From Pseudanabaena sp. BC1403 (GTDB lineage: Bacteria; Cyanobacteriota; Cyanobacteriia; Pseudanabaenales; Pseudanabaenaceae), in the NCBI RefSeq assembly GCF_002914585.1, contig NZ_PDDM01000005.1, forward strand, positions 1-64,000: DNA of 64,000 nt. Direction: 5' to 3'. Both the position numbers and the translations under genes were made by a program. The notes under the pieces were generated by a model. The model was not told the origin of the DNA. It saw only the letters and a list, made by a program, of their open reading frames with translations, and made no database searches. Each line of letters starts with the position of its first letter. Position 1 is the stretch's first letter. Positions 1 through 64,000 of this stretch are shown here, in pieces.

Positions 1-100
1 GAAATTTTGGGCAAGGTTAAAACATCATGTCAGTAAGATTATAGGAAAATGTGAAAGTTTATGGGATGCCGTACAGCAAGCCTTCTGTCAATTGTCCTAA
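1..100 (+). CDS. IS630-type transposase, C-terminal fragment (cut by window edge)
   Basis: Reading from base 2, the frame stays open to a TAA at 98-100 and encodes a 32-residue tail that begins KFWARLKHHVSKIIG and ends in AFCQLS. The pattern FWARLK, then a basic stretch, then LWDAV-QAF is what I know from the extreme C-terminus of IS630/Tc1-like DDE transposases, after the catalytic glutamate. The catalytic residues would lie to the left of the window, so activity cannot be judged. A hairpin repeat starts about 20 bases after the stop. The family call rests on pattern recognition over a short segment and is moderate; the alternative is an unrelated protein tail. Confidence 0.55.
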   Translation, partial: KFWARLKHHVSKIIGKCESLWDAVQQAFCQLS

Positions 101-120
101 CTATCCCTTTCTTTGCTATA

Positions 121-153
121 AAAGCACAAAATGGCGTAGCCATTTTGTGCTTT
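121..153. repeat. Hairpin A of the dispersed A-L-B repeat (solo copy)
   Basis: Perfect inverted repeat with 15-bp arms (AAAGCACAAAATGGC), loop GTA. It matches stem A of the modules at 34305, 48557 and 60901. No clear L or B stems follow, so this looks like a solo or eroded copy behind the transposase fragment. Confidence 0.85.
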
Positions 154-260
154 GGTATTACGTGGAACGCATTTGAGCAAGTCCTAAGGAAAAAGCATTG
201 TGCTACGATATCAAACGTCTTATAAACAAACATATCCAGCCTATGGAGTTGCTTAGATAA

Positions 261-2417
261 ATGCAGAATGAACAACTAATAATCCAACTCATAGCCCAAG
301 AACTTTCTCTTCGTACCGAACAAATCAAAAATGCTCTAGATCTATTTGCTGAAGGAGCAACTATCCCTTTTGTTGCCCGTTATCGCAAAGAGCGTACTGG
401 CGAAATGAATGAGATCCAATTAAGAGATCTCCAAGATCGTTATGCATATCTCACAGAGTTACGCGATCGCAAAACCATAATTCTCCAAGCGATCGCTGAC
501 CAAGGCAAGCTAACAGATGCGCTGAAAGCCAAAATCGAGGCAAGCATCCAAAAGACAGAACTCGAAGATCTATATCTGCCCTATCGTCCCAAGCGTAGAA
601 CTAGAGCTGCGATCGCAAGAGAAAAAGGACTTGAACCACTTGCGGAAGCCATCAAAGCCTTCAACCGTCCGAACATTAATACTGCTTCATTATTGCAAGA
701 AGCCACTAAATATTTGTCAGAACAAGTAAAAACTGTCGAAGAAGCCCTCAAAGGTGCATCAGACATTCTTGCGGAGGAAGTCGCTGACAGTGCAGAATAT
801 CGAGCCTACATCAGAGAATACTTGATGCAGTCAGGCTTCTTTGTTTCGCAGATCAAGGCAACTCACGCAGTCGGCACAACCAAATTTGAGATGTACCGCG
901 ACTATCAAGCGAAAGTCAAGGCGATCGCACCCCATAATCTTCTTGCTTTGTTGCGAGGTGAAACTGAAGAAATCCTGACCCTCAATCTAGATTTTGACGA
1001 AGAGCATGTGCTGAGTTACTTAGAGGCGCAACAAATTCGGGCGAAGACTCCAGCCGTAAAGCAGTTTTATCAAGATATGCTCAAGGATGCCTTTAACCGC
1101 TTGATCAAAGCTTCGGCGATCGCATCGGTAATCATGGAGAAGAAAGCTTGGGCGGATGGAGAATCGATCAAAACCTTTGAAACTAATCTGCGAGATTTGC
1201 TATTAGCCGCTCCCGCAGGGATGAAACCGACCCTTGCGATTGATCCAGGATTTCGCACAGGATGCAAGACTGCCGTAATTAGTGAGACTGGTAAGTTTCT
1301 GGAATATCAAACGATCTTTCCGCATCAGGCGCTAGCGCAAAGAGAGCAGGCTGCGCGGACTTTGAGAACTTTGATTGAGAAGTATCAAATTCAATTGATT
1401 GCGATCGGTAATGGTACGGCGGGACGAGAAACTGATGCTTTTGTGATAGAAGTTATTCAAGGATTAAAAAATCCACCGATCAAGGTAATGGTAAACGAGT
1501 CGGGGGCTTCGATTTATTCCGCTAGTCCTGTTGCGATCGCGGAGTTTCCCGATCTAGACTTAACGGTACGTGGTGCTGTCAGCATTGGGCGACGCTTGCA
1601 AGATCCTCTGGCAGAGCTAGTAAAAATCGATCCGAAATCAATCGGTGTTGGACAATATCAGCATGATGTCGATCAGAAATTATTAAAAAAGAAGCTTGAC
1701 GAAACTGTAGAAAGTTGCGTTAACTTCGTCGGTGTAGACCTGAACACAGCTTCTAAAGAACTGCTCACTTTTGTGTCTGGACTGAGCGCCACCGTTGCCA
1801 ATAACATCATCACCTATCGCAATCAAAATGGAGCTTTTCGCGATCGTCGTCATTTGCTGAAAGTTACTAAGCTAGGCGCAAAAGCTTTTGAACAAGCGGC
1901 GGGATTTTTGCGGATTCGCGGCGGTGTTAATCCCTTAGACAACACTGCTGTTCATCCCGAAAGCTATAGTGTTGTGGAGGCGATCGCCCGTGATCTGAAT
2001 GTGGATCTATCAAAAATCTCGCAAGCGGCGGATAAACTGAAGACGGTAAATCTCAAGAAATATGTAACGGATGCGATCGGTGAGCCAACTCTACGCGATA
2101 TTTTACGAGAGCTAGAAAAGCCAGGTCGTGACCCGCGTGCGGAGTTCAAATATGCTACTTTCAGCGATGCAATTCAGAAAATTTCTGATCTGCAAATCGG
2201 CATGGAGATAGAAGGGATTATCACCAATGTGGCTAATTTTGGCGCGTTTGTGGATATTGGTGTGCATCAAGATGGATTAATCCATATTTCGCAATTAGCC
2301 GATCGCTTTGTAAGCGATCCGAAGCAAATCGTCAAAGTTGGTCAGGTGGTAAAGGTGCGCGTTTTGGAGGTGAATGAATCTCTGAAACGAATTAGTTTAT
2401 CAATGCGATCGGTGTAA
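261..2417 (+). CDS. tex: Tex-family RNA-binding transcription accessory protein
   Basis: At 718 residues it has the full length of the Tex family of cytoplasmic nucleic-acid-binding proteins, which associate with transcription and RNA metabolism. An N-terminal helical region (about 1-300) precedes a YqgF/RNase H-like fold that starts near residue 324 (LAIDPGFRTG). A helix-hairpin-helix section follows at about 463-565, with a GVDLNTAS-like motif, then an S1 domain at about 645-718 containing NFGAFVDIGVHQDGLIHISQ. The ATG at 261 has GGAG about 12 bases upstream. The gene stands alone, with a repeat-filled gap behind it. The assignment is firm; the physiological role in cyanobacteria is not established. 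Confidence 0.96.
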   Translation: MQNEQLIIQLIAQELSLRTEQIKNALDLFAEGATIPFVARYRKERTGEMNEIQLRDLQDRYAYLTELRDRKTIILQAIADQGKLTDALKAKIEASIQKTELEDLYLPYRPKRRTRAAIAREKGLEPLAEAIKAFNRPNINTASLLQEATKYLSEQVKTVEEALKGASDILAEEVADSAEYRAYIREYLMQSGFFVSQIKATHAVGTTKFEMYRDYQAKVKAIAPHNLLALLRGETEEILTLNLDFDEEHVLSYLEAQQIRAKTPAVKQFYQDMLKDAFNRLIKASAIASVIMEKKAWADGESIKTFETNLRDLLLAAPAGMKPTLAIDPGFRTGCKTAVISETGKFLEYQTIFPHQALAQREQAARTLRTLIEKYQIQLIAIGNGTAGRETDAFVIEVIQGLKNPPIKVMVNESGASIYSASPVAIAEFPDLDLTVRGAVSIGRRLQDPLAELVKIDPKSIGVGQYQHDVDQKLLKKKLDETVESCVNFVGVDLNTASKELLTFVSGLSATVANNIITYRNQNGAFRDRRHLLKVTKLGAKAFEQAAGFLRIRGGVNPLDNTAVHPESYSVVEAIARDLNVDLSKISQAADKLKTVNLKKYVTDAIGEPTLRDILRELEKPGRDPRAEFKYATFSDAIQKISDLQIGMEIEGIITNVANFGAFVDIGVHQDGLIHISQLADRFVSDPKQIVKVGQVVKVRVLEVNESLKRISLSMRSV

Positions 2418-2576
2418 AGGCTGCAATGACTTTCTGCTATAGCAATGTAAGCTTTGCTTACATTCCATGCCTTTCTCCTTGACTCTGCCTCTATATTTTA
2501 CACTTTACCCCTTAGCTGGCCAGTGACGCGATCGGTACAGACTTTGGTGTTTTATATTTAATTGTACGTGGGTAGT

Positions 2577-2627
2577 TATAGATGTCGCCAAGTGTACTTT
2601 GTCCTAGTACACTTGGCGACATCTATA
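2577..2627. repeat. Perfect 22-bp inverted repeat
   Basis: Arms at 2577-2598 and 2606-2627 are perfectly complementary (TATAGATGTCGCCAAGTGTA at the outer end), with a 7-base loop. Both outer ends read TATAG/CTATA, like other elements in the window. It is about 160 bases after tex and has no U-tract. Confidence 0.9.
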
Positions 2628-2668
2628 AGTCTAGACTTTAGGAGATTTCTTTCGGTGCGCACTTAAGA

Positions 2669-2804
2669 AACCATTTAAGAATTGTCTAGATCCCCCCCAG
2701 CCCCCCTTAAAAAGGGGGGAGAATTAAATTCTTCCCCCTTTTTAAGGGGGATTGAGGGGGATCTCTTAGAGCTTTTGACCGCAGAAAGTAATTCTTAAAT
2801 GGTT
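2669..2804. mobile_element. MITE-like palindromic element, copy 1
   Basis: Outer inverted repeats of 15 bp (AACCATTTAAGAATT at 2669-2683, its complement at 2790-2804) enclose a C-rich/G-rich palindrome. Its core reads TCTAGATCCCCCCCAGCCCC on one side and AAGGGGGATTGAGGGGGATC on the other. The core at 2681-2768 is nearly identical to 38401-38494, apart from a few extra bases at the centre of copy 2. It has no coding capacity. Similar C-run palindromes are, to my knowledge, widespread in cyanobacterial genomes. Confidence 0.8.
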
Positions 2805-3053
2805 CCTAATGTTACTTAGGATTGCTATATTCATGTGGGGACAAGAGTGCAAAAGTATCTTTTTGTAACACTTTCAACAGAAATATGACTATTTATTTTA
2901 TTGCAAAGTGTTGTAAACATTTTTGGTGTTAGTTTATTGATGTTAGGTTAGAGAATATTTCAAAAAATCTAAAAGCTGGATTTTTCTAATACTCAGAGTG
3001 CCAAGCAGCATTTTTCAGATAGGTTATTAAAGGCGATTAGTGCGGGTAGTTTT

Positions 3054-3710
3054 ATGACTGTTAATGTTAGCGAATCTTTGTTTGAGCAGATTCTCGAATA
3101 TCTTCGAGTAAGGACTGAAGCAAGCGATCGCATTGCCGAAAATTTGCTCAAAACACTTAAAAGTTTGACATCTAGCAGTACCTCAGCTTCAGTTCATCAG
3201 TCAAGCAGCGATCGCGTCGATGATCTAGCAACACAATTTGGACAAAAACTATTCGACGCATGGAAAGAGCTAGCTGACTTGCAAGTGGGTGAAAACTACT
3301 GGAGCTATCCTGTCATGTTTGAAGACCTTGCCGAAACAATGGAAATATCCGTTGATATCTTTGTGCAATATTTGGCAAATGTGCAGATTGGTAGTTTGCA
3401 GCTTATCCAAGGACGTGGCTATAACTATCAAGTCAATGGACAGCAAGCTGCTTCTTTGACTTTTCACTCTGCCCCAACTCTCAAAAAAGCGGCAATTCCC
3501 AATATCAATGATAAAAAACAAGGTGCGGATCATAAATCCTTGGGTAAGACTTTTAAAGTAGGCGATCGCGTGGCGGTAAATGAGAATCGCCAGCAATATG
3601 CCAATCATAAAGGTGTCGTTGAGCAGGTAATTAGTGTCAGCTGTCGTGTCAAATTAGACAATGGTTGGACAGCATTTTTACCTAATCATTGTTTAGATCA
3701 CATCACATAA
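3054..3710 (+). CDS. Conserved hypothetical protein with KOW/SH3-like C-terminus
   Basis: I do not recognise a named family for this 218-residue protein. The N-terminal half is helical, with a Ser/Thr-rich linker at about 40-55. The middle (about 65-125) looks globular. The last 55 residues (FKVGDRVAVNENRQQYANHK, then GVVEQV and VKLDNGW) resemble a KOW or SH3-like beta-barrel of the kind found in nucleic-acid- or ribosome-associated proteins. There is no signal peptide or membrane segment. The ATG at 3054 has only a weak purine-rich upstream region. Its stop codon lies inside the long hairpin at 3707-3763, which probably ends the transcript. An RNA- or DNA-binding role is inference only. Confidence 0.75.
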   Translation: MTVNVSESLFEQILEYLRVRTEASDRIAENLLKTLKSLTSSSTSASVHQSSSDRVDDLATQFGQKLFDAWKELADLQVGENYWSYPVMFEDLAETMEISVDIFVQYLANVQIGSLQLIQGRGYNYQVNGQQAASLTFHSAPTLKKAAIPNINDKKQGADHKSLGKTFKVGDRVAVNENRQQYANHKGVVEQVISVSCRVKLDNGWTAFLPNHCLDHIT

Positions 3711-3763
3711 AAGCCAAAAGAGAAAAGGGGCGCATCGCGCCCCTTTTCTCTTTTGGCTTTTAT
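3707..3763 (+). terminator. Long hairpin containing the stop codon of the upstream gene
   Basis: Perfect 27-bp arms at 3707-3733 and 3737-3763 with loop ATC. The outer part is ATAAAAGCCAAAAGAGAAAA and the inner core GGGGCGC. The TAA stop at 3708-3710 is part of the left arm. The right arm ends CTTTTGGCTTTTAT, so a U-rich tail is built into the stem. The outer motif is shared with the hairpin at 8652. Confidence 0.85.
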
Positions 3764-3803
3764 ACTGTAATTTTAACTGATAGGATAACAAGTCTTGAAA
3801 AAT

Positions 3804-4292
3804 ATGACCTTTGAAGAGGCGATCGCCTATACAGAAGCTTTGCTTTCACGCAAAGACTTAGATGAATCACAACTAGAATCAGAAATTTCGGCACTTGTGC
3901 AAACTTCAAATGGAGCAAGAGGATTTTTTGTGTGTTTCTTGACTGGTGAATGGAAATTAGCAGATGCACCTAGCACTCATATTATTAGAGCTTTGCAATC
4001 TGCTCCTCATGCGATCGCAGAACTGCTTGTCAAAAATCTCGCTATGTCCACAGCCATGGCAATTTTCCATCGTCGCGTAGGTAATGAAGACCAAGCCCAA
4101 GACTCCGATCTCGTCGCTAGGAGGACTGCAATTTTAATTGAGAAAGTAGATCTTACTGAAGTTTATGAAATTGCTACGCAAATGCGTAACTCGGCAATCG
4201 GAAATCATGGGAACTATGTATCTTTTCTGGAAAAATGGGGATATGATGCCGAACAAAAACAAGCGATCGCAAATGTACTAGCCAATGGTTGA
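3804..4292 (+). CDS. Conserved hypothetical protein, probably cyanobacterial
   Basis: About 162 residues from the ATG at 3804. An in-frame TTG at 3795 is better spaced from an AGGA at 3782-3785, so the start is uncertain by three codons. The protein is soluble and mostly helical, with no signal peptide. It opens MTFEEAIAYTEALLSRKDLD and contains a conserved-looking NGARGFFVCFLTGEW segment near residues 35-50. I know of no function. It overlaps the following DUF309 gene by 8 bases, so the two are very likely co-translated and possibly functionally linked. Confidence 0.8.
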   Translation: MTFEEAIAYTEALLSRKDLDESQLESEISALVQTSNGARGFFVCFLTGEWKLADAPSTHIIRALQSAPHAIAELLVKNLAMSTAMAIFHRRVGNEDQAQDSDLVARRTAILIEKVDLTEVYEIATQMRNSAIGNHGNYVSFLEKWGYDAEQKQAIANVLANG

Positions 4293-4680
4293 TCCAGCAT
4301 TTGAAGAGGCGATTACCCAGTTTAACAGTGGTGACTATTATGCCTGCCACGATACTTTAGAGGCAATTTGGAATGATTCTTGGCAAAGCGATCGGGCTTT
4401 TTATCAAGGGATTTTACAAATTGCCGTTGGTCTATATCACCTCAAAAGTCAAAATTGGCATGGTGCAGCGATTCTCTTAGGTGAGGGCACAAGCCGCTTA
4501 CCAGCATATCTTCCTGATTATCAATCTATTGATGTTGAAACTTTGTTGGTAGATAGTTTACTGATCTTGCGTAAAGTACAGACAAATGGGAAAGAAGGAA
4601 TCGCGGACATATGGAAACAAATGGTGCAGGGTGATTTAAAGATTCCTAAGATCACTAGATCCAATCTTGAAAATGCTTAG
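4285..4680 (+). CDS. DUF309-family protein
   Basis: This 131-residue protein carries the DUF309 signature near its N-terminus: FNSGDYYACHDTLEAIWND, followed by FYQGILQIAVGLYHL and a GA-LLGEG-RL segment. It is all-helical, with Tyr, His and Glu (YYACHDTLE) as the family's conserved polar cluster. The biochemical role is unknown. Its ATG lies within the last codons of the upstream gene (8-base overlap), indicating translational coupling. The acyltransferase at 4707 follows after 26 bases and may belong to the same transcript. Confidence 0.9.
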   Translation: MVDPAFEEAITQFNSGDYYACHDTLEAIWNDSWQSDRAFYQGILQIAVGLYHLKSQNWHGAAILLGEGTSRLPAYLPDYQSIDVETLLVDSLLILRKVQTNGKEGIADIWKQMVQGDLKIPKITRSNLENA

Positions 4681-4706
4681 TGCCATCAAAATAAATTTTA
4701 CAAAAT

Positions 4707-5768
4707 ATGACTTGGGAACTCTCTGATCTACTGCGTGCGATCGCTACAACTATCGTTATTGGTATTCATGCTTCGCATCATTGGTGGTTTGGAGTGCATG
4801 ATACAAATACGATCAATCTTGAGATTTTTATAGACACAATCATTAACCAAGTTGGGCGCTTTACAGTGCCAATATTTGTAATCTTGTCAGGCTTTGCCCT
4901 AGCGAAGTCGGAAGAGAAAAGACCTTTTGATTTGCAAATATTCTTTCAACGCCGCCTGTGGCGTATCGTGCCGCCCTACGTTCTATTCACTTTACTCAAT
5001 ATAATTGGGCAGAGCCAGTTTCAGAAAGCAGATTGGCTGGAGCGTGGACAACTAATTATTCAATTACTTTCTACAGGTATGGGTGACTATCACCTTTACT
5101 TTTTAGGAATCATTTTTCAATGCTACATAGTATATCCAATCCTTCGGAGCATCTTATTTACAAAATGGAATTTGTATATTCTAATGTTTGTCACCTTTGC
5201 TCTATTTAGCTTGAGATGGGTATCGGCAACTTTTGATTTACTAGTAAATATTACAACTTTCTTACCCAACGGTAATCACGTAATTTATTGGTTGTCCTAT
5301 TTCCAAATCGGTATTTGGCTAGCTAAGGATCACGGTTGGACTAGTTCTTTGGTGACGAAATGGCGATCGCAATCTTGGGGATATTTATTTGCGATCGCAG
5401 CAATTGTCGAACTAAGCGAATTCTATTGGACAGCGATACTCAAGAACTCTGCTGAAGCTGTCGGTCATTATGCTCGACCAACTGTAGTTTTGCTGACATT
5501 GACTTTCTTGCTATGGTCTGTGTCTTGGCAAAACTGGCAAAAAAACAAAAGCTCCATCCAAAAACTATGGCAAGCTATTCAACCCCAAATCAAAACTTTT
5601 GCCAAGGCAAGCTTTACTACTTATCTAGTTCATGTTTGGGTGTTGCGTGCGATCGCTCCTTTAGAAATAGTTGGAGGAATTCTATATATTCCATTAGCAA
5701 CAAGTATTTCTTGGCTAACTGGCATTATCCTCTGGCAACTTTTACAACGCTTTGCTGTATCTCTTTAA
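4707..5768 (+). CDS. Acyltransferase 3 family integral membrane protein
   Basis: This 353-residue protein has about ten hydrophobic segments. Family features include the N-terminal catalytic-type His in GIHASHHWW (residues 19-27), the helix around PIFVILSGFALA, and the basic loop FFQRRLWRIVPPYVLF. Members transfer acyl groups (often acetyl or succinyl) to sugars, lipids or peptidoglycan at the cytoplasmic membrane; the substrate here is unknown. The last 27 bases overlap the 3' end of the convergent phytochrome gene, and both reading frames look authentic there. A second paralogue lies at 57531. Confidence 0.88.
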   Translation: MTWELSDLLRAIATTIVIGIHASHHWWFGVHDTNTINLEIFIDTIINQVGRFTVPIFVILSGFALAKSEEKRPFDLQIFFQRRLWRIVPPYVLFTLLNIIGQSQFQKADWLERGQLIIQLLSTGMGDYHLYFLGIIFQCYIVYPILRSILFTKWNLYILMFVTFALFSLRWVSATFDLLVNITTFLPNGNHVIYWLSYFQIGIWLAKDHGWTSSLVTKWRSQSWGYLFAIAAIVELSEFYWTAILKNSAEAVGHYARPTVVLLTLTFLLWSVSWQNWQKNKSSIQKLWQAIQPQIKTFAKASFTTYLVHVWVLRAIAPLEIVGGILYIPLATSISWLTGIILWQLLQRFAVSL

Positions 5769-8510
5769 CAGTGCATCTAGTTCATCTATCTTTATTGGTT
5801 TACTAATAAAATCATCCATCCCAGCCAAAGTACAAATCTCACGATCTTCCTCCATCGTATTTGCGGTCATCGCCACGATTTTAACCTTCTTAATTGCCAT
5901 TGTGTCTTTCTCTTTTTGTCGGATGATGCGAGTTGCACCCAATCCATCCATTTCAGGCATTTGGATGTCCATCAAAATCAAATCATAAAATTTATGCTCT
6001 AGTGCATTAAGTACCTCAAGTCCATTCACAGCAAGATCTGCTTGATAGCCAAGTTTTTTCAAAAACTTCAAAGCAATTATTTGATTATAGGTAATATCTT
6101 CAACCAATAGAATTCGCAAAGAATTAGATACATCTTGTTTATTAGTCTCTTTTATAATTTCTATGGAGGGTTGAACAGAAACTAGGATCTGACTTTGTTT
6201 AATATCTACATCGGATAATTGCTCCACTAATTGCTCAACTTCAAGATCAAACTGAAAAATTGTACCTTTATTTAAAGCACTACTTACCGAAATATGACCA
6301 CCCATGCAATGAGCAAACTGTTGACTAATCGCTAAGCCTAATCCCGTTCCAGTTTGTGATTCTTTCCCCGAAGAAGTTTGTACAAAAGCTTCAAATAAAT
6401 TATCGATTTCTTCTGGAGCAATTCCTATCCCAGAATCTTCTAATTCATAATGAATAATAGCTTTTGAAGATTCGTCTTCTTTATCCATTAAGGAAACACG
6501 AAGAAGTACATAGCCTTTATCCGTAAACTTGATCGCATTTCCCAGTAAATTCAATAAAATCTGTCTGAGTTTTCGCTCATCAGCTTTAATATACTGAGGG
6601 GAATTGGGATGTACGGCAAAGATTAACTGTAAATTTTTATCCTTTGCCTTAATTTGCATCATCTCTCGCAAATTATGCAAAAACAAATGAAAGTCAAACT
6701 GAGTCTCATTAAGAATAATCTTACCTGCTTCAATCTTCGACATTTCTAAAATGTCATCGATTAAGCATAGTAAATGCTCGCTGCTGTAATTAATAATGTT
6801 AACGTATTCCCCGACCGATTGAGTTAGAGAATTATCAAGATTCATCAATTGAGTGCATCCCAAAATTGCATTAAGAGGAGTTCTCAATTCATGACTCATT
6901 CGTGCCAAAAAACTACTTTTAGCCAGGTTTGCAACTTGAGCGCGTTCAGCTTCTAGCCTCAGTGCTTGTTGCGACAATTCAAGCGCTGCAAGCATGAGCG
7001 TACTTCTCAATTCTGTCGCAGTCTCAATCTCCACTTCATTCCAAGACAAAGACTTTGTTCTGACAGTTTCTTTCCATAATTCAAATGATCGTTGTGGAGT
7101 TAGCTCCCATTCATCATCAAGAGCTAATTTGTTAGGATCGCCAGCCCAATTAACAGTTTGGACAACTTCACTGCGAAACCAAATAATATGATAGGAAGCA
7201 TGATTGAGCGAGATAGAAATCGCTAATATTCCACTGGCTATATCCTTAACAGCTTGCGCTTCGGGATATAGGTGACTCAAGCAATTGGTATGAAAAACAT
7301 CCTCAGATTTAGTATCTAGCCATGAAATTAATGAGCTGACAAATTTTTGAGAAGGGCAAGTTCCAATTTCGGAAATGCGATCGCTAAGACAGATGGTTAC
7401 ACCTTGAGCCTTAACCAGATCCAACAAATTCTCTGCATTTTGGGAGAATATGTCGTTTATTGATTGATGCGGGTCGAGGATATTCCGTTTAAATTTAGCT
7501 TGAATGATCTTGATTCTTTCTTGAGCATTCTTTAACTCTTGCTCATATCTGCTGACGATTTCGATGGACATGACTTGCGCCAAAAACTCACAGGCTTTTC
7601 TGGCTTCATAGTCAATATACCTTGGAGAAAAGCGATGACAGGCAATCAATCCCCATAATTTACCTGCATTAATCAAAGAGATGCTGAAAGAAGCAGAAAC
7701 CCCCATCTTTTGTAAATACTTGATGTGAATTGGGGAAACACTTCTCAACGTACTGAAGCTTAGATCGATTGGTCCCTGAGTAATTGGATTGTTTAATGGA
7801 ACAATTGGGACAGGGTGTGAATTAACATCGACAATTTGTCGAAGCCAGTTTTTATAGTAAAGCTTTCGCGCAAGTTCAGGAATATCAGCAGCAGGAAAAT
7901 GTAATCCTAAAAAGGATTCTATCTGTTCATCTTTAGACTCAGCGATTACAACGCCGCTATTGTCTGTCTCAAATCGATAGAGCATTACGCGATCGTATTG
8001 AGTTATTTTGCGAATTTCCTGAACCAGCAAGTCTGACATTTCGGTGAAGCTCTCTGCCTGTCTGACATTAGCTGCCGCAGATTTCGCCAAATGATAAAAA
8101 CTAAAACTAGAATCAATATCTGTAGATAAAGGTTCTAATTCTAAAACCAGTAATCCATCAGAGCGATGCATTATTCCCTGAAATAAATACGTCTTCTTTT
8201 CTATTTGAACAGTTATTTTAGTTGGATTAAATATCCCCAAATCTTTTTGAGCAAGAAAAGACACTAGGGTATCAATTTGAGGCTTTGGAAATAGAGTGCT
8301 TAAATGCTTCCCAATCAATGAGCTAGCTGGAGTATTGAAAAAGTCAATTGTGTTGGCACTAATCTGAGCGATTGTCAGATCTAGCTCGTTGAAAGCTACC
8401 AAAATGCCATGTGGCTGAATATGCCCCAATAAATGAATCTGCTCGCGATCGCAGTTTTCGTAACCAAATGGGTTTGAAGCGTTAGGCGATATAGATTGTA
8501 CTTCTATCAT
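5742..8510 (-). CDS. Bacteriophytochrome hybrid histidine kinase (PAS-GAF-PHY-HisKA-HATPase-REC)
   Basis: This 922-residue red/far-red photoreceptor kinase has Cys20 in CDREQIHLLGHIQPHG, the biliverdin-attachment position of bacteriophytochromes. The GAF domain (about 150-315) has the DIP motif at 209-211. It lacks the GAF cysteine of Cph1/plant phytochromes, reading SPIHIKYL at 259-266, so biliverdin is the expected chromophore. The PHY domain (about 320-510) has WAGDPNK at 455-461, but the tongue motif usually written PRxSF reads PQRSF at 472-476. HisKA carries phospho-acceptor His540 (SHELRTPLN). The ATPase has N658, DSGIGIAP and GTGLGLA. A C-terminal receiver has phospho-acceptor Asp848 (LMDIQMPEMDG), so phosphorelay within the protein is likely. 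The output partner is not in this window. Confidence 0.96.
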   Translation of the reverse strand: MIEVQSISPNASNPFGYENCDREQIHLLGHIQPHGILVAFNELDLTIAQISANTIDFFNTPASSLIGKHLSTLFPKPQIDTLVSFLAQKDLGIFNPTKITVQIEKKTYLFQGIMHRSDGLLVLELEPLSTDIDSSFSFYHLAKSAAANVRQAESFTEMSDLLVQEIRKITQYDRVMLYRFETDNSGVVIAESKDEQIESFLGLHFPAADIPELARKLYYKNWLRQIVDVNSHPVPIVPLNNPITQGPIDLSFSTLRSVSPIHIKYLQKMGVSASFSISLINAGKLWGLIACHRFSPRYIDYEARKACEFLAQVMSIEIVSRYEQELKNAQERIKIIQAKFKRNILDPHQSINDIFSQNAENLLDLVKAQGVTICLSDRISEIGTCPSQKFVSSLISWLDTKSEDVFHTNCLSHLYPEAQAVKDIASGILAISISLNHASYHIIWFRSEVVQTVNWAGDPNKLALDDEWELTPQRSFELWKETVRTKSLSWNEVEIETATELRSTLMLAALELSQQALRLEAERAQVANLAKSSFLARMSHELRTPLNAILGCTQLMNLDNSLTQSVGEYVNIINYSSEHLLCLIDDILEMSKIEAGKIILNETQFDFHLFLHNLREMMQIKAKDKNLQLIFAVHPNSPQYIKADERKLRQILLNLLGNAIKFTDKGYVLLRVSLMDKEDESSKAIIHYELEDSGIGIAPEEIDNLFEAFVQTSSGKESQTGTGLGLAISQQFAHCMGGHISVSSALNKGTIFQFDLEVEQLVEQLSDVDIKQSQILVSVQPSIEIIKETNKQDVSNSLRILLVEDITYNQIIALKFLKKLGYQADLAVNGLEVLNALEHKFYDLILMDIQMPEMDGLGATRIIRQKEKDTMAIKKVKIVAMTANTMEEDREICTLAGMDDFISKPIKIDELDALLKRYSKAL

Positions 8511-9153
8511 TTCTTACTCTTCCCACCTATATTTGCTTCACAGTTTATAAAATCATAATTATTTGTAGTCTTAATATTATAAGTTCAAATTTATTATCGC
8601 TAAAAGCTTATATAGTTATTAATAAAAACTATTGTAACTAGATCTAGGTTAATAAAAGCCAAAGAAGCTGATTCGCCCGCTTTGCGGGCGAATCAGCTTC
8701 TTTGGCTTTTATATTTAATTATGCCTATCTACTTAACTGGAGATGGTGAAGCTGGAGTAATTAGTCCGACTCATCTAAATTTTTAACTTTTTTCTGAAAA
8801 CTATAGACAAAACGTCTCACATAGAGTTATGATTATTAATCGTGACTAAAAACAGAAACTAAGTGAAATAAGCCAATGCGTTTCCTTCCTTAAGTCTGAG
8901 TCACGCTTTGGTATAGCGACATAAAGAAAGTCAAAAGTCTTTTAAACCTATAACAACCAACCCAAGAGATTGAGTTTCTCACATCTAGTAGTTTGACTAG
9001 ATATCTTCTGTAAGTCGTCTCGAAGTCCGTTAAACAGCCTTCAAAACCAATACTTCTTACTAAGATCGAAACCGATCTCTTTTGAGCCTGTCAAAAATCG
9101 GCAGAAATATTCTGCGCGAAAATTTGAAAGTCAAGCAAGCGGAGCTAATTTTA
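8511..9153. other. 643-base region between divergent bphP and the ribosomal operon
   Basis: This region must hold the promoters of the phytochrome gene (leftward) and of rplC and the whole ribosomal operon (rightward). It contains a long hairpin at 8652-8712. The segment 8750-9150 is a long leader candidate with no convincing open frame. I could not assign promoter boxes or a known ribosomal-protein leader fold by eye. Confidence 0.6.
8652..8712. repeat. Perfect 29-bp inverted repeat, loop TTT
   Basis: Arms at 8652-8680 and 8684-8712, outer motif ATAAAAGCCAAAGAAGC, inner core GCCCGC. It shares its outer 12 bases with the hairpin at 3707. Unlike most of its class it lies between two divergent genes, so it does not end a known gene. 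Confidence 0.88.
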
Positions 9154-9795
9154 ATGACTGTCGGAATTCTCGGCACAAAACTTGGGATGACCCAAGTATT
9201 CGATTCGGATGGCAACGCTGTTCCTGTAACCGTTGTCCTAGCAGGTCCCTGCACTATCACACAAGTCAAGACCGAAACCAAAGAAGGCTATAAAGCCATT
9301 CAAATTGGCTACGGTAAGACCCGCGAAAAGCTTCTTAGCAAGCCAGAACTGGGACATTTGAAAGTCTCAGGTGCTGAACCTGTTAAGCATCTTCGTGAGT
9401 ATCGTCTTGATAATGTTAGTGATTTCACTATTGGTCAGACTCTAGATGTAAGTCAGTTCAAGGATGGCGACATCGTTGACGTGATTGGAACTAGCATCGG
9501 CAAAGGTTTTGCTGGTTACCAAAAGCGCCACAACTTTGCTCGCGGTCCAATGGCTCACGGTTCTAAAAACCACAGACAACCTGGCTCGACTGGAGCAGGT
9601 ACAACCCCTGGTCGTGTATATCCAGGTAAGCGCATGGCTGGTCGTCTTGGCGGTAAGCAAATCACCGTGAAGAAGCTAACTATAGTCAAAGTCGATGCAG
9701 CGAACAATGTGTTGCTAATTAAAGGAGCAGTCCCTGGTAAACCTGGCGCATTGCTTAACGTCATTCCTACCGTAATTATCGGCAAGGCGAAATAA
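9154..9795 (+). CDS. rplC: 50S ribosomal protein L3
   Basis: L3 (213 residues) binds 23S rRNA near the peptidyl-transferase centre and nucleates 50S assembly. The sequence opens [16 protein letters not shown] and contains the conserved [20 protein letters not shown] and [15 protein letters not shown] segments. I chose the ATG at 9154 because it has GGAG at 9141-9144 and the family N-terminus starts there; an in-frame start at 9082 would add 24 unrelated residues. It is the first gene of the operon, since S10 is not next to it, as usual in cyanobacteria. Confidence 0.98.
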
Positions 9796-9836
9796 GGACT
9801 AAGTAGTTTGTTCGTGAGATCGAGAGAATATAAGTT

Positions 9837-10511
9837 ATGCCTACAGTAATAGATTGGACAGGGAATGAAGTTGGTGAAGTAAGCCTTGAATTGCGTGTTG
9901 CCAAAGAAGCAAGTGCAAAAGGTTTAGTTCATCGCGCCCTTGTCAGACAGTTAGCCAATGCCCGTCAAGGCACAGCCAGCAGTAAGACTCGCGCTGAAGT
10001 CCGTGGTGGTGGTCGTAAGCCTTTTAGACAAAAGGGTACTGGTCGCGCCCGTGCTGGTTCGACTAGATCCCCACTCACTCGTGGTGGTGGTGCAATTTTT
10101 GGACCTAAGCCTAGAGACTACGAAACCAAGATGAACCGCAAGGAGCGTCGTCTTGCACTTCGTACCGCATTTATCAGTCGTTCATCAGATTTGATTATTG
10201 TTGAAGATTTTGCCGTAAATCTTGCTCAGCCTAAGACTAAGGAATTATGTCAAGCTCTTGAGCGTTGGGGTGTCACCGTTGGCAAAAAGACCCTGATCAT
10301 CACTGATCGTAAAGAAGAAAACATTGTTTTGTCTGCGCGTAACATTCAAAACTTGCAGCTGATCGCTGCCGATCAGCTCAATATGTTCGACATTCTCAAT
10401 TCTGAAAAGATTGTGGCAACCCGCTCAGCGATCGCCAAGATTCATGAAGTATATGGTGGCGACGCAAAGTTGGTAACTGAGATCGTAACCACGGTCGAAG
10501 ACGCAGAATAA
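9837..10511 (+). CDS. rplD: 50S ribosomal protein L4
   Basis: L4 (224 residues) lines the nascent-peptide exit tunnel through an extended loop, seen here as the basic segment [20 protein letters not shown] followed by [16 protein letters not shown]. In E. coli L4 also represses its own operon; whether that holds here is not visible. A GAGAGAA stretch lies just before the ATG. It sits 41 bases after rplC and 28 bases before rplW. Confidence 0.98.
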
Positions 10512-10539
10512 CGGAATCTAAGTAGAAGAAAGAAACAAC

Positions 10540-10854
10540 ATGGCTAAGATCCCCACCGAGTTCGATCCCCGTCGCTTGCCCGACATCATTCGTCGCCCTT
10601 TGCTCAATGAAAAGGCAACCCGACAACTTGAAAGCAACAAATACACATTTGATGTTTTTCATGATGCTACTAAACCTGAGATCAAGGCAGCTATCGAAAG
10701 CCTTTTCTCAGTTACGGTCAAAAAAGTGAACACCCATAATCCACCCGCACAAGCGCGTCGTATTGGTAAGTTCGCAGGCAAACGCGCTCAAATCAAAAGA
10801 GCGATCGTCACCCTCGCAGAAGGCAGCAAAATCGATTTGTTCCCCGATGTGTAA
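10540..10854 (+). CDS. rplW: 50S ribosomal protein L23
   Basis: L23 (104 residues) sits at the tunnel exit and is the docking site for trigger factor and SRP. The family core is present: [20 protein letters not shown], then [20 protein letters not shown], then [16 protein letters not shown]. An AGAAAGA purine run precedes the ATG. It is in the standard position between rplD and rplB. Confidence 0.97.
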
Positions 10855-10916
10855 GCAATAGCTTTTTACAAAAAAGGCAAAATCAGAGAACTGTTCTTTA
10901 ACAAAATCAGACAATT

Positions 10917-11783
10917 ATGGGCGTTCGTGCATATAAACCGTATACCGCTAGTACAAGACAAACTGTTGTCTCGGACTTCTCGGAAATCACCAAATCTGAA
11001 CCCGAAAAGTCTTTAACTAGCCACGTCCATCGTAAAAGAGGACGCAATAATCGTGGTGTCATCACTAGCCGCAGACGTGGCGGTGGTCACAAGCGTTTAT
11101 ATCGGATCATCGATTTCAAACGCAACAAGCGTGACATCATCGCTGAAGTAATTGCGATCGAGTACGATCCTAACCGCACCTCTCGGATTGCTCTTCTCCA
11201 GTACGAAGATGGCGAAAAGAGATATATCCTCGCACCGAAAGGTATTTCTGTCGGCAACAAAATCCTAGCTGGCTCAAGCAACGTTCCCTTTGAAATCGGT
11301 AACGCGATGCCATTGGTAAACATCCCCCTTGGTACGATTGTTCACAACGTGGAACTAGTTCCTGGTAAGGGTGGACAAATTGTGCGATCGGCTGGAGCTG
11401 GTGCTCAAATTGCAGCAAAAGAAGGTGATTTCGTTACCCTTAAGCTTCCTTCTAGCGAAGTTCGCTTGATTCGTAAAGATTGTTTTGCCACCATTGGACA
11501 AGTTGGTAACCTCGATCATAGCAACACCAGTCTTGGTAAGGCGGGTCGTAGCCGTTGGTTGAACCGTCGTCCGAAAGTCCGTGGTATGGCGATGAACCCC
11601 ATCGATCACCCCCATGGTGGTGGTGAAGGTTGCGCTCCAGTTGGACGTAGTGGCCCTGTTACGCCTTGGGGTAAGCCAACCTTGGGCTATAAGACTCGCA
11701 AGAAAGGTAAACTCAGTGATGCCTTGATTGTTCGTCGCCGTCGCAAGTCCTCGAAGCGCGGTAAGGGCGGACGTAACGCCTAA
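10917..11783 (+). CDS. rplB: 50S ribosomal protein L2
   Basis: L2 (288 residues) is needed for subunit association and peptidyl-transferase activity. The hallmark C-terminal motif is present as [16 protein letters not shown], including the histidine of the family's conserved loop. The N-terminal RNA-binding OB fold ([20 protein letters not shown]) and SH3-like domain ([20 protein letters not shown]) are intact, and the tail is very basic ([16 protein letters not shown]). The length is slightly above the bacterial norm of about 275. Confidence 0.98.
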
Positions 11784-11845
11784 TCATATATTTCCCCGCT
11801 ACGCTGGCAAATATATATTCAAAGTTTTTACAGAGAGTACAAATT

Positions 11846-12124
11846 ATGACGCGATCGCTAAAAAAAGGTCCTTTTGTTGCCGATCACTTAATGACCAAAA
11901 TTGAGAAGCTGAACGCCAAAGGCGAAAAGCAAGTTATCAAAACATGGTCTCGCGCTTCCACCATTCTTCCTCAAATGATCGGGCATACAATTGCTTGTCA
12001 CAACGGAAAACAGCACGTTCCTGTATATGTCACGGAGCAAATGGTAGGACACAAACTCGGTGAGTTTGCCCCTACTCGTACCTTCCGCGGTCATGCTAAG
12101 AGCGACAAAAAGGCCAAGAGATAG
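11846..12124 (+). CDS. rpsS: 30S ribosomal protein S19
   Basis: S19 (92 residues) forms a complex with S13 in the 30S head near the A and P sites. It opens [20 protein letters not shown] and contains the signature [22 protein letters not shown] and the [14 protein letters not shown] segment. AGAGAG precedes the start. The 62-base gap from rplB contains a weak, imperfect AT-rich stem around 11789-11820. Confidence 0.98.
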
Positions 12125-12142
12125 GTAGACAGGTAGTTAAAA

Positions 12143-12499
12143 ATGATCCTCGCCCAAAACGAAATCCCTGCCGTAGCCAAATATATTCGGATGTCACCTC
12201 ACAAGGTGCGTCGAGTACTCGACCAAATCCGTGGTCGTAGCTACCGCGAAGCATTGATGATTCTTGAGTTCATGCCCTATCGCTCCTGCGAACCAATTAC
12301 GAAAGTATTGCGTTCTGCCGTTGCTAATGCTGAACATAATGCAGGACTTGATCCCGCATCCCTAGTAGTTAACCAAGCCTTTGCCGATATGGGACCTAGC
12401 CTCAAGCGCTTCCGTCCCCGCGCTCAAGGTCGCGCTTACCAAATCCGTAAGCCAACGTGCCACATTACGATCACCGTCAAACCATCGGAGGAAGAATAG
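12143..12499 (+). CDS. rplV: 50S ribosomal protein L22
   Basis: L22 (118 residues) contacts all 23S domains, and its long beta-hairpin lines the exit tunnel. The sequence shows [20 protein letters not shown], then AVANAEHN, and the hairpin/C-terminal [20 protein letters not shown]. An AGGT stretch lies 13 bases upstream of the ATG. The rpsC Shine-Dalgarno sequence overlaps the end of this gene, so the two are probably translationally coupled. Confidence 0.98.
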
Positions 12500-12501
12500 G
12501 T

Positions 12502-13248
12502 ATGGGTCAGAAGATTCACCCAACAGGGTTACGCCTCGGCATCACCAAGTCCCATCTTTCTCGTTGGTACGCTGATGTCAATCGCTACGGCATTCTCGCT
12601 GAAGAAGATAGCAAAATTCGTAAGTTTATCGAAAAGACTCTGAGTAATGCTGGTATCGCCGAAATCTTGATCGATCGCAAGGCTGATCAAGTAGATCTCG
12701 AAATCCGTACTGCTAGACCAGGTGTTGTCGTTGGTCGTGGTGGCGCTGGTATCGAACAATTACGTGTCGGACTAGTGAAACACCTTGAACAAGATGGTTC
12801 TCTGAAGAAGACAGGTACTAGCCAAGTTCGGATTAACGTCACTGAAGTAACCAGAGTTGATGCGGAAGCGCCTCTCATCGCTGAATACATCGCTCAGCAA
12901 ATCGAACGTCGTGTTTCCTTCCGTCGTGTTGTTCGCCAAGCTATTCAAAGAGCTCAGCGTGCAGGTATCGAAGGAATCAAGGTGCAAATCAGTGGTCGCC
13001 TTAACGGTGCTGAAATCGCCAGAACTGAGTGGGTGCGTGAAGGTCGTGTTCCTCTGCATACATTGCGTGCTGACATCGACTATAGCTACAAAACTTCCAG
13101 AACTATTTATGGTGTTATTGGCATCAAAGTCTGGATCTTTAAAGGCGAAATTATTCAAGGCGAAGAAGCTCCTGCTCCTGCCGCACAACCCCGTCGCCGC
13201 CAGCAACGTCGTCCCCAATTTGAGGATCGTTCTAGCGCTGAAGGATAA
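12502..13248 (+). CDS. rpsC: 30S ribosomal protein S3
   Basis: S3 (248 residues) shapes the mRNA entry site and, with S4 and S5, gives the ribosome helicase activity. The N-terminal [18 protein letters not shown] is typical, followed by a KH domain with [14 protein letters not shown] and a C-terminal domain with [20 protein letters not shown]. The ATG at 12502 is preceded by GGAGGAAG at 12487; an upstream in-frame start at 12457 would add 15 residues from inside rplV and is unlikely. The C-terminus is Ala/Pro/Arg-rich ([15 protein letters not shown]). Confidence 0.98.
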
Positions 13249-13274
13249 ACTTCTGTCATCTAGAGTTTTGAAAC

Positions 13275-13688
13275 ATGTTAAGTCCTAAACGTACAAAATT
13301 TCGTAAGCAGCAACGCGGTCGGATGGCGGGCCCTGCTACCAGAGGAACCGAGATCAACTTTGGTGATTACGCCATGCAGGCTTTAGAGCCTTCTTGGATT
13401 ACCGCTCGTCAAATCGAGGCTGCTCGACGTGCCATGAACCGTTATATCCGTCGCGGTGGCAAGATTTGGATTCGTATTTTCCCAGACAAACCCGTAACCA
13501 TGCGTCCTGCTGAAACCCGTATGGGTTCTGGTAAAGGTGCTCCTGAGTTTTGGGTGTCAGTGGTTAAGCCAGGTCGCATCATGTTTGAAGTAGCTGGCGT
13601 GACTGAAGAAACCGCAAGAGAGGCAATTCGCTTGGCGGCTGCCAAGATGCCAATCAAAACCAGATTCGTTATCCGTGAAAAGGAGTAA
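13275..13688 (+). CDS. rplP: 50S ribosomal protein L16
   Basis: L16 (137 residues) positions A-site tRNA on the large subunit. It opens [19 protein letters not shown] and contains the conserved [20 protein letters not shown], then [20 protein letters not shown]. The rpmC ribosome-binding site (AAGGAG) overlaps its last codons. Confidence 0.98.
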
Positions 13689-13693
13689 AAGAT

Positions 13694-13897
13694 ATGGCAC
13701 TCCCAAAAGTCCAAGAAACTAGAGAGCTATCTGATGAAGAGTTGCAAGCTCAAGTCTTGTCTGTCAAGAAAGAGCTATTTGATCTGCGTTTCAAGCAGGC
13801 AACTAGACAACCCGTCCAGCCACATCAGTTCCAACATGCTAAGCATCGTTTGTCTCAACTGATGACCGTCGAACGCGAACGTCAGTCCAGAGCTTAA
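13694..13897 (+). CDS. rpmC: 50S ribosomal protein L29
   Basis: L29 (67 residues) is a two-helix protein at the tunnel exit next to L23. The sequence [20 protein letters not shown], followed by LRFKQATRQ, is the family core. The ATG at 13694 has AAGGAG nine bases upstream and lies five bases after rplP, so translation is coupled. Confidence 0.97.
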
Positions 13898-13930
13898 GAA
13901 AGCTATTTACAAAACATAGGAATTTTAGCA

Positions 13931-14182
13931 ATGGCAGTTAAAGAAAAAGTTGGCGTTGTCGTCAGCGACAAAATGCAAAAAACGGTGGTTGTCGCGGTCG
14001 AAAACCGTACTTCCCACCCCAAATATGGAAAAATCGTGGTCAAAACGACTAAGTTTAAAGCCCACGATGAAGAAGATAAAACCCGTGAAGGCGATCGCGT
14101 CAAAATTCGGGAAACCCGTCCCCTCAGCCGTACAAAGCGATGGGAAGTTGTAGAGATTCTCTCATCTAGCTCGGAAGCATAA
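13931..14182 (+). CDS. rpsQ: 30S ribosomal protein S17
   Basis: S17 (83 residues) is a primary 16S rRNA binder of the OB-fold type that starts 30S assembly. The sequence has [20 protein letters not shown], then HPKYGKIV, and the C-terminal [20 protein letters not shown]. It is followed by rplN after three bases. Confidence 0.98.
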
Positions 14183-14185
14183 GCC

Positions 14186-14554
14186 ATGATTCAACAAGAG
14201 TCTTATTTAAATGTGGCGGATAATAGTGGAGCTAAAAAACTACTATGTATCCGCGTGCTGGCTGGTGGTAACCGTGCCTTTGGCGGAGTTGGTGATGTGA
14301 TTATCGCCACCGTTAAGGACGCAGCGCCCAACATGCCAGTTAAAAAATCGGATGTAGTTCGCGCTGTCATTGTTCGTACCAGAGCATCTATCAACCGTGA
14401 AAGCGGCATGAGAATTCGCTTTGACGACAATGCCGCCGTAATCATCAACCAAGACGGCAACCCCAAAGGAACCCGCGTATTTGGTCCAGTTGCGCGTGAG
14501 TTGAGGGATAAAAACTTCACCAAAATTATCTCCCTAGCGCCAGAGGTACTGTAA
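14186..14554 (+). CDS. rplN: 50S ribosomal protein L14
   Basis: L14 (122 residues) forms inter-subunit bridge B8 and is the docking site of the silencing factor RsfS. The sequence [20 protein letters not shown] and [10 protein letters not shown], then [20 protein letters not shown], is characteristic. GGAAG lies 11 bases upstream. Its last base is shared with the rplX start codon. Confidence 0.98.
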
Positions 14555-14937
14555 TGTCATTCAAGTCAAAGCCTGCCTATCGCGGCAACCGCAATTCTTT
14601 CAAGATTCATGTCAAAAAAGATGATGTGGTTCAAGTAATTTCAGGAAGCTCTAAGGGAACTGTGGCTAAGGTACTACAAGTATTTCCCAAGGACAGCACC
14701 ATCATTGTTGAAGGTGTTAATGTCAAGACTAAGCACATTAAGCCTCAGGCTGATGGTGAGTCTGGACAAACTATTACCCGCGAGTTTCCGATTCACAGTT
14801 CTAAAGTGTTGTTGTATTCCGAAAAGGAAAAGACCGCTAGCCGCTCTTGCTTCACCTTTACGGATGATGGCAAGAAAGTAAGAATGTTGAAAAAGACTGG
14901 TGAAATCGTCGATTCCGTCCAGACTGAAAAGAAGTAA
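14554..14937 (+). CDS. rplX: 50S ribosomal protein L24
   Basis: L24 (127 residues) starts 50S assembly. A KOW motif is visible near residues 23-50 ([20 protein letters not shown]), followed by [12 protein letters not shown]. The ATG overlaps the rplN stop by one base (TAATG), giving tight coupling. The C-terminal extension beyond about residue 100 makes it somewhat longer than the E. coli protein. Confidence 0.97.
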
Positions 14938-14985
14938 TTCTATATAACCTGACCAAGCCCAGGAAAACTCATCGAGGAAGATAAA

Positions 14986-15531
14986 ATGCTAACAAGATTT
15001 ACCGAAGTCTATAAAAATCAAGCTGTTCCCAAGTTAATGGAGCAGTTCAAGTACACCAACATCCATCAAGTTCCTACATTTGAAAAAGTAGTGATCAACC
15101 GTGGTCTCGGTGAAGCTGCTCAGAATGCTAAGTCCCTAGAAGCTTCTTTGATCGAAATTGCAACGATCGCTGGTCAAAAGCCCGTAGTAACCAGAGCCAA
15201 GAAAGCGATCGCAGGTTTCAAATTGCGTCAAGGAATGCCCGTCGGCATGATGGTCACACTCCGCCGCGACAAGATGAATAACTTTTTGGATCGTCTGATC
15301 AATTTCTCATTGCCTCGCATCCGTGATTTTCGCGGTGTTAGCCCTAAGAGCTTTGATGGACGCGGTAACTATACCCTCGGTGTTCGCGAGCAACTTATCT
15401 TCCCCGAAATCAGCTACGACAGTATTGAGCAAATTCGGGGGCTTGATATTTCCATCATCACCACTGCCAACACGGACGAAGAAGGACGTGCGCTCCTGAA
15501 AGCAGTTGGTATGCCCTTTAGAGAATCATAA
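14986..15531 (+). CDS. rplE: 50S ribosomal protein L5
   Basis: L5 (181 residues) binds 5S rRNA and contacts P-site tRNA. The sequence has [20 protein letters not shown], then [20 protein letters not shown] and [26 protein letters not shown] precedes the ATG. There is no rpsN (S14) between this gene and rpsH, as expected in cyanobacteria. Confidence 0.98.
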
Positions 15532-15554
15532 GTAGATCGAATTAGGAGATAAGG

Positions 15555-15956
15555 ATGGCTACCAACGACACCATCTCGGACATGCTTACCCGCATTCGCA
15601 ATGCAACACTTGCAAAGCACCAGACAACCTCTATCCCTGCCACAAGGATGACGTTGAGCATTGCCCGAGTGATGAAACAAGAAGGTTTTATCGCAGATTT
15701 TGAAGAAACAGGCGAAAACATCGACCGCGCCTTGGTCGTCGCCCTCAAGTATGAAGGCAAGAATCGTCAATCGATTATCAAGCGCCTCAAGCGCGTCAGC
15801 AAACCTGGTTTACGGGTTTACTCAAACTCTAAAGAATTACCCCGTGTATTGGGTGGGATCGGCATTGCGATCATCTCCACCTCTAAAGGGATCATGACCG
15901 ATCGCGAAGCCCGTAAACAGGGAGTCGGCGGTGAAGTCCTTTGCTATATCTGGTAA
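15555..15956 (+). CDS. rpsH: 30S ribosomal protein S8
   Basis: S8 (133 residues) binds the central domain of 16S rRNA; in E. coli it also represses the spc operon. The sequence opens [20 protein letters not shown], and the C-terminal RNA-binding part shows [20 protein letters not shown], then [22 protein letters not shown] precedes the ATG. Confidence 0.98.
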
Positions 15957-16041
15957 TTCAGATCTTTTAGATTGCTTAATCTAGATCTGTAATTCAGGCT
16001 GTTAACTCAGCAAATAACATCACAAGCAACGGAAAACAGAC

Positions 16042-16605
16042 ATGTCTCGTATTGGAAAACGTCCCATTCCTCTTCCCCCTAAAGTTGCGGTCTCTATCGT
16101 AGGGCAAGAGGTTACTGTCAAAGGACCTAAAGGCGAACTTAAGCGTGTGTTGCCCAACACTGTAGAAATTCTGCAAGAAGAAAGCAACTTGATTGTCAAC
16201 CGCGCTAATGAATCTCGTCCTGCAAAGCAACAGCACGGTCTTTTCCGCACCCTCGTTGCCAACATGGTCGAAGGTGTGTCAACTGGCTTTCAGCGCAAGT
16301 TGGAAATTCAAGGTGTTGGTTATCGTGCCAACCTAAACGGCAGCAATATTGTTCTTACTGTTGGCTATAGCCATACAGTTGACATCATTCCTCCCGTTGG
16401 AGTTTCACTTGGCGTTGAAGATGCTACGGGCAAAAAAGTCCCTCAAGGAACATTTATTGTCGTCGAAGGAATTGACAAAGAAATCGTCGGTAACTTAGCA
16501 GCAAAAATTCGCGCTGTACGTCCACCTGAAGTTTACAAAGGTAAGGGCATCCGCTACCTCGGCGAATTTGTCAGACGTAAGGCTGGTAAGACTGGTAAGA
16601 AGTAA
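16042..16605 (+). CDS. rplF: 50S ribosomal protein L6
   Basis: L6 (187 residues) lies near the factor-binding site. The sequence opens MSRIGKRPIPLPPKV and shows two repeated domains, with GVGYRANLNG in the first half of the second domain and the C-terminal signature PEVYKGKGIRYLGEFVRRKA. The 85-base gap before it is slightly longer than most in this operon, and GGAAA precedes the ATG. Confidence 0.98.
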   Translation: MSRIGKRPIPLPPKVAVSIVGQEVTVKGPKGELKRVLPNTVEILQEESNLIVNRANESRPAKQQHGLFRTLVANMVEGVSTGFQRKLEIQGVGYRANLNGSNIVLTVGYSHTVDIIPPVGVSLGVEDATGKKVPQGTFIVVEGIDKEIVGNLAAKIRAVRPPEVYKGKGIRYLGEFVRRKAGKTGKK

Positions 16606-16670
16606 GGATAAGATTTTCTGGCTTCTTTATTTAATCTTCTTAATTTTCGTAATCTTCATATATAAAAAAC

Positions 16671-17036
16671 ATGAGTGCTAATAGTCGTAGACAAGCAACC
16701 ATAAGCCGCCACAAGCGAATTCGTAAAGGTATGTCGGGCACGCCCGAACGTCCCCGCTTGGCAATTTATCGCTCTAACAATCACATCGTGGCGCAAGTGA
16801 TTGATGATGTAGCGCAGCATACGCTAGTCGCTGCATCGACCCGCGAATCCGATGTTCGTGAAGGTCTCAGCACTACTGCCAACTCTGAAGCTTCGGCTAA
16901 GGTTGGTGCTTTGATTGCTGAAAGAGCGATCGCACAGGGAATTACCAAAGTTGTGTTCGACCGTGGTGGAAACCTCTATCATGGAAGAGTCCAAGCTCTC
17001 GCTGAAGCTGCCCGCGAAGCAGGTCTAGATTTCTAA
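16671..17036 (+). CDS. rplR: 50S ribosomal protein L18
   Basis: L18 (121 residues) carries 5S rRNA into the 50S subunit. Conserved parts are [20 protein letters not shown], then [20 protein letters not shown], and the C-terminal [20 protein letters not shown]. An AT-rich 65-base spacer follows rplF. Confidence 0.98.
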
Positions 17037-17079
17037 CGCATCGAATCATCCAGCAGTGAATCAGTAGATAGAAACAAAT

Positions 17080-17697
17080 ATGGCTAAGAATAGAGAATCA
17101 AGACCAGGTGCTGGTCGCGACAGTGGCAGCGGCGACAGTGGCGATAGCAACCGCGATGAAAAACGCAAAGGCAAGCGCGATAGTAAAAAAAGCGATCGCG
17201 CTCGTACTGAAAAAGAATCTGAATGGCAAGAACGTGTTGTCCAAATCCGCCGCGTAACTAAGGTTGTCAAGGGTGGTAAAAAACTCAGCTTCCGTGCGAT
17301 CGTCGTTGTCGGTAATGAGAAAGGACAGGTCGGAGTTGGCGTTGGTAAAGCTGCCGATGTTATTAACGCTGTCAAGAAAGGTGTCGCCGATGCTAGAAAA
17401 CATGCGATCGACGTGCCTTTGACAAAGAGTAATTCCATCCCACATCCTACCAACGGGATCGGCGGTGGCGCTAAAGTGATGATCCGTCCTGCTTCTCCAG
17501 GTACTGGGGTAATTGCTGGTGGTGCTGTCAGAACCGTACTAGAACTAGCTGGTGTCAAAAATATTTTGGCAAAGCAACTTGGTTCTAGCAGTCCTCTGAA
17601 CAATGCTCGTGCGGCAATTAATGCCCTTGCAACCTTGCGTACTTTTGGTGAAGTTGCCAGAGCGCGTGGTATTACGCTGGAACAGCTATTTAACTAA
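17080..17697 (+). CDS. rpsE: 30S ribosomal protein S5
   Basis: S5 (205 residues) acts with S4 in decoding accuracy. The dsRBD-like domain starts at about residue 48 ([20 protein letters not shown]) and the second domain holds [20 protein letters not shown], then [18 protein letters not shown]. The first 45 residues form a charged, Gly/Ser/Arg/Lys-rich extension ([20 protein letters not shown]) that is longer than in E. coli; low-complexity S5 extensions occur in cyanobacteria. A strong hairpin follows at 17701. Confidence 0.97.
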
Positions 17698-17700
17698 ATA

Positions 17701-17733
17701 TTTTTAAATTCTTGCGGAGCAAGAATTTAAAAA
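17701..17733 (+). promoter_or_regulatory. Intra-operon hairpin between rpsE and rplO
   Basis: Perfect 15-bp arms (TTTTTAAATTCTTGC, loop GGA) end about 20 bases before the rplO start, with a run of A after the right arm. On the coding strand the right arm ends in A, not U, so it is not a classical terminator. An RNA-processing or stability element that adjusts expression inside the operon is more likely. Confidence 0.6.
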
Positions 17734-17754
17734 AATAGTCACTAAGGAAAAACT

Positions 17755-18198
17755 ATGAGAATTGACGATCTTCAGCCTCAAGAGGGCTCTCAGCATCGCA
17801 AGCGTCGTCTAGGACGTGGTATTGCCGCAGGGCAAGGTGCTAGCGGTGGTTTCGGTATGCGTGGTCAAAAATCTCGTTCAGGTCGTCCCACCAGACCTGG
17901 TTTTGAAGGTGGTCAAATTCCCCTTTACAGACGAGTACCCAAACTTAAGCATTTTACAATTGTCAATCCTAAGCATTTCACAATTGTTAATCTTGACCAA
18001 TTAAGCGGATTACCTAAGGGTACAGTAGTAAATCTTGATTCTTTAATGGAAGCAGGAATTATTACTCAAAACGACGGTGTATTACGTGTATTAGGAAGAG
18101 GTGAAGTCACTGTAGCGCTTACAGTTCGTGCTCACTCGTTTACAGCATCTGCTAAGAGCAAAATCGAAGCTGCTGGCGGCACTGTAGAAGTTGCCTAG
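17755..18198 (+). CDS. rplO: 50S ribosomal protein L15
   Basis: L15 (147 residues) is a late-assembly 50S protein. The extended glycine/arginine N-terminal part ([20 protein letters not shown] and [10 protein letters not shown]) and the C-terminal [20 protein letters not shown] are typical. Residues 62-76 contain two close copies of KHFTIVN, but both align with normal L15 sequence. A hairpin follows immediately, yet secY continues in the same direction. Confidence 0.98.
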
Positions 18199-18204
18199 TT
18201 ATAA

Positions 18205-18249
18205 AGAGAATATGTGGCGGAGCGCTAAGCGTTTCGCCACATATTCTCT
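18205..18249 (+). terminator. Hairpin after rplO, before secY
   Basis: 15-bp perfect arms (AGAGAATATGTGGCG) at 18205-18219 and 18235-18249, followed by TTGTTGTTTT. It could end part of the transcripts or separate secY-adk-infA expression from the ribosomal proteins. secY starts 123 bases later, enough space for its own promoter. Confidence 0.7.
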
Positions 18250-18372
18250 TTTGTTGTTTTAGAAGAACCTCGCGTTACGCTTTTCTCTATGCAACTACAA
18301 TATTTAAATATCTTAAGTTAGGAGGAGTTTTGCGCCTCCTAACCCAATCACTAGCTTGAGGTAAGTTTAGTT

Positions 18373-19713
18373 ATGGTTGTTAGTAAGGGAAAGAACCCAA
18401 CAGCACAAGAAACTTTTATGCAAATGGCTCAAGCCGCAGGGCTAAGAGGCCGTTTGCTAGTTACTGTTGGTGTTTTGATATTGGTTAGACTTGGCATTTA
18501 CTTGCCATTGCCGGGGGTTGATCGCCTGAGATTTACGGAAATTGTTAAAAATAATGCCGTAGTTAATTTCTTAGATATTTTCTCTGGTGGAGGTTTATCA
18601 CTACTAGGTATTTTTGCCCTTGGTATTTTGCCATTCATTAATGCCTCGATCATCATGCAATTGATGACATCTGCTCTCCCAAGTTTAGAAAATCTTCAAA
18701 AGAATGAAGGTGAAGCTGGGAGAAGAAAAATTTCTCAATACACCCGCTATGTTGCCTTTGTTTGGGGTGTAATCCAAAGCTGGGGGCTTGGCGTTTGGGT
18801 GCAGAACTCTGGAGTGCTGTCAGATCCAGTCTCTAACTGGATTACGGTTGGCGATGGTCGAGTTATTTTGTCTAGCTTTATTTTTCAGACGACAGTAGCT
18901 TTGGCGGCTGGCTCGATGTTTGTGATGTGGGCTGGCGAACTAATTACGGAGAAAGGTGTTGGAAACGGTGCTTCTTTACTGATTTTTATTAGTATTGTCG
19001 CCAACTTACCAACTTCTCTGGGTGATACGATCGCGCTAGCTCAAAAAGATAGCTCACGAGTTGGTGGGGTCATCTTATTGTTAGTGATATTCTTGATTAT
19101 GATTGTGGGGATTGTGTTCGTGCAGGAAGGAACAAGGCGAATTCCAATTATCTCTGCACGTCGTCAGGTTGGCCGCAAACTATACCGTGAGCAAGCTTCT
19201 TATTTGCCTTTGCGCTTAAACCAAGGCGGCGTTATGCCAATCATTTTCGCCTCATCGGTGATGATTCTGCCTGCTTACTTGAGTCAAAGTATTAATAACG
19301 AGGTATTTGTGGCGATCGCTACTTGGATTTCTCCTAGTGGCCCTGGTCATATTCCCGTGTATATGTTGCTGATTTTAGGATTTAGCTTCTTTTATTCGAC
19401 TCTAGTTCTCAATCCTGTAGAACTATCGCAGAACCTGAAGAAGATGGGTAGCAGCATTCCTACGGTACGACCTGGTACAGCAACTTCAGACTATATCAGC
19501 CGTATTTTGAACCGATTGACTTTACTCGGATCAGTCTTTTTGTGTGGCATTGCGATTATTCCTAGTGCCCTCGAAAAAGCCACTGGCGTATCCACCTTTA
19601 GCGGTATTGGTGCTACTTCGTTACTGATTTTGGTTGGTGTCGCGATCGAAACCTCGAAGCAAATCCAAACCTATGTGATCTCTCAACGTTATGAAGGCAT
19701 GGTGAAACAGTAA
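18373..19713 (+). CDS. secY: Protein translocase subunit SecY
   Basis: SecY (446 residues) is the ten-helix core of the Sec channel that exports and inserts proteins in the cytoplasmic and thylakoid membranes. The N-terminus contains LRGRLLVTVGVLILVRLGIY and the plug region is around GLSLLGIFALGILPFINASI. A conserved cytoplasmic loop reads EGTRRIPIISARRQVGRKLY, and C-terminal segments include YFYST-like FFYSTLVLNPVELSQNLKK. GAGG precedes the ATG. Its last base overlaps the adk start. Confidence 0.98.
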   Translation: MVVSKGKNPTAQETFMQMAQAAGLRGRLLVTVGVLILVRLGIYLPLPGVDRLRFTEIVKNNAVVNFLDIFSGGGLSLLGIFALGILPFINASIIMQLMTSALPSLENLQKNEGEAGRRKISQYTRYVAFVWGVIQSWGLGVWVQNSGVLSDPVSNWITVGDGRVILSSFIFQTTVALAAGSMFVMWAGELITEKGVGNGASLLIFISIVANLPTSLGDTIALAQKDSSRVGGVILLLVIFLIMIVGIVFVQEGTRRIPIISARRQVGRKLYREQASYLPLRLNQGGVMPIIFASSVMILPAYLSQSINNEVFVAIATWISPSGPGHIPVYMLLILGFSFFYSTLVLNPVELSQNLKKMGSSIPTVRPGTATSDYISRILNRLTLLGSVFLCGIAIIPSALEKATGVSTFSGIGATSLLILVGVAIETSKQIQTYVISQRYEGMVKQ

Positions 19714-20270
19714 TGCCTAGAGTGATTTTGATGGGGCCACCTGGAGCAGGTAAAGGTACACAGGGCGAGATTTTGGCTGAATCTTGGCAAGTGCCGAGAA
19801 TTGCTCCTGGAGATATTTTTCGGGCCGAGATTAAACAAGGCTCTGAATTAGGTCTAAAAGTTAAGTCTTTTAGTGATTCGGGTACATTGGTTCCTGATGC
19901 TGTTGTGATTGAGGTAATTGAGGCAAGATTGAGACAGCCTGATACTCAGGTTGGTTGGATTCTTGATGGCTTTCCGCGTACAGTAGCTCAAGCTGAGGCT
20001 TTAGATACTTTATTAGCGGAGATAAATCAGCCCTATGACTCGGTGATTAATCTTGATGTGCCAGATCAGTTTTTGATTGATCGCTTGTTAGCAAGGGCGA
20101 GCGATCAAGGGCGTGCTGATGACACTGAGGAAGTGATCAGTAATCGGTTGCAAGAGTACAATTCCAAAACTAGACCTTTGCTAGAATTTTATGGAAATAA
20201 GGTTACGCAGATTGATGGCACACCGTCGATGCCAGAAGTAACTGAGACAATCAAAAAATTCTTTGCATAA
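19713..20270 (+). CDS. adk: Adenylate kinase
   Basis: It converts AMP + ATP to two ADP. At 185 residues this is the short form without the inserted zinc LID. The P-loop GPPGAGKGTQ is at 8-17, DGFPRTVAQAEAL is the AMP-binding segment, and RASDQGRADDTEEVISNRL is the compact lid region. The start ATG overlaps the secY stop (TAATG), so the pair is translationally coupled, a common arrangement in bacteria. Confidence 0.98.
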   Translation: MPRVILMGPPGAGKGTQGEILAESWQVPRIAPGDIFRAEIKQGSELGLKVKSFSDSGTLVPDAVVIEVIEARLRQPDTQVGWILDGFPRTVAQAEALDTLLAEINQPYDSVINLDVPDQFLIDRLLARASDQGRADDTEEVISNRLQEYNSKTRPLLEFYGNKVTQIDGTPSMPEVTETIKKFFA

Positions 20271-20277
20271 ATGCGTT

Positions 20278-20310
20278 GATATTTGATTAAGTAACTCTTT
20301 ATCAAATATC
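20278..20310. repeat. Small hairpin between adk and infA
   Basis: 10-bp perfect arms (GATATTTGAT / ATCAAATATC) separated by 13 bases in the 114-base adk-infA spacer. It has no U-tract. It may be an RNA stem in the leader of infA. Confidence 0.5.
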
Positions 20311-20384
20311 TATCTCATGTTGTAAGCGCTTTGCGATCGCAACATAATACATAAAGAACTAATACTAAATTTGGGAGAGTTTGT

Positions 20385-20624
20385 TTGTCAAAAGAAGATT
20401 CTATTGAAATGGAAGGGACGGTAACTGAGTCACTTCCTAATGCTATGTTTCGGGTTGCACTCGATAATGGCTTTAATGTACTTGCTCACATTTCGGGCAA
20501 GATCCGTCGAAATTACATCAAGATTTTGCCTGGCGATCGTGTGAAGGTGGAACTAACGCCCTATGACCTTACCAAAGGACGCATTACCTACCGCCTTAAA
20601 AATCAAGGCGGCGGCAAGAAATAA
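20385..20624 (+). CDS. infA: Translation initiation factor IF-1
   Basis: IF-1 (79 residues) is an S1/OB-fold protein that occupies the 30S A site during initiation. The sequence [20 protein letters not shown] and [20 protein letters not shown], then [19 protein letters not shown], is almost textbook. The start is TTG at 20385 with GGGAGAG just upstream; no in-frame ATG precedes IEMEG, so a rare start codon is well supported. It is the last gene of the operon here: a terminator follows at 20625 and there is no rpmJ, rpsM, rpsK or rpoA. Confidence 0.97.
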
Positions 20625-20662
20625 AACAAAAAGCAACGACTGTACAGTCGTTGCTTTTTGTT
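20625..20662 (+). terminator. infA: Rho-independent terminator of the ribosomal operon
   Basis: Nearly continuous 18-bp arms (AACAAAAAGCAACGACTG, centre TA) start right after the infA stop, with the U-run GCTTTTTGTT at the end of the right arm. It is well placed to end the operon transcript. Confidence 0.85.
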
Positions 20663-20707
20663 AATATCCAAAAAATAATTTGCTGTGCAAAGCTAGCTAT
20701 AGCTAAT

Positions 20708-20760
20708 CAATACAGCTAGAGAGTTTCGGCACGAAGCGCCGAAACTCTCTAGCTGTATTG
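20708..20760 (-). terminator. Hairpin overlapping the 3' end of the cyclotransferase-like gene
   Basis: Perfect 23-bp arms at 20708-20730 and 20738-20760 with a 7-base loop; core TTTCGGC/GCCGAAA. The right arm contains the TAG stop and the last three codons of the minus-strand gene that ends at 20749. Confidence 0.88.
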
Positions 20761-21324
20761 TCGTTTGTGAAGTGACTGCAATTGGTAGATATGATAAAAC
20801 AATTGCCAAAAATATTTTTCGGTCAACCCACAAGTAGAAGCCCCTCGCAGCACTACATTTGAATACCAATCATTTGGGGCAAGTTCACGAGACAACTTAT
20901 TTACAACACTGTAAGTTCTTACATTTGCGTAAACCTTTTGATCAATGCTAACTGTGATCAATTCATGCTGATAGCCACCTCTCGACACATCCTCGCGCAT
21001 ATCAAGCTGATCGCTTAAACGCATGGGCAAGCTGTATAAAACACCCTCAACATAAGAATTTGCATCTTTGACAATATCTAAGCAACCACAATCACGGTGA
21101 GGAGATCGATAATAAAATCCAAGCTTGTACCCACTTAACCTCGCTACCCCAACAACATAATGATGGGCTGCCTCACCAAGCGATCGCTTCAAATCTACAG
21201 GACACATACAAGAGCCGTAAGCGAAATAGTAAAACATCGGCTCGGATTGATGACATGACTCTAGATGAGAACTTTCTAAAGTCTGTAAGTACTGTACTGA
21301 GTCTGATTTGAGCGAATCTACCAT
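20749..21324 (-). CDS. Gamma-glutamylcyclotransferase-like protein
   Basis: This 191-residue protein has a cyclotransferase (AIG2/GGCT) fold. The signature FYYFAYGSCM near residues 31-40 is the glycine-rich binding loop. The candidate catalytic glutamate is Glu in LDMREDVSRGGYQ at about residue 110. Family members cleave gamma-glutamyl dipeptides to 5-oxoproline, or modify gamma-glutamylamines. A roughly 30-residue N-terminal stretch precedes the domain; a shorter start at the Met of MFYYF is possible. It converges on infA, and its stop lies inside a hairpin. Substrate is uncertain. Confidence 0.82.
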   Translation of the reverse strand: MVDSLKSDSVQYLQTLESSHLESCHQSEPMFYYFAYGSCMCPVDLKRSLGEAAHHYVVGVARLSGYKLGFYYRSPHRDCGCLDIVKDANSYVEGVLYSLPMRLSDQLDMREDVSRGGYQHELITVSIDQKVYANVRTYSVVNKLSRELAPNDWYSNVVLRGASTCGLTEKYFWQLFYHIYQLQSLHKRQYS

Positions 21325-21486
21325 ATCTGTAAGTTAGGCAAAAGCTATCTAGTATTCTGGGATACCTGCAAAAAGTATAAAGCTTTGTGTATGCTCATTT
21401 GAATTAACTATTTAGATAATTCAAGTGCTAAAGGCTTTATTGATGATTGATGGAATCAAGTATGTCGCGCCTAATTTTAAAAAAAT

Positions 21487-22731
21487 ATGCCTGAGTATAC
21501 AAAAAAAGATCCAGAGCTAGAATCTAATTCCCTATTAGATGCTCAAGTGGGTGATCGAGTTCCAGAAACTCAGTTATCGCCAAAAACAGGATTGTGGGAA
21601 TTAGCAATAGTTTTTGCTAAGCTCGGTGCGATCGCCTTCGGGGGGCCAGCCGCGCATATTGCTCAGATCGAGTTAGAAATAGTGCAGCGTCGTCAATGGC
21701 TCAGTCGCGAAAAGTTATTAGATTTGTTAGGTGTTACCAGTCTAATCCCAGGTCCTAATTCTACCGAATTGACAATTCATATCGGGCTGGAGCGAGCTGG
21801 ATGGCGAGGGGCAATCGTGGCGGGAGTTTGTTTTATAACCCCTGCGATGTTATTAGTGTGGGGATTAGCGATCGTTTATGTGGAATACCAAACTATTCCT
21901 GCCGTTGGTTGGCTATTGTACGGAGTCAAGCCAGTAATTATCGCAATTATTGCTCAAGCTGTATGGAAATTAGGGCGATCGGCCTTAAAAAATATCCCAA
22001 CTTGGTGCGCAGGGATTTTAGTCCTAGCTCTATATTTTCTGAAAATCAATGAAATCGCACTAATGCTCGGCGCAGGAATCACCGTTAGCCTCGTTCATAA
22101 CTTAACATCCTTCAAGAAAAACAAATCCCTATCAATCTTCCTTTTTCCTTTTTCCTTTTTCCCTTTTCCTTTAGTAGTTATAGCTACTACTGCAGCTTAT
22201 CCCAAGACTTGGACAGCAGTATTTCTAAGCTTTCTCAAAATTGGTTCTGTTCTCTATGGCAGTGGCTATGTACTATTAGCTTTTGTGCAACAAGAATTTG
22301 TCGATCGCACTCATTGGCTAACTTCACAGCAATTATTAGATGCTGTAGCGATCGGGCAGTTTACTCCAGGGCCTGTATTTACGACCGCGACTTTTATTGG
22401 TTATCTTGTTGCTGGAAATTTGGGTGCGATCGCAGGGACGATTGGTATATTTTTACCAGCGTTTATTCTCGTTCCATTGATCAATCCATTTGTGGCAAAA
22501 TTACGCAAATCGCCTTGGACAGCAGGTTTTCTTGATGGTGTAAATGCGGCTTCTATGGGGTTAATGGCGGCTGTTGCCTTGGAATTAGGGCGCGGCACTT
22601 TGATTGATATTTGGACAATTATTGTAGCGATCGCTAGTCTCTTCGTTCTACTTAAATTCCCAAAAGTTAATTCTGCTTGGTTGGTGATTGCTGGTGCTGC
22701 GATCGGCTGGCTGATTAAATTCAACCAATAA
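21487..22731 (+). CDS. chrA: ChrA-family chromate transporter
   Basis: At 414 residues this is the long form, with two homologous CHR domains. Domain 1 has AIAFGGPAAHIAQIE, a signature also recognisable in domain 2 as GSGYVLLAFVQQEFV, and each half shows SLIPGPNSTE or GQFTPGPVFT. It is predicted to pump chromate out of the cytoplasm, or to move a related oxyanion; some relatives are linked to sulfate. The linker between the halves (about residues 207-232) is unusually Phe/Pro-rich (FLFPFSFFPFP) and is coded by a polypyrimidine tract with three exact CTTTTTC repeats at 22141-22161. Confidence 0.92.
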   Translation: MPEYTKKDPELESNSLLDAQVGDRVPETQLSPKTGLWELAIVFAKLGAIAFGGPAAHIAQIELEIVQRRQWLSREKLLDLLGVTSLIPGPNSTELTIHIGLERAGWRGAIVAGVCFITPAMLLVWGLAIVYVEYQTIPAVGWLLYGVKPVIIAIIAQAVWKLGRSALKNIPTWCAGILVLALYFLKINEIALMLGAGITVSLVHNLTSFKKNKSLSIFLFPFSFFPFPLVVIATTAAYPKTWTAVFLSFLKIGSVLYGSGYVLLAFVQQEFVDRTHWLTSQQLLDAVAIGQFTPGPVFTTATFIGYLVAGNLGAIAGTIGIFLPAFILVPLINPFVAKLRKSPWTAGFLDGVNAASMGLMAAVALELGRGTLIDIWTIIVAIASLFVLLKFPKVNSAWLVIAGAAIGWLIKFNQ

Positions 22732-22791
22732 AAAGTGCTGCAAGTAAGGAAACGCTATACTAAACACAGCAAATTACTTAAAATCATAAAA

Positions 22792-22834
22792 AAGGTAAGA
22801 GTGGGCGGCGCTTCGCGCCGCCCACTCTTACCTT
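22792..22834 (+). terminator. Perfect 20-bp hairpin after chrA
   Basis: Arms AAGGTAAGAGTGGGCGGCGC at 22792-22811 and its complement at 22815-22834, loop TTC, about 60 bases after the chrA stop. The GC-rich GGCGC-TTC-GCGCC core is shared with several other hairpins in the window. Confidence 0.85.
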
Positions 22835-22876
22835 CTAAGTCTATGACTACCAAATTTTGCGGTTGAGGTCAATTTT

Positions 22877-23581
22877 ATGGTTCTCCAAGTCTCACCCATC
22901 AAAATCGAGCCAAAAATTACTTGGGAAGCTTTACCTGCTGACTTCGTATTACCTGACGATCCTGTGGAAAATATTCAACAACCGATTTTGGCTGCTGCTC
23001 TGACCGATGCCTTAGGAGCAGCAGGACTAATTCAGCCAGAGATGCTCATTGGTTCCAACTTTGGTTTAGTTGCCTCAGTCAATTCTCGTACTATTGTCAA
23101 AGCTCCTGATTGGTTTTATGTGCCTAAGGTCTATCCCATTAGTGAAGAATTTACTCGGCGTAGTTATACCCCTAATTTAGAAGGTGAGCCTGTAGCGATC
23201 GTGATGGAATTTCTCTCGGAAACAGAAGGTGGTGAGCTTTCAATCAGGGTCACGCCTCCCTATGGCAAGCTTTATTTCTACGAACGAATTCTCCAAGTGC
23301 CGACCTATGTTATTTACGATCCTGCTGTCCCAAGCCTAGAAGTGCGCTGCTTACAGAATGGTCGTTATATACTTCAAGAAGCTAATGCTCAAGGACAGAC
23401 ATGGATCCCAGAACTAGAACTGTTTCTAGGTATTTGGTCAGGAACGAGGCTAGGACAGTCGATGAATTGGTTGCGTTGGTATGATCGATCTGGCAAGTTG
23501 CTATTATGGAGTGCCGAAAAAGCAGAAGTATTAGCGGCAAAATTACGCGAACTTGGCGTTGATCCTGATGCTTTGACTTGA
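22877..23581 (+). CDS. Uma2-family (DUF820) putative endonuclease
   Basis: This 234-residue protein has the PD-(D/E)XK-like Uma2 fold, which is greatly expanded in cyanobacteria. Expected elements are present: SNFGLVASVNS, the acidic VKAPDWFYVPKV (Asp of the active-site strand), VAIVMEFLSE, and TYVIYDPAVPSLEVRCLQNG. The usual pattern ExxS-x-K is less clear here than in the neighbour at 23582. Its true biochemical activity is unproven. Its stop directly abuts the stop of that convergent paralogue, with no intervening base. Confidence 0.85.
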   Translation: MVLQVSPIKIEPKITWEALPADFVLPDDPVENIQQPILAAALTDALGAAGLIQPEMLIGSNFGLVASVNSRTIVKAPDWFYVPKVYPISEEFTRRSYTPNLEGEPVAIVMEFLSETEGGELSIRVTPPYGKLYFYERILQVPTYVIYDPAVPSLEVRCLQNGRYILQEANAQGQTWIPELELFLGIWSGTRLGQSMNWLRWYDRSGKLLLWSAEKAEVLAAKLRELGVDPDALT

Positions 23582-24166
23582 TTAAAAAGATAGCTCTTGA
23601 AATAGTTCTGATAAGGAAAGACTAAAATCAGGAATAACATCTTCTCCATCAAGGCTATCTTCCAGTTGCAAAAGCTTTGATGGTTTAGGTTTATGGTAAA
23701 CCAATACACATTCTTCATCAGGTAAGATTACCCATACCAACCGAGTCCCATTCTCAAAATACTCTACGAGCTTGTTATGGATTTCCTCAAAAGTGTTATT
23801 GGGAGAAATAATCTCTACAGCTAAATCTGGAGCCCCATCAAAAAATCCTTTTGGTAGTCGTTTTAATCCTTGCAAACGTTCTTTAGCAATAAATGCAAGA
23901 TCAGGCGATCGCTTATTGCCTGTTTTCATCTTGAAAGCTGTACTAGAGTCACAAGTTACACCAAGCTTATGAGTACGTACAAATCCTGTCAAAAAATATC
24001 CGAGAGTAAGTGCTAAATAGCCATGCTCTACACCTGAATTTGCCACAACAATTAGCTCTCCATCCACATATTCATAAAGGTTGCCATTTTCAGGTAATGA
24101 CATAAACTCTTGATCTGTCAAAGCTTTAGGGTTAGCTAATTCTAGATTGGCGATCGCTTGGGTCAT
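23582..24166 (-). CDS. Uma2-family (DUF820) putative endonuclease
   Basis: From the ATG at 24166 the protein has about 194 residues; a GTG five codons upstream (24181) is the alternative. The family motifs are clear: YEYVDGELIVVANSGVEHG near the N-terminus, the active-site aspartate region KRSPDLAFIAKERL, the AVEIISPNNTFEEIHNKLVE segment and RLVWVILPDEECVLVYH. Function is unknown despite the PD-(D/E)XK fold. It is only distantly related to the convergent neighbour at 22877, so this is not a recent duplication. Confidence 0.9.
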   Translation of the reverse strand: MTQAIANLELANPKALTDQEFMSLPENGNLYEYVDGELIVVANSGVEHGYLALTLGYFLTGFVRTHKLGVTCDSSTAFKMKTGNKRSPDLAFIAKERLQGLKRLPKGFFDGAPDLAVEIISPNNTFEEIHNKLVEYFENGTRLVWVILPDEECVLVYHKPKPSKLLQLEDSLDGEDVIPDFSLSLSELFQELSF

Positions 24167-24204
24167 TAGATTTAAGTCCACAGATTAAACTAAAATATAT
24201 CATT

Positions 24205-26163
24205 TCAAAACTCAATAATATTCGTCTCACTCGTGCTAGTACCTGACAGATCGAGATAATTAACTTCAATCTGTTTACGGATTTCGGCTTTACGTTGTCT
24301 TGCTTCTTTTACTTTGGCTTGACATTCATAACCGAAAGCAGGATTGGCAATCACATCGATACTTTGATATTTGCTTAACCAGTCTTTCTCATGCTTCTCG
24401 CACATGATATATTGAATTTTAGCGATCGCAGTTCTCACCACGATCTGGGGACGTAATAAACCTATGCGTGAGTTTTCGTCAAGCCAGAGCAGATGCTGGA
24501 GTTGCTCAGCCACCTCTGTTGTTTCTGCACAGAGAATCTGTAATTGTTGCACTAAATGATCGGGGTAAGGCTCTTCCGCAGCAAGGGAAGTTTTTTTCTC
24601 TTGAATTAGATTGAGAATAATTTGCCAAAGATAGCGATGATTGGATTGCGTAAATTCAATATTCTCTTCGTCCGCAATCTCTTGATATAAATAAGCACGA
24701 TGTTGGGGAAAATGCAGATAAATTTGTAAAAGTTGCGTTTCGGCAATATGTAGCGAATTTGTGGTCGTGGTTAGTGACGGTGCAGGCTTATTGCTGTTCC
24801 AGCGCGTGTTGCGTAACTGACGACGCAGATCTTGCTCTAGACGCAATGCAAGATAAGAATTGCCTTGCGATAAGCGTTGCGCGGAAGTATGGATGTAATG
24901 GGTGCGAAAGAAAGAATCAACGGGCAGATTATTTAATAATTGTGCGATCGCTTGGCTGCTTTTTTGGAAGCGATCGGCTTGGTTAAGATCTTGACCTAAA
25001 AGGATTTGATCGATCTGCCAATCGAGGAATAATGGTGCATTTTTAAGTAAATCGCGATATGCCTCTGCACTATGTTGTTTGAGATACTCATCGGCATCTT
25101 TGCCATCGGGCATCGTCAAAACTCGCAACTGCACGGTTCCATTAAATACTAATTCTTTAAATCCTGCGATCGCCTTTTCCGCTGCCGTAATTCCTGCCTT
25201 ATCGGCATCGAAGTTTAGAATTACATTCTTGGTTTCGGTATATCGCAATAACTGCTTCATTTGGTCAGCATTAAGAGCTACACCCATCGTTGCGATCACC
25301 TGCTCAATTCCTGCTTGATGCAAGGCGATCGCATCGAAATATCCTTCTACTACAATTGCTTGGTCAGACTTAGCGATCGCATCGCGAGCCTTATCCATTG
25401 CGAATAGAATTGATCCCTTACTGAATAGTTCTGTTTCAGGAGAGTTAAGATATTTTGGCTCTTCGTCTCCTAATGATCTCCCACCAAATGCAATTACACG
25501 ACCTCTCGTATCGTGAATAGGAACCATTAGGCGATCGCGGAAGCGATCGTAAAATCCATTACCTGTTTTGCGCGGAACGATCAAGCCTGCTTCTTCAACT
25601 AAACTCACAGGGATCTGCTTTTGCTGCACCAGATAACCCATTAAAGTTTCCCAGCCAGCAGGCGCATAACCCAGTTGAAATTTCTGGATTGTATCTTTGC
25701 TCATTTGCCGCTTTTCGCTGAGATAGGCAAGCGCTGCTTTGCCCTGATGTGCATAAAGGGCATGTTGATAAAAACTGGTGGTCAAAGCCATCACTTCATA
25801 AAGGCGATCGCGATGGGAAATTTGGCGCTGGATTTCTTTGGCTTTTTCAGGTTCGACTGTGGCAATGGGAACGTTATATCGTTTCGCCAAATCTAAAACT
25901 ACGTCAGAGAACGATCGCTTATCGATCTCCATCAAAAATTTGACTGCACCACCAGCGGCACCACAGTTAAAGCAGTGATACATTTGCCGAGATGGATTCA
26001 CCGTCAGCGCTGTAGCATTTGTTCCATTGTGAAAAGGGCAAGCGCCCCGAAAATTTGCCCCACTTTTGCGTAGTACAACATGCTCGGAGACGATATCTAC
26101 GATGTCTGCCCTTTGACTTACTTGGTCAATGGTGTCTTTGTGGATTTGGAACTGTGCAGACAT
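24205..26163 (-). CDS. dnaG: DNA primase
   Basis: DnaG (652 residues) makes RNA primers for replication. The N-terminal zinc ribbon uses Cys42, His45, Cys64 and Cys67 (CPFH...CFNC). The RNA-polymerase domain runs through YNVPIATVEPE and FHDRLMVPI-like FRDRLMVPIHDTRGRVIAFG. The TOPRIM active site has VVEGYFDAIALHQAG and LNFDADKAG, and the C-terminal helicase-interaction region is helical. The usual KTPSF-like stretch after CPFH is replaced by NGTNATALTV. The gene is separated from neighbours by about 40 bases on one side and a 380-base gap on the other. Confidence 0.97.
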   Translation of the reverse strand: MSAQFQIHKDTIDQVSQRADIVDIVSEHVVLRKSGANFRGACPFHNGTNATALTVNPSRQMYHCFNCGAAGGAVKFLMEIDKRSFSDVVLDLAKRYNVPIATVEPEKAKEIQRQISHRDRLYEVMALTTSFYQHALYAHQGKAALAYLSEKRQMSKDTIQKFQLGYAPAGWETLMGYLVQQKQIPVSLVEEAGLIVPRKTGNGFYDRFRDRLMVPIHDTRGRVIAFGGRSLGDEEPKYLNSPETELFSKGSILFAMDKARDAIAKSDQAIVVEGYFDAIALHQAGIEQVIATMGVALNADQMKQLLRYTETKNVILNFDADKAGITAAEKAIAGFKELVFNGTVQLRVLTMPDGKDADEYLKQHSAEAYRDLLKNAPLFLDWQIDQILLGQDLNQADRFQKSSQAIAQLLNNLPVDSFFRTHYIHTSAQRLSQGNSYLALRLEQDLRRQLRNTRWNSNKPAPSLTTTTNSLHIAETQLLQIYLHFPQHRAYLYQEIADEENIEFTQSNHRYLWQIILNLIQEKKTSLAAEEPYPDHLVQQLQILCAETTEVAEQLQHLLWLDENSRIGLLRPQIVVRTAIAKIQYIMCEKHEKDWLSKYQSIDVIANPAFGYECQAKVKEARQRKAEIRKQIEVNYLDLSGTSTSETNIIEF

Positions 26164-26543
26164 GATCGCGATCGCCTATTTGTAAACCGCATTATGCTCA
26201 TATCATTTTATATCAATCACCATCAAAAAGCAGACTAAATATTTTGTACGATAAGTGATTTCAATAATTTTCGTTTCTATCTAATATTGCAGTTTTCATT
26301 TTCCCTATGAAAATGAAAACAGGGAACCAATACTATGATTGTTGTTTATTTCGTAAATGAGTACGCACTCATTTGCAAAATGCTATAAGTTCTGAATCCA
26401 ATTACAAATTATTTTGGATTGCTATATCAGTTTAGGACTTACGCAAAAATACCCTGCAACCCTCATTCTAAATGTAGGGGCAATTAATGAATTGCCCCTA
26501 CATTTAGAATGAGTACGTTCTACAGTTATTGTTGAGAAGGAAA
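26164..26543. other. 380-base gap with repeats, upstream of dnaG
   Basis: It must contain the dnaG promoter. It holds a small palindrome around 26353-26374 (AAATGAGT/ACTCATTT) next to an ATGCTATA end, a TATAGCAAT-type end at about 26419-26427, and a perfect 24-bp inverted repeat at 26462-26513. No gene is seen. Confidence 0.65.
26462..26513 (-). terminator. Perfect 24-bp inverted repeat after the permease gene
   Basis: Arms at 26462-26485 and 26490-26513 (CTCATTCTAAATGTAGGGGC at the outer end), loop AATG. It lies 30 bases past the permease stop on the minus strand. The inner GTAGGGGCAATT/AATTGCCCCTAC resembles the shorter palindrome at 48670-48697. Confidence 0.8.
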
Positions 26544-27983
26544 CTAAACGGGATTTTCTTGCTCCACAAGAGCCGTTTCCTCCAACTTAGGCAATAGCCA
26601 ACTTAGCAAAATGGCTGTCAAACCACCTGTAGATATAGCAGAACCAAACAGATTACTAAAAATTGGTGGTTTCCCAACAAAAATCTCAGGTGCAAATACC
26701 ACACCTAAGCCTAAGCCTAGAGAAACTGCAACAATAATCATTGATCGGCGATCCAGTCCCGCTGATACAACGATGTTCAATCCCGCCACTGCGATCGAGC
26801 CAAATAGAACTAGGGTTGCACCACCCAAAACTGGCTGTGGAATCGATTGGAATATGCCGCCAACAAAGGGTAACAAACCCAATATCACAAAGATCCCAGC
26901 TACATAGAAGCCAACGTAACGGCTACCCACGCCTGTCATTTGGATAACACCATTGTTCTGACTAAAGGTCGTGTTTGGGAAAGTGTTTAGGACGGCAGCA
27001 ATCAAGGAGTTTATCCCATCGCCTAAGACACCACCCTTGATGCGGCGAACATACACGCCACCACTGACTGGTTCTCCTGATACAGCCGAAGTTGCTGTCA
27101 AATCACCGACAGTTTCAATTGCCGTCAATATATATATCAAAACAAATGGCAAAAAAGCACCGAAATCGAAACTAATTCCGTAACGGAAAGGGACTGGAAG
27201 CCTAAAGAATGACATTTGGCTGAGGGCACTGAAGTTGACTATGCCAAGGAATAGCGAGGAAATAAATCCAACTGCTAAACCGATCGCGATCGCACCCATT
27301 CTCAAATAGCGATTTCGCGAAAGCGTTAATACAATGACAATAAATAGAACTCCACCACCCAGAGCAAGATTCTGAAAACTACCAAAGGAACCATCGTTTT
27401 TTGCTAGAGCCACAGCACCGCCCGCAAGACTGATCATTCCAGTTTTAATCAAGCCTAAACCAATAATCATTACGACCGTACCAGACACAACTGGGGTAAT
27501 GATTTTGTCGAGAAGATGGATAAACTGACTCAAAACAATTATCACGAATGAGCCAAACAAACAAACTCCAAAAATCAATGCTAGAGCTTGTTCTGGGGAA
27601 TCACCTCTCTGCAAAGAAGCTGTACCTACGCCTAAAATTGGGGCAAGAAAAGCAAAGCTAGTACCTTGTAGACTTAGCAAACCCGAACCGATTGGACCAA
27701 TCTTTTTACATTGAATATAAGTGCAAATTCCCGAAGTAAAGAGCGACATACTAATCAAATAACTAGTATTTGCCGCATCCAATCCTAGACTGGTACAGAT
27801 AATAATTGGAGGAGTAATGATCCCAACAAAAGCAGCAAGAACATGCTGAAAAGCTACGAAAATAGCTTCGACAACAGGAGGTTTATCATTTAGTCCATAA
27901 ATTAATCCAGACTTAGTGACCACTGGAGCCTTAGCAATATCTTCGCCTAGCTCTTTGACTAGGTTCAGTTCTTTATCTGCCAT
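26544..27983 (-). CDS. NCS2-family xanthine/urate permease
   Basis: This 479-residue permease has about 12-14 membrane helices. The NAT/NCS2 signature is present as QNNGVIQMTGVGSRYVG; the QNNG form is the one typical of xanthine/uric-acid transporters rather than uracil permeases. The preceding AVSGEPVSGGVYVRRIKGGV, then LGDGINSLIAA, is also family-typical. It is expected to be a proton-coupled importer at the cytoplasmic membrane. A perfect 15-base palindrome, TGTATACTGTATACA, lies 34 bases upstream of the start codon and is a likely operator. No purine-catabolism enzyme is adjacent. Confidence 0.92.
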   Translation of the reverse strand: MADKELNLVKELGEDIAKAPVVTKSGLIYGLNDKPPVVEAIFVAFQHVLAAFVGIITPPIIICTSLGLDAANTSYLISMSLFTSGICTYIQCKKIGPIGSGLLSLQGTSFAFLAPILGVGTASLQRGDSPEQALALIFGVCLFGSFVIIVLSQFIHLLDKIITPVVSGTVVMIIGLGLIKTGMISLAGGAVALAKNDGSFGSFQNLALGGGVLFIVIVLTLSRNRYLRMGAIAIGLAVGFISSLFLGIVNFSALSQMSFFRLPVPFRYGISFDFGAFLPFVLIYILTAIETVGDLTATSAVSGEPVSGGVYVRRIKGGVLGDGINSLIAAVLNTFPNTTFSQNNGVIQMTGVGSRYVGFYVAGIFVILGLLPFVGGIFQSIPQPVLGGATLVLFGSIAVAGLNIVVSAGLDRRSMIIVAVSLGLGLGVVFAPEIFVGKPPIFSNLFGSAISTGGLTAILLSWLLPKLEETALVEQENPV

Positions 27984-28016
27984 GATGTCTTGCTTGGGTT
28001 GTTTAAAATATCAGTT

Positions 28017-28031
28017 TGTATACTGTATACA
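28017..28031. promoter_or_regulatory. Palindromic operator candidate upstream of the permease
   Basis: TGTATACTGTATACA is a perfect odd-centred palindrome built from two TGTATAC half-sites. The identical 15-mer (complement) occurs at 31596-31610. GTATAC half-sites are typical of GntR-family operators; that link is inference. Confidence 0.5.
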
Positions 28032-28079
28032 GTTATTCAAAAAATTTCCGCTAGAATCACTACAAAATCAGAAATCAAA

Positions 28080-28106
28080 AAAAAGCGGCGCTTCGAGCCG
28101 CTTTTT
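28080..28106 (-). terminator. Intrinsic terminator of the 28111-29015 gene pair
   Basis: 10-bp arms AAAAAGCGGC/GCCGCTTTTT with a 7-base loop, followed on the minus strand by an unbroken U-run of about eight. It lies five bases after the stop of the small membrane-protein gene. Confidence 0.85.
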
Positions 28107-28110
28107 GGGT

Positions 28111-28344
28111 TTACATAAATCTTGCACCTAATCTCCGAATTACATGAACAGACTCGTACCAGAGATGTTCTGGGGTAACTCCAAAAGCAACTTTCGCCAA
28201 AATAAGCGCGATCGCAACAATCAAAAATGGGACTAAAAGCGATTTTGCAACTTTCTGTAAAGAGGCAAATATGATCATCGAAGCAACGATCGCCGCCACT
28301 AATAACAGCCAATCATTTAACCGACCAGACAGCAGTCCATCCAT
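28111..28344 (-). CDS. Small membrane protein, hypothetical
   Basis: A 77-residue protein with two hydrophobic segments at about 12-30 and 36-54 (LLLVAAIVASMIIFASLQKV, then LLVPFLIVAIALILAKVAFG) and a basic C-terminus (HVIRRLGARFM). I do not recognise the family. Support comes from context: its ATG begins two bases after the stop of the upstream secreted-protein gene, and an intrinsic terminator follows its stop, so the two form a compact operon. The membrane-domain composition is also plausible for a real protein. Confidence 0.7.
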   Translation of the reverse strand: MDGLLSGRLNDWLLLVAAIVASMIIFASLQKVAKSLLVPFLIVAIALILAKVAFGVTPEHLWYESVHVIRRLGARFM

Positions 28345-28346
28345 GA

Positions 28347-29015
28347 CTACTCCTTTGCCTCAGTAGCTTTCATCTTAGCTTTAATTTTTTCGACGATTGA
28401 TTCTGCCGATGGTGCTAAAGGAGACTTATCCTTTCCCATTTTCATGCCAGCAGTAATTTTATCGCCGATTTCTTCAGCCGTAGGAATAAACAGTTGCTTA
28501 TTTTTTAAGAATAATTGTTTCTTCTGAGCAGGAGTGAGCGTTGCAAAAATATCTTTTTTAGGAATAGCTTTGAATACTGCACTCAACTTAGTCTTTTGGG
28601 CTGGAGTTAGAGTTACAGCCTTAAAAGCCTTGCGAAAACTAGTTCCTGCGGCAACCTTAGTTGCAAATTCTGCTTGCTGCTCTGGAGTTAAAACGCTCTC
28701 AATTTGAGGTATTATTTCCGTTTCTAGTTTAGTTAGCAAATTTGTTGCTTCATCAGTAGGTTTTGGTGCAGCAACTTCTGCTACTGGCGCAGCAGTTTCA
28801 GGCGTAGCGGCTTCTGTTACGGTTGCAGTAGGTTCAGGTGCGACAATTTCAGGTGCAGTTACTTCGGGGGCAGCAACAGGTTCCGCAACATTAATGTCTG
28901 ACGCAGCTAACAAAGCTCCAGACAATGAGCTTGACTGAACTTGAGAAGCATTGCCAGTGAGTAATCCCACAAAAATTATGGCGCTGACAAAAAATGAGAG
29001 TAAACGTTGTTTCAT
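28347..29015 (-). CDS. Exported Ala/Pro/Glu-rich protein with LTPAQ motifs
   Basis: A 222-residue protein with a clear Sec signal peptide (MKQRLLSFFVSAIIFVGLLT, cleavage near residue 24-34). A low-complexity stretch of VAEPVAAPEVTAPEIVAPEP type (about 40-90) comes next, then a helical domain with three LTP-Q segments (VLTPEQQAEFATKV, TLTPAQKTKLSAVF, TLTPAQKKQLFLKN). LTxxQ repeats occur in the periplasmic Spy/CpxP stress proteins, so a periplasmic chaperone- or metal-related role is possible but unproven. AGGAAAAG precedes the ATG. It heads an operon with the small membrane protein. Confidence 0.75.
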   Translation of the reverse strand: MKQRLLSFFVSAIIFVGLLTGNASQVQSSSLSGALLAASDINVAEPVAAPEVTAPEIVAPEPTATVTEAATPETAAPVAEVAAPKPTDEATNLLTKLETEIIPQIESVLTPEQQAEFATKVAAGTSFRKAFKAVTLTPAQKTKLSAVFKAIPKKDIFATLTPAQKKQLFLKNKQLFIPTAEEIGDKITAGMKMGKDKSPLAPSAESIVEKIKAKMKATEAKE

Positions 29016-29077
29016 TGCTTTTCCTGAAAGATTTTAGAGGAGCAAATAAGCATTACTTGGTAATGCTTATTTGTTAT

Positions 29078-29866
29078 TTAAGTGATCGGTGTACGACCAT
29101 GTTCGACATAGGCAGCGATCGCCAAAATCGAGATAATGATCAAAGGTAGAGACAAGCTCCACCAAGACTCAGATACTAAGACAAAGCAAGCAGCCAGCAA
29201 TCCACCAAGGGCAAAACCTGCAATCGTCGGTACAAATCGACCGATCCGTTCTAAAGACTCACTTGCTTCTATCTGGGTTAATTCTGTTTGGACACTTGCA
29301 AACTTAGCGATGAAAAACTGCACAACATCAATTGTGAGTTGTGTAGTATTTCCAGTCATTACTGTTGTCGGAATGTAGCTTTTGAATACTCCTTTTGCTT
29401 CCTTCATCAATGCATTTTGAATCGCCATTGCGATTACGCCAGATATACCAATGGGTAGGATCAAATCTTCTTGTACATCAAATAGAAGATCGGGCGAAAG
29501 AGTCATTCCCATGGCTAGGAAAACGGCTAAAGCGATCGCTTCCGCAGTGAGCAAGACTCCAAAAACGCACCATTGCTGGCGACGAGAAAAACGAGCTAGC
29601 AGAGAAGTCAAAGCGACAGTTAGCACAAATGTGGGCAACATCAACAAGCGAGTAATCGTTGTCTCAGTGTCAGCACTCACAAATGAAGACCCCGCTAAGG
29701 CAATGTTGCCAGTCACATGGGCTGTAAATAGTCCAAACAAAATAATGAATGCAGAAGTATCAACAAACCCAGCTACCCAACTTAATAGAAATCCTGCTGG
29801 CCCATCACTGATTAAGTAAGCACTGAGATTAAACTTGAATTGCGATCGGGGAATTGCTGAAGTCAT
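29078..29866 (-). CDS. DUF1275 (YoaK-type) membrane protein
   Basis: From the ATG at 29866 it has about 262 residues; an upstream TTG at 29896 would add ten. Six or so hydrophobic helices are visible. The family signature near the start is AGFVDTSAFIILFGLFTAHV, then TGNIALAGSS, with a later VMTGNTTQLTIDVVQF. DUF1275 members are integral membrane proteins of unknown function. The gene lies 63 bases before the secreted-protein gene on the same strand and may share its transcript. Confidence 0.88.
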   Translation of the reverse strand: MTSAIPRSQFKFNLSAYLISDGPAGFLLSWVAGFVDTSAFIILFGLFTAHVTGNIALAGSSFVSADTETTITRLLMLPTFVLTVALTSLLARFSRRQQWCVFGVLLTAEAIALAVFLAMGMTLSPDLLFDVQEDLILPIGISGVIAMAIQNALMKEAKGVFKSYIPTTVMTGNTTQLTIDVVQFFIAKFASVQTELTQIEASESLERIGRFVPTIAGFALGGLLAACFVLVSESWWSLSLPLIIISILAIAAYVEHGRTPIT

Positions 29867-30174
29867 TTTCTTGTCTTGAATTAGATCTGATCCCAATTCT
29901 CAAAATGGCATTGCCACTTTGAGAATTCAAAAACCTTGATGGGTTAAATTTGCAATTCTCATAAGTTTAACTACACTTTAGAGAATTGGTATTAATAGAT
30001 TGTTGTCAAGTGTTAGGTGATTTCCACAAAACAACTTCCCAAGTAGGAGATAGGTAGGGTGGGCGTTGCCTACTTTCCTAATGTCTAAGTTGGGAAAACT
30101 TTTTAGTGGAAATCACATTAGGACAGGCTTACGAATTGCTTCAATACCTAAACTTACTTGAGAGAATCTAAACA

Positions 30175-30753
30175 TTAAGGACTAACAACTTCGCCAGTAG
30201 GTACACTTTCTACTGCTGGCTCAGTTGGCGTTTTGGCAGCATCGGATTCAGGCGCTGCTTTTTCTTTCTCTTCGGCTGCTTCCTCGGCTGCCGCTTTTTC
30301 CGCTTCTTTAGCTTTTTTGGCTTCTAGCTTAGCTGCCTCTTTAGCTTTTTTGGCTTCTAGTTTGGCTGCTTTTTTAGCCGCCTTTTCCGCAGCTTTAGCT
30401 TCTTCTGCCTTAGCTTCTTCCGCTTCCTTTAGCTTTTTGGCTTCAAGTTTAGCGGCGGCTTTGGCTTTTTTTGCTTCTGCCTTTGCAGCGGCTTTGGCTT
30501 CAGGGGTTTCGACGGCTGCTTCAGGCTCTACAGCCGCATCTGCGATTAGGCTAGAAAAAATTGCACCATTTTCAGTCGCTTTTACAGAAAAGATCGCGCT
30601 ATCAAAATTGGCTGTTACCTCTGCTTGTGCATGAACGGGATTTCCCAAAAACACACTCAACATCAGTGCTAGCGATAAACACAGACTACTCAATCTAGTA
30701 ATTAATTCGGGACTAGGCAATTTAATCATGGTGATGAATTTGTTCTTAAGCAT
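30175..30753 (-). CDS. Exported Lys/Ala/Glu-rich helical protein
   Basis: A 192-residue protein with an N-terminal signal peptide (hydrophobic LSSLCLSLALMLSVFLGNPV, cut near AQA at about residue 44). A second in-frame ATG at 30729 fits the signal peptide equally well. Residues about 75-170 are a run of KAK/EAKK units (AAAKLEAKKLKEAEEAKAEE type) that would form one long charged helix, like the TolA linker. The tail is Pro/Glu/Thr-rich. The repeat is composition-based, not a catalytic domain. The role is unknown; a periplasmic spanning or scaffold protein is one guess. Confidence 0.65.
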   Translation of the reverse strand: MLKNKFITMIKLPSPELITRLSSLCLSLALMLSVFLGNPVHAQAEVTANFDSAIFSVKATENGAIFSSLIADAAVEPEAAVETPEAKAAAKAEAKKAKAAAKLEAKKLKEAEEAKAEEAKAAEKAAKKAAKLEAKKAKEAAKLEAKKAKEAEKAAAEEAAEEKEKAAPESDAAKTPTEPAVESVPTGEVVSP

Positions 30754-31471
30754 ACTTTTATTCCACTAATTTTTAACTGCCAAAATCAACTAATAAACTC
30801 AATCTAAAATTAGCGATCGCGCTACTTGCTTATCACTATAAATTTCTTTAAAAGGTGTCAGCAAATAATTGATTGAGCAAGTAATTTTATGGCTAAAGCA
30901 AATTTAGTGGTAATGATTTAGTTTGATCTTCAAGATACATTACAACAGGATATTCGCAGAATAATGGTATTCTAAATTACTTTTTTTGTTAAATTGATAT
31001 AGGGCTATTATTTATTTTGATTTCTTTAGTCCTTCTAGATACAACATTTTTAGAGATTATTACTATTAGTAAGCCTCTAGGTTTTCTTGTTAATATTTAT
31101 TGCAATGTATTCGATTGATATTTGAATATTTATATCTCCCATACTAAATATATTTAATCTTTAAATATGGAATATTCCTAAAACTGTGCACCTGTAAATT
31201 TGGAAAAATAGAAGCAATTACAAATTCATAAATTTAAAGGTTGACAACAAAGTTATAGCTGACTTGGAGTAATTAAAATTACGGGTCAAAACCTATGCTT
31301 TTTGTGGGTTTTGCTAGCAATTTTTTAGGATTTATGTTTAATTGCGCTAGCATCCTTGTCAAAATTTTGTTGATATCCTTGGATATTGATAAGTGAGCTG
31401 GATTTGGGCTTCGCCTTTTGCAATTGCAACGATAATTCCTTGATCTTCATTGAGTTGGTATGACTTACAAC

Positions 31472-31575
31472 AATTCACGAAGGTGTTGGCACATTCTTGT
31501 GAATTGAAAATTAGACCTAGTTTAGACCCAGCAAGGTTTTTAAAAGCGCAAAATGGCTATGCCATTTTGTGCTTT
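31472..31575 (-). repeat. A-L-B hairpin module, diverged copy
   Basis: On the minus strand the order is A (stem at 31543-31557/31561-31575, GCACAAAATGGC type, one G-T wobble), linker, then a weakened B stem at 31472-31505. The orientation is the same as transcription of the pentapeptide gene that ends at 31767. Confidence 0.65.
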
Positions 31576-31595
31576 GATGCTACTTACCAAAACTA

Positions 31596-31610
31596 TGTAT
31601 ACAGTATACA
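31596..31610. promoter_or_regulatory. Second copy of the TGTATAC palindrome
   Basis: TGTATACAGTATACA is the exact complement of the site at 28017-28031. It lies in a gene-free region 157 bases past the 3' end of the pentapeptide gene, with no promoter target recognised. Confidence 0.4.
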
Positions 31611-31766
31611 CAAAATATTGACGCGATAATATTTATCCCAAAAACAAAGTTGATGCTGAGCATAGCTTTTGTTTTAAATAACTGATGTTACGTGGAAGGA
31701 ATGCCTGAAATCCTGAAAATCAATGGCTGGCGCGAGGGCATTATCCTAGCTGTAACTTCCTCATCT

Positions 31767-32501
31767 TCACAGTAAAAGAGATGCGGGTACATTTTGGGCA
31801 GACATTAAACCGATCGCATTACTCCAATTCGTCGCATAACGACTTATATTTTTACCCCAAAGAATCCCTTCGAGATTTGCGCCTTCGAGATTTACGTTAC
31901 TCATATTGGCATCGCGTAAATCTGCGCCACTAAGATCGGCATTCTGGAGATTTGCGCCACTGAGGTCAGCACCACTAAAATCAGTATTCTGCAACTGCGA
32001 TCGCTCTAAATTTGTAGAATATAGCTTTGCACCCCAAAAAGTCGCATTATTCAAATTAGCCCCTTTTAAGTTTGCTTTCCAAAATATGGCATGACTAGCA
32101 TTAATATTTTGGAAATTTGCACCTTGGAGATTAGCACTATTGAAATTTGCAGAGATCGCATTAGCTCTTTCTAAGTTGGCATAACTGAGATCGGCGAAGC
32201 TAAAAATAGCACTATAAAGATTTGCCTCGCTAAAATTTATTTTAATTAGAGAACCTGTGGCGATCGCACCATTTAAACTTGCTTTAGTTAAATTTGCATA
32301 TTCTAATCTCGCCTCAATTAAATTAGCATGATACAAATCTGCACCTTCCAGATTGGCATAACTTAAATTGACATACCGCAAATCGGCATTATTAAGTACC
32401 GCATTCTGCAATAAGATTAATGTATCTTGATACTCATTTCTCCATTGATTCCAGCCATTTACTCCATTTAGTAGTAGTTGTAATTGTTGTATATCAGTCA
32501 T
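31767..32501 (-). CDS. Pentapeptide-repeat protein
   Basis: A 244-residue protein. From about residue 35 it is an almost continuous series of A(D/N)LXX repeats (NADLRYVNLSYANLEGADLY), predicted to fold as a right-handed quadrilateral beta-helix. The N-terminal 25 residues hold the motif NGVNGWNQWRNEYQD, which also begins the protein at 47695. There is no signal peptide. Pentapeptide proteins have diverse and mostly unknown roles; a few mimic DNA and inhibit gyrase, but nothing here shows that. Confidence 0.9.
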   Translation of the reverse strand: MTDIQQLQLLLNGVNGWNQWRNEYQDTLILLQNAVLNNADLRYVNLSYANLEGADLYHANLIEARLEYANLTKASLNGAIATGSLIKINFSEANLYSAIFSFADLSYANLERANAISANFNSANLQGANFQNINASHAIFWKANLKGANLNNATFWGAKLYSTNLERSQLQNTDFSGADLSGANLQNADLSGADLRDANMSNVNLEGANLEGILWGKNISRYATNWSNAIGLMSAQNVPASLLL

Positions 32502-32643
32502 GGTCTTATTTTAGAAGTATTTATTAGAAGTATTTATATTTCAATAAACCTAATGCGATCGCTATAGGGCTTTAATTTTTCTTGCGGTAAAATACTATAT
32601 CAAGAGAAATATTTCTAGATTTGGTTGATCTATATTTTATATT

Positions 32644-34290
32644 ATGAGTCAAACATCTCTTATTTCTTCTAATTCAGTTTGGAAGCGTCTTCGCAATCAA
32701 GAAATTGATTGCGATCTAGCCCTTGATCTATTGGTTGATAAACGTGGCGGATTGAGGATTGATTTACTAGATGAAGAGCTTAATTATCGATTTTTTCATT
32801 ATTTTGATGATCGCAAATCCTTACCACCGATAATTCCTCTATTGCTATGGCATGGTTACTTTTATTTAGCTTCGCCACATTCATTAACCAGTGACGAAAT
32901 CAAGCAAATGAGCAATGTTACGTTAACGGGCATCAAAAATATAACTATCTCTTCCGAAAGTTATTTATTATGGTTTCTTAGGCAAAATTTACCTGAGCCA
33001 AGTAATATTGCTTCACCAATTGTGAACCCACTCACAGGTGCAAATGAAGAAGCACACTTAGATGAAATTTCTGATATCTATTTATCTCAAGCCCTTGATC
33101 AAACTCATCGAATTAATGCTTTAATTTCGGTGGCGCTGCAACATCGCGCCAGTGATATTCATTTAGAGCCAACAGAGTTAGGGCTGCGCGTCCGCTATCG
33201 CATAGATGGCATTTTAAGAACTACACGAATTTTACCGCCTGAAGTCAGTCGTAAGACCATCGTTGCCCTCAAGGTGATGAGTAACATGAATATTGGCGAA
33301 AGTCGCCAGCCTCAAGATGGTCGAATTAGTCAGCATTATGTTACCGCCGATCATCTGGATTTAGATTTAGATATGCGGGTTAGTACTTTTCCCTGTGTCG
33401 GTGGTGAAAAGGCTGTAATTCGGCTATTGCCACGCAATAAAATGCTGACAACCACGATTGAAGATATCGGCTTCATGCCGCGATCACTAGAAATTTATCG
33501 TAGTTGGGTATCACAACCCCAAGGCTTAATTATTGTTACTGGTCCAACGGGTTCAGGTAAAACCAGTACGCTCTATGCCACTTTACAAGTATTAGCAACG
33601 GATCAAGTGAATATCATTACGATGGAAGATCCGATTGAATATAATTTGTCAAATATCACCCAAGGACAAGTACAGGAAAAGGGCGGGCTTACCTTTGCCA
33701 CAGGTCTGAAATCAATTTTGCGTCAAGATCCCGATATTATTATGGTGGGTGAGGTACGCGATTTGGAAACTGCTGAAATCACTATCCGCGCTGCCATGAC
33801 AGGCCATTTAGTTCTATCCACAATGCATACCAATGATGCAATTAGTACAGTGGCGCGACTAAAAGATTTAGGACTGCATCCCAGCATAATTTCTGAAGCT
33901 CTGTTGGGGATAGTCGCACAGCGATTGGTAAGAAAAGTCTGCTCTTTTTGCTCTGAAGTTTATGTACCAACAAGAGAAGAAGTTGAATTTTTGAATATTC
34001 CAGCACAGGATATGAAATACCAAGATTGGCACAAGGGTAAAGGCTGTGAACATTGTTTTGGTTCAGGTTATTTAGGGCGTGAAGCCATATTTGAGTTATT
34101 AAATGTCACTCCTCCAGTACGAAAAATTATGGCTGAAGGAAATCAATCAAAAATACTTGAGTATTTAATGGAACATGGTTATGAATCTTTTGTTCATAGT
34201 GTGCGTGACAAAATTTCAACAGGAATTACTACCTTAGAAGAAGCGTTGCGCGTGTTGCCACGACAAATGTTTACTGATATTGGTTGCTAG
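32644..34290 (+). CDS. GspE/PilB-type secretion ATPase
   Basis: A 548-residue hexameric-type ATPase of type II secretion or type IV pilus systems. An N-terminal region of about 150 residues precedes the N2 domain (LISVALQHRASDIHLEPTEL). Walker A GPTGSGKTS is near residue 300, the Asp box near ITMEDPIEYNL, and Walker B near DPDIIMVGEVRDLETAEI. A C-terminal zinc-type cluster has CSFC (about 432) and CEHC (about 462). It is shorter than the roughly 670-residue PilB that drives cyanobacterial pili, so it may be a paralogue. No pilT, pilC or pilin gene is adjacent. It is followed by an A-L-B repeat 14 bases after the stop. Confidence 0.9.
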   Translation: MSQTSLISSNSVWKRLRNQEIDCDLALDLLVDKRGGLRIDLLDEELNYRFFHYFDDRKSLPPIIPLLLWHGYFYLASPHSLTSDEIKQMSNVTLTGIKNITISSESYLLWFLRQNLPEPSNIASPIVNPLTGANEEAHLDEISDIYLSQALDQTHRINALISVALQHRASDIHLEPTELGLRVRYRIDGILRTTRILPPEVSRKTIVALKVMSNMNIGESRQPQDGRISQHYVTADHLDLDLDMRVSTFPCVGGEKAVIRLLPRNKMLTTTIEDIGFMPRSLEIYRSWVSQPQGLIIVTGPTGSGKTSTLYATLQVLATDQVNIITMEDPIEYNLSNITQGQVQEKGGLTFATGLKSILRQDPDIIMVGEVRDLETAEITIRAAMTGHLVLSTMHTNDAISTVARLKDLGLHPSIISEALLGIVAQRLVRKVCSFCSEVYVPTREEVEFLNIPAQDMKYQDWHKGKGCEHCFGSGYLGREAIFELLNVTPPVRKIMAEGNQSKILEYLMEHGYESFVHSVRDKISTGITTLEEALRVLPRQMFTDIGC

Positions 34291-34605
34291 TCGCTAGTAA
34301 TAGCAAAACACAAGATGGCGTAGCCATTTTGTGTTTTTAAAACCCTCATAGGGTTTGGTTTTTAATTCACAGAAGTGTGACAACACTTCTGTGAATTGGA
34401 TGGCTATAGCTATATAAAAGTCTGAAGACCTGATGGCAGAAGGAGGCATCCTCAAAGAATTGACTAAAGCTAAAGACTGGAAAGCTGATCTCAATCGTTA
34501 ATTTGAAGGGGGATTTGGAGAATGGTAATTTTCTTGTGCCCCAAGAATTGTGGGGGCTAGGGGGCGAGAATAGGTAGCTGAGTGCACGTATAGTTCCTAT
34601 TCTAC
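34291..34605. other. 315-base gap with an A-L-B repeat
   Basis: The first 120 bases are the hairpin module (34305-34397). The remainder up to the HEAT-repeat gene has no gene I can support; a 3'-trailing stretch after 34430 has short open frames only. Confidence 0.7.
34305..34397 (+). repeat. A-L-B triple-hairpin module
   Basis: Stem A: AAAACACAAGATGGC at 34305-34319 with 34323-34337, loop GTA, one mismatch. Stem L: AAACCCT-CAT-AGGGTTT at about 34340-34356. Stem B: AATTCACAGAAGTGT at 34364-34378 with 34383-34397, loop GACA, perfect. A flanking CTATA follows. It begins 14 bases after the stop of the ATPase gene. Confidence 0.85.
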
Positions 34606-35787
34606 TTATCCCTGAATTGTCGTAAAGTCTGACTCATCGCCAAAATCTCTTAGATTAGAGACAGAATAATTTGGTATGGCAACCGTGTGCTTAATATTAT
34701 TTAAAATTTCCTGAGCTTCAGGCGAATTTACTTGTGCTAAAGCCCTCAAAATAGCACTGCGGACTGAGCGATCGCGGTCTTTTATCGATTGTGAAAGATA
34801 GAACACAGCATCATGCGAACCAATTTCCCCCAATGCTAATGCTGCATCACAACGTACATAGGCATATTCATCATCTCTCAAAACTTGGGCAAGCATTGGT
34901 ACAACTTCCTCCATTCCAATCTGCCCTAGAGTACGCGCGGCAACACTGCGGGTATGACTAGAGGGGTTGTAAAGCATTTTTGAAACAGGAGCAATAGCGG
35001 GAGATCCAATATTCTTTAAAGCTTGTACGGCTTGAGACTGCACACTAATATCATTGTCAGTAAGTAAACTTGCTAGCGAATTAGCTGATAGGGGAGATTT
35101 GATCTGACCCAGCGCCCAAGCGGCTTCAAAACGAACTGATTTACTCCCATTCTCAAGAGCGTCGATAAGCGTAGTGACTGCTAACGGAGAGCTAATTTGA
35201 CCAAGGGAGTGGGCAGCATGAACTTTTACCATGTCATCATTGTGCTTTAGAGCCTCAACTAAAGGTGATACCGCAGGCAAACTAGCTCGTCCCAGAGCCT
35301 TAGCACTTGCGGCTTGAACTTGAATAGATGGATGTCGCAATAACTTTATTAAGGCACTGATTGCTTCAGCACTGCCAATCCAGCTTAGTGCTGCTGCTGC
35401 TTGCCAATGAATTTGACGAGGAGGATTTTTGGCGGCAGCGAGTAAGGGGGCGATCGCCATAGGCGATCGCAAATAGCCTAAGGCGATTGCTGCTTTTTTG
35501 GATACGGCAACTTCATCGCTTTCGAGACGCTCAAGTAAAGCAGGTAAGACATTATCTCGGCAACGAATTATTTTTTGTAATGCTAAGGAAAATTGGTCAG
35601 AGCGCATAGCCGCATCAAACTCAGCTAAAATTGCTGACTCGCCACCAAGATCAGGCGCGGACATCGCATAGCGATCTTCAGGCATTGCATATCCTGGAGA
35701 TACGGGAATCCGATAATCTTCTAGCTTAGGTGGGGTAATTTTAGAAGTATTAGGGATTGTGGGTATTTGCGAATCTGGTGCGGTCAT
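34606..35787 (-). CDS. HEAT/PBS-lyase-type repeat protein
   Basis: A 393-residue protein with about ten 31-residue helical repeats from residue 60 on (SPLAVTTLIDALENGSKSVR, then FEAAWALGQIKSP is a typical unit). Such repeats occur in phycobilin lyases (CpcE/PecE type) and in many scaffold proteins. The length and lack of a recognisable lyase signature make a general protein-interaction scaffold more likely, but a bilin-lyase-like role cannot be excluded. There is no signal peptide. The first 60 residues are Pro-rich and probably disordered. Confidence 0.88.
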   Translation of the reverse strand: MTAPDSQIPTIPNTSKITPPKLEDYRIPVSPGYAMPEDRYAMSAPDLGGESAILAEFDAAMRSDQFSLALQKIIRCRDNVLPALLERLESDEVAVSKKAAIALGYLRSPMAIAPLLAAAKNPPRQIHWQAAAALSWIGSAEAISALIKLLRHPSIQVQAASAKALGRASLPAVSPLVEALKHNDDMVKVHAAHSLGQISSPLAVTTLIDALENGSKSVRFEAAWALGQIKSPLSANSLASLLTDNDISVQSQAVQALKNIGSPAIAPVSKMLYNPSSHTRSVAARTLGQIGMEEVVPMLAQVLRDDEYAYVRCDAALALGEIGSHDAVFYLSQSIKDRDRSVRSAILRALAQVNSPEAQEILNNIKHTVAIPNYSVSNLRDFGDESDFTTIQG

Positions 35788-36141
35788 GGCGGCTGTTTCC
35801 TATTAAGCATTGGTGCATGTTTTTAGTCCCGTTACCTATTGCAGCAAATTTTAGGTTTGCTATATTAACATTACATTTTACGAGAAGAGACCCACAAAAT
35901 TTTAAACCTTACTGCTCTTTATGATGACCATGAGACTAAATTATCTATGAAATTCACGCTTTACTAAGCTTTTTACTGATAATCAATGGCTTGCAGTAAT
36001 TCTCTTTACAGGGTTTGGATTTGGATTTTAATTGCGTCTAGATACTTATAATTGTATTGTTAAGCTAAAAATTAGCAATCTATCAAACGCCTTAAATCCT
36101 AGAAAATCAATGGTCGGGTTGCGTCCTTCTGATCTCTGGGA
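35788..36141. other. 354-base gap between divergent genes
   Basis: It holds the promoters of the HEAT gene (leftward) and the permease (rightward). A fragment resembling the L-B linker of the hairpin repeat occurs at 36005-36033 (ACAGGGTTTGGATTTGG followed by TTTTAATT). No gene is seen. Confidence 0.55.
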
Positions 36142-37149
36142 ATGTCAAATAGCGTAATTATGAACCAAATTCTCAGCGCATTTACTTTGTTTTTGAGCCT
36201 CCTTGTGGAAGCGATACCGTTTTTGTTGATGGGGGTTTTGCTGTCAGGAGCTTTATTAATATTTGTCGATGAGCGCAAGCTTATAGCTATTTTGCCCAAA
36301 AATCCTTTTTTAGGAGCATTAGCGGGAAGTCTTCTCGGATTTATGTTTCCTGTATGCGAATGTGGCAATGTGCCTGTGGCGCGACGACTTATTTCTCAAG
36401 GCGCACCGATTTCGGTGGCGGTGAGCTTTTTAATGGCAGCTCCAACGATTAACCCTGTGGTAATTTGGGCAACTTGGACAGCCTTTCGCGATCAGCCTGA
36501 AATTGCGGTATTACGAATTGTGCTTTCATTTACGATCGCTACAATTGTTGCCATGATATTTAGTTCTCAAAAGGATTTGCGGGCTATTTTGCAACCGAAT
36601 ATTGCACTTGCTTTACCAGCACCCAAGGTCAAGGCGGGTGCTGTACCTGTAGGGACATTTTTTTTGGGAGAAGATCGCAGTCAGCCTTTAGATTTTGCGG
36701 GCTATTTATCGTCAAGTAATCAAATTGTCACTAAATCTTTGCCCGATCGCTTAAATCTGTTGCTGGACAATACGCTAGCAGAAATGCGTGAGCTAGGGGC
36801 AATCCTCGTGATGGGTAGTGCGATCGCGGCGGTAATTCAGGTATGGGTTCCCCGCGATATTATTCTCGCCTTGGGGCAGGGGCAAGTTAGCTCGATTATC
36901 GCCATGATGATCTTGGCTGCGATCGTTTCGATTTGTTCGACTGTGGACGCATTTTTTGCTTTGTCATTTGCTTCTACTTTTACAGGTGGATCACTACTTG
37001 CCTTTCTCATTTTTGGTCCGATAATCGATCTCAAGGCGATCGGCTTGATCTTAACTATTTTCAAAAAACGCGCTGTGATCTATATGTTTTTACTCACCGC
37101 CCAGCTCACATTTTTAAGCTGCCTATTTATCAATTTTCAGATTCGTTAG
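36142..37149 (+). CDS. UPF0718/DUF318-type permease
   Basis: A 335-residue integral membrane protein with about eight helices. The family signature is GFMFPVCECGNVPVARRLIS, with the conserved Cys-Glu-Cys motif, and a second motif SICSTVDAFFALSFASTF. Some relatives export methylarsenicals or other thiol-reactive compounds, but the substrate here is unknown. An alternative ATG lies six codons downstream. The gene is followed by a perfect 25-bp hairpin. Confidence 0.88.
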   Translation: MSNSVIMNQILSAFTLFLSLLVEAIPFLLMGVLLSGALLIFVDERKLIAILPKNPFLGALAGSLLGFMFPVCECGNVPVARRLISQGAPISVAVSFLMAAPTINPVVIWATWTAFRDQPEIAVLRIVLSFTIATIVAMIFSSQKDLRAILQPNIALALPAPKVKAGAVPVGTFFLGEDRSQPLDFAGYLSSSNQIVTKSLPDRLNLLLDNTLAEMRELGAILVMGSAIAAVIQVWVPRDIILALGQGQVSSIIAMMILAAIVSICSTVDAFFALSFASTFTGGSLLAFLIFGPIIDLKAIGLILTIFKKRAVIYMFLLTAQLTFLSCLFINFQIR

Positions 37150-37164
37150 GAATGAAAATTTAAT

Positions 37165-37217
37165 AAAACTCAAAACTGTTGGGGCGGGCTTTGCCCGCCC
37201 CAACAGTTTTGAGTTTT
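37165..37217 (+). terminator. Perfect 25-bp hairpin after the permease gene
   Basis: Arms at 37165-37189 and 37193-37217 (AAAACTCAAAACTGTTGGGG outer, GCGGGC inner), loop TTT. It starts 16 bases after the stop; the right arm ends in a U-rich CAGTTTTGAGTTTT. Confidence 0.88.
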
Positions 37218-37312
37218 AATTACGCGAGTTATTTATTTTCTATCCGTTAGTATATTAGATGGGCAACTTTTATGTTGCCCATGCTTCAAAGTCATTAAAT
37301 CAAAGGTTGTCT

Positions 37313-38377
37313 GTGTCCGTGAGTGAAACTCTACTCGAATCTATTTCCGTCGAATCTATTCCCAACGAAGCTTTAGCAAATCTCGATCTGACAGATTTTT
37401 CGCTTTCCTTACCTGATCCAAATGATGAAGGTTTGGCTGAGGGTCAATTTCTTGCTGAAGTAGATCTAGCTTGGCAAGTATGCGATCGCTTCGATTTGCA
37501 GACAGATATTTGGCGGGGTAGAATATTGCGAACTGTACGCGATCGCGAGAAAGCAAATGGAGAGGGACGTGGTACAGGTTTCTTGAAATGGCTGCAAGAG
37601 CGAGAAATTAGTAAGTCTCAAGCTTATTCATGGATTCAGCTTGCCAATAGTGCTGATACTTTAATGGCGGATGGTCAGCTAGATGCTGATGATATTCGTC
37701 AATTTAGTAAGAGAGCTTTCTTAGAAACAGCTCAAGCTTCCGCTGAAGTGCAGCAGTTGATTGTCGATGCGGCTAGAAATGGAGAAAAGATTACTAGACG
37801 TGAAGTGCGGCAGCTCTCCGATGAATGGACATCGATGAGTTCTGATCATCTTCCCGATGATTTAAAAGAGAAGATTGCTGCTCACACAATTCCTACCCGT
37901 TATGTCGCACCCCTAGTTCGCGAAATCGACAAGTTGCCTGAATCTTATCAAACTCCATTGAAACAGGCGATCGCTGATGCCTCTGATCTTGATAATATCA
38001 AACTTGTTACTGCTGATGCTCAAAGGTTGACCAAATATCTAACCAATACGAGTCAAGTCCAAGCGATCGCAAACCGTTCTGTTAACATCGATCTTGCGCT
38101 TGAGGAAGCTCTAAGACTTGGATGCCTCAAACTCGCATCTGATCTGGTCAGCCAAGCCTCACAACTCGAACAAGCGATCGCTAAACTCTACGGTATCTGG
38201 AAGCGCGTTGCTACATCCGCCGATCAGCTATATGTGGAGTCGGGTGCAAGCACCCCTAATTTACTAGATCTGCTTAATTCTCTTGATTCCTTGGCTAGTC
38301 AAAATGTCACTGTCCAGATTGGTAATGATCAATCTGGAAGGACTATTCGTTTGCAAATTACGGAAGAAGATCAATAA
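37313..38377 (+). CDS. Conserved protein of unknown function, helical
   Basis: About 354 residues if it starts at GTG 37313 (AAAGG six bases upstream). The ATG at 37259 would add 18 residues, but it sits in a 9-bp hairpin (ATGGGCAAC/GTTGCCCAT) and has no ribosome-binding site. It is soluble and almost all-helical. Residues about 55-140 contain GFLKWLQEREISKSQAYSWI, which resembles a helix-turn-helix segment, and a ParB/plasmid-partition-like feel overall. C-terminal residues about 250-355 are helical with coiled-coil potential. I know of no function. It is followed by MITE copy 2. Confidence 0.75.
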   Translation: MSVSETLLESISVESIPNEALANLDLTDFSLSLPDPNDEGLAEGQFLAEVDLAWQVCDRFDLQTDIWRGRILRTVRDREKANGEGRGTGFLKWLQEREISKSQAYSWIQLANSADTLMADGQLDADDIRQFSKRAFLETAQASAEVQQLIVDAARNGEKITRREVRQLSDEWTSMSSDHLPDDLKEKIAAHTIPTRYVAPLVREIDKLPESYQTPLKQAIADASDLDNIKLVTADAQRLTKYLTNTSQVQAIANRSVNIDLALEEALRLGCLKLASDLVSQASQLEQAIAKLYGIWKRVATSADQLYVESGASTPNLLDLLNSLDSLASQNVTVQIGNDQSGRTIRLQITEEDQ

Positions 38378-38400
38378 TCTAAGAACCTGTTTAAGACGCG

Positions 38401-38494
38401 ATTGTCTAGATCCCCCCCAGCCCCCCTTAAAAAGGGGGGAGAATTAACTTTAAATTCTTCCCCCTTTTTAAGGGGGATTGAGGGGGATCTCTTA
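38401..38494. mobile_element. MITE-like palindromic element, copy 2
   Basis: C-rich/G-rich palindrome ATTGTCTAGATCCCCCCCAG to GGGGGATCTCTTA, almost identical to 2681-2768. It differs mainly by a few extra bases in the central spacer. It lies 24 bases after one gene and 35 bases before recQ. Confidence 0.8.
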
Positions 38495-38529
38495 AGCCCC
38501 TTGCCCGAAATTTACCAACAAGAAAACCG

Positions 38530-40755
38530 ATGTCAAACAGTGATTCTTTGCAGCAGGCGCTGAAGCAATATTTTGGATATGAATCCTTTCGGGCAGGTCA
38601 GCGCGAGATTATTGAAGCAAGTATGGCTGGTCGTGACACCTTGGCAATCATGCCAACTGGGGGCGGGAAGTCGATTTGTTTTCAGTTGCCAGCATTGCTC
38701 AAGACTGGGGTGACGATAGTCGTGTCTCCTCTGATCGCACTGATGCAAGATCAAGTTACGGCTCTCAAAGAAAACGGTATTGGCGCGACATTTCTCAACA
38801 GTACGCTAACGAATCGAGAAAGTACTCAGCGATCGCAAGCGATTCTCAATGGGGCAATTAAGTTAGTTTATGTCGCCCCAGAGCGCTTATTTGCCGAACA
38901 GTTTCTCGAATTCCTGAATATCATTAAAGGGAAAATGGGTATCGCAGGGTTTGCGGTGGATGAGGCTCACTGTGTTTCGGAATGGGGACATGATTTTCGT
39001 CCAGAATATCGCCAACTAAGTCGAATTCGCCAACTTCATCCCGATGTACCCGTGATTGGCTTGACCGCTACGGCGACAGAGCGAGTGCGCGAAGATATTA
39101 GTCAACAATTGCAACTGAAGCAGCCATACATTCATGTGGCAAGCTTCAATCGGTCTAATCTCTATTATGAAGTTGTTCCCAAGCAAGGGAATGAGCAAAC
39201 CTATGTAAATCTATTACAGCAAATTAAGAGACTGCAAGGCTCAGGCATAGTCTATTGCCTCAGCCGTAAACGTGTAGATGAAATAGCCAGTCGTCTGAGA
39301 GAAGATGGTATCGAAGCAATTCCCTATCATGCAGGATTAGGAAATAAAGAACGAGAAGAAAATCAAACTCGTTGGATTCGGGACGATGTGCAGGTAATGG
39401 TGGCGACAGTTGCCTTTGGGATGGGCATTAATAAACCTGATGTGCGGTTTGTGATTCATTACGATTTACCCAAAAATATTGAAGGATATTATCAAGAATC
39501 AGGTCGAGCGGGACGAGATGGGGAGGATTCTCACTGCACTTTATTTCTAGGCTATGGAGATTTAGAAACGATCAAGTTTCTCATTGCTCAAAAAGTCGAT
39601 CCTCAAACCAATGAACCATTGGAAGCAGAACAGCGAATCGCGCAGCAGCAATTACGTCAGGTTGTGGACTATGCTGAAGGTGTCGCCTGTCGCCGCACGA
39701 TTCTGCTTCGTTATTTCGGTGAACATTTTCACGGTGATTGCGGCAACTGTGATAACTGTCTTTCCCCGAAGCCAATGGAAGATTGGACAGTGGAGTCTCA
39801 AAAATTCTTATCCTGTGTGGCTAGGACAAAGGAGAGATTTGGAGCAGGGCATGTAATTGATGTGTTGAGAGGTTCGCGCAAAGAGAAGGTTCTACAGCAT
39901 GGACATGAAAACCTATCGACCTATGGCATTGGTAAAGATCGCAGTCTGGATGAATGGCGACAACTTGCGCGATCGCTAACTCATCAAGGTTTTCTAACCC
40001 AAACTACTGATGGCTACGGTATTCTCAAGCTCAACGATCGCAGTTGGGAGGTAATGCGAAATCAGCGCAATGTGCTATTGCCAATAGAACGTGATGCTGA
40101 GCCTGCAAAAACTACTGATCGGGAAGAGGCGAGAGAAAGACCTGTTGATGTGGATATTCTCTTTGAGAGATTACGGCTGTTACGCAAAAATCTTGCTGAT
40201 GAGCAGGAAGTCCCGCCCTATGTGATTTTCAGCAATGCTACGCTCAATCAAATGGCTGAGCAGCAACCGACGGATCGGAGGGATTTCGCGAAGTTGTCAG
40301 GAGTTGGGGCAAAGAAATTAGAACAATATGCCGATGATTTTATCGCAATTATTCTCGACCATCATCTCAAATATCCTCCTGCGGAAATCACGGAATCAAC
40401 TCCCTCCAAAGTCAAACAGGAAGCCACGCCAAAATCAAAATTATCGAAGGCAAGTACACAACGCGAAACCCTTGCAATGTATGAGAATGGCTTAGATATT
40501 GACGATATAGCTCGCGATCGCGGACTTAAACCCGCGACAGTTTGGACTCATCTAGTCCAACTAATTGAAGCTGGCTATGCGATTAACTGCGATCGCCTTG
40601 TTGCACCAGAACGTCAAACCGTAATTTATGAAGCACTAGATGCGATCGGTGGTGATTCTTTACGCAATCTCTTTGATCATCTGCGTGAGGAATATAGCTA
40701 CGATGAAATCAAGATAATTCGCGCTATCTGGCAAAATGAGAAAGAGCCATTATAA
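38530..40755 (+). CDS. recQ: ATP-dependent DNA helicase RecQ
   Basis: RecQ (741 residues) unwinds DNA 3' to 5' in recombination and fork repair. Walker A TGGGKS is at 43-48, the DEAH box VDEAHCVSEWGHDFRPEY near 142, and motif VI near QESGRAGRDG. The RQC zinc site is CRRTILLRYFGEHFHGDCGN, then CDNC, followed by the winged helix. An HRDC domain (RLRLLRKNLADEQEVPPYVI) comes next. A C-terminal segment (RETLAMYENGLDIDDIARDR, then GLKPATVWTHL) is the extra helix-turn-helix domain often seen in bacterial RecQ. A hairpin follows 38 bases after the stop. Confidence 0.96.
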   Translation: MSNSDSLQQALKQYFGYESFRAGQREIIEASMAGRDTLAIMPTGGGKSICFQLPALLKTGVTIVVSPLIALMQDQVTALKENGIGATFLNSTLTNRESTQRSQAILNGAIKLVYVAPERLFAEQFLEFLNIIKGKMGIAGFAVDEAHCVSEWGHDFRPEYRQLSRIRQLHPDVPVIGLTATATERVREDISQQLQLKQPYIHVASFNRSNLYYEVVPKQGNEQTYVNLLQQIKRLQGSGIVYCLSRKRVDEIASRLREDGIEAIPYHAGLGNKEREENQTRWIRDDVQVMVATVAFGMGINKPDVRFVIHYDLPKNIEGYYQESGRAGRDGEDSHCTLFLGYGDLETIKFLIAQKVDPQTNEPLEAEQRIAQQQLRQVVDYAEGVACRRTILLRYFGEHFHGDCGNCDNCLSPKPMEDWTVESQKFLSCVARTKERFGAGHVIDVLRGSRKEKVLQHGHENLSTYGIGKDRSLDEWRQLARSLTHQGFLTQTTDGYGILKLNDRSWEVMRNQRNVLLPIERDAEPAKTTDREEARERPVDVDILFERLRLLRKNLADEQEVPPYVIFSNATLNQMAEQQPTDRRDFAKLSGVGAKKLEQYADDFIAIILDHHLKYPPAEITESTPSKVKQEATPKSKLSKASTQRETLAMYENGLDIDDIARDRGLKPATVWTHLVQLIEAGYAINCDRLVAPERQTVIYEALDAIGGDSLRNLFDHLREEYSYDEIKIIRAIWQNEKEPL

Positions 40756-40793
40756 TCAAGTTATAGCTAAAGTCCCTTGTCTTAAGACAAATC

Positions 40794-40848
40794 AACAACG
40801 AAGAATTGATTGGCGGCGCAGAGCGCCGCCAATCAATTCTTCGTTGTT
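40794..40848 (+). terminator. Perfect 26-bp hairpin after recQ
   Basis: Arms at 40794-40819 and 40823-40848 (AACAACGAAGAATTGATTGG outer, CGGCGC inner), loop AGA. The right arm ends TTCTTCGTTGTT. Confidence 0.88.
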
Positions 40849-40889
40849 ACGTCCTACTAAACTTGGCGACAACTGTATCCCAATTTTTG

Positions 40890-40985
40890 AAAGTGCAGTC
40901 ACACTTCCGAAAATTAGAAATTAAGCCCAGCAGGGGTTTTGAAGTGTCAAAATGGCTTTGCCATTTTGACACTTGCATTGCTATA
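40890..40985 (-). repeat. A-L-B hairpin module, reversed copy
   Basis: Stem A on the plus strand: AAGTGTCAAAATGGC at 40943-40957 with 40961-40975, loop TTT, perfect. L and B equivalents lie to its left (AGCCCAGCAGGGGTTTT, then a B-like stem near 40890-40915). GCTATA follows stem A. Stem A differs at its base (AGTGTC instead of GCAC) but remains fully paired. Confidence 0.7.
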
Positions 40986-41022
40986 GAAAAGATTTGCCCA
41001 TTTGAAAGGCTTAATAAAAGCT

Positions 41023-41547
41023 ATGTCTGCTCCCCTACCTATCGGATTTCCAACGCCTACGCCCCACAACACTATCGAGGTTAAGCAATATCCCGCCTAT
41101 CGCTCAGGCACTTACACCTATGAAGGAAATCTTAACGAAGCAACGAGCAATTCTTTCAACCCGCTATTTCGCCATATCAGCAGTAATAATATTTCTATGA
41201 CTGCTCCTGTGGAAGCGCGTTACCCAATTACTACTATCGATCAGCCAATTCAACAAGGCAAAGCAAAGGTTTCATTTTTATACAACAACAGCGATATCAC
41301 TCCGCAGCAGGTATCTTCCGATATTCAAGTAGAAGATCATCCACCGATGCTAGTCGTCAGTCTCGGCATACAGGGAGCCTATGGCTATGGGAGCTATCCA
41401 GAACATATTGCGAAGTTAAAGCAATGGTTAGTGAACCATCCAGAGTATGAAATAGTTGGGGAGCCAAGAGAATTTCTCTACGATTCTCCCTATACGCCTG
41501 CGCCATTAAAACGCCGCGAAGTGCAAATTCCTATTCGCAAGCGGTAA
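41023..41547 (+). CDS. SOUL-family heme-binding protein
   Basis: About 174 residues from the ATG at 41023; an upstream TTG would add seven. The SOUL/HBP fold is seen in EVKQYPAYRSGTYTYEGNLN and FNPLFRHISSNNISMTAPVE, followed by VSFLYNNSD. The C-terminal part VVSLGIQGAYGYGSYPEHIA is typical. SOUL proteins bind heme or tetrapyrroles and occur in many phototrophs; a tetrapyrrole-handling role is inferred. It converges on the DUF3318 gene, and a shared hairpin lies between the two stops. Confidence 0.88.
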   Translation: MSAPLPIGFPTPTPHNTIEVKQYPAYRSGTYTYEGNLNEATSNSFNPLFRHISSNNISMTAPVEARYPITTIDQPIQQGKAKVSFLYNNSDITPQQVSSDIQVEDHPPMLVVSLGIQGAYGYGSYPEHIAKLKQWLVNHPEYEIVGEPREFLYDSPYTPAPLKRREVQIPIRKR

Positions 41548-41564
41548 TTATAGCGTTTTGCACT

Positions 41565-41620
41565 CACAAACATGTGCAGCAGATGTAATTCATGAATTGC
41601 ACCTGCTGCACATGTTTGTG
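41565..41620. terminator. Bidirectional 27-bp hairpin between convergent genes
   Basis: Arms at 41565-41591 and 41594-41620 (CACAAACATGTGCAGCAG outer), two mismatches, loop AT. It sits 17 bases after one stop and eight bases before the other, so it can serve both genes. Confidence 0.82.
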
Positions 41621-41628
41621 GTTTTAGT

Positions 41629-42261
41629 TTAATTGTCGTAATTTCGTCTGGCTTTATTTGCCTCATTGCGTAGCGCATCCAGACGCTTTTCAATTAATGT
41701 ACGCGATCGCCCCTTTGAGGTATCACTGAGCATAATCTTCAGACCGCTGCCTAAACTTTTATAAGCGGCAGGCAAAGGATAGCCATTACGAACAGCTAGA
41801 CGAATTGCGCCTTGATCAGCCTCGATCAAGTTGCGAATGTCTTTTTTGCTGGTTCCTTTGCGCCATAGCTGAAAACCAGCTACACCGCAAATACCCAGCG
41901 CTAGCACAAATAGTAAACCGTTTTGCACCCAAAGTTCACCAACTGCGCCACCTAAACCGATCGCTAGTGCTGCGACTTCCCAGCCATCTTTTGGTACTGC
42001 GTCATTTTGGATACGAGCTACTTCATGCCAATACAGCAAATTGCGCTGATCCTCAGCCATTCGTTCCCAGCGCACCATATCGACTAAAATCACCACTTCA
42101 TCGCCTCCAGCTTCTTCACAGGCGATTAGGGGTGGGCGGACACCATCAGCATTAAGCACTTTTACCCATGCCTGTAACTCTGGCGGCAGCAAGTCTTGCA
42201 GACGGCGGATTTCAGTTCTGGCAAAGGTGTTTCGGAGGGAGGAAGAAGTTGGAGATGGCAT
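41629..42261 (-). CDS. DUF3318 cyanobacterial protein
   Basis: A 210-residue protein with the DUF3318 pattern: an N-terminal soluble part starting RLQDLLPPELQAWVKVLNAD, the MAEDQRNLLYWHEVARIQND segment, and two hydrophobic segments at about 95-130 (VAALAIGLGGAVGELWVQNG and LLFVLALGICGVAGF). A basic C-terminus follows. The family is restricted to cyanobacteria and of unknown function. It is predicted to be membrane-anchored. Confidence 0.88.
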   Translation of the reverse strand: MPSPTSSSLRNTFARTEIRRLQDLLPPELQAWVKVLNADGVRPPLIACEEAGGDEVVILVDMVRWERMAEDQRNLLYWHEVARIQNDAVPKDGWEVAALAIGLGGAVGELWVQNGLLFVLALGICGVAGFQLWRKGTSKKDIRNLIEADQGAIRLAVRNGYPLPAAYKSLGSGLKIMLSDTSKGRSRTLIEKRLDALRNEANKARRNYDN

Positions 42262-42397
42262 GAATCTTCGTCAAAGTTCAGAATTTTTGTGGACTTATCA
42301 CTAAATCTAGATTTTAGTATAAGTTTTAACTACTTGCACTTTTGATTAGATTAATACAGCTAAAAAGTTACCTTAAGATTATACGCTAGGCATGAGA

Positions 42398-42456
42398 CCA
42401 AAGACCAAAAAGACAAATCGCCCGCGTAGCTGGCGATTTGTCTTTTTGGTCTTTGG
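42398..42456 (-). terminator. Perfect 25-bp hairpin after the TerB-pentapeptide gene
   Basis: Arms at 42398-42422 and 42432-42456 (CCAAAGACCAAAAAGACAAA outer, TCGCC inner), 9-base loop. It lies 19 bases past the stop of the minus-strand gene that ends at 42475. Confidence 0.85.
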
Positions 42457-42474
42457 GTTTATGGCGCTGCGCGT

Positions 42475-44757
42475 TTACGCGATCTCTTTGATCTGACGAA
42501 TATAGTCATTTTCACTAATCTTTCCTGCTTTAAATTTCTCTTGCAAAGCCGCGATCGCAGGTGCGAGTTCTTTATGCTTGTCGGTGATTGCATTTTGCAG
42601 ATCTTGAAAAGTGCGTTTTCCTTCAGATTTGGCGTTAGAAAATAGTTCTGCTAGTGTCACATCATCGATTTCGCAGCCTTCGGCAAAATATTGATTGGCG
42701 AGGTTACCAATTGCCCAAGTCATACTAAAGGCTGCGGAACCACTGATAATGCTCCCAGCTACAGGGATCAGCAGCACGATATTTGAGAGTGCGATTCGTG
42801 CCGCTGTAGCACCAACGCTACCAAACACAACTTTATTAAAATCTGGAGAAGCATGGTTTGCTGGATATCCCCAAATCTTGCCAATTTTTTGGACAAGCTC
42901 TACTTGATCTTTATAAATCATTAGATGACTGACGGTGGCAAATCCAGGGGTGGGCATTGCGCCACCCACAGCGTGCATAATTGCAAATAGGCGCACATTG
43001 GTATTAACCGCTAGTTCGCGCTTCGCAGGATCAGCGATCGCTTCCATTTGCTCTGAAATCGACATGTTTTGAGCAGCTTCGACGATCGCAGTCAGTTTCT
43101 CAACCGTACCGTCCGCCAATGCAAATTTGTCTTGAAGCGTCCGCAAGAGTTCAGTTTCTGGTCTGCTGACATCATTATCGGCTTTTGCCATGATATAGGC
43201 TGATTGATATAACTGCTCTTTGATCAAAGGACTATTGATTTTATTAAGCAGGTCATTGATAGAAATACGTTCCTCTAAAAGGCGTTCGAGCGTAATCTCT
43301 TCTTCAAGATCTAGAGCAGCAATTGCCTCTTCGAGAATTGCTTTTTCTAGCTCATCGATATGATTGTCGGCGATCGCCACCTGTATCAAAATCATCAGAC
43401 TAGCTAAGATCTCATCGCGATTTATCGACGACTCCTCTAACGATGTCGAATCAAAGACACTTTCCGCTTGGCGATCGGCGACTGTATATAGGCGGGTAAA
43501 TTCTCCTGATGTCCAGTCGCCTTGACTTGGCAAGCGTTCTAAGCGACTATCTTGCGTTAAATCTTGCGTTAAAACCGACTGTAAATAGATATAACGACAG
43601 TCAATCTGGGTGAGATTGGTAGTGGCATCAATTGTCCATCGATCTAGACAGATTCCTGTAAATAGAGCATTGCTAAAATCTGCACCGACAGCATTGCTCA
43701 AGGTGAGATTTGCCATTTCTAAATTTGCACTTTTTAAAGTAGAGCCACGTAAGTCTACTTCCCTTAAGTTTGCTCCATTGAGGTCGGCTCCAATTAGATT
43801 TGCACCTTGAAAGTCCATCCCTACATAGGATTGCTTTCTACCATTACCAGTGACTAATAGATGCAATAAGGCTGGCTGACTTAAAATTGAGCCACGATCT
43901 ACTCTAGCTAACAATAACTGCTCGGTTTCATAAAAGCGAGATCGCATCAAAATTGCTTTTCTAAAGTCAGCATTATTTAATTGGGCTTGAGAAAAATTGG
44001 TATTCGTAAGATCTGCTTCACGAAAGCTAGTTCCTAAAAAAGCGGCAATGGCTACTGCAAAATTATGAATGGCAGTATGTTCTACATCACCCGCTACAGC
44101 CCTCACCGCCACATAGATACCTAAACCCACTGCGCCCAAAGAACTCCATGCAGGGGCATTGGCGAACTGACATCCGATGAATGCCGCCACGATTGCGATC
44201 GCACCGACAAATGCCCCCATCGCCTTCCCCTTAATCATCTCCGCACTTGCCACGATCGCCGCCACCCCTCTAGCGATTATGAATGCTAAAAGTATGGCAA
44301 GGGCGCTTGTCGCTAGTGCTTCACTTAACAAACGATGAGAAGCAATGATTGAAGTGGCAATGACTGTTGCTGCTACCATGCCATTAAACAAGAAACCATC
44401 TAGGATATTGAAGCCTTGCCGCAAGGTAACTTGAGCCCCAAAAGCCAGCACAATCAGTAAAAGCGTGCCAGGAATTGTCTCTATCCCCGTTCTTGCCGTT
44501 GTCTCTCTAGCGATCGCCGTACTCAGAAAAAATGACAAAATGCCTGTCACACTTGCTAGAGCAACCAATCCTGTTAGGGCGATCGCTTTCCGACCATCAG
44601 TCAACCCTGCTTTGGCGTTAGTAAAATTTGCATCCGTGAGATTTGCTCCAGTAAAGTCGGTGCTACGAATGTCCGCACGACTAAAGTTAGCTCCTGTCAA
44701 GTCCTGTCCTTTAAAAGAGCGTCCGCGCAAATATTCGCCTGCAAAGTTTTGTGGCAT
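42475..44757 (-). CDS. Multidomain membrane protein: pentapeptide - membrane - pentapeptide - TerB-like - SHOCT-like
   Basis: About 760 residues from ATG 44757; a longer start at 44820 would add a 21-residue hydrophobic lead. Residues 1-45 are pentapeptide repeats (MPQNFAGEYLRGRSFKGQDL, then TGANFSRADI). Residues about 60-240 hold five or six membrane helices, followed by a second pentapeptide block (about 250-395). Residues about 450-550 resemble TerB (ASLMILIQVAIADNHIDELE, then later AYIMAKADNDVSRPETELL). A hydrophobic helical region sits at about 645-685 and a short SHOCT-like end (LQEKFKAGKISENDYIRQIK) closes the protein. TerB domains are linked to metal and stress responses. Overall function is unknown. 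Confidence 0.85.
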   Translation of the reverse strand: MPQNFAGEYLRGRSFKGQDLTGANFSRADIRSTDFTGANLTDANFTNAKAGLTDGRKAIALTGLVALASVTGILSFFLSTAIARETTARTGIETIPGTLLLIVLAFGAQVTLRQGFNILDGFLFNGMVAATVIATSIIASHRLLSEALATSALAILLAFIIARGVAAIVASAEMIKGKAMGAFVGAIAIVAAFIGCQFANAPAWSSLGAVGLGIYVAVRAVAGDVEHTAIHNFAVAIAAFLGTSFREADLTNTNFSQAQLNNADFRKAILMRSRFYETEQLLLARVDRGSILSQPALLHLLVTGNGRKQSYVGMDFQGANLIGADLNGANLREVDLRGSTLKSANLEMANLTLSNAVGADFSNALFTGICLDRWTIDATTNLTQIDCRYIYLQSVLTQDLTQDSRLERLPSQGDWTSGEFTRLYTVADRQAESVFDSTSLEESSINRDEILASLMILIQVAIADNHIDELEKAILEEAIAALDLEEEITLERLLEERISINDLLNKINSPLIKEQLYQSAYIMAKADNDVSRPETELLRTLQDKFALADGTVEKLTAIVEAAQNMSISEQMEAIADPAKRELAVNTNVRLFAIMHAVGGAMPTPGFATVSHLMIYKDQVELVQKIGKIWGYPANHASPDFNKVVFGSVGATAARIALSNIVLLIPVAGSIISGSAAFSMTWAIGNLANQYFAEGCEIDDVTLAELFSNAKSEGKRTFQDLQNAITDKHKELAPAIAALQEKFKAGKISENDYIRQIKEIA

Positions 44758-45063
44758 GTTAGTCCCAGTCAAAATCAGCAATAGATAATACTTTATTACC
44801 ACATGGTTGTTGCCATTCAAATTTTACCGTAGAGACAACTTTCTCAAAAGTAGAGGGTTGTGGTTTATGAGATTAGCAATCGATACTCATTCCATTTTGT
44901 TAATGTGATTTATGAAATAGGCGATCGCTACTAAATCACAAATGGAATGGTATTGGAGATTATGGAAATCAAATTTTTGAAAGAATTATTAAGATTTATG
45001 GAGGCTAGCTTAAAGGCTCTTGTATCATAGCCAAGCTATTAAATTACTCACTGATGGCGACAA
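44758..45063. other. 306-base intergenic gap
   Basis: It holds the promoter of the TerB-pentapeptide gene. An imperfect inverted repeat is visible at about 44893-44955 (CATTCCATTTT...GTGATTTA paired with TAAATCACAAATGGAATG). No gene is seen. Confidence 0.55.
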
Positions 45064-45795
45064 ATGCAGACAAGAATCCCTGTAAAAATTCCGATCGCCA
45101 ATATCATCAACGGGGCAACGCGGGGCTTAGCAGTTACCGCCATTAGTGGCTATCAAAGATTTATTTCTCCCCATAAAGGCTTTTCTTGCGCTCATCGCGT
45201 ATTGTATGGCTGTGAGTCTTGTTCACAGTACTTTAAGCAGGTGATTGCAAAAGAGGGGATCTTGACGGCGATCGCAAATGCGAAGGGGCGATTTCAGGAA
45301 TGCCGAGAAGCTAATGAGATTTTAAAAAAACGCAGAGAAAGAACTAAGGCTCGTCGCCAGTATTACGCTAGTCGTTTACCTAACTCAATCATAGCCATTG
45401 AATCAGGCGATCCAGAAAATCCTGATGTGCCTGAAGATTCTGAAGATACAGGTAAATCGAGTAGACAGAAACTTGGGGGCGCACAATGGGGACGTAAGCA
45501 ACAAAGACAAGTCAACAATAACAACAATAATGGTGGAGGAAACAATAACTGTGATTATGTTGATTGTTCTGACTGTAGTTATGCACTTGATGTACTGCCT
45601 AATGATTGTGGAAGCGATCGCGATTGTAAAAATCCATTTGAGGCAGTTGATTGTCCCGATTTAAGTTGTCCTAATCTAAGCTGTCCTGATTTAAGCTGTG
45701 GCAATGCTGACTGTTTATCAGGAATGGATTGCAGTGGGCTAGACTGTGGAGGGCTAGATTGTGGAGGTGTTGGTGACTGTGGTAGTTGTGGCTAA
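45064..45795 (+). CDS. YidD-family protein with a cysteine-rich tail
   Basis: A 243-residue protein. Residues about 25-85 are YidD-like: AISGYQRFISPHKGFSCAHR, then VLYGCESCSQYFKQVIAKEG. YidD helps the YidC insertase place proteins in the membrane. The usual C-R-x-x-P-T-C-S-x-Y core is modified here to SCAHRVLYGCESCSQYF. A charged helix (about 85-130) and an acidic/Asn-rich linker follow. The last 80 residues hold 15 cysteines in short D-C repeats (CPDLSCPNLSCPDLSCGNAD). Such a tail could bind metal ions or form disulfides. The YidD part is convincing; the tail is unexplained. Confidence 0.85.
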   Translation: MQTRIPVKIPIANIINGATRGLAVTAISGYQRFISPHKGFSCAHRVLYGCESCSQYFKQVIAKEGILTAIANAKGRFQECREANEILKKRRERTKARRQYYASRLPNSIIAIESGDPENPDVPEDSEDTGKSSRQKLGGAQWGRKQQRQVNNNNNNGGGNNNCDYVDCSDCSYALDVLPNDCGSDRDCKNPFEAVDCPDLSCPNLSCPDLSCGNADCLSGMDCSGLDCGGLDCGGVGDCGSCG

Positions 45796-45830
45796 GCTGA
45801 TATTTAAAAAAACTTTTCAAAAAAAATTCT

Positions 45831-47582
45831 ATGATCGAGCATGATGTGTTAATTATTGGTGGTGGACTAGCTGGCTCTAGAGCCGCACTTGCGATCGCCC
45901 AAAACTATCCTAATCTTAGTGTAGGACTCATTTCTAAAGTACATCCAATCCGATCGCATTCCGTCGCCGCACAGGGAGGAATCGCGGCTTCACTTAGGAA
46001 TGTTGATAATGATGACTGGCTCACCCATGCCTTTGATACAATCAAAGGTTCCGATTATCTTGCCGATCAGAATGCCGTTCAAATTTTGACAGAATCTGCT
46101 CCCGAAGTAATTATTGATTTAGAACATTTAGGAGTTCTTTTCTCACGGGCTGAAAATGGTAAGATTTCGCAACGAGCATTTGGAGGACATACAAATAGCC
46201 GTGCTTGCTATGCGGCGGACAAAACTGGTCATGCAATTTTGCACGAATTGGTGATGAATCTGCGGCGATTAGGCGGCAAGATTTATGAAGAATGGTATGT
46301 GATGCAGTTGATCTATGAAGATGGCACAAATGGAACAGAAGTAAAGGGCTTTGTTGCTTATTGTTTGGAAACTTCGCAGATAGAAGTATTTCGAGCGAGA
46401 GTCGTATTGATGGCTACAGGCGGATATGGCAGAGTTTTTAATACTACTTCCAACGATTTTGCCTCAACAGGGGATGGCTTATGTCTGACCGCAAATATTG
46501 GATTGCCGCTACAAGATATGGAATTTGTGCAATTCCATCCCACAGGTTTATATCCTGCTGGAGTATTGATCTCCGAAGCAGTGCGCGGTGAAGGAGCTTA
46601 TTTGATTAATGATTTAGGCGATCGCTTTATGGCAAATTATCCGATTAGCAAAAATCGGATGGAACTATCACCCCGTGATATCACCTCTCGCAATATTGCC
46701 TGCGAAATCATGGCGGGACGCGGCATTAATGGCAAAAACTATGTGCATTTAGATGTGCGCCATTTAGGTCGAGAGAAAATCTTAAGTCGGATTCCCTTTG
46801 CTCGCGAAGAGGGCTTGCGCCTAGCTGGGGTGGACTGTATCGATCATCCCCTGCCCGTGCGTCCGACTGCACATTACTCCATGGGCGGTATTCCCACAAA
46901 TATCGATTGTCAGGTAATTGGTGTTGATAGCCATGCGATTGCAGGCTTTTTTGCAGCAGGTGAATGTGCTTGCTTGTCGGTACATGGCGCAAATCGTTTG
47001 GGTGCAAATTCATTATTAGAATGTGTGGTCTTTGGTAAACGCGCTGGCGAAAAAATGGGAGCATATGCCAGCGATCGCACCATGCCCAAGCTCGATCCCC
47101 GTCCATATCTTGCTGACGCTGAAGCTAAGCTAAAAGGCGTATTGTCAAAACAAGGTAATTCGCGCATTGCCGATATTCGCCAACAACTGCAAGATACGAT
47201 GACTGAGCATTGCGGAATTTTTCGTGATGCTCAGCGGTTGCAAGACGGCTTAGCGAAGCTACAAACTATTCGCGATCGCTATGACCATGATTTATTAGTA
47301 GATGATCGCAGTTCTGTATTTAATATGGAGATGATGCAGGCGATCGAATTAAAAAGTTTGCTTACAGTCGGCGAAATCATTATGTCCAGTGCCTTGTCAC
47401 GCCAAGAAAGTCGCGGCGCACATTCCCGTGAAGATTATCCTCAAAGGGATGATGCGAATTATCTCAAACATACTCTCGGCTATCTGGAAAGTGGTAAGGT
47501 AAAGACTAGCGATCGTTCAGTTGATATGAGCTTGCAATTGATTGATCGCGATCGTTTTACCCCCCAAGAACGAAAATATTAA
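45831..47582 (+). CDS. sdhA: Succinate dehydrogenase/fumarate reductase flavoprotein subunit
   Basis: At 583 residues this is the FAD subunit that oxidises succinate to fumarate at the thylakoid/cytoplasmic membrane. The dinucleotide-binding motif [14 protein letters not shown] is at 6-19, and the FAD-linking His43 is in [11 protein letters not shown]. Substrate-site parts include [31 protein letters not shown] and [19 protein letters not shown]. The C-terminal [16 protein letters not shown] is typical. The sdhB or anchor partners are not adjacent, as is usual in cyanobacteria. Confidence 0.96.
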
Positions 47583-47615
47583 AATTTATAAAGCTAAACT
47601 TCAAATATAAAACCC

Positions 47616-47652
47616 AGAATTGATGGGGCGGCGAAGCTGCCCCATCAATTCT
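47616..47652 (+). terminator. sdhA: 14-bp hairpin after sdhA
   Basis: Arms AGAATTGATGGGGC at 47616-47629 and 47639-47652, core GGCGAAGCTGCCCC. It lies 34 bases after the sdhA stop, and TAAAACCC precedes the left arm as in others of this class. Confidence 0.8.
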
Positions 47653-47694
47653 CTAAAATCTGAAACTGTACTAGCAGTATGAGTAAAAGTAACT

Positions 47695-48555
47695 GTGGCG
47701 AAAGAAGAATTTATAAAACTGCTTAATCAAGGCGTAAATATCTGGAACAAATGGAGAGAATCCCATCCCGATATTCGTGGCGTTGATCTTAGTGAAATTC
47801 AGCTAGAGGATCTAGATCTGACGGGGATAGACCTGAGTATGGTTAATTTGCGTGGGGCAAAGTTGCATAACGTGAAGATGTCTTCTGCTAACTTGCGCGG
47901 TGCAGATTTAAGTATGGCAAATCTAAGAGGTATAGTGCTTAAGGGGGCAAACCTTAGTGCATCTCACCTTAGTATGGTTTGTCTTAGTGAAGCTGATCTT
48001 AGCCAAGCAAATCTAAGTGGCGCAGATCTACGGGGATCAAATCTGCGTTTAGCTAAACTCGATCTCGCTGATCTATCAACAACTAAGCTCAATATGTCTA
48101 GCTTGAATGGATCGAGCATGATCGGCGCAATTCTCATTGGGGCAAATTTAAGCCGAGCCGAATTAAGGGAAGCTAATCTTGCGGGAACTGATTTTAGTCG
48201 GGCTAATTTGAGTGAAGCTGATCTATCTCACAGTAATCTCAATGTCTCTACTCTGGTGGGTACAGATTTGATTGGCGCGACTTTGGTAGATATTGATCTT
48301 AGCGAGTCAAATTTGACGCGGGCAAATTTAATCGGTGCAAATCTTTATCGTGCTAACCTTTGTGGCTGCGATCTGATTGGAGCAGATCTTCGCGGGGCAA
48401 ATTGTAGTGAAGCCTATTTTATTGGCGCTGATTTAAGTCGTGCAGATCTTAATCGAGCCGAGTTTACCAGTGCAAACCTCAGCAAAGCCAATTTTAGTGG
48501 TGCAAATACCGAAACAACTGATTTCCAAGATGCAATTTTGCCCGATGTTTGGTAA
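47695..48555 (+). CDS. Pentapeptide-repeat protein
   Basis: A 286-residue protein starting at GTG 47695; the nearby ATG at 47679 is out of frame. The N-terminal NQGVNIWNKWRESHPDIR motif matches that of the protein at 31767 (NGVNGWNQWRNEYQD) and suggests a shared small domain. From residue 38 on it is almost pure A(D/N)LXX repeats, about 45 in all. It contains no transmembrane helix. The role is unknown. A perfect 25-bp hairpin begins two bases after the stop. Confidence 0.9.
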   Translation: MAKEEFIKLLNQGVNIWNKWRESHPDIRGVDLSEIQLEDLDLTGIDLSMVNLRGAKLHNVKMSSANLRGADLSMANLRGIVLKGANLSASHLSMVCLSEADLSQANLSGADLRGSNLRLAKLDLADLSTTKLNMSSLNGSSMIGAILIGANLSRAELREANLAGTDFSRANLSEADLSHSNLNVSTLVGTDLIGATLVDIDLSESNLTRANLIGANLYRANLCGCDLIGADLRGANCSEAYFIGADLSRADLNRAEFTSANLSKANFSGANTETTDFQDAILPDVW

Positions 48556-48556
48556 C

Positions 48557-48661
48557 GGGTAATACCAAAACATAAAATGGCGTAGCCATTTTATGTTTTG
48601 GTATTACCCTTACTGGGTTTGGTTTGTAATTCACGAAAGTGTGGCAACACTTTTGTGAATT
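48557..48661 (+). repeat. A-L-B triple-hairpin module next to a stop codon
   Basis: Stem A is the longest in the family: perfect 25-bp arms at 48557-48581 and 48585-48609 (CATAAAATGGC core), loop GTA. L has TTACCCTTACTGGGTTT. Stem B is at 48628-48642/48647-48661, loop GGCA, one G-T wobble. The TAA stop is at 48553-48555. A short palindrome (GTAGTGGCAATT) follows at 48670-48697. Confidence 0.85.
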
Positions 48662-48700
48662 GGTATAGGGTAGTGGCAATTTATGAATTGTCACTACGTT

Positions 48701-49936
48701 CTAGAGATATGCGGCGGGATCGACAGGCTCTCCATTTGCTCGCAACTCAAAGTGTAAATGTGGACCAGTCGAAAAGCCTGTAGAACCAACTGCTGCGATT
48801 GGTTGACCTTTAGCGACAACATCGCCATCCTTAACATATAGATCACTACAATGGGCATAAAGCGTGGTCATCCCATTTCCATGATCAACAATCACAGCAT
48901 TACCATAGCCCCCATACCAATCCGCATAAATTACTCGCCCCTCTGCACTCGCATAAATTAAACTGCCGTAATCAGCGCCAAAATCGATACCTGAGTGGAA
49001 GCGCTCGGTTCCCAAAATTGGATGTGTACGCCAACCAAAGTTGCTAGTCACTGGCCCAATCGTCGGGTACATCAGTTGTCCAGTCCCTGGAGGCAGAATT
49101 AGTCCATCATAGGGCTGTACTTTTGCCAAAATAATTTGCGATAGACGACGCGAATCTTCCGCAAGGCGATCTTCAGCTTGAGATAATGCTTGGCGATCGC
49201 TCTTTAACCGATCAATCGTATTTTGCTGAGCAACAGCTTCAGCTTCAATATTAGATTTTTGATATTTCAGTTTTTGAGTCAATAGCTCAATCTCATTTTT
49301 TTGAGCAACTATCTGATTACGCTGTTTTTCGACTTGATTAGATCTTTGAGTCAAGTCTTCAAGAAGCTTGCGATCGCGGTCATAAATGCGCTCAATTTGA
49401 CGACGGCGATCGGCAAATTGATTTAGATCTTGGCTGCTGAGGAGCGTTACCCACCAACGTTGTAATTGTTGCCTTTGCAAATATTGCAACCGCGCCGTAG
49501 TTGCGCCACGTCTTTTATTGAGGTCGTACTCTAGATCTTGTAGTTTTGTACTGAGTTTTTGGAGTTGCTCTCTTGCTTGACGAATTTTTTTCTCGTTGTC
49601 TTTAATCTGAGTATCCGTAACCCTAACATTTCGCTTTAAAGCATCAAGCCGAGATTGAGCAGGCTTAGTGAGAGCGTTAATTTGTTCTTGTTGTTTCTGG
49701 ATAATTTGTCGTTGTTGATCGACAAAGTTTTGATAATTTTTTAGCTCATCCACAGACTGAGCTTGCGTTGGAGCAATCTGCGCTAGCGTTAAGATGCAGC
49801 ATATCGCGATCGCCACAATTGCTATTCCTAAACCCCAAAATAGACGCGCAATTATCTGCCCAATTTTTTGTATTTTTGGGGAATTAATCAACCAAGGCTT
49901 GCTAATTATTTTTTGCCAATAATGGCGATCGCGCAT
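48701..49936 (-). CDS. M23-family murein peptidase with coiled coil (EnvC/NlpD-like)
   Basis: A 411-residue protein. A hydrophobic N-terminal segment (LGIAIVAIAICCILTLAQIA, about 36-55) is a signal or anchor sequence. Residues about 60-275 form a long coiled coil rich in Gln/Arg/Lys, as in EnvC. The C-terminal M23 domain has HSGIDFG (H-x-x-x-D zinc ligand site) and HLHFELR, both active-site motifs. It is predicted to be periplasmic and to cut peptidoglycan or activate amidases during division. The Zn-site residues look intact, so it may be an active endopeptidase rather than a degenerate activator. Confidence 0.92.
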   Translation of the reverse strand: MRDRHYWQKIISKPWLINSPKIQKIGQIIARLFWGLGIAIVAIAICCILTLAQIAPTQAQSVDELKNYQNFVDQQRQIIQKQQEQINALTKPAQSRLDALKRNVRVTDTQIKDNEKKIRQAREQLQKLSTKLQDLEYDLNKRRGATTARLQYLQRQQLQRWWVTLLSSQDLNQFADRRRQIERIYDRDRKLLEDLTQRSNQVEKQRNQIVAQKNEIELLTQKLKYQKSNIEAEAVAQQNTIDRLKSDRQALSQAEDRLAEDSRRLSQIILAKVQPYDGLILPPGTGQLMYPTIGPVTSNFGWRTHPILGTERFHSGIDFGADYGSLIYASAEGRVIYADWYGGYGNAVIVDHGNGMTTLYAHCSDLYVKDGDVVAKGQPIAAVGSTGFSTGPHLHFELRANGEPVDPAAYL

Positions 49937-50322
49937 TCAGTTCACCAGATATCCACACACTATAGCGATTTAGAGTTTGTCAACGTCAAACTCTAAACTC
50001 AAAAGCCTTACTGGATTTGATTTTTTGAGTTTCAAACGAGCATACACTCAATTAAAAACTGCTATAGGGCAAGATTTTAACCGCATTTTGTCACTAAGTG
50101 AAACCAAATTTTGATCAAAAGAATTGCTGAAAATTATTGCAATCCGCAAAAAAAAATTAAATCTTTAACTTTTAATAATATTTCTGTATCTTTTAATACC
50201 AAAGATTGTATATATAATAATTTCATGACATACTTTGTTCTTGAACTCTAAAATTAGCACTTAAAAAATTGCTTTATAAAGTTGATTGATAAAGTTCATT
50301 GATAAATTGTAGAAATAAAGCT
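49937..50322. other. 386-base gap with a diverged hairpin module
   Basis: Bases about 49960-50066 resemble an A-L-B module bracketed by TATAGC and GCTATA: A-like stem TAGAGTTTG at 49971-49979/49987-49995, then an L-like AAAAGCCTTACTGGATTT. The rest is AT-rich and probably holds the promoters of the M23 gene (leftward) and of the gene at 50323. Confidence 0.6.
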
Positions 50323-50562
50323 ATGAAAACTTCCACACGTCAACAACCATCCAGAACCACTAAGAATATTCGGCAAAACTCCTCTCCTCATTGCCTTATC
50401 CCCTTGCCCTCTAAGTGGGTAACTTTGTTAGAACCACCGATTTATAGTTGTTACGATGAAGCCTTGTTGATGTGTCAATATCCTGATGGTTATTGGGCAG
50501 CATGGATTCCTGATTTTGGAGAAATCAAATTACATTCAGGTCAGTTTTGTCGGATGTCTTAG
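50323..50562 (+). CDS. Small hypothetical protein
   Basis: About 79 residues from the ATG at 50323; an in-frame start at 50299 would add eight. The N-terminal 30 residues are basic, Ser/Thr-rich and probably disordered. The C-terminal part (KWVTLLEPPIYSCYDEALLM, then YPDGYWAAWIPDFGEIKLH) looks like a compact beta-rich domain with several aromatic residues. I do not recognise it. A perfect hairpin directly behind the stop supports a real gene. Confidence 0.65.
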   Translation: MKTSTRQQPSRTTKNIRQNSSPHCLIPLPSKWVTLLEPPIYSCYDEALLMCQYPDGYWAAWIPDFGEIKLHSGQFCRMS

Positions 50563-50567
50563 AGCCA

Positions 50568-50614
50568 AAATCTGCCATAAAAGCCATGCTTTGTATGGCT
50601 TTTATGGCAGATTT
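50568..50614. terminator. Bidirectional 20-bp hairpin between convergent genes
   Basis: Arms AAATCTGCCATAAAAGCCAT at 50568-50587 and its complement at 50595-50614, 7-base loop. It starts six bases after one stop and ends 17 bases before the stop of ppk2. Confidence 0.85.
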
Positions 50615-50630
50615 AATGTCTCGTTTGCTC

Positions 50631-51635
50631 TTAATTTTCTTTGGAACTATCTGTGTTTTTAGAAAGAGGAATATTAGGAACAAAATTCTGAAGTCGCATC
50701 GGTGGCCTTACATAATCCATCTCACTTTGGCGAGGAGGAAGCTCAATCTTTATAGGAGTTAAGTCCTCATAAGGAACTTGACTCAATAGATGGGAAATGC
50801 AGTTGATGTGCGCCCGCCGTTTATCATCAGAACTAACCACATTCCAAGGAGATTGCTTGATATCAGTGGCATTGAACATATCATCCTTCGCCTTAGAATA
50901 TTCTACCCACTTGGCTCTTGCTTCCAAATCCATTGGACTGATTTTCCAACGCTTAAGCGGATTCTCAATCCGTTCTTGAAATCTCTTTTCTTGTTCTTCG
51001 TCACTGACAGAGAACCAATACTTGATGAGAATAATTCCTGCCCGTTGTAGCATACATTCAAACTCAGGACAAGAACGTAAGAATTCAACATACTCTTCGT
51101 GGGTGCAGAAATTCATGACGCGCTCTACTCCAGCACGGTTGTACCAACTACGGTCAAATAGCACAATCTCACCAGCAGAAGGAAGATGGGCGGCATACCG
51201 TTGAAAGTACCACTGGGTTTTTTCGCGATCAGAAGGTGTTCCCAAGGCTATGACTTTACAAACACGAGGATTCAAGCATGATGTAATTCGCTTAATCGTG
51301 CCACCTTTGCCTGCTGCATCCCGTCCTTCAAATAGAACGACCACCTTTAGCTTTTTATGTTTTACCCACTCCTGTAGTTTTACCAGCTCAATATGTAGTC
51401 GGTTAAGCTCTTTCTCATAAACTGCCTTCGATAGCTTCTCTAGTGACCCACCAGACTTAGCCTTCTCTTTGTCAACTTTTTTGCCTTCGGGCGATTCCAT
51501 TTCAATTTGCTTTGATGATTTGATTGAGAAATCATCAGATTTAGACTTCTTCTTACTCGTCTTTTTAGCTTGCATCGGTTTCATCACCAGATGATCTTGA
51601 GAGCCTTTGCTGTTGCTATTATCTTTTTTTGCCAT
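50631..51635 (-). CDS. ppk2: Polyphosphate kinase 2 family protein
   Basis: About 334 residues from the ATG at 51635; a longer start at 51707 exists but adds non-family sequence. The first 80 residues are Lys/Ser-rich and probably disordered. The P-loop FEGRDAAGKGGTIKR starts at about residue 95, Walker B-like LFDRSWYNRAGVERVM follows, and the lid is IENPLKRWKISPMDLEARAK. PPK2 enzymes move phosphate between polyphosphate and nucleotides, usually making GTP/ATP from polyphosphate and NDP; class assignment from sequence is uncertain. It lies 151 bases past ugd, behind the hairpin at 51735. Confidence 0.93.
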   Translation of the reverse strand: MAKKDNSNSKGSQDHLVMKPMQAKKTSKKKSKSDDFSIKSSKQIEMESPEGKKVDKEKAKSGGSLEKLSKAVYEKELNRLHIELVKLQEWVKHKKLKVVVLFEGRDAAGKGGTIKRITSCLNPRVCKVIALGTPSDREKTQWYFQRYAAHLPSAGEIVLFDRSWYNRAGVERVMNFCTHEEYVEFLRSCPEFECMLQRAGIILIKYWFSVSDEEQEKRFQERIENPLKRWKISPMDLEARAKWVEYSKAKDDMFNATDIKQSPWNVVSSDDKRRAHINCISHLLSQVPYEDLTPIKIELPPRQSEMDYVRPPMRLQNFVPNIPLSKNTDSSKEN

Positions 51636-51734
51636 GCGTATCCACCATTTTTGTATGGTTCTTACTACAGTATATATATTCCTATCAACATAACTGCTAA
51701 GCATCAAAATATACAGGAATTAAGCTTTTATACC

Positions 51735-51768
51735 AATTCACAAAAGTGTGACAACACTTCTGTGAATT
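51735..51768 (-). repeat. Stem B (with linker) of the A-L-B module behind ugd
   Basis: 15-bp arms at 51735-51749 and 51754-51768 (AATTCACAAAAGTGT), loop GACA, one G-T wobble. On the minus strand a linker like TTACAGGATTTGGTTTT precedes it, starting about one base after the ugd stop at 51787. Stem A is missing, as if the coding end replaced it. Confidence 0.75.
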
Positions 51769-51786
51769 AAAACCAAATCCTGTAAG

Positions 51787-53133
51787 TTAACGCCCAATGC
51801 CAATATATTGATATCCCAGAGACTTAAGGGCTTTGCCATCAAGGAAGTTACGAGCATCGATAATTACAGGATGTGCCATCAGAGTCAGCATCTTAGAATA
51901 GTCGATCGCGAGAAACTCTTGCCAATCTGTCACCAATACCACTGCATCACAACCGTCTGCTAATCGCTCTAGATCGGTTTCCACAATCACATTCGTGAAG
52001 CCTTGACGCAATCCTGATTGAGAAACTAGCGGATCATAGGCTTTAACTCTTGCACCCAAACGATTGAGCTGATCGATTAAGGTCAACGCAGGTGCGTCAC
52101 GCATATCATCAGTATCTGGCTTAAAGGTCATTCCCAATAAACCTATGGTTTTACCCTTGAGGATTTTTAGAGCTTGCTGTAGCTTCTCAACAACTAGCGT
52201 TCGCTGTAATTCATTCACCCGTACACAAGCTTTCAAAATCTCTGTGGAATAGCCATAGTCCTCAGCGGTGTAGATTAGAGCCGAGACATCTTTGCCAAAG
52301 CAGGAGCCGCCCCAGCCAATACCAGCTTGCAAGAACTTAGAGCCAATACGCGAATCTAAACCAATCCCCTTGGCAACTTCTCTAACATCTGCACCAACAC
52401 GATCGCAAATATTCGCAACTTCATTAATAAAGCTAATCTTGGTAGCCAGAAATGCATTTGCTGCATACTTAATCATTTCGGCTGAGTTTAAATCAGTAAC
52501 TACCACAGGCACTGGTGGCAGAGTCTTGTCCTCAGCAAAAGAGCGATCAATAATTGGTGCATAAAGCTCTTGCATGAGCTTAAGAGCACGATCGCTGCCA
52601 CTGCCAACCACAATGCGATCGGGATTAAACGTATCAAAAACGGCTACACCCTCGCGTAGAAACTCTGGGTTACTAACCACATCAAACTGAATCTGATCGA
52701 TATTACTTTTGCCTAACATTCCATCCATTACAATCATGCGTACCCAGTCGCCAGACCCAATTGGCACTGTAGACTTGTTGACGATCACACGATATCCATC
52801 GGTAAGACTTTCGCCAATACTCCGTGCAACTGCCTCTACATAGCGCATATCGCTGCGACCATCAGCTAGAGATGGCGTACCCACAGCAATGAATAGAATC
52901 TCACCATGATTTACACCCGCCGCAATATCTGTTGTAAATTCGATTTTCCCTTGACGAATTGACTCAGCTATAACTTCAGGCAATCCTGGCTCATGGATGG
53001 GCGATTGTCCTGACTTCATCAGCTTGACTTTTTCCTCGTTATTATCGACGCAAATCACATCATGACCAATGTAGGCGAGACAAGCACCTGTGACTAAACC
53101 CACATAACCAGTTCCAATTACACAAACACGCAT
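51787..53133 (-). CDS. ugd: UDP-glucose 6-dehydrogenase
   Basis: About 448 residues from the ATG at 53133; a TTG two codons upstream is less likely. It oxidises UDP-glucose to UDP-glucuronate using two NAD+. The N-terminal Rossmann motif VCVIGTGYVGLVTGACLAYI is clear. The catalytic cysteine is in GIGWGGSCFGKDVSAL, and the C-terminal UDP-binding domain contains LLGMTFKPDTDDMRDAPAL. It is the last gene of a tight minus-strand operon with the exporter and uxs, and its product is the substrate of uxs. Confidence 0.96.
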   Translation of the reverse strand: MRVCVIGTGYVGLVTGACLAYIGHDVICVDNNEEKVKLMKSGQSPIHEPGLPEVIAESIRQGKIEFTTDIAAGVNHGEILFIAVGTPSLADGRSDMRYVEAVARSIGESLTDGYRVIVNKSTVPIGSGDWVRMIVMDGMLGKSNIDQIQFDVVSNPEFLREGVAVFDTFNPDRIVVGSGSDRALKLMQELYAPIIDRSFAEDKTLPPVPVVVTDLNSAEMIKYAANAFLATKISFINEVANICDRVGADVREVAKGIGLDSRIGSKFLQAGIGWGGSCFGKDVSALIYTAEDYGYSTEILKACVRVNELQRTLVVEKLQQALKILKGKTIGLLGMTFKPDTDDMRDAPALTLIDQLNRLGARVKAYDPLVSQSGLRQGFTNVIVETDLERLADGCDAVVLVTDWQEFLAIDYSKMLTLMAHPVIIDARNFLDGKALKSLGYQYIGIGR

Positions 53134-53214
53134 GTTCAATTACCTAATAATTTTTTGCTGTTCAGAATCAAATCTCAGTTCAATAGTCAGAAACTGTTGA
53201 ACTGAGCTTGGTTT

Positions 53215-54156
53215 TTATAATTCCTTATTATTTACGCGATCGCGGAAATAAGCGATCGTCTTTGATAGACCATCTGTTAACTGAACGGTTGGCTCCCAAC
53301 CTAAATGCAATTTAGCTTGCGAAATATCGGGTTGGCGGCGTTGGGGATCATCTTGAGGCAGAGGCTTAAAGATTATTTCTGTTGTGGGATCGATCATATT
53401 TTGAATGGTTTGAGCCAATTGCAGAATTGTATATTCTCCAGGATTTCCCAAGTTCACAGGACCAATGTAATTACCATTCATCAAACGTATCAATCCTTCT
53501 ACAAGATCTGATACATAGCAAAAGCTACGAGTCTGAGAGCCATCTCCATAAATAGTGAGCGGAATTCCTTTAAGAGCTTGAACCACAAAATTACTAACGA
53601 CACGTCCATCGTTTTCAAGCATTCGCGCACCATGGGTATTGAAAATCCGTGCAACACGAATCTCAATGTCAAACTGACGATGATAATCAAAAGTTATCGT
53701 CTCTGCAATGCGTTTACCTTCGTCATAGCAACTGCGAATGCCTGTGCAATTGACGTTACCCCAGTAGCTTTCGACTTGGGGATGAATTAGAGGATCCCCG
53801 TAAACTTCCGAAGTCGAAGCTAACAAAATTCTTGCTTTGGACTGTTTAGCCAATTCCAACATATTTAGCGTTCCTAAAAAATTGGTTTTAGCAGTTTGAA
53901 TTGGATCAGATTGATAATGTACTGGTGAGGCTGGACAAGCAAGGTGATAAATTTGATCGACATTGTTAATCATGATCGAATCGACAATATCATGCTTAAT
54001 AAATTGAAAGTTAGGATGATTGCTCCATTGAGAGTTATTAGATGTCCTTCCCGTGTAAAGGTTATCAATGCAAATAACTTCATGCCCAGATTCCATCAAG
54101 CGATCAACTAGATGCGATCCAATGAAGCCAGCACCGCCAGTAACTATAGTTTTCAT
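53215..54156 (-). CDS. uxs: UDP-glucuronate decarboxylase (UDP-xylose synthase)
   Basis: A 313-residue short-chain dehydrogenase-type enzyme that turns UDP-glucuronate into UDP-xylose. The NAD-binding [15 protein letters not shown] is at 5-19, the catalytic YxxxK is in [11 protein letters not shown], and [20 protein letters not shown] is family-typical. Its ATG is two bases from the stop of the SLBB exporter and 75 bases precede the ugd gene, so the genes are co-transcribed. The pair with ugd points to a xylose- or uronic-acid-containing polysaccharide. Confidence 0.94.
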
Positions 54157-54158
54157 GT

Positions 54159-55661
54159 TTATCTTCTAAAAAGGTTGTTCACTAAGGAGAAAGGCGTAAC
54201 GATATTACCAAGAAATCTCGTAGCCGAATTAAGCAGGCTTGAACCAAAGGATGGACGTACTACAATCACATCGCGATCGCGTAAGCCAGGGTTAGATTCT
54301 TCATTTAAAGGAAGATTCAAATCAGCAATTAGATTGCGTCGCATAATCGAGCCATCGGGATTGACTCGATAAAGCTCAACCGCTCGCCAATCTGCATCAT
54401 TGGTTAGTCCACCTGCAAAAGAAATTGCTTCGGTAAACGAACTATTCGGTCTCATTTGTATCGGTCCAGGACGAACAGCTTCGCCAACTACTTGCACAGT
54501 AATTACTGTAGGAGAAAAAGTTGCTTTAGCGACCTGTAGATATTCTGTTGGATTCGTTTTCTCTAATCGGGGTACAGTAATCAAGTCGCCATCTGTAAGA
54601 GTGATATCTTGACTGAGATCGGCTTTGGTAATCAGATCCAGCAAATTCGCTTTAACAATTGTGCGCTGCCCCTTATCATTCAATCGTGAAATCTGCACAT
54701 TGCGAATATCGGCAATTTCAGTTACTCCATTTGCTGATTGTAAGGCTCGGCTTAGAGTAACTGGCCCTCCACCTGATGCTGTTCCAGCCGCAGTGGTCGC
54801 ACCTGTAAGCCCAGTGGGAACAACACCATTCCTAGAGTAAACCAAAGTTTGAGGCCCCACCCGATTAACCTCACCAACGATCGCTACCTGAATAGTAAAG
54901 GTGTCAGGGGAAAAAGTTGAGTTGCTGACGGTGCGAGGTTGAGATGCACTTGCTTGAGATAATGGTGGTACAAGAATTGAATCTCCATCAAGAATGCGAA
55001 CATCCTGACTAATATCGCCCTTTTCTAACAGGTTTTGGAGGTTAACCTTAATGATGCGGCGACCGAGAGTGCCATCACGACGTGAAATTTGAATATTACT
55101 GATATCGGCTCGTGAAGTGATCCCAGAAGCTGATTCCAATGCTCTTGTTAATGTTGCCGCATTGCTACCCAACCCTGTTGTTCCTGCATAAGTCAAAAAA
55201 CGTGGGCCTGGGCGATTCACTTCGCCGACGATCGCAATATTTAACGGACGAGGAGAAATTAAAGATATATTGACAATATTCCTCACAAGAAATGGGTTAA
55301 GTTTTTCTCGCAGTAGAGCATTTGCTTCATCTAATCCTAACCCTTCTAGCTTGACTGCACCGATTAAGGAAATATTGATCGTTCCATCAGGTGCGATCGT
55401 TTGAGTTCCTGAAAGTTCTGGTACGTTAAAAACTTCGATCTTGATATTGTCTCCTGCACCAAGAGTGTAGCGAAATGTATCTTGAGATTCACTTACATTT
55501 AAAGTCTGTGTACCACCATTAAGATTGCCTAATGGCTTGAGGTTAGAATTTGATGCTGGGGCTGAAGGTTTTTCAATTGTGGTGGTCTGTGCCCAAGCAG
55601 GTAATGGAGTACAGGCAATTAATATCAATAGAATTAATTTGTTAAACTGAGATATATGCAT
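54159..55661 (-). CDS. Polysaccharide export protein with SLBB domains (Wza-type)
   Basis: About 500 residues from the ATG at 55661, preceded by AAGGAG and opening with the signal peptide [20 protein letters not shown]; an upstream start at 55685 is unlikely. A Poly_export domain ([19 protein letters not shown]) is followed by three repeated SLBB-like domains, each with a GEVNRPGP or [10 protein letters not shown] type segment. It is expected to form the outer-membrane/periplasmic export channel for a polysaccharide. No Wzx/Wzy or Wzc gene is in the window. It heads the uxs-ugd operon. Confidence 0.92.
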
Positions 55662-55820
55662 AAAAGTGCTCCTTACTCTAACCATCTCATCATTAGAAAC
55701 TGAACATCTGTCATAATGGAATGTAGTTTTAATACAATATTAGAGGCAGTTTTTACAAGATTTGGCAGCCATTGTATCAGTATGACTAATAGTTTATCTC
55801 AGTAATTTTCCCTAAATATA

Positions 55821-56558
55821 ATGCGATCGCCACAGGTTATTTATGTAGATGCAGTTGGTACTTTGTTTGGGGTTAGAGGTAGTGTGGGTGAACAATATGC
55901 CAAAATTGCGACAGATTTTGATGTTAGCCTTGACCCTCAGTTAATTAATCGCGCTTTTTACGAAGTTTTTCAAACTGCACCAAGGATTGCTTTTCCTAAT
56001 TTGCCCCAGTCTGATATCCTGACCGCTGAATATCAATGGTGGCGATCGCTTGCTGAAAAAACTTTTAGTCAAACAGGTGATTTAGCAAAATTCCTAGACT
56101 TTGAAGGCTTCTTTAAGAGTCTTTATGCTTATTTTGCAACAGCTGAACCTTGGTTTATTTATGAAGATACTCGATTAGCGCTGGATGCATGGCAGCAACA
56201 AGGCATTACTTTGGGCGTGCTATCAAATTTTGACAGTCGGATCTACTCGGTCATGGCGAATTTAGACCTAGAGGATTACTTTAGTTCAATTACAATCTCC
56301 ACGGAAATTGGCGCAGCTAAGCCAGATCCCTTGATTTTTGCAGCAGCACTTGCAAAACATCAAATTGAGGGCTCGCCTGATTTGGCATGGCATATTGGTG
56401 ATAGTTTTAGCGAAGATTACGTAGGGGCTTCTGCGATTGGAATTAAATCATTTTGGCTAAATCGAGATCGTCAACCAACCACAAATATAGCTAAGCAGTC
56501 AGCACGTACCATTGATAAGTTGACTTTTCTTGCAGTAGACGAAATATTTATACGTTAA
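55821..56558 (+). CDS. HAD-family hydrolase
   Basis: A 245-residue haloacid-dehalogenase-type phosphatase/hydrolase. Motif I is VDAVGTLFGVRGSVG (nucleophile Asp10), motif II is near GVLSNFDSR, motif III near the Lys of AAKPDPLIF, and motif IV HIGDSFSEDYVGA. The DAVGTL variant with a helical cap after it matches the HDHD3-like group. The substrate is unknown. The last two codons and stop lie inside the perfect hairpin at 56550. Confidence 0.9.
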   Translation: MRSPQVIYVDAVGTLFGVRGSVGEQYAKIATDFDVSLDPQLINRAFYEVFQTAPRIAFPNLPQSDILTAEYQWWRSLAEKTFSQTGDLAKFLDFEGFFKSLYAYFATAEPWFIYEDTRLALDAWQQQGITLGVLSNFDSRIYSVMANLDLEDYFSSITISTEIGAAKPDPLIFAAALAKHQIEGSPDLAWHIGDSFSEDYVGASAIGIKSFWLNRDRQPTTNIAKQSARTIDKLTFLAVDEIFIR

Positions 56559-56596
56559 GGATAGGAGGCGCTTCGCGCCTCCTATCCTTAACGTAT
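56550..56596 (+). terminator. Perfect 22-bp hairpin covering the HAD gene's last codons
   Basis: Arms at 56550-56571 and 56575-56596 (ATACGTTAAGGATAGGAGGC outer), loop TTC, core GGCGC/GCGCC. Bases 56550-56555 are the last two codons (Ile-Arg) and 56556-56558 the TAA. Confidence 0.9.
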
Positions 56597-56610
56597 TTGA
56601 AGTGTTGTAA

Positions 56611-56661
56611 AGTGAATAATTAGTGTTGCGAGGCAAATTCTCGCAACACTAATTATTCACT
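56611..56661. repeat. Perfect 22-bp hairpin in the ribE leader
   Basis: Arms at 56611-56632 and 56640-56661 (AGTGAATAATTAGTGTTGCG outer), 7-base loop. It ends 11 bases before the ribE ATG and directly abuts its ribosome-binding site (GGAAGGGA), so it may affect translation of ribE. It is not an FMN riboswitch by sequence. Confidence 0.85.
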
Positions 56662-56672
56662 GGGAAGGGAGT

Positions 56673-57320
56673 ATGTTTACAGGACTTGTTCAAACTATCG
56701 GAATTATTGAGCAACGCGATCGCGATCGCCTTGTGATTCATTGTCCAGATCTCGTTGCCAATATTGCGATCGGCGATAGTGTCGCTGTGAATGGGGTATG
56801 TCTTACCGCAACTTATATCTCTGATACTAATTTTGTGGCTGATGTTTCGCCTGAAACCCTTGGACGTACTAATTTTGGCGATCGCAAATTAAAGTATGTC
56901 AATCTCGAAACTGCTCTAGCCGTTGGTGATAAAATCGGTGGTCATTTTGTCTCAGGACATATTGATGGCATGGGCAAATTAAGCGATCGCGCTCTCATTG
57001 GTAACTCGTGGGAGCTAAGCTTTGAAGCTATTCCTGAAGTTGCACGTTACATAGTATTTAAAGGTAGTATTGCAATTAACGGCATTAGCCTCACCATTTC
57101 CTATTGCAACGACTCAGGTACAAATTTTCGAGTTGCTGTAATTCCACATACATACGACAAAACTACTTTAAAAGATCTTGATATTGGTAGTTCAGTTCAT
57201 CTAGAAGGTGATTTGCTTGGTAAATATGTAGAGAAATTTCTCAAGGTTGGTAATAATCCTAATTTTAATCACAATATTTCTTTAATCACTCCAGAATTTC
57301 TCGTTGAAAATGGTTGGTAG
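56673..57320 (+). CDS. ribE: Riboflavin synthase alpha subunit
   Basis: A 215-residue enzyme with two homologous barrels that dismutates two 6,7-dimethyl-8-ribityllumazines into riboflavin. Barrel 1 has MFTGLVQTIGII and GDSVAVNGVCLT; barrel 2 has FKGSIAINGISLT and IPHTYDKTTLKDL, with HFVSGHIDGMG between. The GGAAGGGA site precedes the ATG. The other riboflavin genes are elsewhere. Confidence 0.97.
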   Translation: MFTGLVQTIGIIEQRDRDRLVIHCPDLVANIAIGDSVAVNGVCLTATYISDTNFVADVSPETLGRTNFGDRKLKYVNLETALAVGDKIGGHFVSGHIDGMGKLSDRALIGNSWELSFEAIPEVARYIVFKGSIAINGISLTISYCNDSGTNFRVAVIPHTYDKTTLKDLDIGSSVHLEGDLLGKYVEKFLKVGNNPNFNHNISLITPEFLVENGW

Positions 57321-57327
57321 TTCTTTG

Positions 57328-57440
57328 TATAGCCATGTAAGAGATAGCTAGGACTTAAAACCCAAATTAATAAAGGCGGAGCTTCGCTCCGCCTTTATTA
57401 ATTTGGGTTTTAAGTCCTAAGCAAAGCTCACATTGCTATA
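57328..57440. mobile_element. Nested palindromic element bounded by TATAGC ends
   Basis: Outer imperfect inverted repeats TATAGCCATGTAAG (57328-57341) and CTCACATTGCTATA (57427-57440) enclose a perfect hairpin with 34-bp arms at 57349-57382 and 57386-57419, loop TTC. It lies eight bases after the ribE stop. It may end the ribE transcript as well as being a mobile palindrome. Confidence 0.7.
57349..57419 (+). terminator. Perfect 34-bp hairpin after ribE
   Basis: The longest hairpin in the window: outer TAGGACTTAAAACCCAAATT, inner AATAAAGGCGGAGC. The right arm ends ATTTGGGTTTTAAGTCCTA. It has a U-rich outer half and a GC-rich core, as in others of its class. Confidence 0.88.
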
Positions 57441-57530
57441 GCTTCATCTCACTTTTTGGGCTTAATATTGCTGAGTTAATATGATGGTCGTGATATTCTT
57501 AGCCATTGAATAATCCTGTAGCAATTACTT

Positions 57531-58799
57531 ATGCCAATGGAAAATCAAGTTTCAGATGATAACGATCTACGAGATCGTTTTGTCCCAGCACTTGACATTC
57601 AAACAGAAGGTCGCAAATATGATTACGCTTTAGACGGCTTGCGAGGACTGGCGGCGCTCTGGGTTGCCTATTCGCACATATTTTTCTATGAATTTAAGCT
57701 CGATCCTGCTTACCATCCCACATTTTCCTTTGGCTCCTTTTTTAATGCGGCTCATGGCGGAATTTTAATTTTCTTTGCTTTATCTGGTTATGTAATTGGA
57801 CTCACCAATCAATTGCCATTTTCCAAATCCAATGCCATTCGTTATTTATTAAGAAGATTTATTCGTTTATATCCAATCTACCTAATTGCAATTATTTTAG
57901 GCGTACTGGCTTCTCCAACAGACTCATGGAAAACGATCGTTGGCAATTTGTTTTTCTTGCAAGGTGGCGTATCGGCATTGTTATCTGGCAATGGAGTGCT
58001 TTGGACTTTGCATTATGAAATTGTTTACTACATAGTTTTTCTGGCTATTTGGTATTTTCGCCCCAAAGTTATGCCATTAATGCTTGGTTCACTAACGGTT
58101 GCCAGTCTATCTCCTTGGATTCCTTTGTTCCCGCCCATTATTTCGGGTTACGCCGCAGGCTGGGTATTCTGGTTATTTGGATTATGGCTTGCTTGGAAAC
58201 AGCCAATCTCTGGATCTTTTGCTAAATTGCCAGTTGTCTCTTATATCTTGCTCTTTATTGCTACAGACAAACTAACCATCGGTAAAACCTTATTGAGTAA
58301 CTTTGGTTTTGCAGGGATTGCCCTACCAGAAATTAGTATTACCGATTTTGTTTACTTTCCTCTATGCGCTGTGCTGTTTTCAGCTTTTACCAAACGACAA
58401 ATTCCTTATTTACGTTTGCTTGTTATGATCGCGATCGCATTGCCCCTCTTTCAAACCAGCTATCTCTTCGCAACTAAACAGCTCTTTAATGTCGATGGTT
58501 GGGTAATTGCCGCAGTGCAAATGTTTTTAGGTTTTGGGCTTTGGGGCTGGGCAGTAAGTCCCGATATATTTTCCAAGCTGACGTTTTTTGGCAGTATCTC
58601 CTACGGTATTTATGTTTTACATATGCCCATGCTGAATTTTGTGCATAGAATTTCTATCTTGAGCGGTTCCCCCATCAGTTTTATAATTCGCCTATTTATA
58701 TGGACTGCTCTAACCCTTGGTATTGCTTATATATTGGAACTCAAGTTGCAACCTAAGATCAAGCAATGGTTTCAGAAAAATGTCCTTAATCACATCTAG
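57531..58799 (+). CDS. Acyltransferase 3 family integral membrane protein
   Basis: A 422-residue protein with about ten hydrophobic segments. N-terminal family marks are DYALDGLRGLAALWVAYSHI (with the catalytic-type His), the FFALSGYVIGL helix and the basic loop LLRRFIRLYPIYL. C-terminal SISYGIYVLHMPMLNFVHR is also typical. It is an O-acyltransferase for sugars or lipids of unknown substrate. It shows no close similarity to the paralogue at 4707 beyond the family pattern. Two perfect hairpins follow. Confidence 0.88.
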   Translation: MPMENQVSDDNDLRDRFVPALDIQTEGRKYDYALDGLRGLAALWVAYSHIFFYEFKLDPAYHPTFSFGSFFNAAHGGILIFFALSGYVIGLTNQLPFSKSNAIRYLLRRFIRLYPIYLIAIILGVLASPTDSWKTIVGNLFFLQGGVSALLSGNGVLWTLHYEIVYYIVFLAIWYFRPKVMPLMLGSLTVASLSPWIPLFPPIISGYAAGWVFWLFGLWLAWKQPISGSFAKLPVVSYILLFIATDKLTIGKTLLSNFGFAGIALPEISITDFVYFPLCAVLFSAFTKRQIPYLRLLVMIAIALPLFQTSYLFATKQLFNVDGWVIAAVQMFLGFGLWGWAVSPDIFSKLTFFGSISYGIYVLHMPMLNFVHRISILSGSPISFIIRLFIWTALTLGIAYILELKLQPKIKQWFQKNVLNHI

Positions 58800-58841
58800 G
58801 GTTATTTTAGGTAAGGTAATTTCTAAGGTATAGCAATGCAA

Positions 58842-58890
58842 CCAAAAAAGAAGAGTGGCGGCGTGGAGTGCCGCCACTCTTCTTTTTTGG
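58842..58890 (+). terminator. Perfect 21-bp hairpin after the acyltransferase gene
   Basis: Arms CCAAAAAAGAAGAGTGGCGG (first 20) at 58842-58862 and its complement at 58870-58890, 7-base loop. It lies 43 bases after the stop and is preceded by TATAGCAATGCAA. Confidence 0.85.
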
Positions 58891-58907
58891 CTATCATCAG
58901 TACTAGG

Positions 58908-58964
58908 AAAAAACCAAGAATTTAGTGGCGGTGCAGCGCACCGCCACTAAATTCTTGGTTTTTT
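58908..58964. repeat. Perfect 27-bp hairpin, second in tandem
   Basis: Arms at 58908-58934 and 58938-58964 (AAAAAACCAAGAATTTAGTG outer, GCGGTGC inner), loop AGC. It shares the TAGTGGCGG core with its neighbour 18 bases away and is followed by a TATAGCAAT-type end at 59005-59013. The tandem pair is bracketed by two such ends. Confidence 0.85.
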
Positions 58965-59097
58965 GATTTGTCCAAAGACAAGTGGACTGTAGCTATAACT
59001 CAAGTATTGCTATAACTTTATTTTATTTGCGTTCCCTAAAATGAAATAATGCTTTCTGTAAACTTCTTTACAATTGCTTAATACTTTTACAGAGATC

Positions 59098-59547
59098 ATG
59101 GAACGTACTTTTTTGGCAGTTAAGCCCGATGGCGTACAACGTCACCTAGTCGGAGAAATTATTCGTCGTTATGAAACCAAAGGCTTTAAGCTCGTGGGAC
59201 TCAAATTGATCCACCCAACCCGCGAACTAGCCGAAAAGCATTATGCAGTGCATAAAGAAAGACCCTTCTTTGCTGGACTAGTTGACTTTATTACTTCTGG
59301 TCCTGTTGTTGCAATGGTTTGGGAAGGCGATGGTGTAGTTGCCTCAGCCCGTAAAATCATTGGCGCAACCAATCCTCTTACTGCTGAGCCAGGTACAATT
59401 CGCGGTGACTATGGTGCAAATATCGGACGCAACATTATTCATGGCTCTGATGCGATCGAGACTGCTCAAACCGAGATTGCACTGTGGTTTAACTCAGAAG
59501 AACTAGTTGAATGGACTCCAAGTATGACTTCTTGGATTTACGAATAG
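59098..59547 (+). CDS. ndk: Nucleoside diphosphate kinase
   Basis: At 149 residues it has the standard length. It transfers phosphate from ATP to other NDPs through a phosphohistidine, seen in [14 protein letters not shown]. The start is [20 protein letters not shown], and [20 protein letters not shown] is conserved. A TTG at 59074 would add eight residues outside the family alignment, so the ATG at 59098 is preferred. A U-tailed terminator follows. Confidence 0.97.
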
Positions 59548-59560
59548 TCAGAATATGAGC

Positions 59561-59587
59561 AAAAAAGAGCGCTTGGCGCTCTTTTTT
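59561..59587 (+). terminator. ndk: Rho-independent terminator after ndk
   Basis: 12-bp arms AAAAAAGAGCGC/GCGCTCTTTTTT, loop TTG, ending in a run of seven T. It is 14 bases past the ndk stop. Confidence 0.9.
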
Positions 59588-59636
59588 TGTCAATGATGGG
59601 TTGTGGGCGGTTACCTCGACTCTACCCAAAGGTTTA

Positions 59637-59664
59637 TTGACAAAACTTTACAATTTGATATAGT
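59637..59664 (+). promoter_or_regulatory. psbA: Candidate sigma-70 promoter of psbA
   Basis: TTGACA at 59637-59642, 16-base spacer, TATAGT at 59659-59664. A start near 59671 would give a 5' leader of about 48 A-rich bases with no strong Shine-Dalgarno sequence. Confidence 0.65.
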
Positions 59665-59718
59665 TGTTTACATAAGCGGTAAACGCTTTAAAAACAAACA
59701 ATAAATCAAAATACAAAA

Positions 59719-60801
59719 ATGACAACAGCAGTACAAAGACGCGAAAGCGCCTCCCTGTGGGATCAGTTTTGCAATTGGATCACCAGCACCGACAACCGCC
59801 TCTATGTAGGTTGGTTCGGCGTAATCATGATTCCTTGCTTACTTGCAGCAACCACATGCTTCGTAATCGCCTTCGTAGGCGCACCACCTGTCGATATCGA
59901 CGGTATCCGTGAGCCAGTAGCTGGCAGCTTGCTATTCGGCAACAACATGATTTCTGGCGCAGTCGTACCATCTTCAAATGCGATTGGCTTGCACTTTTAC
60001 CCCATTTGGGAAGCAGATAGCCTTGACGAATGGCTATACAACGGTGGTCCTTACCAATTGGTAGTATTCCACTTCCTCATCGGCATTTTCTGCTACATGG
60101 GACGTGAATGGGAACTTTCCTATCGCCTCGGTATGCGTCCTTGGATCGCAGTAGCATATTCTGCACCAGTAGCAGCAGCAACCGCAGTATTCTTGATCTA
60201 CCCAATCGGACAAGGATCATTCTCTGACGGTATGCCTTTGGGAATCTCTGGTACTTTCAACTTCATGATCGTATTCCAAGCAGAACACAACATCTTGATG
60301 CATCCTTTCCACATGTTGGGAGTAGCAGGCGTGTTCGGCGGTTCATTGTTCAGTGCAATGCACGGTTCACTCGTAACCTCCAGCTTGATCCGTGAAACCA
60401 CCGAAAACGAAAGCCAAAACTCAGGCTACAAATTCGGACAAGAAGAAGAAACCTACAACATCGTTGCAGCTCACGGCTACTTCGGACGTTTGATCTTCCA
60501 ATATGCATCTTTCAACAACAGCCGTCAATTGCACTTCTTCCTAGCCCTATGGCCAGTAGTTGGCATTTGGTTCACCGCATTGGGCGTAAGCACAATGGCG
60601 TTTAACTTGAACGGTTTCAACTTCAACCAATCGATTTCTGATAGTCAAGGTCGTGTAGTACCATCTTGGGCAGACGTAATCAACCGCGCAAACTTGGGTA
60701 TGGAAGTAATGCACGAGCGCAATGCTCACAACTTCCCTCTCGATTTGGCTGCTGTTGATGTTGCTCCTGTAGCTATGGCTGCTCCTGCTATCAACGGTTA
60801 A
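59719..60801 (+). CDS. psbA: Photosystem II D1 protein, high-light type
   Basis: D1 (360 residues) binds P680, pheophytin, the secondary quinone and the Mn cluster in the thylakoid. Five membrane helices are seen. Key residues are all in place: Tyr161, Asp170, Glu189, His190, His198, His215, Ser264, His272, His332, Glu333, His337, Asp342 and Ala344, with a 16-residue C-terminal extension ([16 protein letters not shown]) to be cut off by CtpA. Residue 130 is Glu ([11 protein letters not shown]), the form known from high-light-induced D1 copies, while low-light D1 has Gln. Cyanobacteria usually carry several psbA copies; only one is here. Confidence 0.98.
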
Positions 60802-60823
60802 TCCTTAATCGATAGTCTAAAAC

Positions 60824-60859
60824 AATAAAAAAGCTCCCCGAAAGGGGAGCTTTTTTATT
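60824..60859 (+). terminator. psbA: Rho-independent terminator of psbA
   Basis: 16-bp perfect arms AATAAAAAAGCTCCCC/GGGGAGCTTTTTTATT with a GAAA tetraloop and a U-run in the right arm, 22 bases past the stop. This is the strongest terminator in the window. Confidence 0.93.
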
Positions 60860-60900
60860 GCAAGAATGCGATCAGGCGATCGGCATCTGTAGCTTTTACC

Positions 60901-60993
60901 AAAACACAAAATGGCTTCGCCACTTTGTGTTTTTAAAACCCTTACAGGGTTTGGTTTTTAATTCACAGAAGTGTTGTCACACTTTTGTGAATT
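60901..60993 (+). repeat. A-L-B triple-hairpin module (reference copy)
   Basis: Stem A: AAAACACAAAATGGC at 60901-60915 with 60919-60933, loop TTC, one A-C mismatch. Stem L: AAACCCT-TAC-AGGGTTT at about 60936-60952. Stem B: AATTCACAGAAGTGT at 60960-60974 with 60979-60993, loop TGTC, one G-T wobble. The module of about 93 bases lies in the same orientation as psbA. Confidence 0.88.
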
Positions 60994-61005
60994 GGTATTA
61001 AAACC

Positions 61006-61060
61006 TAAAACCCAAAAGAGATTTGCGTCGCGAAGCGACGCAAATCTCTTTTGGGTTTTA
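61006..61060. repeat. Perfect 26-bp hairpin upstream of the Nudix gene
   Basis: Arms at 61006-61031 and 61035-61060 (TAAAACCCAAAAGAGATTTG outer, CGTCGC inner), loop GAA. The outer AAAACCCAAA motif is shared with the hairpin behind ribE. It lies 50 bases before the Nudix start codon. Confidence 0.88.
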
Positions 61061-61109
61061 GTGACAGCTATATGACAAAATGTGCTGGAGTTAGTTAATA
61101 CAAATAGCC

Positions 61110-61667
61110 ATGTCAGATCTCATAGCCTCAGAAATCTTACAAAATCGTCTTAGCTATCAAGGTAGTAAATTTTCCTTTCATGTCGATCACATTAAATTAC
61201 CCCACGGTGTTATCGGTGAATATGCATATATTAAGCATCCAGGGGCAGGGATGGCGGTTCCTGTAACAGCAGATGGCAAATTTGTTTTAGTTAAGCAATA
61301 TAGATTTGCGATTCAGCGCTATTTACTAGAATTTCCAGCAGGAACATTGGAAGTTGGTGAAGATCATGATGTGACGATTAAGCGCGAAATCGAAGAAGAA
61401 ACAGGCTATCGAGCTAGTCAATGGCAGTATTTGGGAGGTTTCTATCTTTGTCCAGGCTATTCTGATGAAATTATTCACGCATATCTTGCGCAAGGGCTTG
61501 AAAAACTAGAACATCCTCCTGCTCAGGATGAAGATGAGGAGATAGAAGTTGTGTTACTCAGTCGTGAAGAGATTGAAATGCTGTTGCGATCGCAGAGTGC
61601 AGATGCCAGTCTTGATGCTAAATCTATCACTGCATTCTACTTGGCTCTGCAAACCTTACAGATTTAA
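61110..61667 (+). CDS. Nudix hydrolase, ADP-ribose pyrophosphatase type
   Basis: A 185-residue protein. The Nudix box GTLEVGEDHDVTIKREIEEE, followed by TGY, is intact (G-x5-E-x7-REUxEExGU), and KQYRFAIQRYLLEFPAGTLE is typical of ADP-ribose or nucleoside-diphosphate-sugar pyrophosphatases. A C-terminal helix follows. Catalytic glutamates of the box are present. The stop TAA lies inside a hairpin shared with the convergent cyclase gene. Confidence 0.9.
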   Translation: MSDLIASEILQNRLSYQGSKFSFHVDHIKLPHGVIGEYAYIKHPGAGMAVPVTADGKFVLVKQYRFAIQRYLLEFPAGTLEVGEDHDVTIKREIEEETGYRASQWQYLGGFYLCPGYSDEIIHAYLAQGLEKLEHPPAQDEDEEIEVVLLSREEIEMLLRSQSADASLDAKSITAFYLALQTLQI

Positions 61668-61706
61668 TCTTTAGTGGTGCGGCAATGCCGCATCACTAAA
61701 GATTAA
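61664..61706. terminator. Bidirectional 20-bp hairpin containing both stop codons
   Basis: Arms at 61664-61683 (TTAATCTTTAGTGGTGCGGC) and 61687-61706, one G-T wobble, loop AAT. The Nudix TAA (61665-61667) and the cyclase TAA (61703-61705 on the minus strand) sit at the two mirrored ends. Confidence 0.9.
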
Positions 61707-64000
61707 AGTGCGTTGCGTTCTGTTAATAAATAAGTAGTCATTTCGCCTTTACCTTTGATCTCAATTATTCTTTGTGGATCGAATTGGAACTTATTTTTTA
61801 AAATCTGATAGGTTACATCCGAGACTTGGATGCAACCTGCGATACCATGAGACTCCATACGGCTAGCAATATTTACCGTATCTCCCCAAAGATCATATAT
61901 AAACTTTTTCGTGCCAATTACACCTGCAACGGCTTGACCAGTATGTATCCCAATTCTCAACTGGAAGGGATTGCCATCAGGGCGGATAAATTTGCAAATT
62001 GACTGTTGCATATCTAGAGCCATTGACGCGATCGCTTCAGCGTGATCTTGCCGTGGCACAGGCAATCCACCCACTGCCATATAAGAGTCACCTATCGTTT
62101 TGATTTTTTCTAAGCCATAGCGATCAACTAAGCGATCGAATTCTGAAAATATCTCATTGAGCATATTTACTAGTTCATTAGCTGATACCGAAGATGCGAA
62201 TTCTGTAAAGCTGACGATATCGCCAAACAGAACTGTTACTTCCTCAAACGTATCTGCAACAATCTTGCCATTTTCGGCATTAAGTCTGGATATTGATTTT
62301 GGCAATATCGTAGAAGTTCTGTTGTTAGGAATATTAGGAGGAATATTGATAGGAGTATAGATTGGAGAAGACTTTAATCGTTCGGCGATCGCCTTTGGTA
62401 AAACATTGAGCAGTAGACGTTCCGATCTCATTTTCTCAACTCGCAAATCGTCCTCAGTACGTCGGCGTTCTTGGGCTTCCATCCCTAAAGACAGTAATTC
62501 TGATAAAGAGCTAGCAAAGCTAATTTCCTCTAGCAACCACAAGCGCTCTATGTCAACTTGTTCAAACATCAAAAAACCTGTGAGTTCACCACCGATATCA
62601 AATGATGATGTCAATAGAGATACAACACCAAGAGGATTGAGATAGTCTGTCCGAAGCTCTATTAATATTTCTTCATCCTGTACATCTTCTATATGTAAGC
62701 TCTGATTTTCTTGCAGCGCCTTAAAAAAGCTGGGAAATCTGTCTGCCCCTAGAAAATCAGCCTCGGTATGAATATTGCTACTTTGTATATAGAGATCGAG
62801 GCAATGCAAGTTTGTTTTAGTATTGTCAAATAGCCAGACACTCACACGTTCGACATCCAGCGTTTGGCTAGCTGTTTCGGTAATATTCTGCACTGCTGTA
62901 ATAAAGTCGCCCAAGTTGAGAGCTTTATTTTTAGTGAGATCAATCAAGATTTTTTGTTGTCTGCGAAGTTGCTGTTCACGACGTTGCAGCATAAAATTAT
63001 TTCGTTGAAGTGATAGCTGACTCTCTGCTAGTTCGCTAGTTCTTTGTTGTACTCGTGACTCTAACTCCATATTCGCTTTTTCGAGGCGATTAAATGATTC
63101 CGTAAGCATTTCCGCCATACGATTAAATGACTCAGATAAAACTTTGACTTCGCTTGTGCCTTTTACCAATACCCTAGAGTCCAGATCTCCATTAGCGATC
63201 GCTTGAGATGCACCACTTAATTTGATCAATGGAGCCGTGATATAACGCGCAGTTACCACTCCCAGTAAGATCGCAAAAACTAGCGCCCCCAGACTAAATA
63301 AAATCGTAAATTGGTTGCGACTATTAATTTGTTCCATAAAGCTAGATTCAGGCAACACCACCACAATTAGCAAATCTAGTCCATCACGATCGCGCCAAGT
63401 CCGTACTTGAATAAATTGCTTGCTACCCTCAAAATTAGACTCTAAGTGTTCTTTTCCTTGGAGTGAATTAAAATTACCAAATTCATTAATTAGATAGCGT
63501 CCAGTAGCTCGTGACAGTTGGTCACTACTATTAAGAATATTGAGACGTTGGGGTCTTCCATTCACAATTGCAAAAGTACGCTCACTACTAGAAGTTCCAA
63601 CGATTAATCCTGATCGCTCAATGATAAAAACACGCCCTGATGGTTCTGATTTTAGCTCACGCAGGAAGGAATTCAATTGTGTGAGAATGAAGTCAACACC
63701 CAATACACCAATTACTTTTCGATCGCGATCGAAAAGTGGATAACTATGAGAAATGGACAAAACTTCAGGGCGATCAACCCATTGATAAATTCGCGTCCAA
63801 GTTGGCTTACCTGCTTTTATTGCATCAGCATACCAAGCTTCTTGCCGAACATCTTCCTCAGTCTCGATAACTTCTAGCAATTGTTGGCGATTACCTTCGC
63901 TATCGGTTGAGAAACTTGCTGTCTTGGTAATTCCTCGCGCTAAAGTTGTCTCATTAATTACGATTTGCCCATTGTCTCTACGCTCAACACCGATAAATTC
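61703..64000 (-). CDS. Sensor adenylate cyclase (Cache-HAMP-GAF-class III cyclase), N-terminus cut by window edge
   Basis: The frame is open to the right edge, so the start lies beyond 64000 (an apparent TTG start at 63880 is only the first start-like codon of a longer frame). The visible part begins EFIGVERRDNGQIVINETTL in an extracytoplasmic Cache-type domain (GVLGVDFILTQLNSFLREL near the end of the domain). A membrane helix (ILFSLGALVFAILLGVVTAR), a HAMP domain, a coiled coil, a GAF-like domain and a C-terminal class III catalytic domain follow. That domain has FGDIVSFTEFA (metal Asp), KIKTIGDSYM, and DLWGDTVNIASRMES. The Lys and Asp at the specificity positions favour ATP over GTP. cAMP signalling is likely; the ligand is unknown. 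Confidence 0.93.
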   Translation of the reverse strand, partial: EFIGVERRDNGQIVINETTLARGITKTASFSTDSEGNRQQLLEVIETEEDVRQEAWYADAIKAGKPTWTRIYQWVDRPEVLSISHSYPLFDRDRKVIGVLGVDFILTQLNSFLRELKSEPSGRVFIIERSGLIVGTSSSERTFAIVNGRPQRLNILNSSDQLSRATGRYLINEFGNFNSLQGKEHLESNFEGSKQFIQVRTWRDRDGLDLLIVVVLPESSFMEQINSRNQFTILFSLGALVFAILLGVVTARYITAPLIKLSGASQAIANGDLDSRVLVKGTSEVKVLSESFNRMAEMLTESFNRLEKANMELESRVQQRTSELAESQLSLQRNNFMLQRREQQLRRQQKILIDLTKNKALNLGDFITAVQNITETASQTLDVERVSVWLFDNTKTNLHCLDLYIQSSNIHTEADFLGADRFPSFFKALQENQSLHIEDVQDEEILIELRTDYLNPLGVVSLLTSSFDIGGELTGFLMFEQVDIERLWLLEEISFASSLSELLSLGMEAQERRRTEDDLRVEKMRSERLLLNVLPKAIAERLKSSPIYTPINIPPNIPNNRTSTILPKSISRLNAENGKIVADTFEEVTVLFGDIVSFTEFASSVSANELVNMLNEIFSEFDRLVDRYGLEKIKTIGDSYMAVGGLPVPRQDHAEAIASMALDMQQSICKFIRPDGNPFQLRIGIHTGQAVAGVIGTKKFIYDLWGDTVNIASRMESHGIAGCIQVSDVTYQILKNKFQFDPQRIIEIKGKGEMTTYLLTERNAL

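Follow-up and report, generated by a model that had tools for sequence, protein, structure and literature searches.

The 64,000-nucleotide stretch of Pseudanabaena sp. BC1403 analysed here (the window; contig NZ_PDDM01000005.1, positions 1 to 64,000) carries a module of three successive hairpins, A, L and B, copies of which lie behind several of its genes. By Pfam, the flanking genes encode a photosynthetic reaction centre protein (psbA), a T2SSE ATPase, two pentapeptide proteins, a RecQ-type helicase and a UDP-glucose/GDP-mannose dehydrogenase. The original prediction placed the module at 60901-60993, 34305-34397 and 48557-48661, and its account of the three stems and their loops there is confirmed from the sequence. 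Each of these three best copies folds far better than its own shuffles (z of -6.9, -10.3 and -9.3), and a scan for stem A alone, with up to 3 mismatches allowed, finds 6 places in the window where 100 shuffles yield 0.00 on average; no Rfam family matches the window at its gathering score. A covariance model, R1, was built from 31 copies of the Pseudanabaena genome and used to search both window and genome. In the window it finds seven distinct places with E <1e-7, of which three lie on the minus strand, and weaker or partial matches besides. The copies and their parts are as follows, TSD standing for the target duplication at the ends.

60894-61000, plus strand: full copy behind psbA (R1 116.6 bits)
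60897-60997, plus strand: element proper of the psbA copy; left flank TTT (an eroded TSD), right TSD TTA
60901-60933, plus strand: hairpin A of the psbA copy; its outer arm and TACC together form the left terminal inverted repeat
60936-60952, plus strand: hairpin L of the psbA copy, AAACCCT-TAC-AGGGTTT
60960-60997, plus strand: hairpin B of the psbA copy with GGTA; the outer arm of B forms the right terminal inverted repeat
34298-34402, plus strand: full copy, 10 nt past the stop codon of the T2SSE ATPase gene (R1 106.6 bits); left TSD TAA, right end eroded
48560-48668, plus strand: full copy, 7 nt behind a pentapeptide gene (R1 100.0 bits)
29888-29994, plus strand: diverged copy, absent from the original prediction (R1 67.6 bits)
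31466-31582, minus strand: diverged copy past the 3' end of the pentapeptide gene 31767-32501 (minus strand), sense (R1 65.1 bits)
40876-40981, minus strand: diverged copy behind the RecQ-type helicase gene (plus strand), antisense (R1 72.5 bits)
51729-51816, minus strand: partial copy, an L remnant and B (R1 44.1 bits)
117-157, no strand assigned: lone hairpin A, matching the pattern with 2 mismatches (covariance model 31.0 bits for 121-153)

The eroded copies reported near 31472 and 40890 are genuine, but in both R1 finds the A-L-B order on the minus strand. Stem A at 40876-40981 has, as was claimed, changed to AAGTGTC and is still fully paired, and the copy at 29888-29994 has AATTCTC in the outer parts of both stem A and stem B. 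Two partial sites had also been listed: that at 121-153 has stem A, but as a lone hairpin only (117-157), and that at 51735-51768 is the B part of a reversed, minus-strand copy from which stem A is missing, and which lies in sense orientation at the 3' end of a UDP-glucose dehydrogenase-type gene (51787-53139, minus strand). The site at 49960-50066, listed as another eroded copy, is a different element, with ends CTATAGC...GCTATAG and mainly the L core in common with the module (40.7 bits). We record it as a further MITE-like unit, and the common core suggests that modules have been exchanged between families. Directly past the psbA copy, at 61009-61059, there is a second hairpin family (AAAACCCAAAAGAGA...GCGAAGC...), and several A-L-B copies are flanked by hairpins with other stems and a similar core.

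A dispersed 101-bp unit and its insertion sites

The genome (5.51 Mb in 88 contigs) contains at least 150 R1 matches, the weakest of those listed scoring 75.6 bits, and flanks were taken for 133 of the 150 listed copies, 17 being left out. The unit has the form TACCAA...TTGGTA and spans 101 bp between the TSDs in the usual 107-nt copy (123 of 133; the 10 of other lengths were excluded from the pair and loop counts given below), with terminal inverted repeats TACCAAaaCACAAA and TACCAAttCACAAA. The 3-bp flanks are TNA and are the same on both sides in 111 of the 133 copies; where TNA stands on both sides (119 copies), the middle base agrees in these 111, against 49.9 in shuffles, a count that none of 10,000 shuffles reaches. 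TAA (60) and TTA (42) dominate among the duplications, TGA and TCA accounting for 5 and 4, and three tandem pairs of copies have a TSD in common.

Empty sites were sought with joined flanks, 194 queries (133 from the genome itself and 61 from relatives) giving 17 alignments. The element occupies a dispersed repeat, GATGCGTTA^CGTTGC, at C30:54351, and at three other places this repeat is empty and holds one TNA; two further copies have empty counterparts. The clean empty sites are those of the insertion L191_4852 against three other places and of L146 and L160 against L181. For L191_1548 and L175 the site is empty in a relative, with damaged junctions; L063 gave 4 ragged rows, two of them overlapping in place, and 6 rows from L165 and L176 represent tandem copies and were set aside. 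We note separately that four copies, L169 (C6:10022), L119 (C1:156227), L181 (C31:19717) and L213 (C18:93097), all in G000, have a common following flank, TAAgagatagctag, and that three of them are preceded by tatagcaatg, apparently the same insertion point in another dispersed repeat. Stem A also occurs by itself, as a palindrome of about 41 bp bordered by direct TAA duplications (L226 at 1501-1541, L044 near 93-135); such sites are possibly very small mobile units or internal deletions.

The three-stem module is thus a 101-bp MITE with at least 150 copies. The original prediction had favoured RNA structure over a transposon; the TSD-flanked insertions and the empty sites, together with the IS630-type ends and the random orientation described below, speak against that preference. 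Within the genus, each of the 22 other genomes searched has between 2 and at least 103 matches at E<=1e-6, and 15 genomes of other families have none at that threshold (103 candidates scored per genome). All 87 stretches found with the exact core belong to Pseudanabaena or to 'Phormidium tenue' FACHB-1050. The phage sequences searched contain no match. Copies are found on the Pseudanabaena plasmids NZ_AP017566.1, NZ_AP017563.1, NZ_CP112876.1 and NZ_CP112877.1, with no annotated feature beneath them. A search of open-licence papers by title and beginning of abstract found no description of the element.

A candidate IS630-type parent

Relatives of an IS630-type transposase, which scores 111.9 bits on the IS630 NCBIfam model (cut-off 100) and matches Pfam DDE_3, are present in 10 of 21 genus genomes, including that of BC1403, where they lie at three contig ends. 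The transposase is followed in 20 of 22 loci by a right-end motif of the type TACCAAATCACAAAAGAGAGGCAACAGATA, preceded by TWA in 18 of the 20. An end-to-end IS copy, in L282, is 1,150 bp long with TTA on both sides, its reading frame being split into two ORFs. The IS left ends are TACCAAAACACAAA in L284 and L275 and TACCAAAACACCAT in L282, and the hairpin A end agrees with these at 14 of 14 bases (L284, L275) and 12 of 14 (L282); the hairpin B end agrees with the IS right end, TACCAAATCACAAAAG, at 15 of 16. The sequence common to MITE and IS extends over only about 14-16 bp, and the ends of the IS itself look unpaired by eye. From this agreement we infer that the IS630-type transposase would mobilise the MITE by recognising the common ends. 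A search of the BC1403 genome for the N-terminal half of this transposase, run without a positive control, gave no match.

Other transposases were considered as the parent and rejected. PF13340 has no match in the BC1403 genome and matches in 15 of 21 genus genomes, PF13359 likewise has none here, and PF01609 has 8 here; in the loci examined, none of these transposases has TACCAA ends on both sides. An IS630 remnant adjoining one PF13340 match (L242) provided the lead to the IS630-type parent. Pairs of TACCAA ends 0.6-3.5 kb apart have no recognisable transposase between them in the loci examined, as judged by eye from translations.

The system is similar to the IS630 (Tc1/mariner) family, of which ISY100 of Synechocystis is an example, in its DDE transposase, short terminal repeats and TA-rich target. 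ISY100, a studied member of the family, is described as duplicating TA (PMC2170065), and a 3-bp duplication is therefore, in our reading, unusual for IS630: instead of the family's TA dinucleotide we find TNA, duplicated by the MITE and also flanking the IS. Among type I MITEs the pneumococcal RUP, as described in PMC3049150, is comparable in being about 100 bp long with terminal inverted repeats, TSD and IS630-like ends, but each end of the A-L-B element is itself a long hairpin in which the arms change together and the loop flips. The group 1 MITE of Anabaena sp. 90 is likewise cyanobacterial and is drawn with three sets of inverted repeats; it is filed in that account as type II without a matching IS (PMC3542288), and we set it apart by description only.

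REPINs and other RAYT-type elements are not known to leave a target duplication. Movement of the A-L-B unit as a REPIN/REP-type single strand by a RAYT (Y1) transposase is accordingly extremely unlikely, given a direct 3-bp duplication with variable middle base and IS630-type ends. What the unit shares with the RAYT-associated REPINs, as these are described in PMC3116915, is an inverted pair of terminal hairpins spread as a unit, with high copy number and intergenic position.

Position and orientation relative to genes

For this analysis genes were longest-ORF calls, not annotation. Only 3 of the 133 copies overlap an ORF call and 5 have no gene on one side; the remaining 125 comprise 72 between co-directional genes, 33 between convergent and 20 between divergent genes, where 74, 22 and 29 are expected from intergenic bases (p 0.015); measured against the number of gaps the departure is not significant (p 0.18). 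Copies would persist mainly between genes because insertions into genes or promoters have presumably been removed.

The original prediction had the A-L-B order running with transcription and had, beforehand, set a random orientation against its own reading. The order does run with transcription in most window copies, but genome-wide the orientation is random, 34 copies in co-directional gaps being sense and 38 antisense. The tendency to sit behind stop codons is borne out, with a sense preference very close to them: within 20 nt of a stop codon the A side faces the gene in 23 copies and the B side in 4 (p 0.0003). The relatives lean in the same direction, 12 versus 7, which is not significant alone (p 0.36; strict pattern, 44 usable copies from 87 loci).

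These counts raise the question of whether the element acts as a mobile terminator, sense copies behind stop codons being kept and hairpins A and L with their U-tracts ending or protecting the transcript. Besides the 23 to 4 bias, there are some hints in its favour. With cut-offs chosen after looking, no native terminator stands between stop codon and element in 52 of 67 sense copies versus 37 of 71 antisense ones (p 0.002), so that 34 of 71 antisense copies versus 15 of 67 sense copies lie beyond a native terminator. Using a scoring formula taken from general knowledge, terminator scores above 0 are found for 23 of 133 copies in sense and 22 of 133 in antisense, against 17 of 400 random stretches, and the sense median is the higher (-5.0 versus -12.5). 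In the psbA copy, hairpin L with GGTTTTT is terminator-like on the plus strand only. Nevertheless the scores are borderline and differ little between the strands (the terminator of psbA itself scores 38.8), the native-terminator contrast is not significant for copies more than 20 nt from the stop codon (p 0.12), and the bias in the relatives falls short as noted above; we consider this explanation possible but doubtful. We read the data as a modest effect at the RNA level, limited to copies that share a transcript with a gene, and not as the reason for the element's existence: a minor extra effect, possibly on termination or the formation of 3' ends, may give sense copies an advantage immediately after a stop codon. 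The SPRITE repeat of Streptococcus pneumoniae is similar in being dispersed, terminator-like and concentrated near the 3' ends of genes, but it is described as consisting of one 18-bp duplex and a long U-rich tract, and that description gives no established TSD (PMC3049150).

Paired changes, inverted loops and the case for template switching

The paired base changes on which the original prediction was founded are genuine, although weak among close copies and strong only across the genus. The 31 close copies of the BC1403 genome have 2 pairs with double changes versus 1.7 in shuffles, and a covariation score of 0.059 versus 0.051. In a genus-wide alignment of 129 rows (A2), which was fitted to the structure and in which about 9 of the 129 rows are opposite-strand or shifted duplicates of copies already present, 31 of 42 pairs have double changes against 13.0 in shuffles, with 254 double-change cells against 49.4. 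The signal is strong in A and B; L contributes 3 such cells and the closing stem 16. The tip of stem A, AAATGGC-NNN-GCCATTT, is mostly constant while the outer half varies and stays paired, occurring as AAGTGTC, AATTCTC, AATTCCC, AAGTTAAG and AAAGCTG with mostly matching arms (a tally that pools A2 with the genome's own copies, so that the three best window copies may count twice). The paired changes include many transversions and few intermediates, as at a pair with AU 86, UA 29, CG 4, GC 2, GU 1 and other 4.

Because the copies are related, the counts that follow are not of independent events and the p-values are optimistic. With five inherited variable pairs excluded, stem A has 9 Watson-Crick double changes in 1599 cells versus 0.7 expected if the two sides changed independently, and stem B has 4 versus 0.5. 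In the same BC1403 copies no such change is seen in L (738 cells, 1.1 expected) or in the closing stem (615 cells, 0.9 expected), and in both the sides change independently. In another count of stem A, a single inherited change, at pair 11, makes up 21 of the 33 double changes. One-sided changes outside three inherited pairs give G.T and A.C about equally (21 and 25 in A, 16 and 18 in B, 26 and 19 in L). At the three inherited pairs themselves, on the A-L-B strand, G.T outnumbers A.C by 128 to 12, an excess that we ascribe to a few ancestral copies and that selection on RNA would also predict.

The loops provide a second kind of evidence. Among the genome's own copies, a loop with a reverse-complement partner occurs in 109 of 123 copies for A, 114 of 123 for B and 0 of 123 for L; in the relatives (105 non-window rows among the first 108 of A2) the corresponding counts are 99 of 104, 88 of 102 and 0 of 104. 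As controls, partners by plain reversal were found for 0-2 copies and by plain complement for 0-10. Such pairs in the genome include GTA/TAC (31/38), GCA/TGC (27/7), TGTC/GACA (68/10) and TGCC/GGCA (23/5), and in the relatives GTA/TAC (45/37), AGCC/GGCT (11/4) and CGTC/GACG (11/5); two copies are identical except that the A loop is GTA in one and TAC in the other. Loop state is in part associated with the arms. Pair 18-30 is not Watson-Crick in 23 of 27 copies with GCA loops versus 2 of 7 with TGC (p 0.007), 21 of the 27 having G.T, the commonest state of that subfamily, and at pair 75-92 TGTC and GACA loops differ similarly (60 of 68 and 5 of 10; p 0.009). For GTA/TAC (p 0.17) and TGCC/GGCA (p 0.12) the association is not significant.

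The palindromes can also outrun the element. In 7 of 12 A hairpins examined, pairing extends 3-12 nt past TACC/GGTA into the TSD or flank (L227 12 nt, L235 6, L228 and L233 5, L231 4, L230 and L232 3), and in the other five by 0-1 nt. In the window, the inner arm of A in the copy at 48560-48668 continues as GGTATTA, the reverse complement of the start of its own terminal inverted repeat plus TSD.

Insertions at orthologous sites gave 18 rows, which reduce to 8 distinct pairs once reciprocal rows and L082/L263 (apparently the same record) are dropped. One pair is L142 (C5:179048) with L094 of Pseudanabaena sp. UWO311, in which the flanks are 99/99% identical and both copies have TAA duplications. 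The tip of A is GTGGC-TGC-GCCAC in L142 and GTAGC-GCA-GCCAT in L094, and the rest of the element is identical; a single switch, with the left arm as template for the right arm and loop, would yield the L142 state, the direction being inferred. In L080/L083, L and B are nearly the same and the arms of A differ together: the outer arm of L083, GGTTTTAAAAG, is the complement of its inner arm plus the start of L, where L080 keeps the terminal repeat, and pairing from the loop centre reaches 23 nt in L083 versus 16 in L080. In L019/L103, A is changed on one side, and the two ends of the B loop carry changes that match each other; L047/L106 differ on one side of B, and L206/L034 at a single loop base; L010/L085 differ at many positions and are perhaps separate insertions, and the elements are identical in L156/L113 and in L002/L081. 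Loop flip and arm change are therefore seen together in only 1 of the 8 distinct pairs, L142/L094.

Template switching is known from work on quasipalindromes. One study, on the histories of RNA genes, regards a compensatory change accompanied by loop inversion as the strongest possible support for template switching, and its rRNA table contains 6 such cases (PMC8794818). We read the covariation of A and B as having arisen mostly at the DNA level because the Watson-Crick double changes of the BC1403 genome fall in A and B and not in L or the closing stem, and because of the lack of a G.T excess, the inversion of loops and the run-on of palindromes. Both ends of the element are hairpins of about 15 bp; during replication the nascent strand would switch template inside such a hairpin, so that one arm is rewritten to complement the other. 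In some cases the loop would be flipped as well, and in some the copying would continue into the terminal repeat and target duplication. L, with arms of 7 bp, shows none of this. Loops could alternatively flip by recombination between copies inside the palindrome, or by opening and rejoining of the hairpin.

Two other accounts of the pairing have to be weighed. The first, that the module is a structured RNA (a 3'-UTR element or small RNA) kept by selection on base pairing, would account for the stable fold, for the excess of double-change cells in A and B across the genus and the 16 in the closing stem, for the sense bias right behind stop codons and for the G.T excess at the inherited pairs; selection for pairing could likewise remove intermediates. 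It does not, however, lead one to expect TSDs and empty sites, a random genome-wide orientation, the lack of any Watson-Crick double change in L and the closing stem of the BC1403 genome, or G.T as rare as A.C among the other one-sided changes, and neither loop inversion, palindromes extended into the TSD nor a joint change of loop and arm in situ is predicted by selection on RNA; we regard it as improbable. The second account, that pairing in A and B is selected as a DNA hairpin (cruciform) serving as substrate or signal for transposition, with loops flipping during movement, is consistent with the covariation of the terminal hairpins where L hardly covaries, and with a constant tip on an outer stem that varies yet stays paired. 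Against this, the ends of the IS630-type parent look, by eye, to have no such hairpin, and L142/L094 combines a flipped loop with re-matched arms at an orthologous insertion whose flanks and TSD have not changed, so that movement is not needed for a loop to flip. This second account is unlikely, if somewhat less so than the first.

The family is thus probably one of non-autonomous cut-and-paste MITEs in which the paired changes of A and B reflect mostly template switching at the DNA level, with a minor RNA-level effect near stop codons. As to whether it constitutes a natural record of template switching, in which mutation without RNA selection has yielded strong, significant RNA-like covariation through joint, repeated re-matching of arms and inversion of loops across hundreds of hairpin copies, we lean slightly towards this view.

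For functional RNA structure, covariation counts as the best evidence, and in this family it is strong in a mobile DNA element that also bears the marks of template switching. If the template-switching reading is true, a covariation test alone would class the A-L-B element as a structured RNA family. The case is a warning for repeat-rich bacteria, where RNA families should not be proposed from covariation alone. The family is also an addition to the elements linked to IS630, its 3-bp TNA duplication being unusual, and its many replicate hairpins, in different places and strains, are material with which template switching may be tested.
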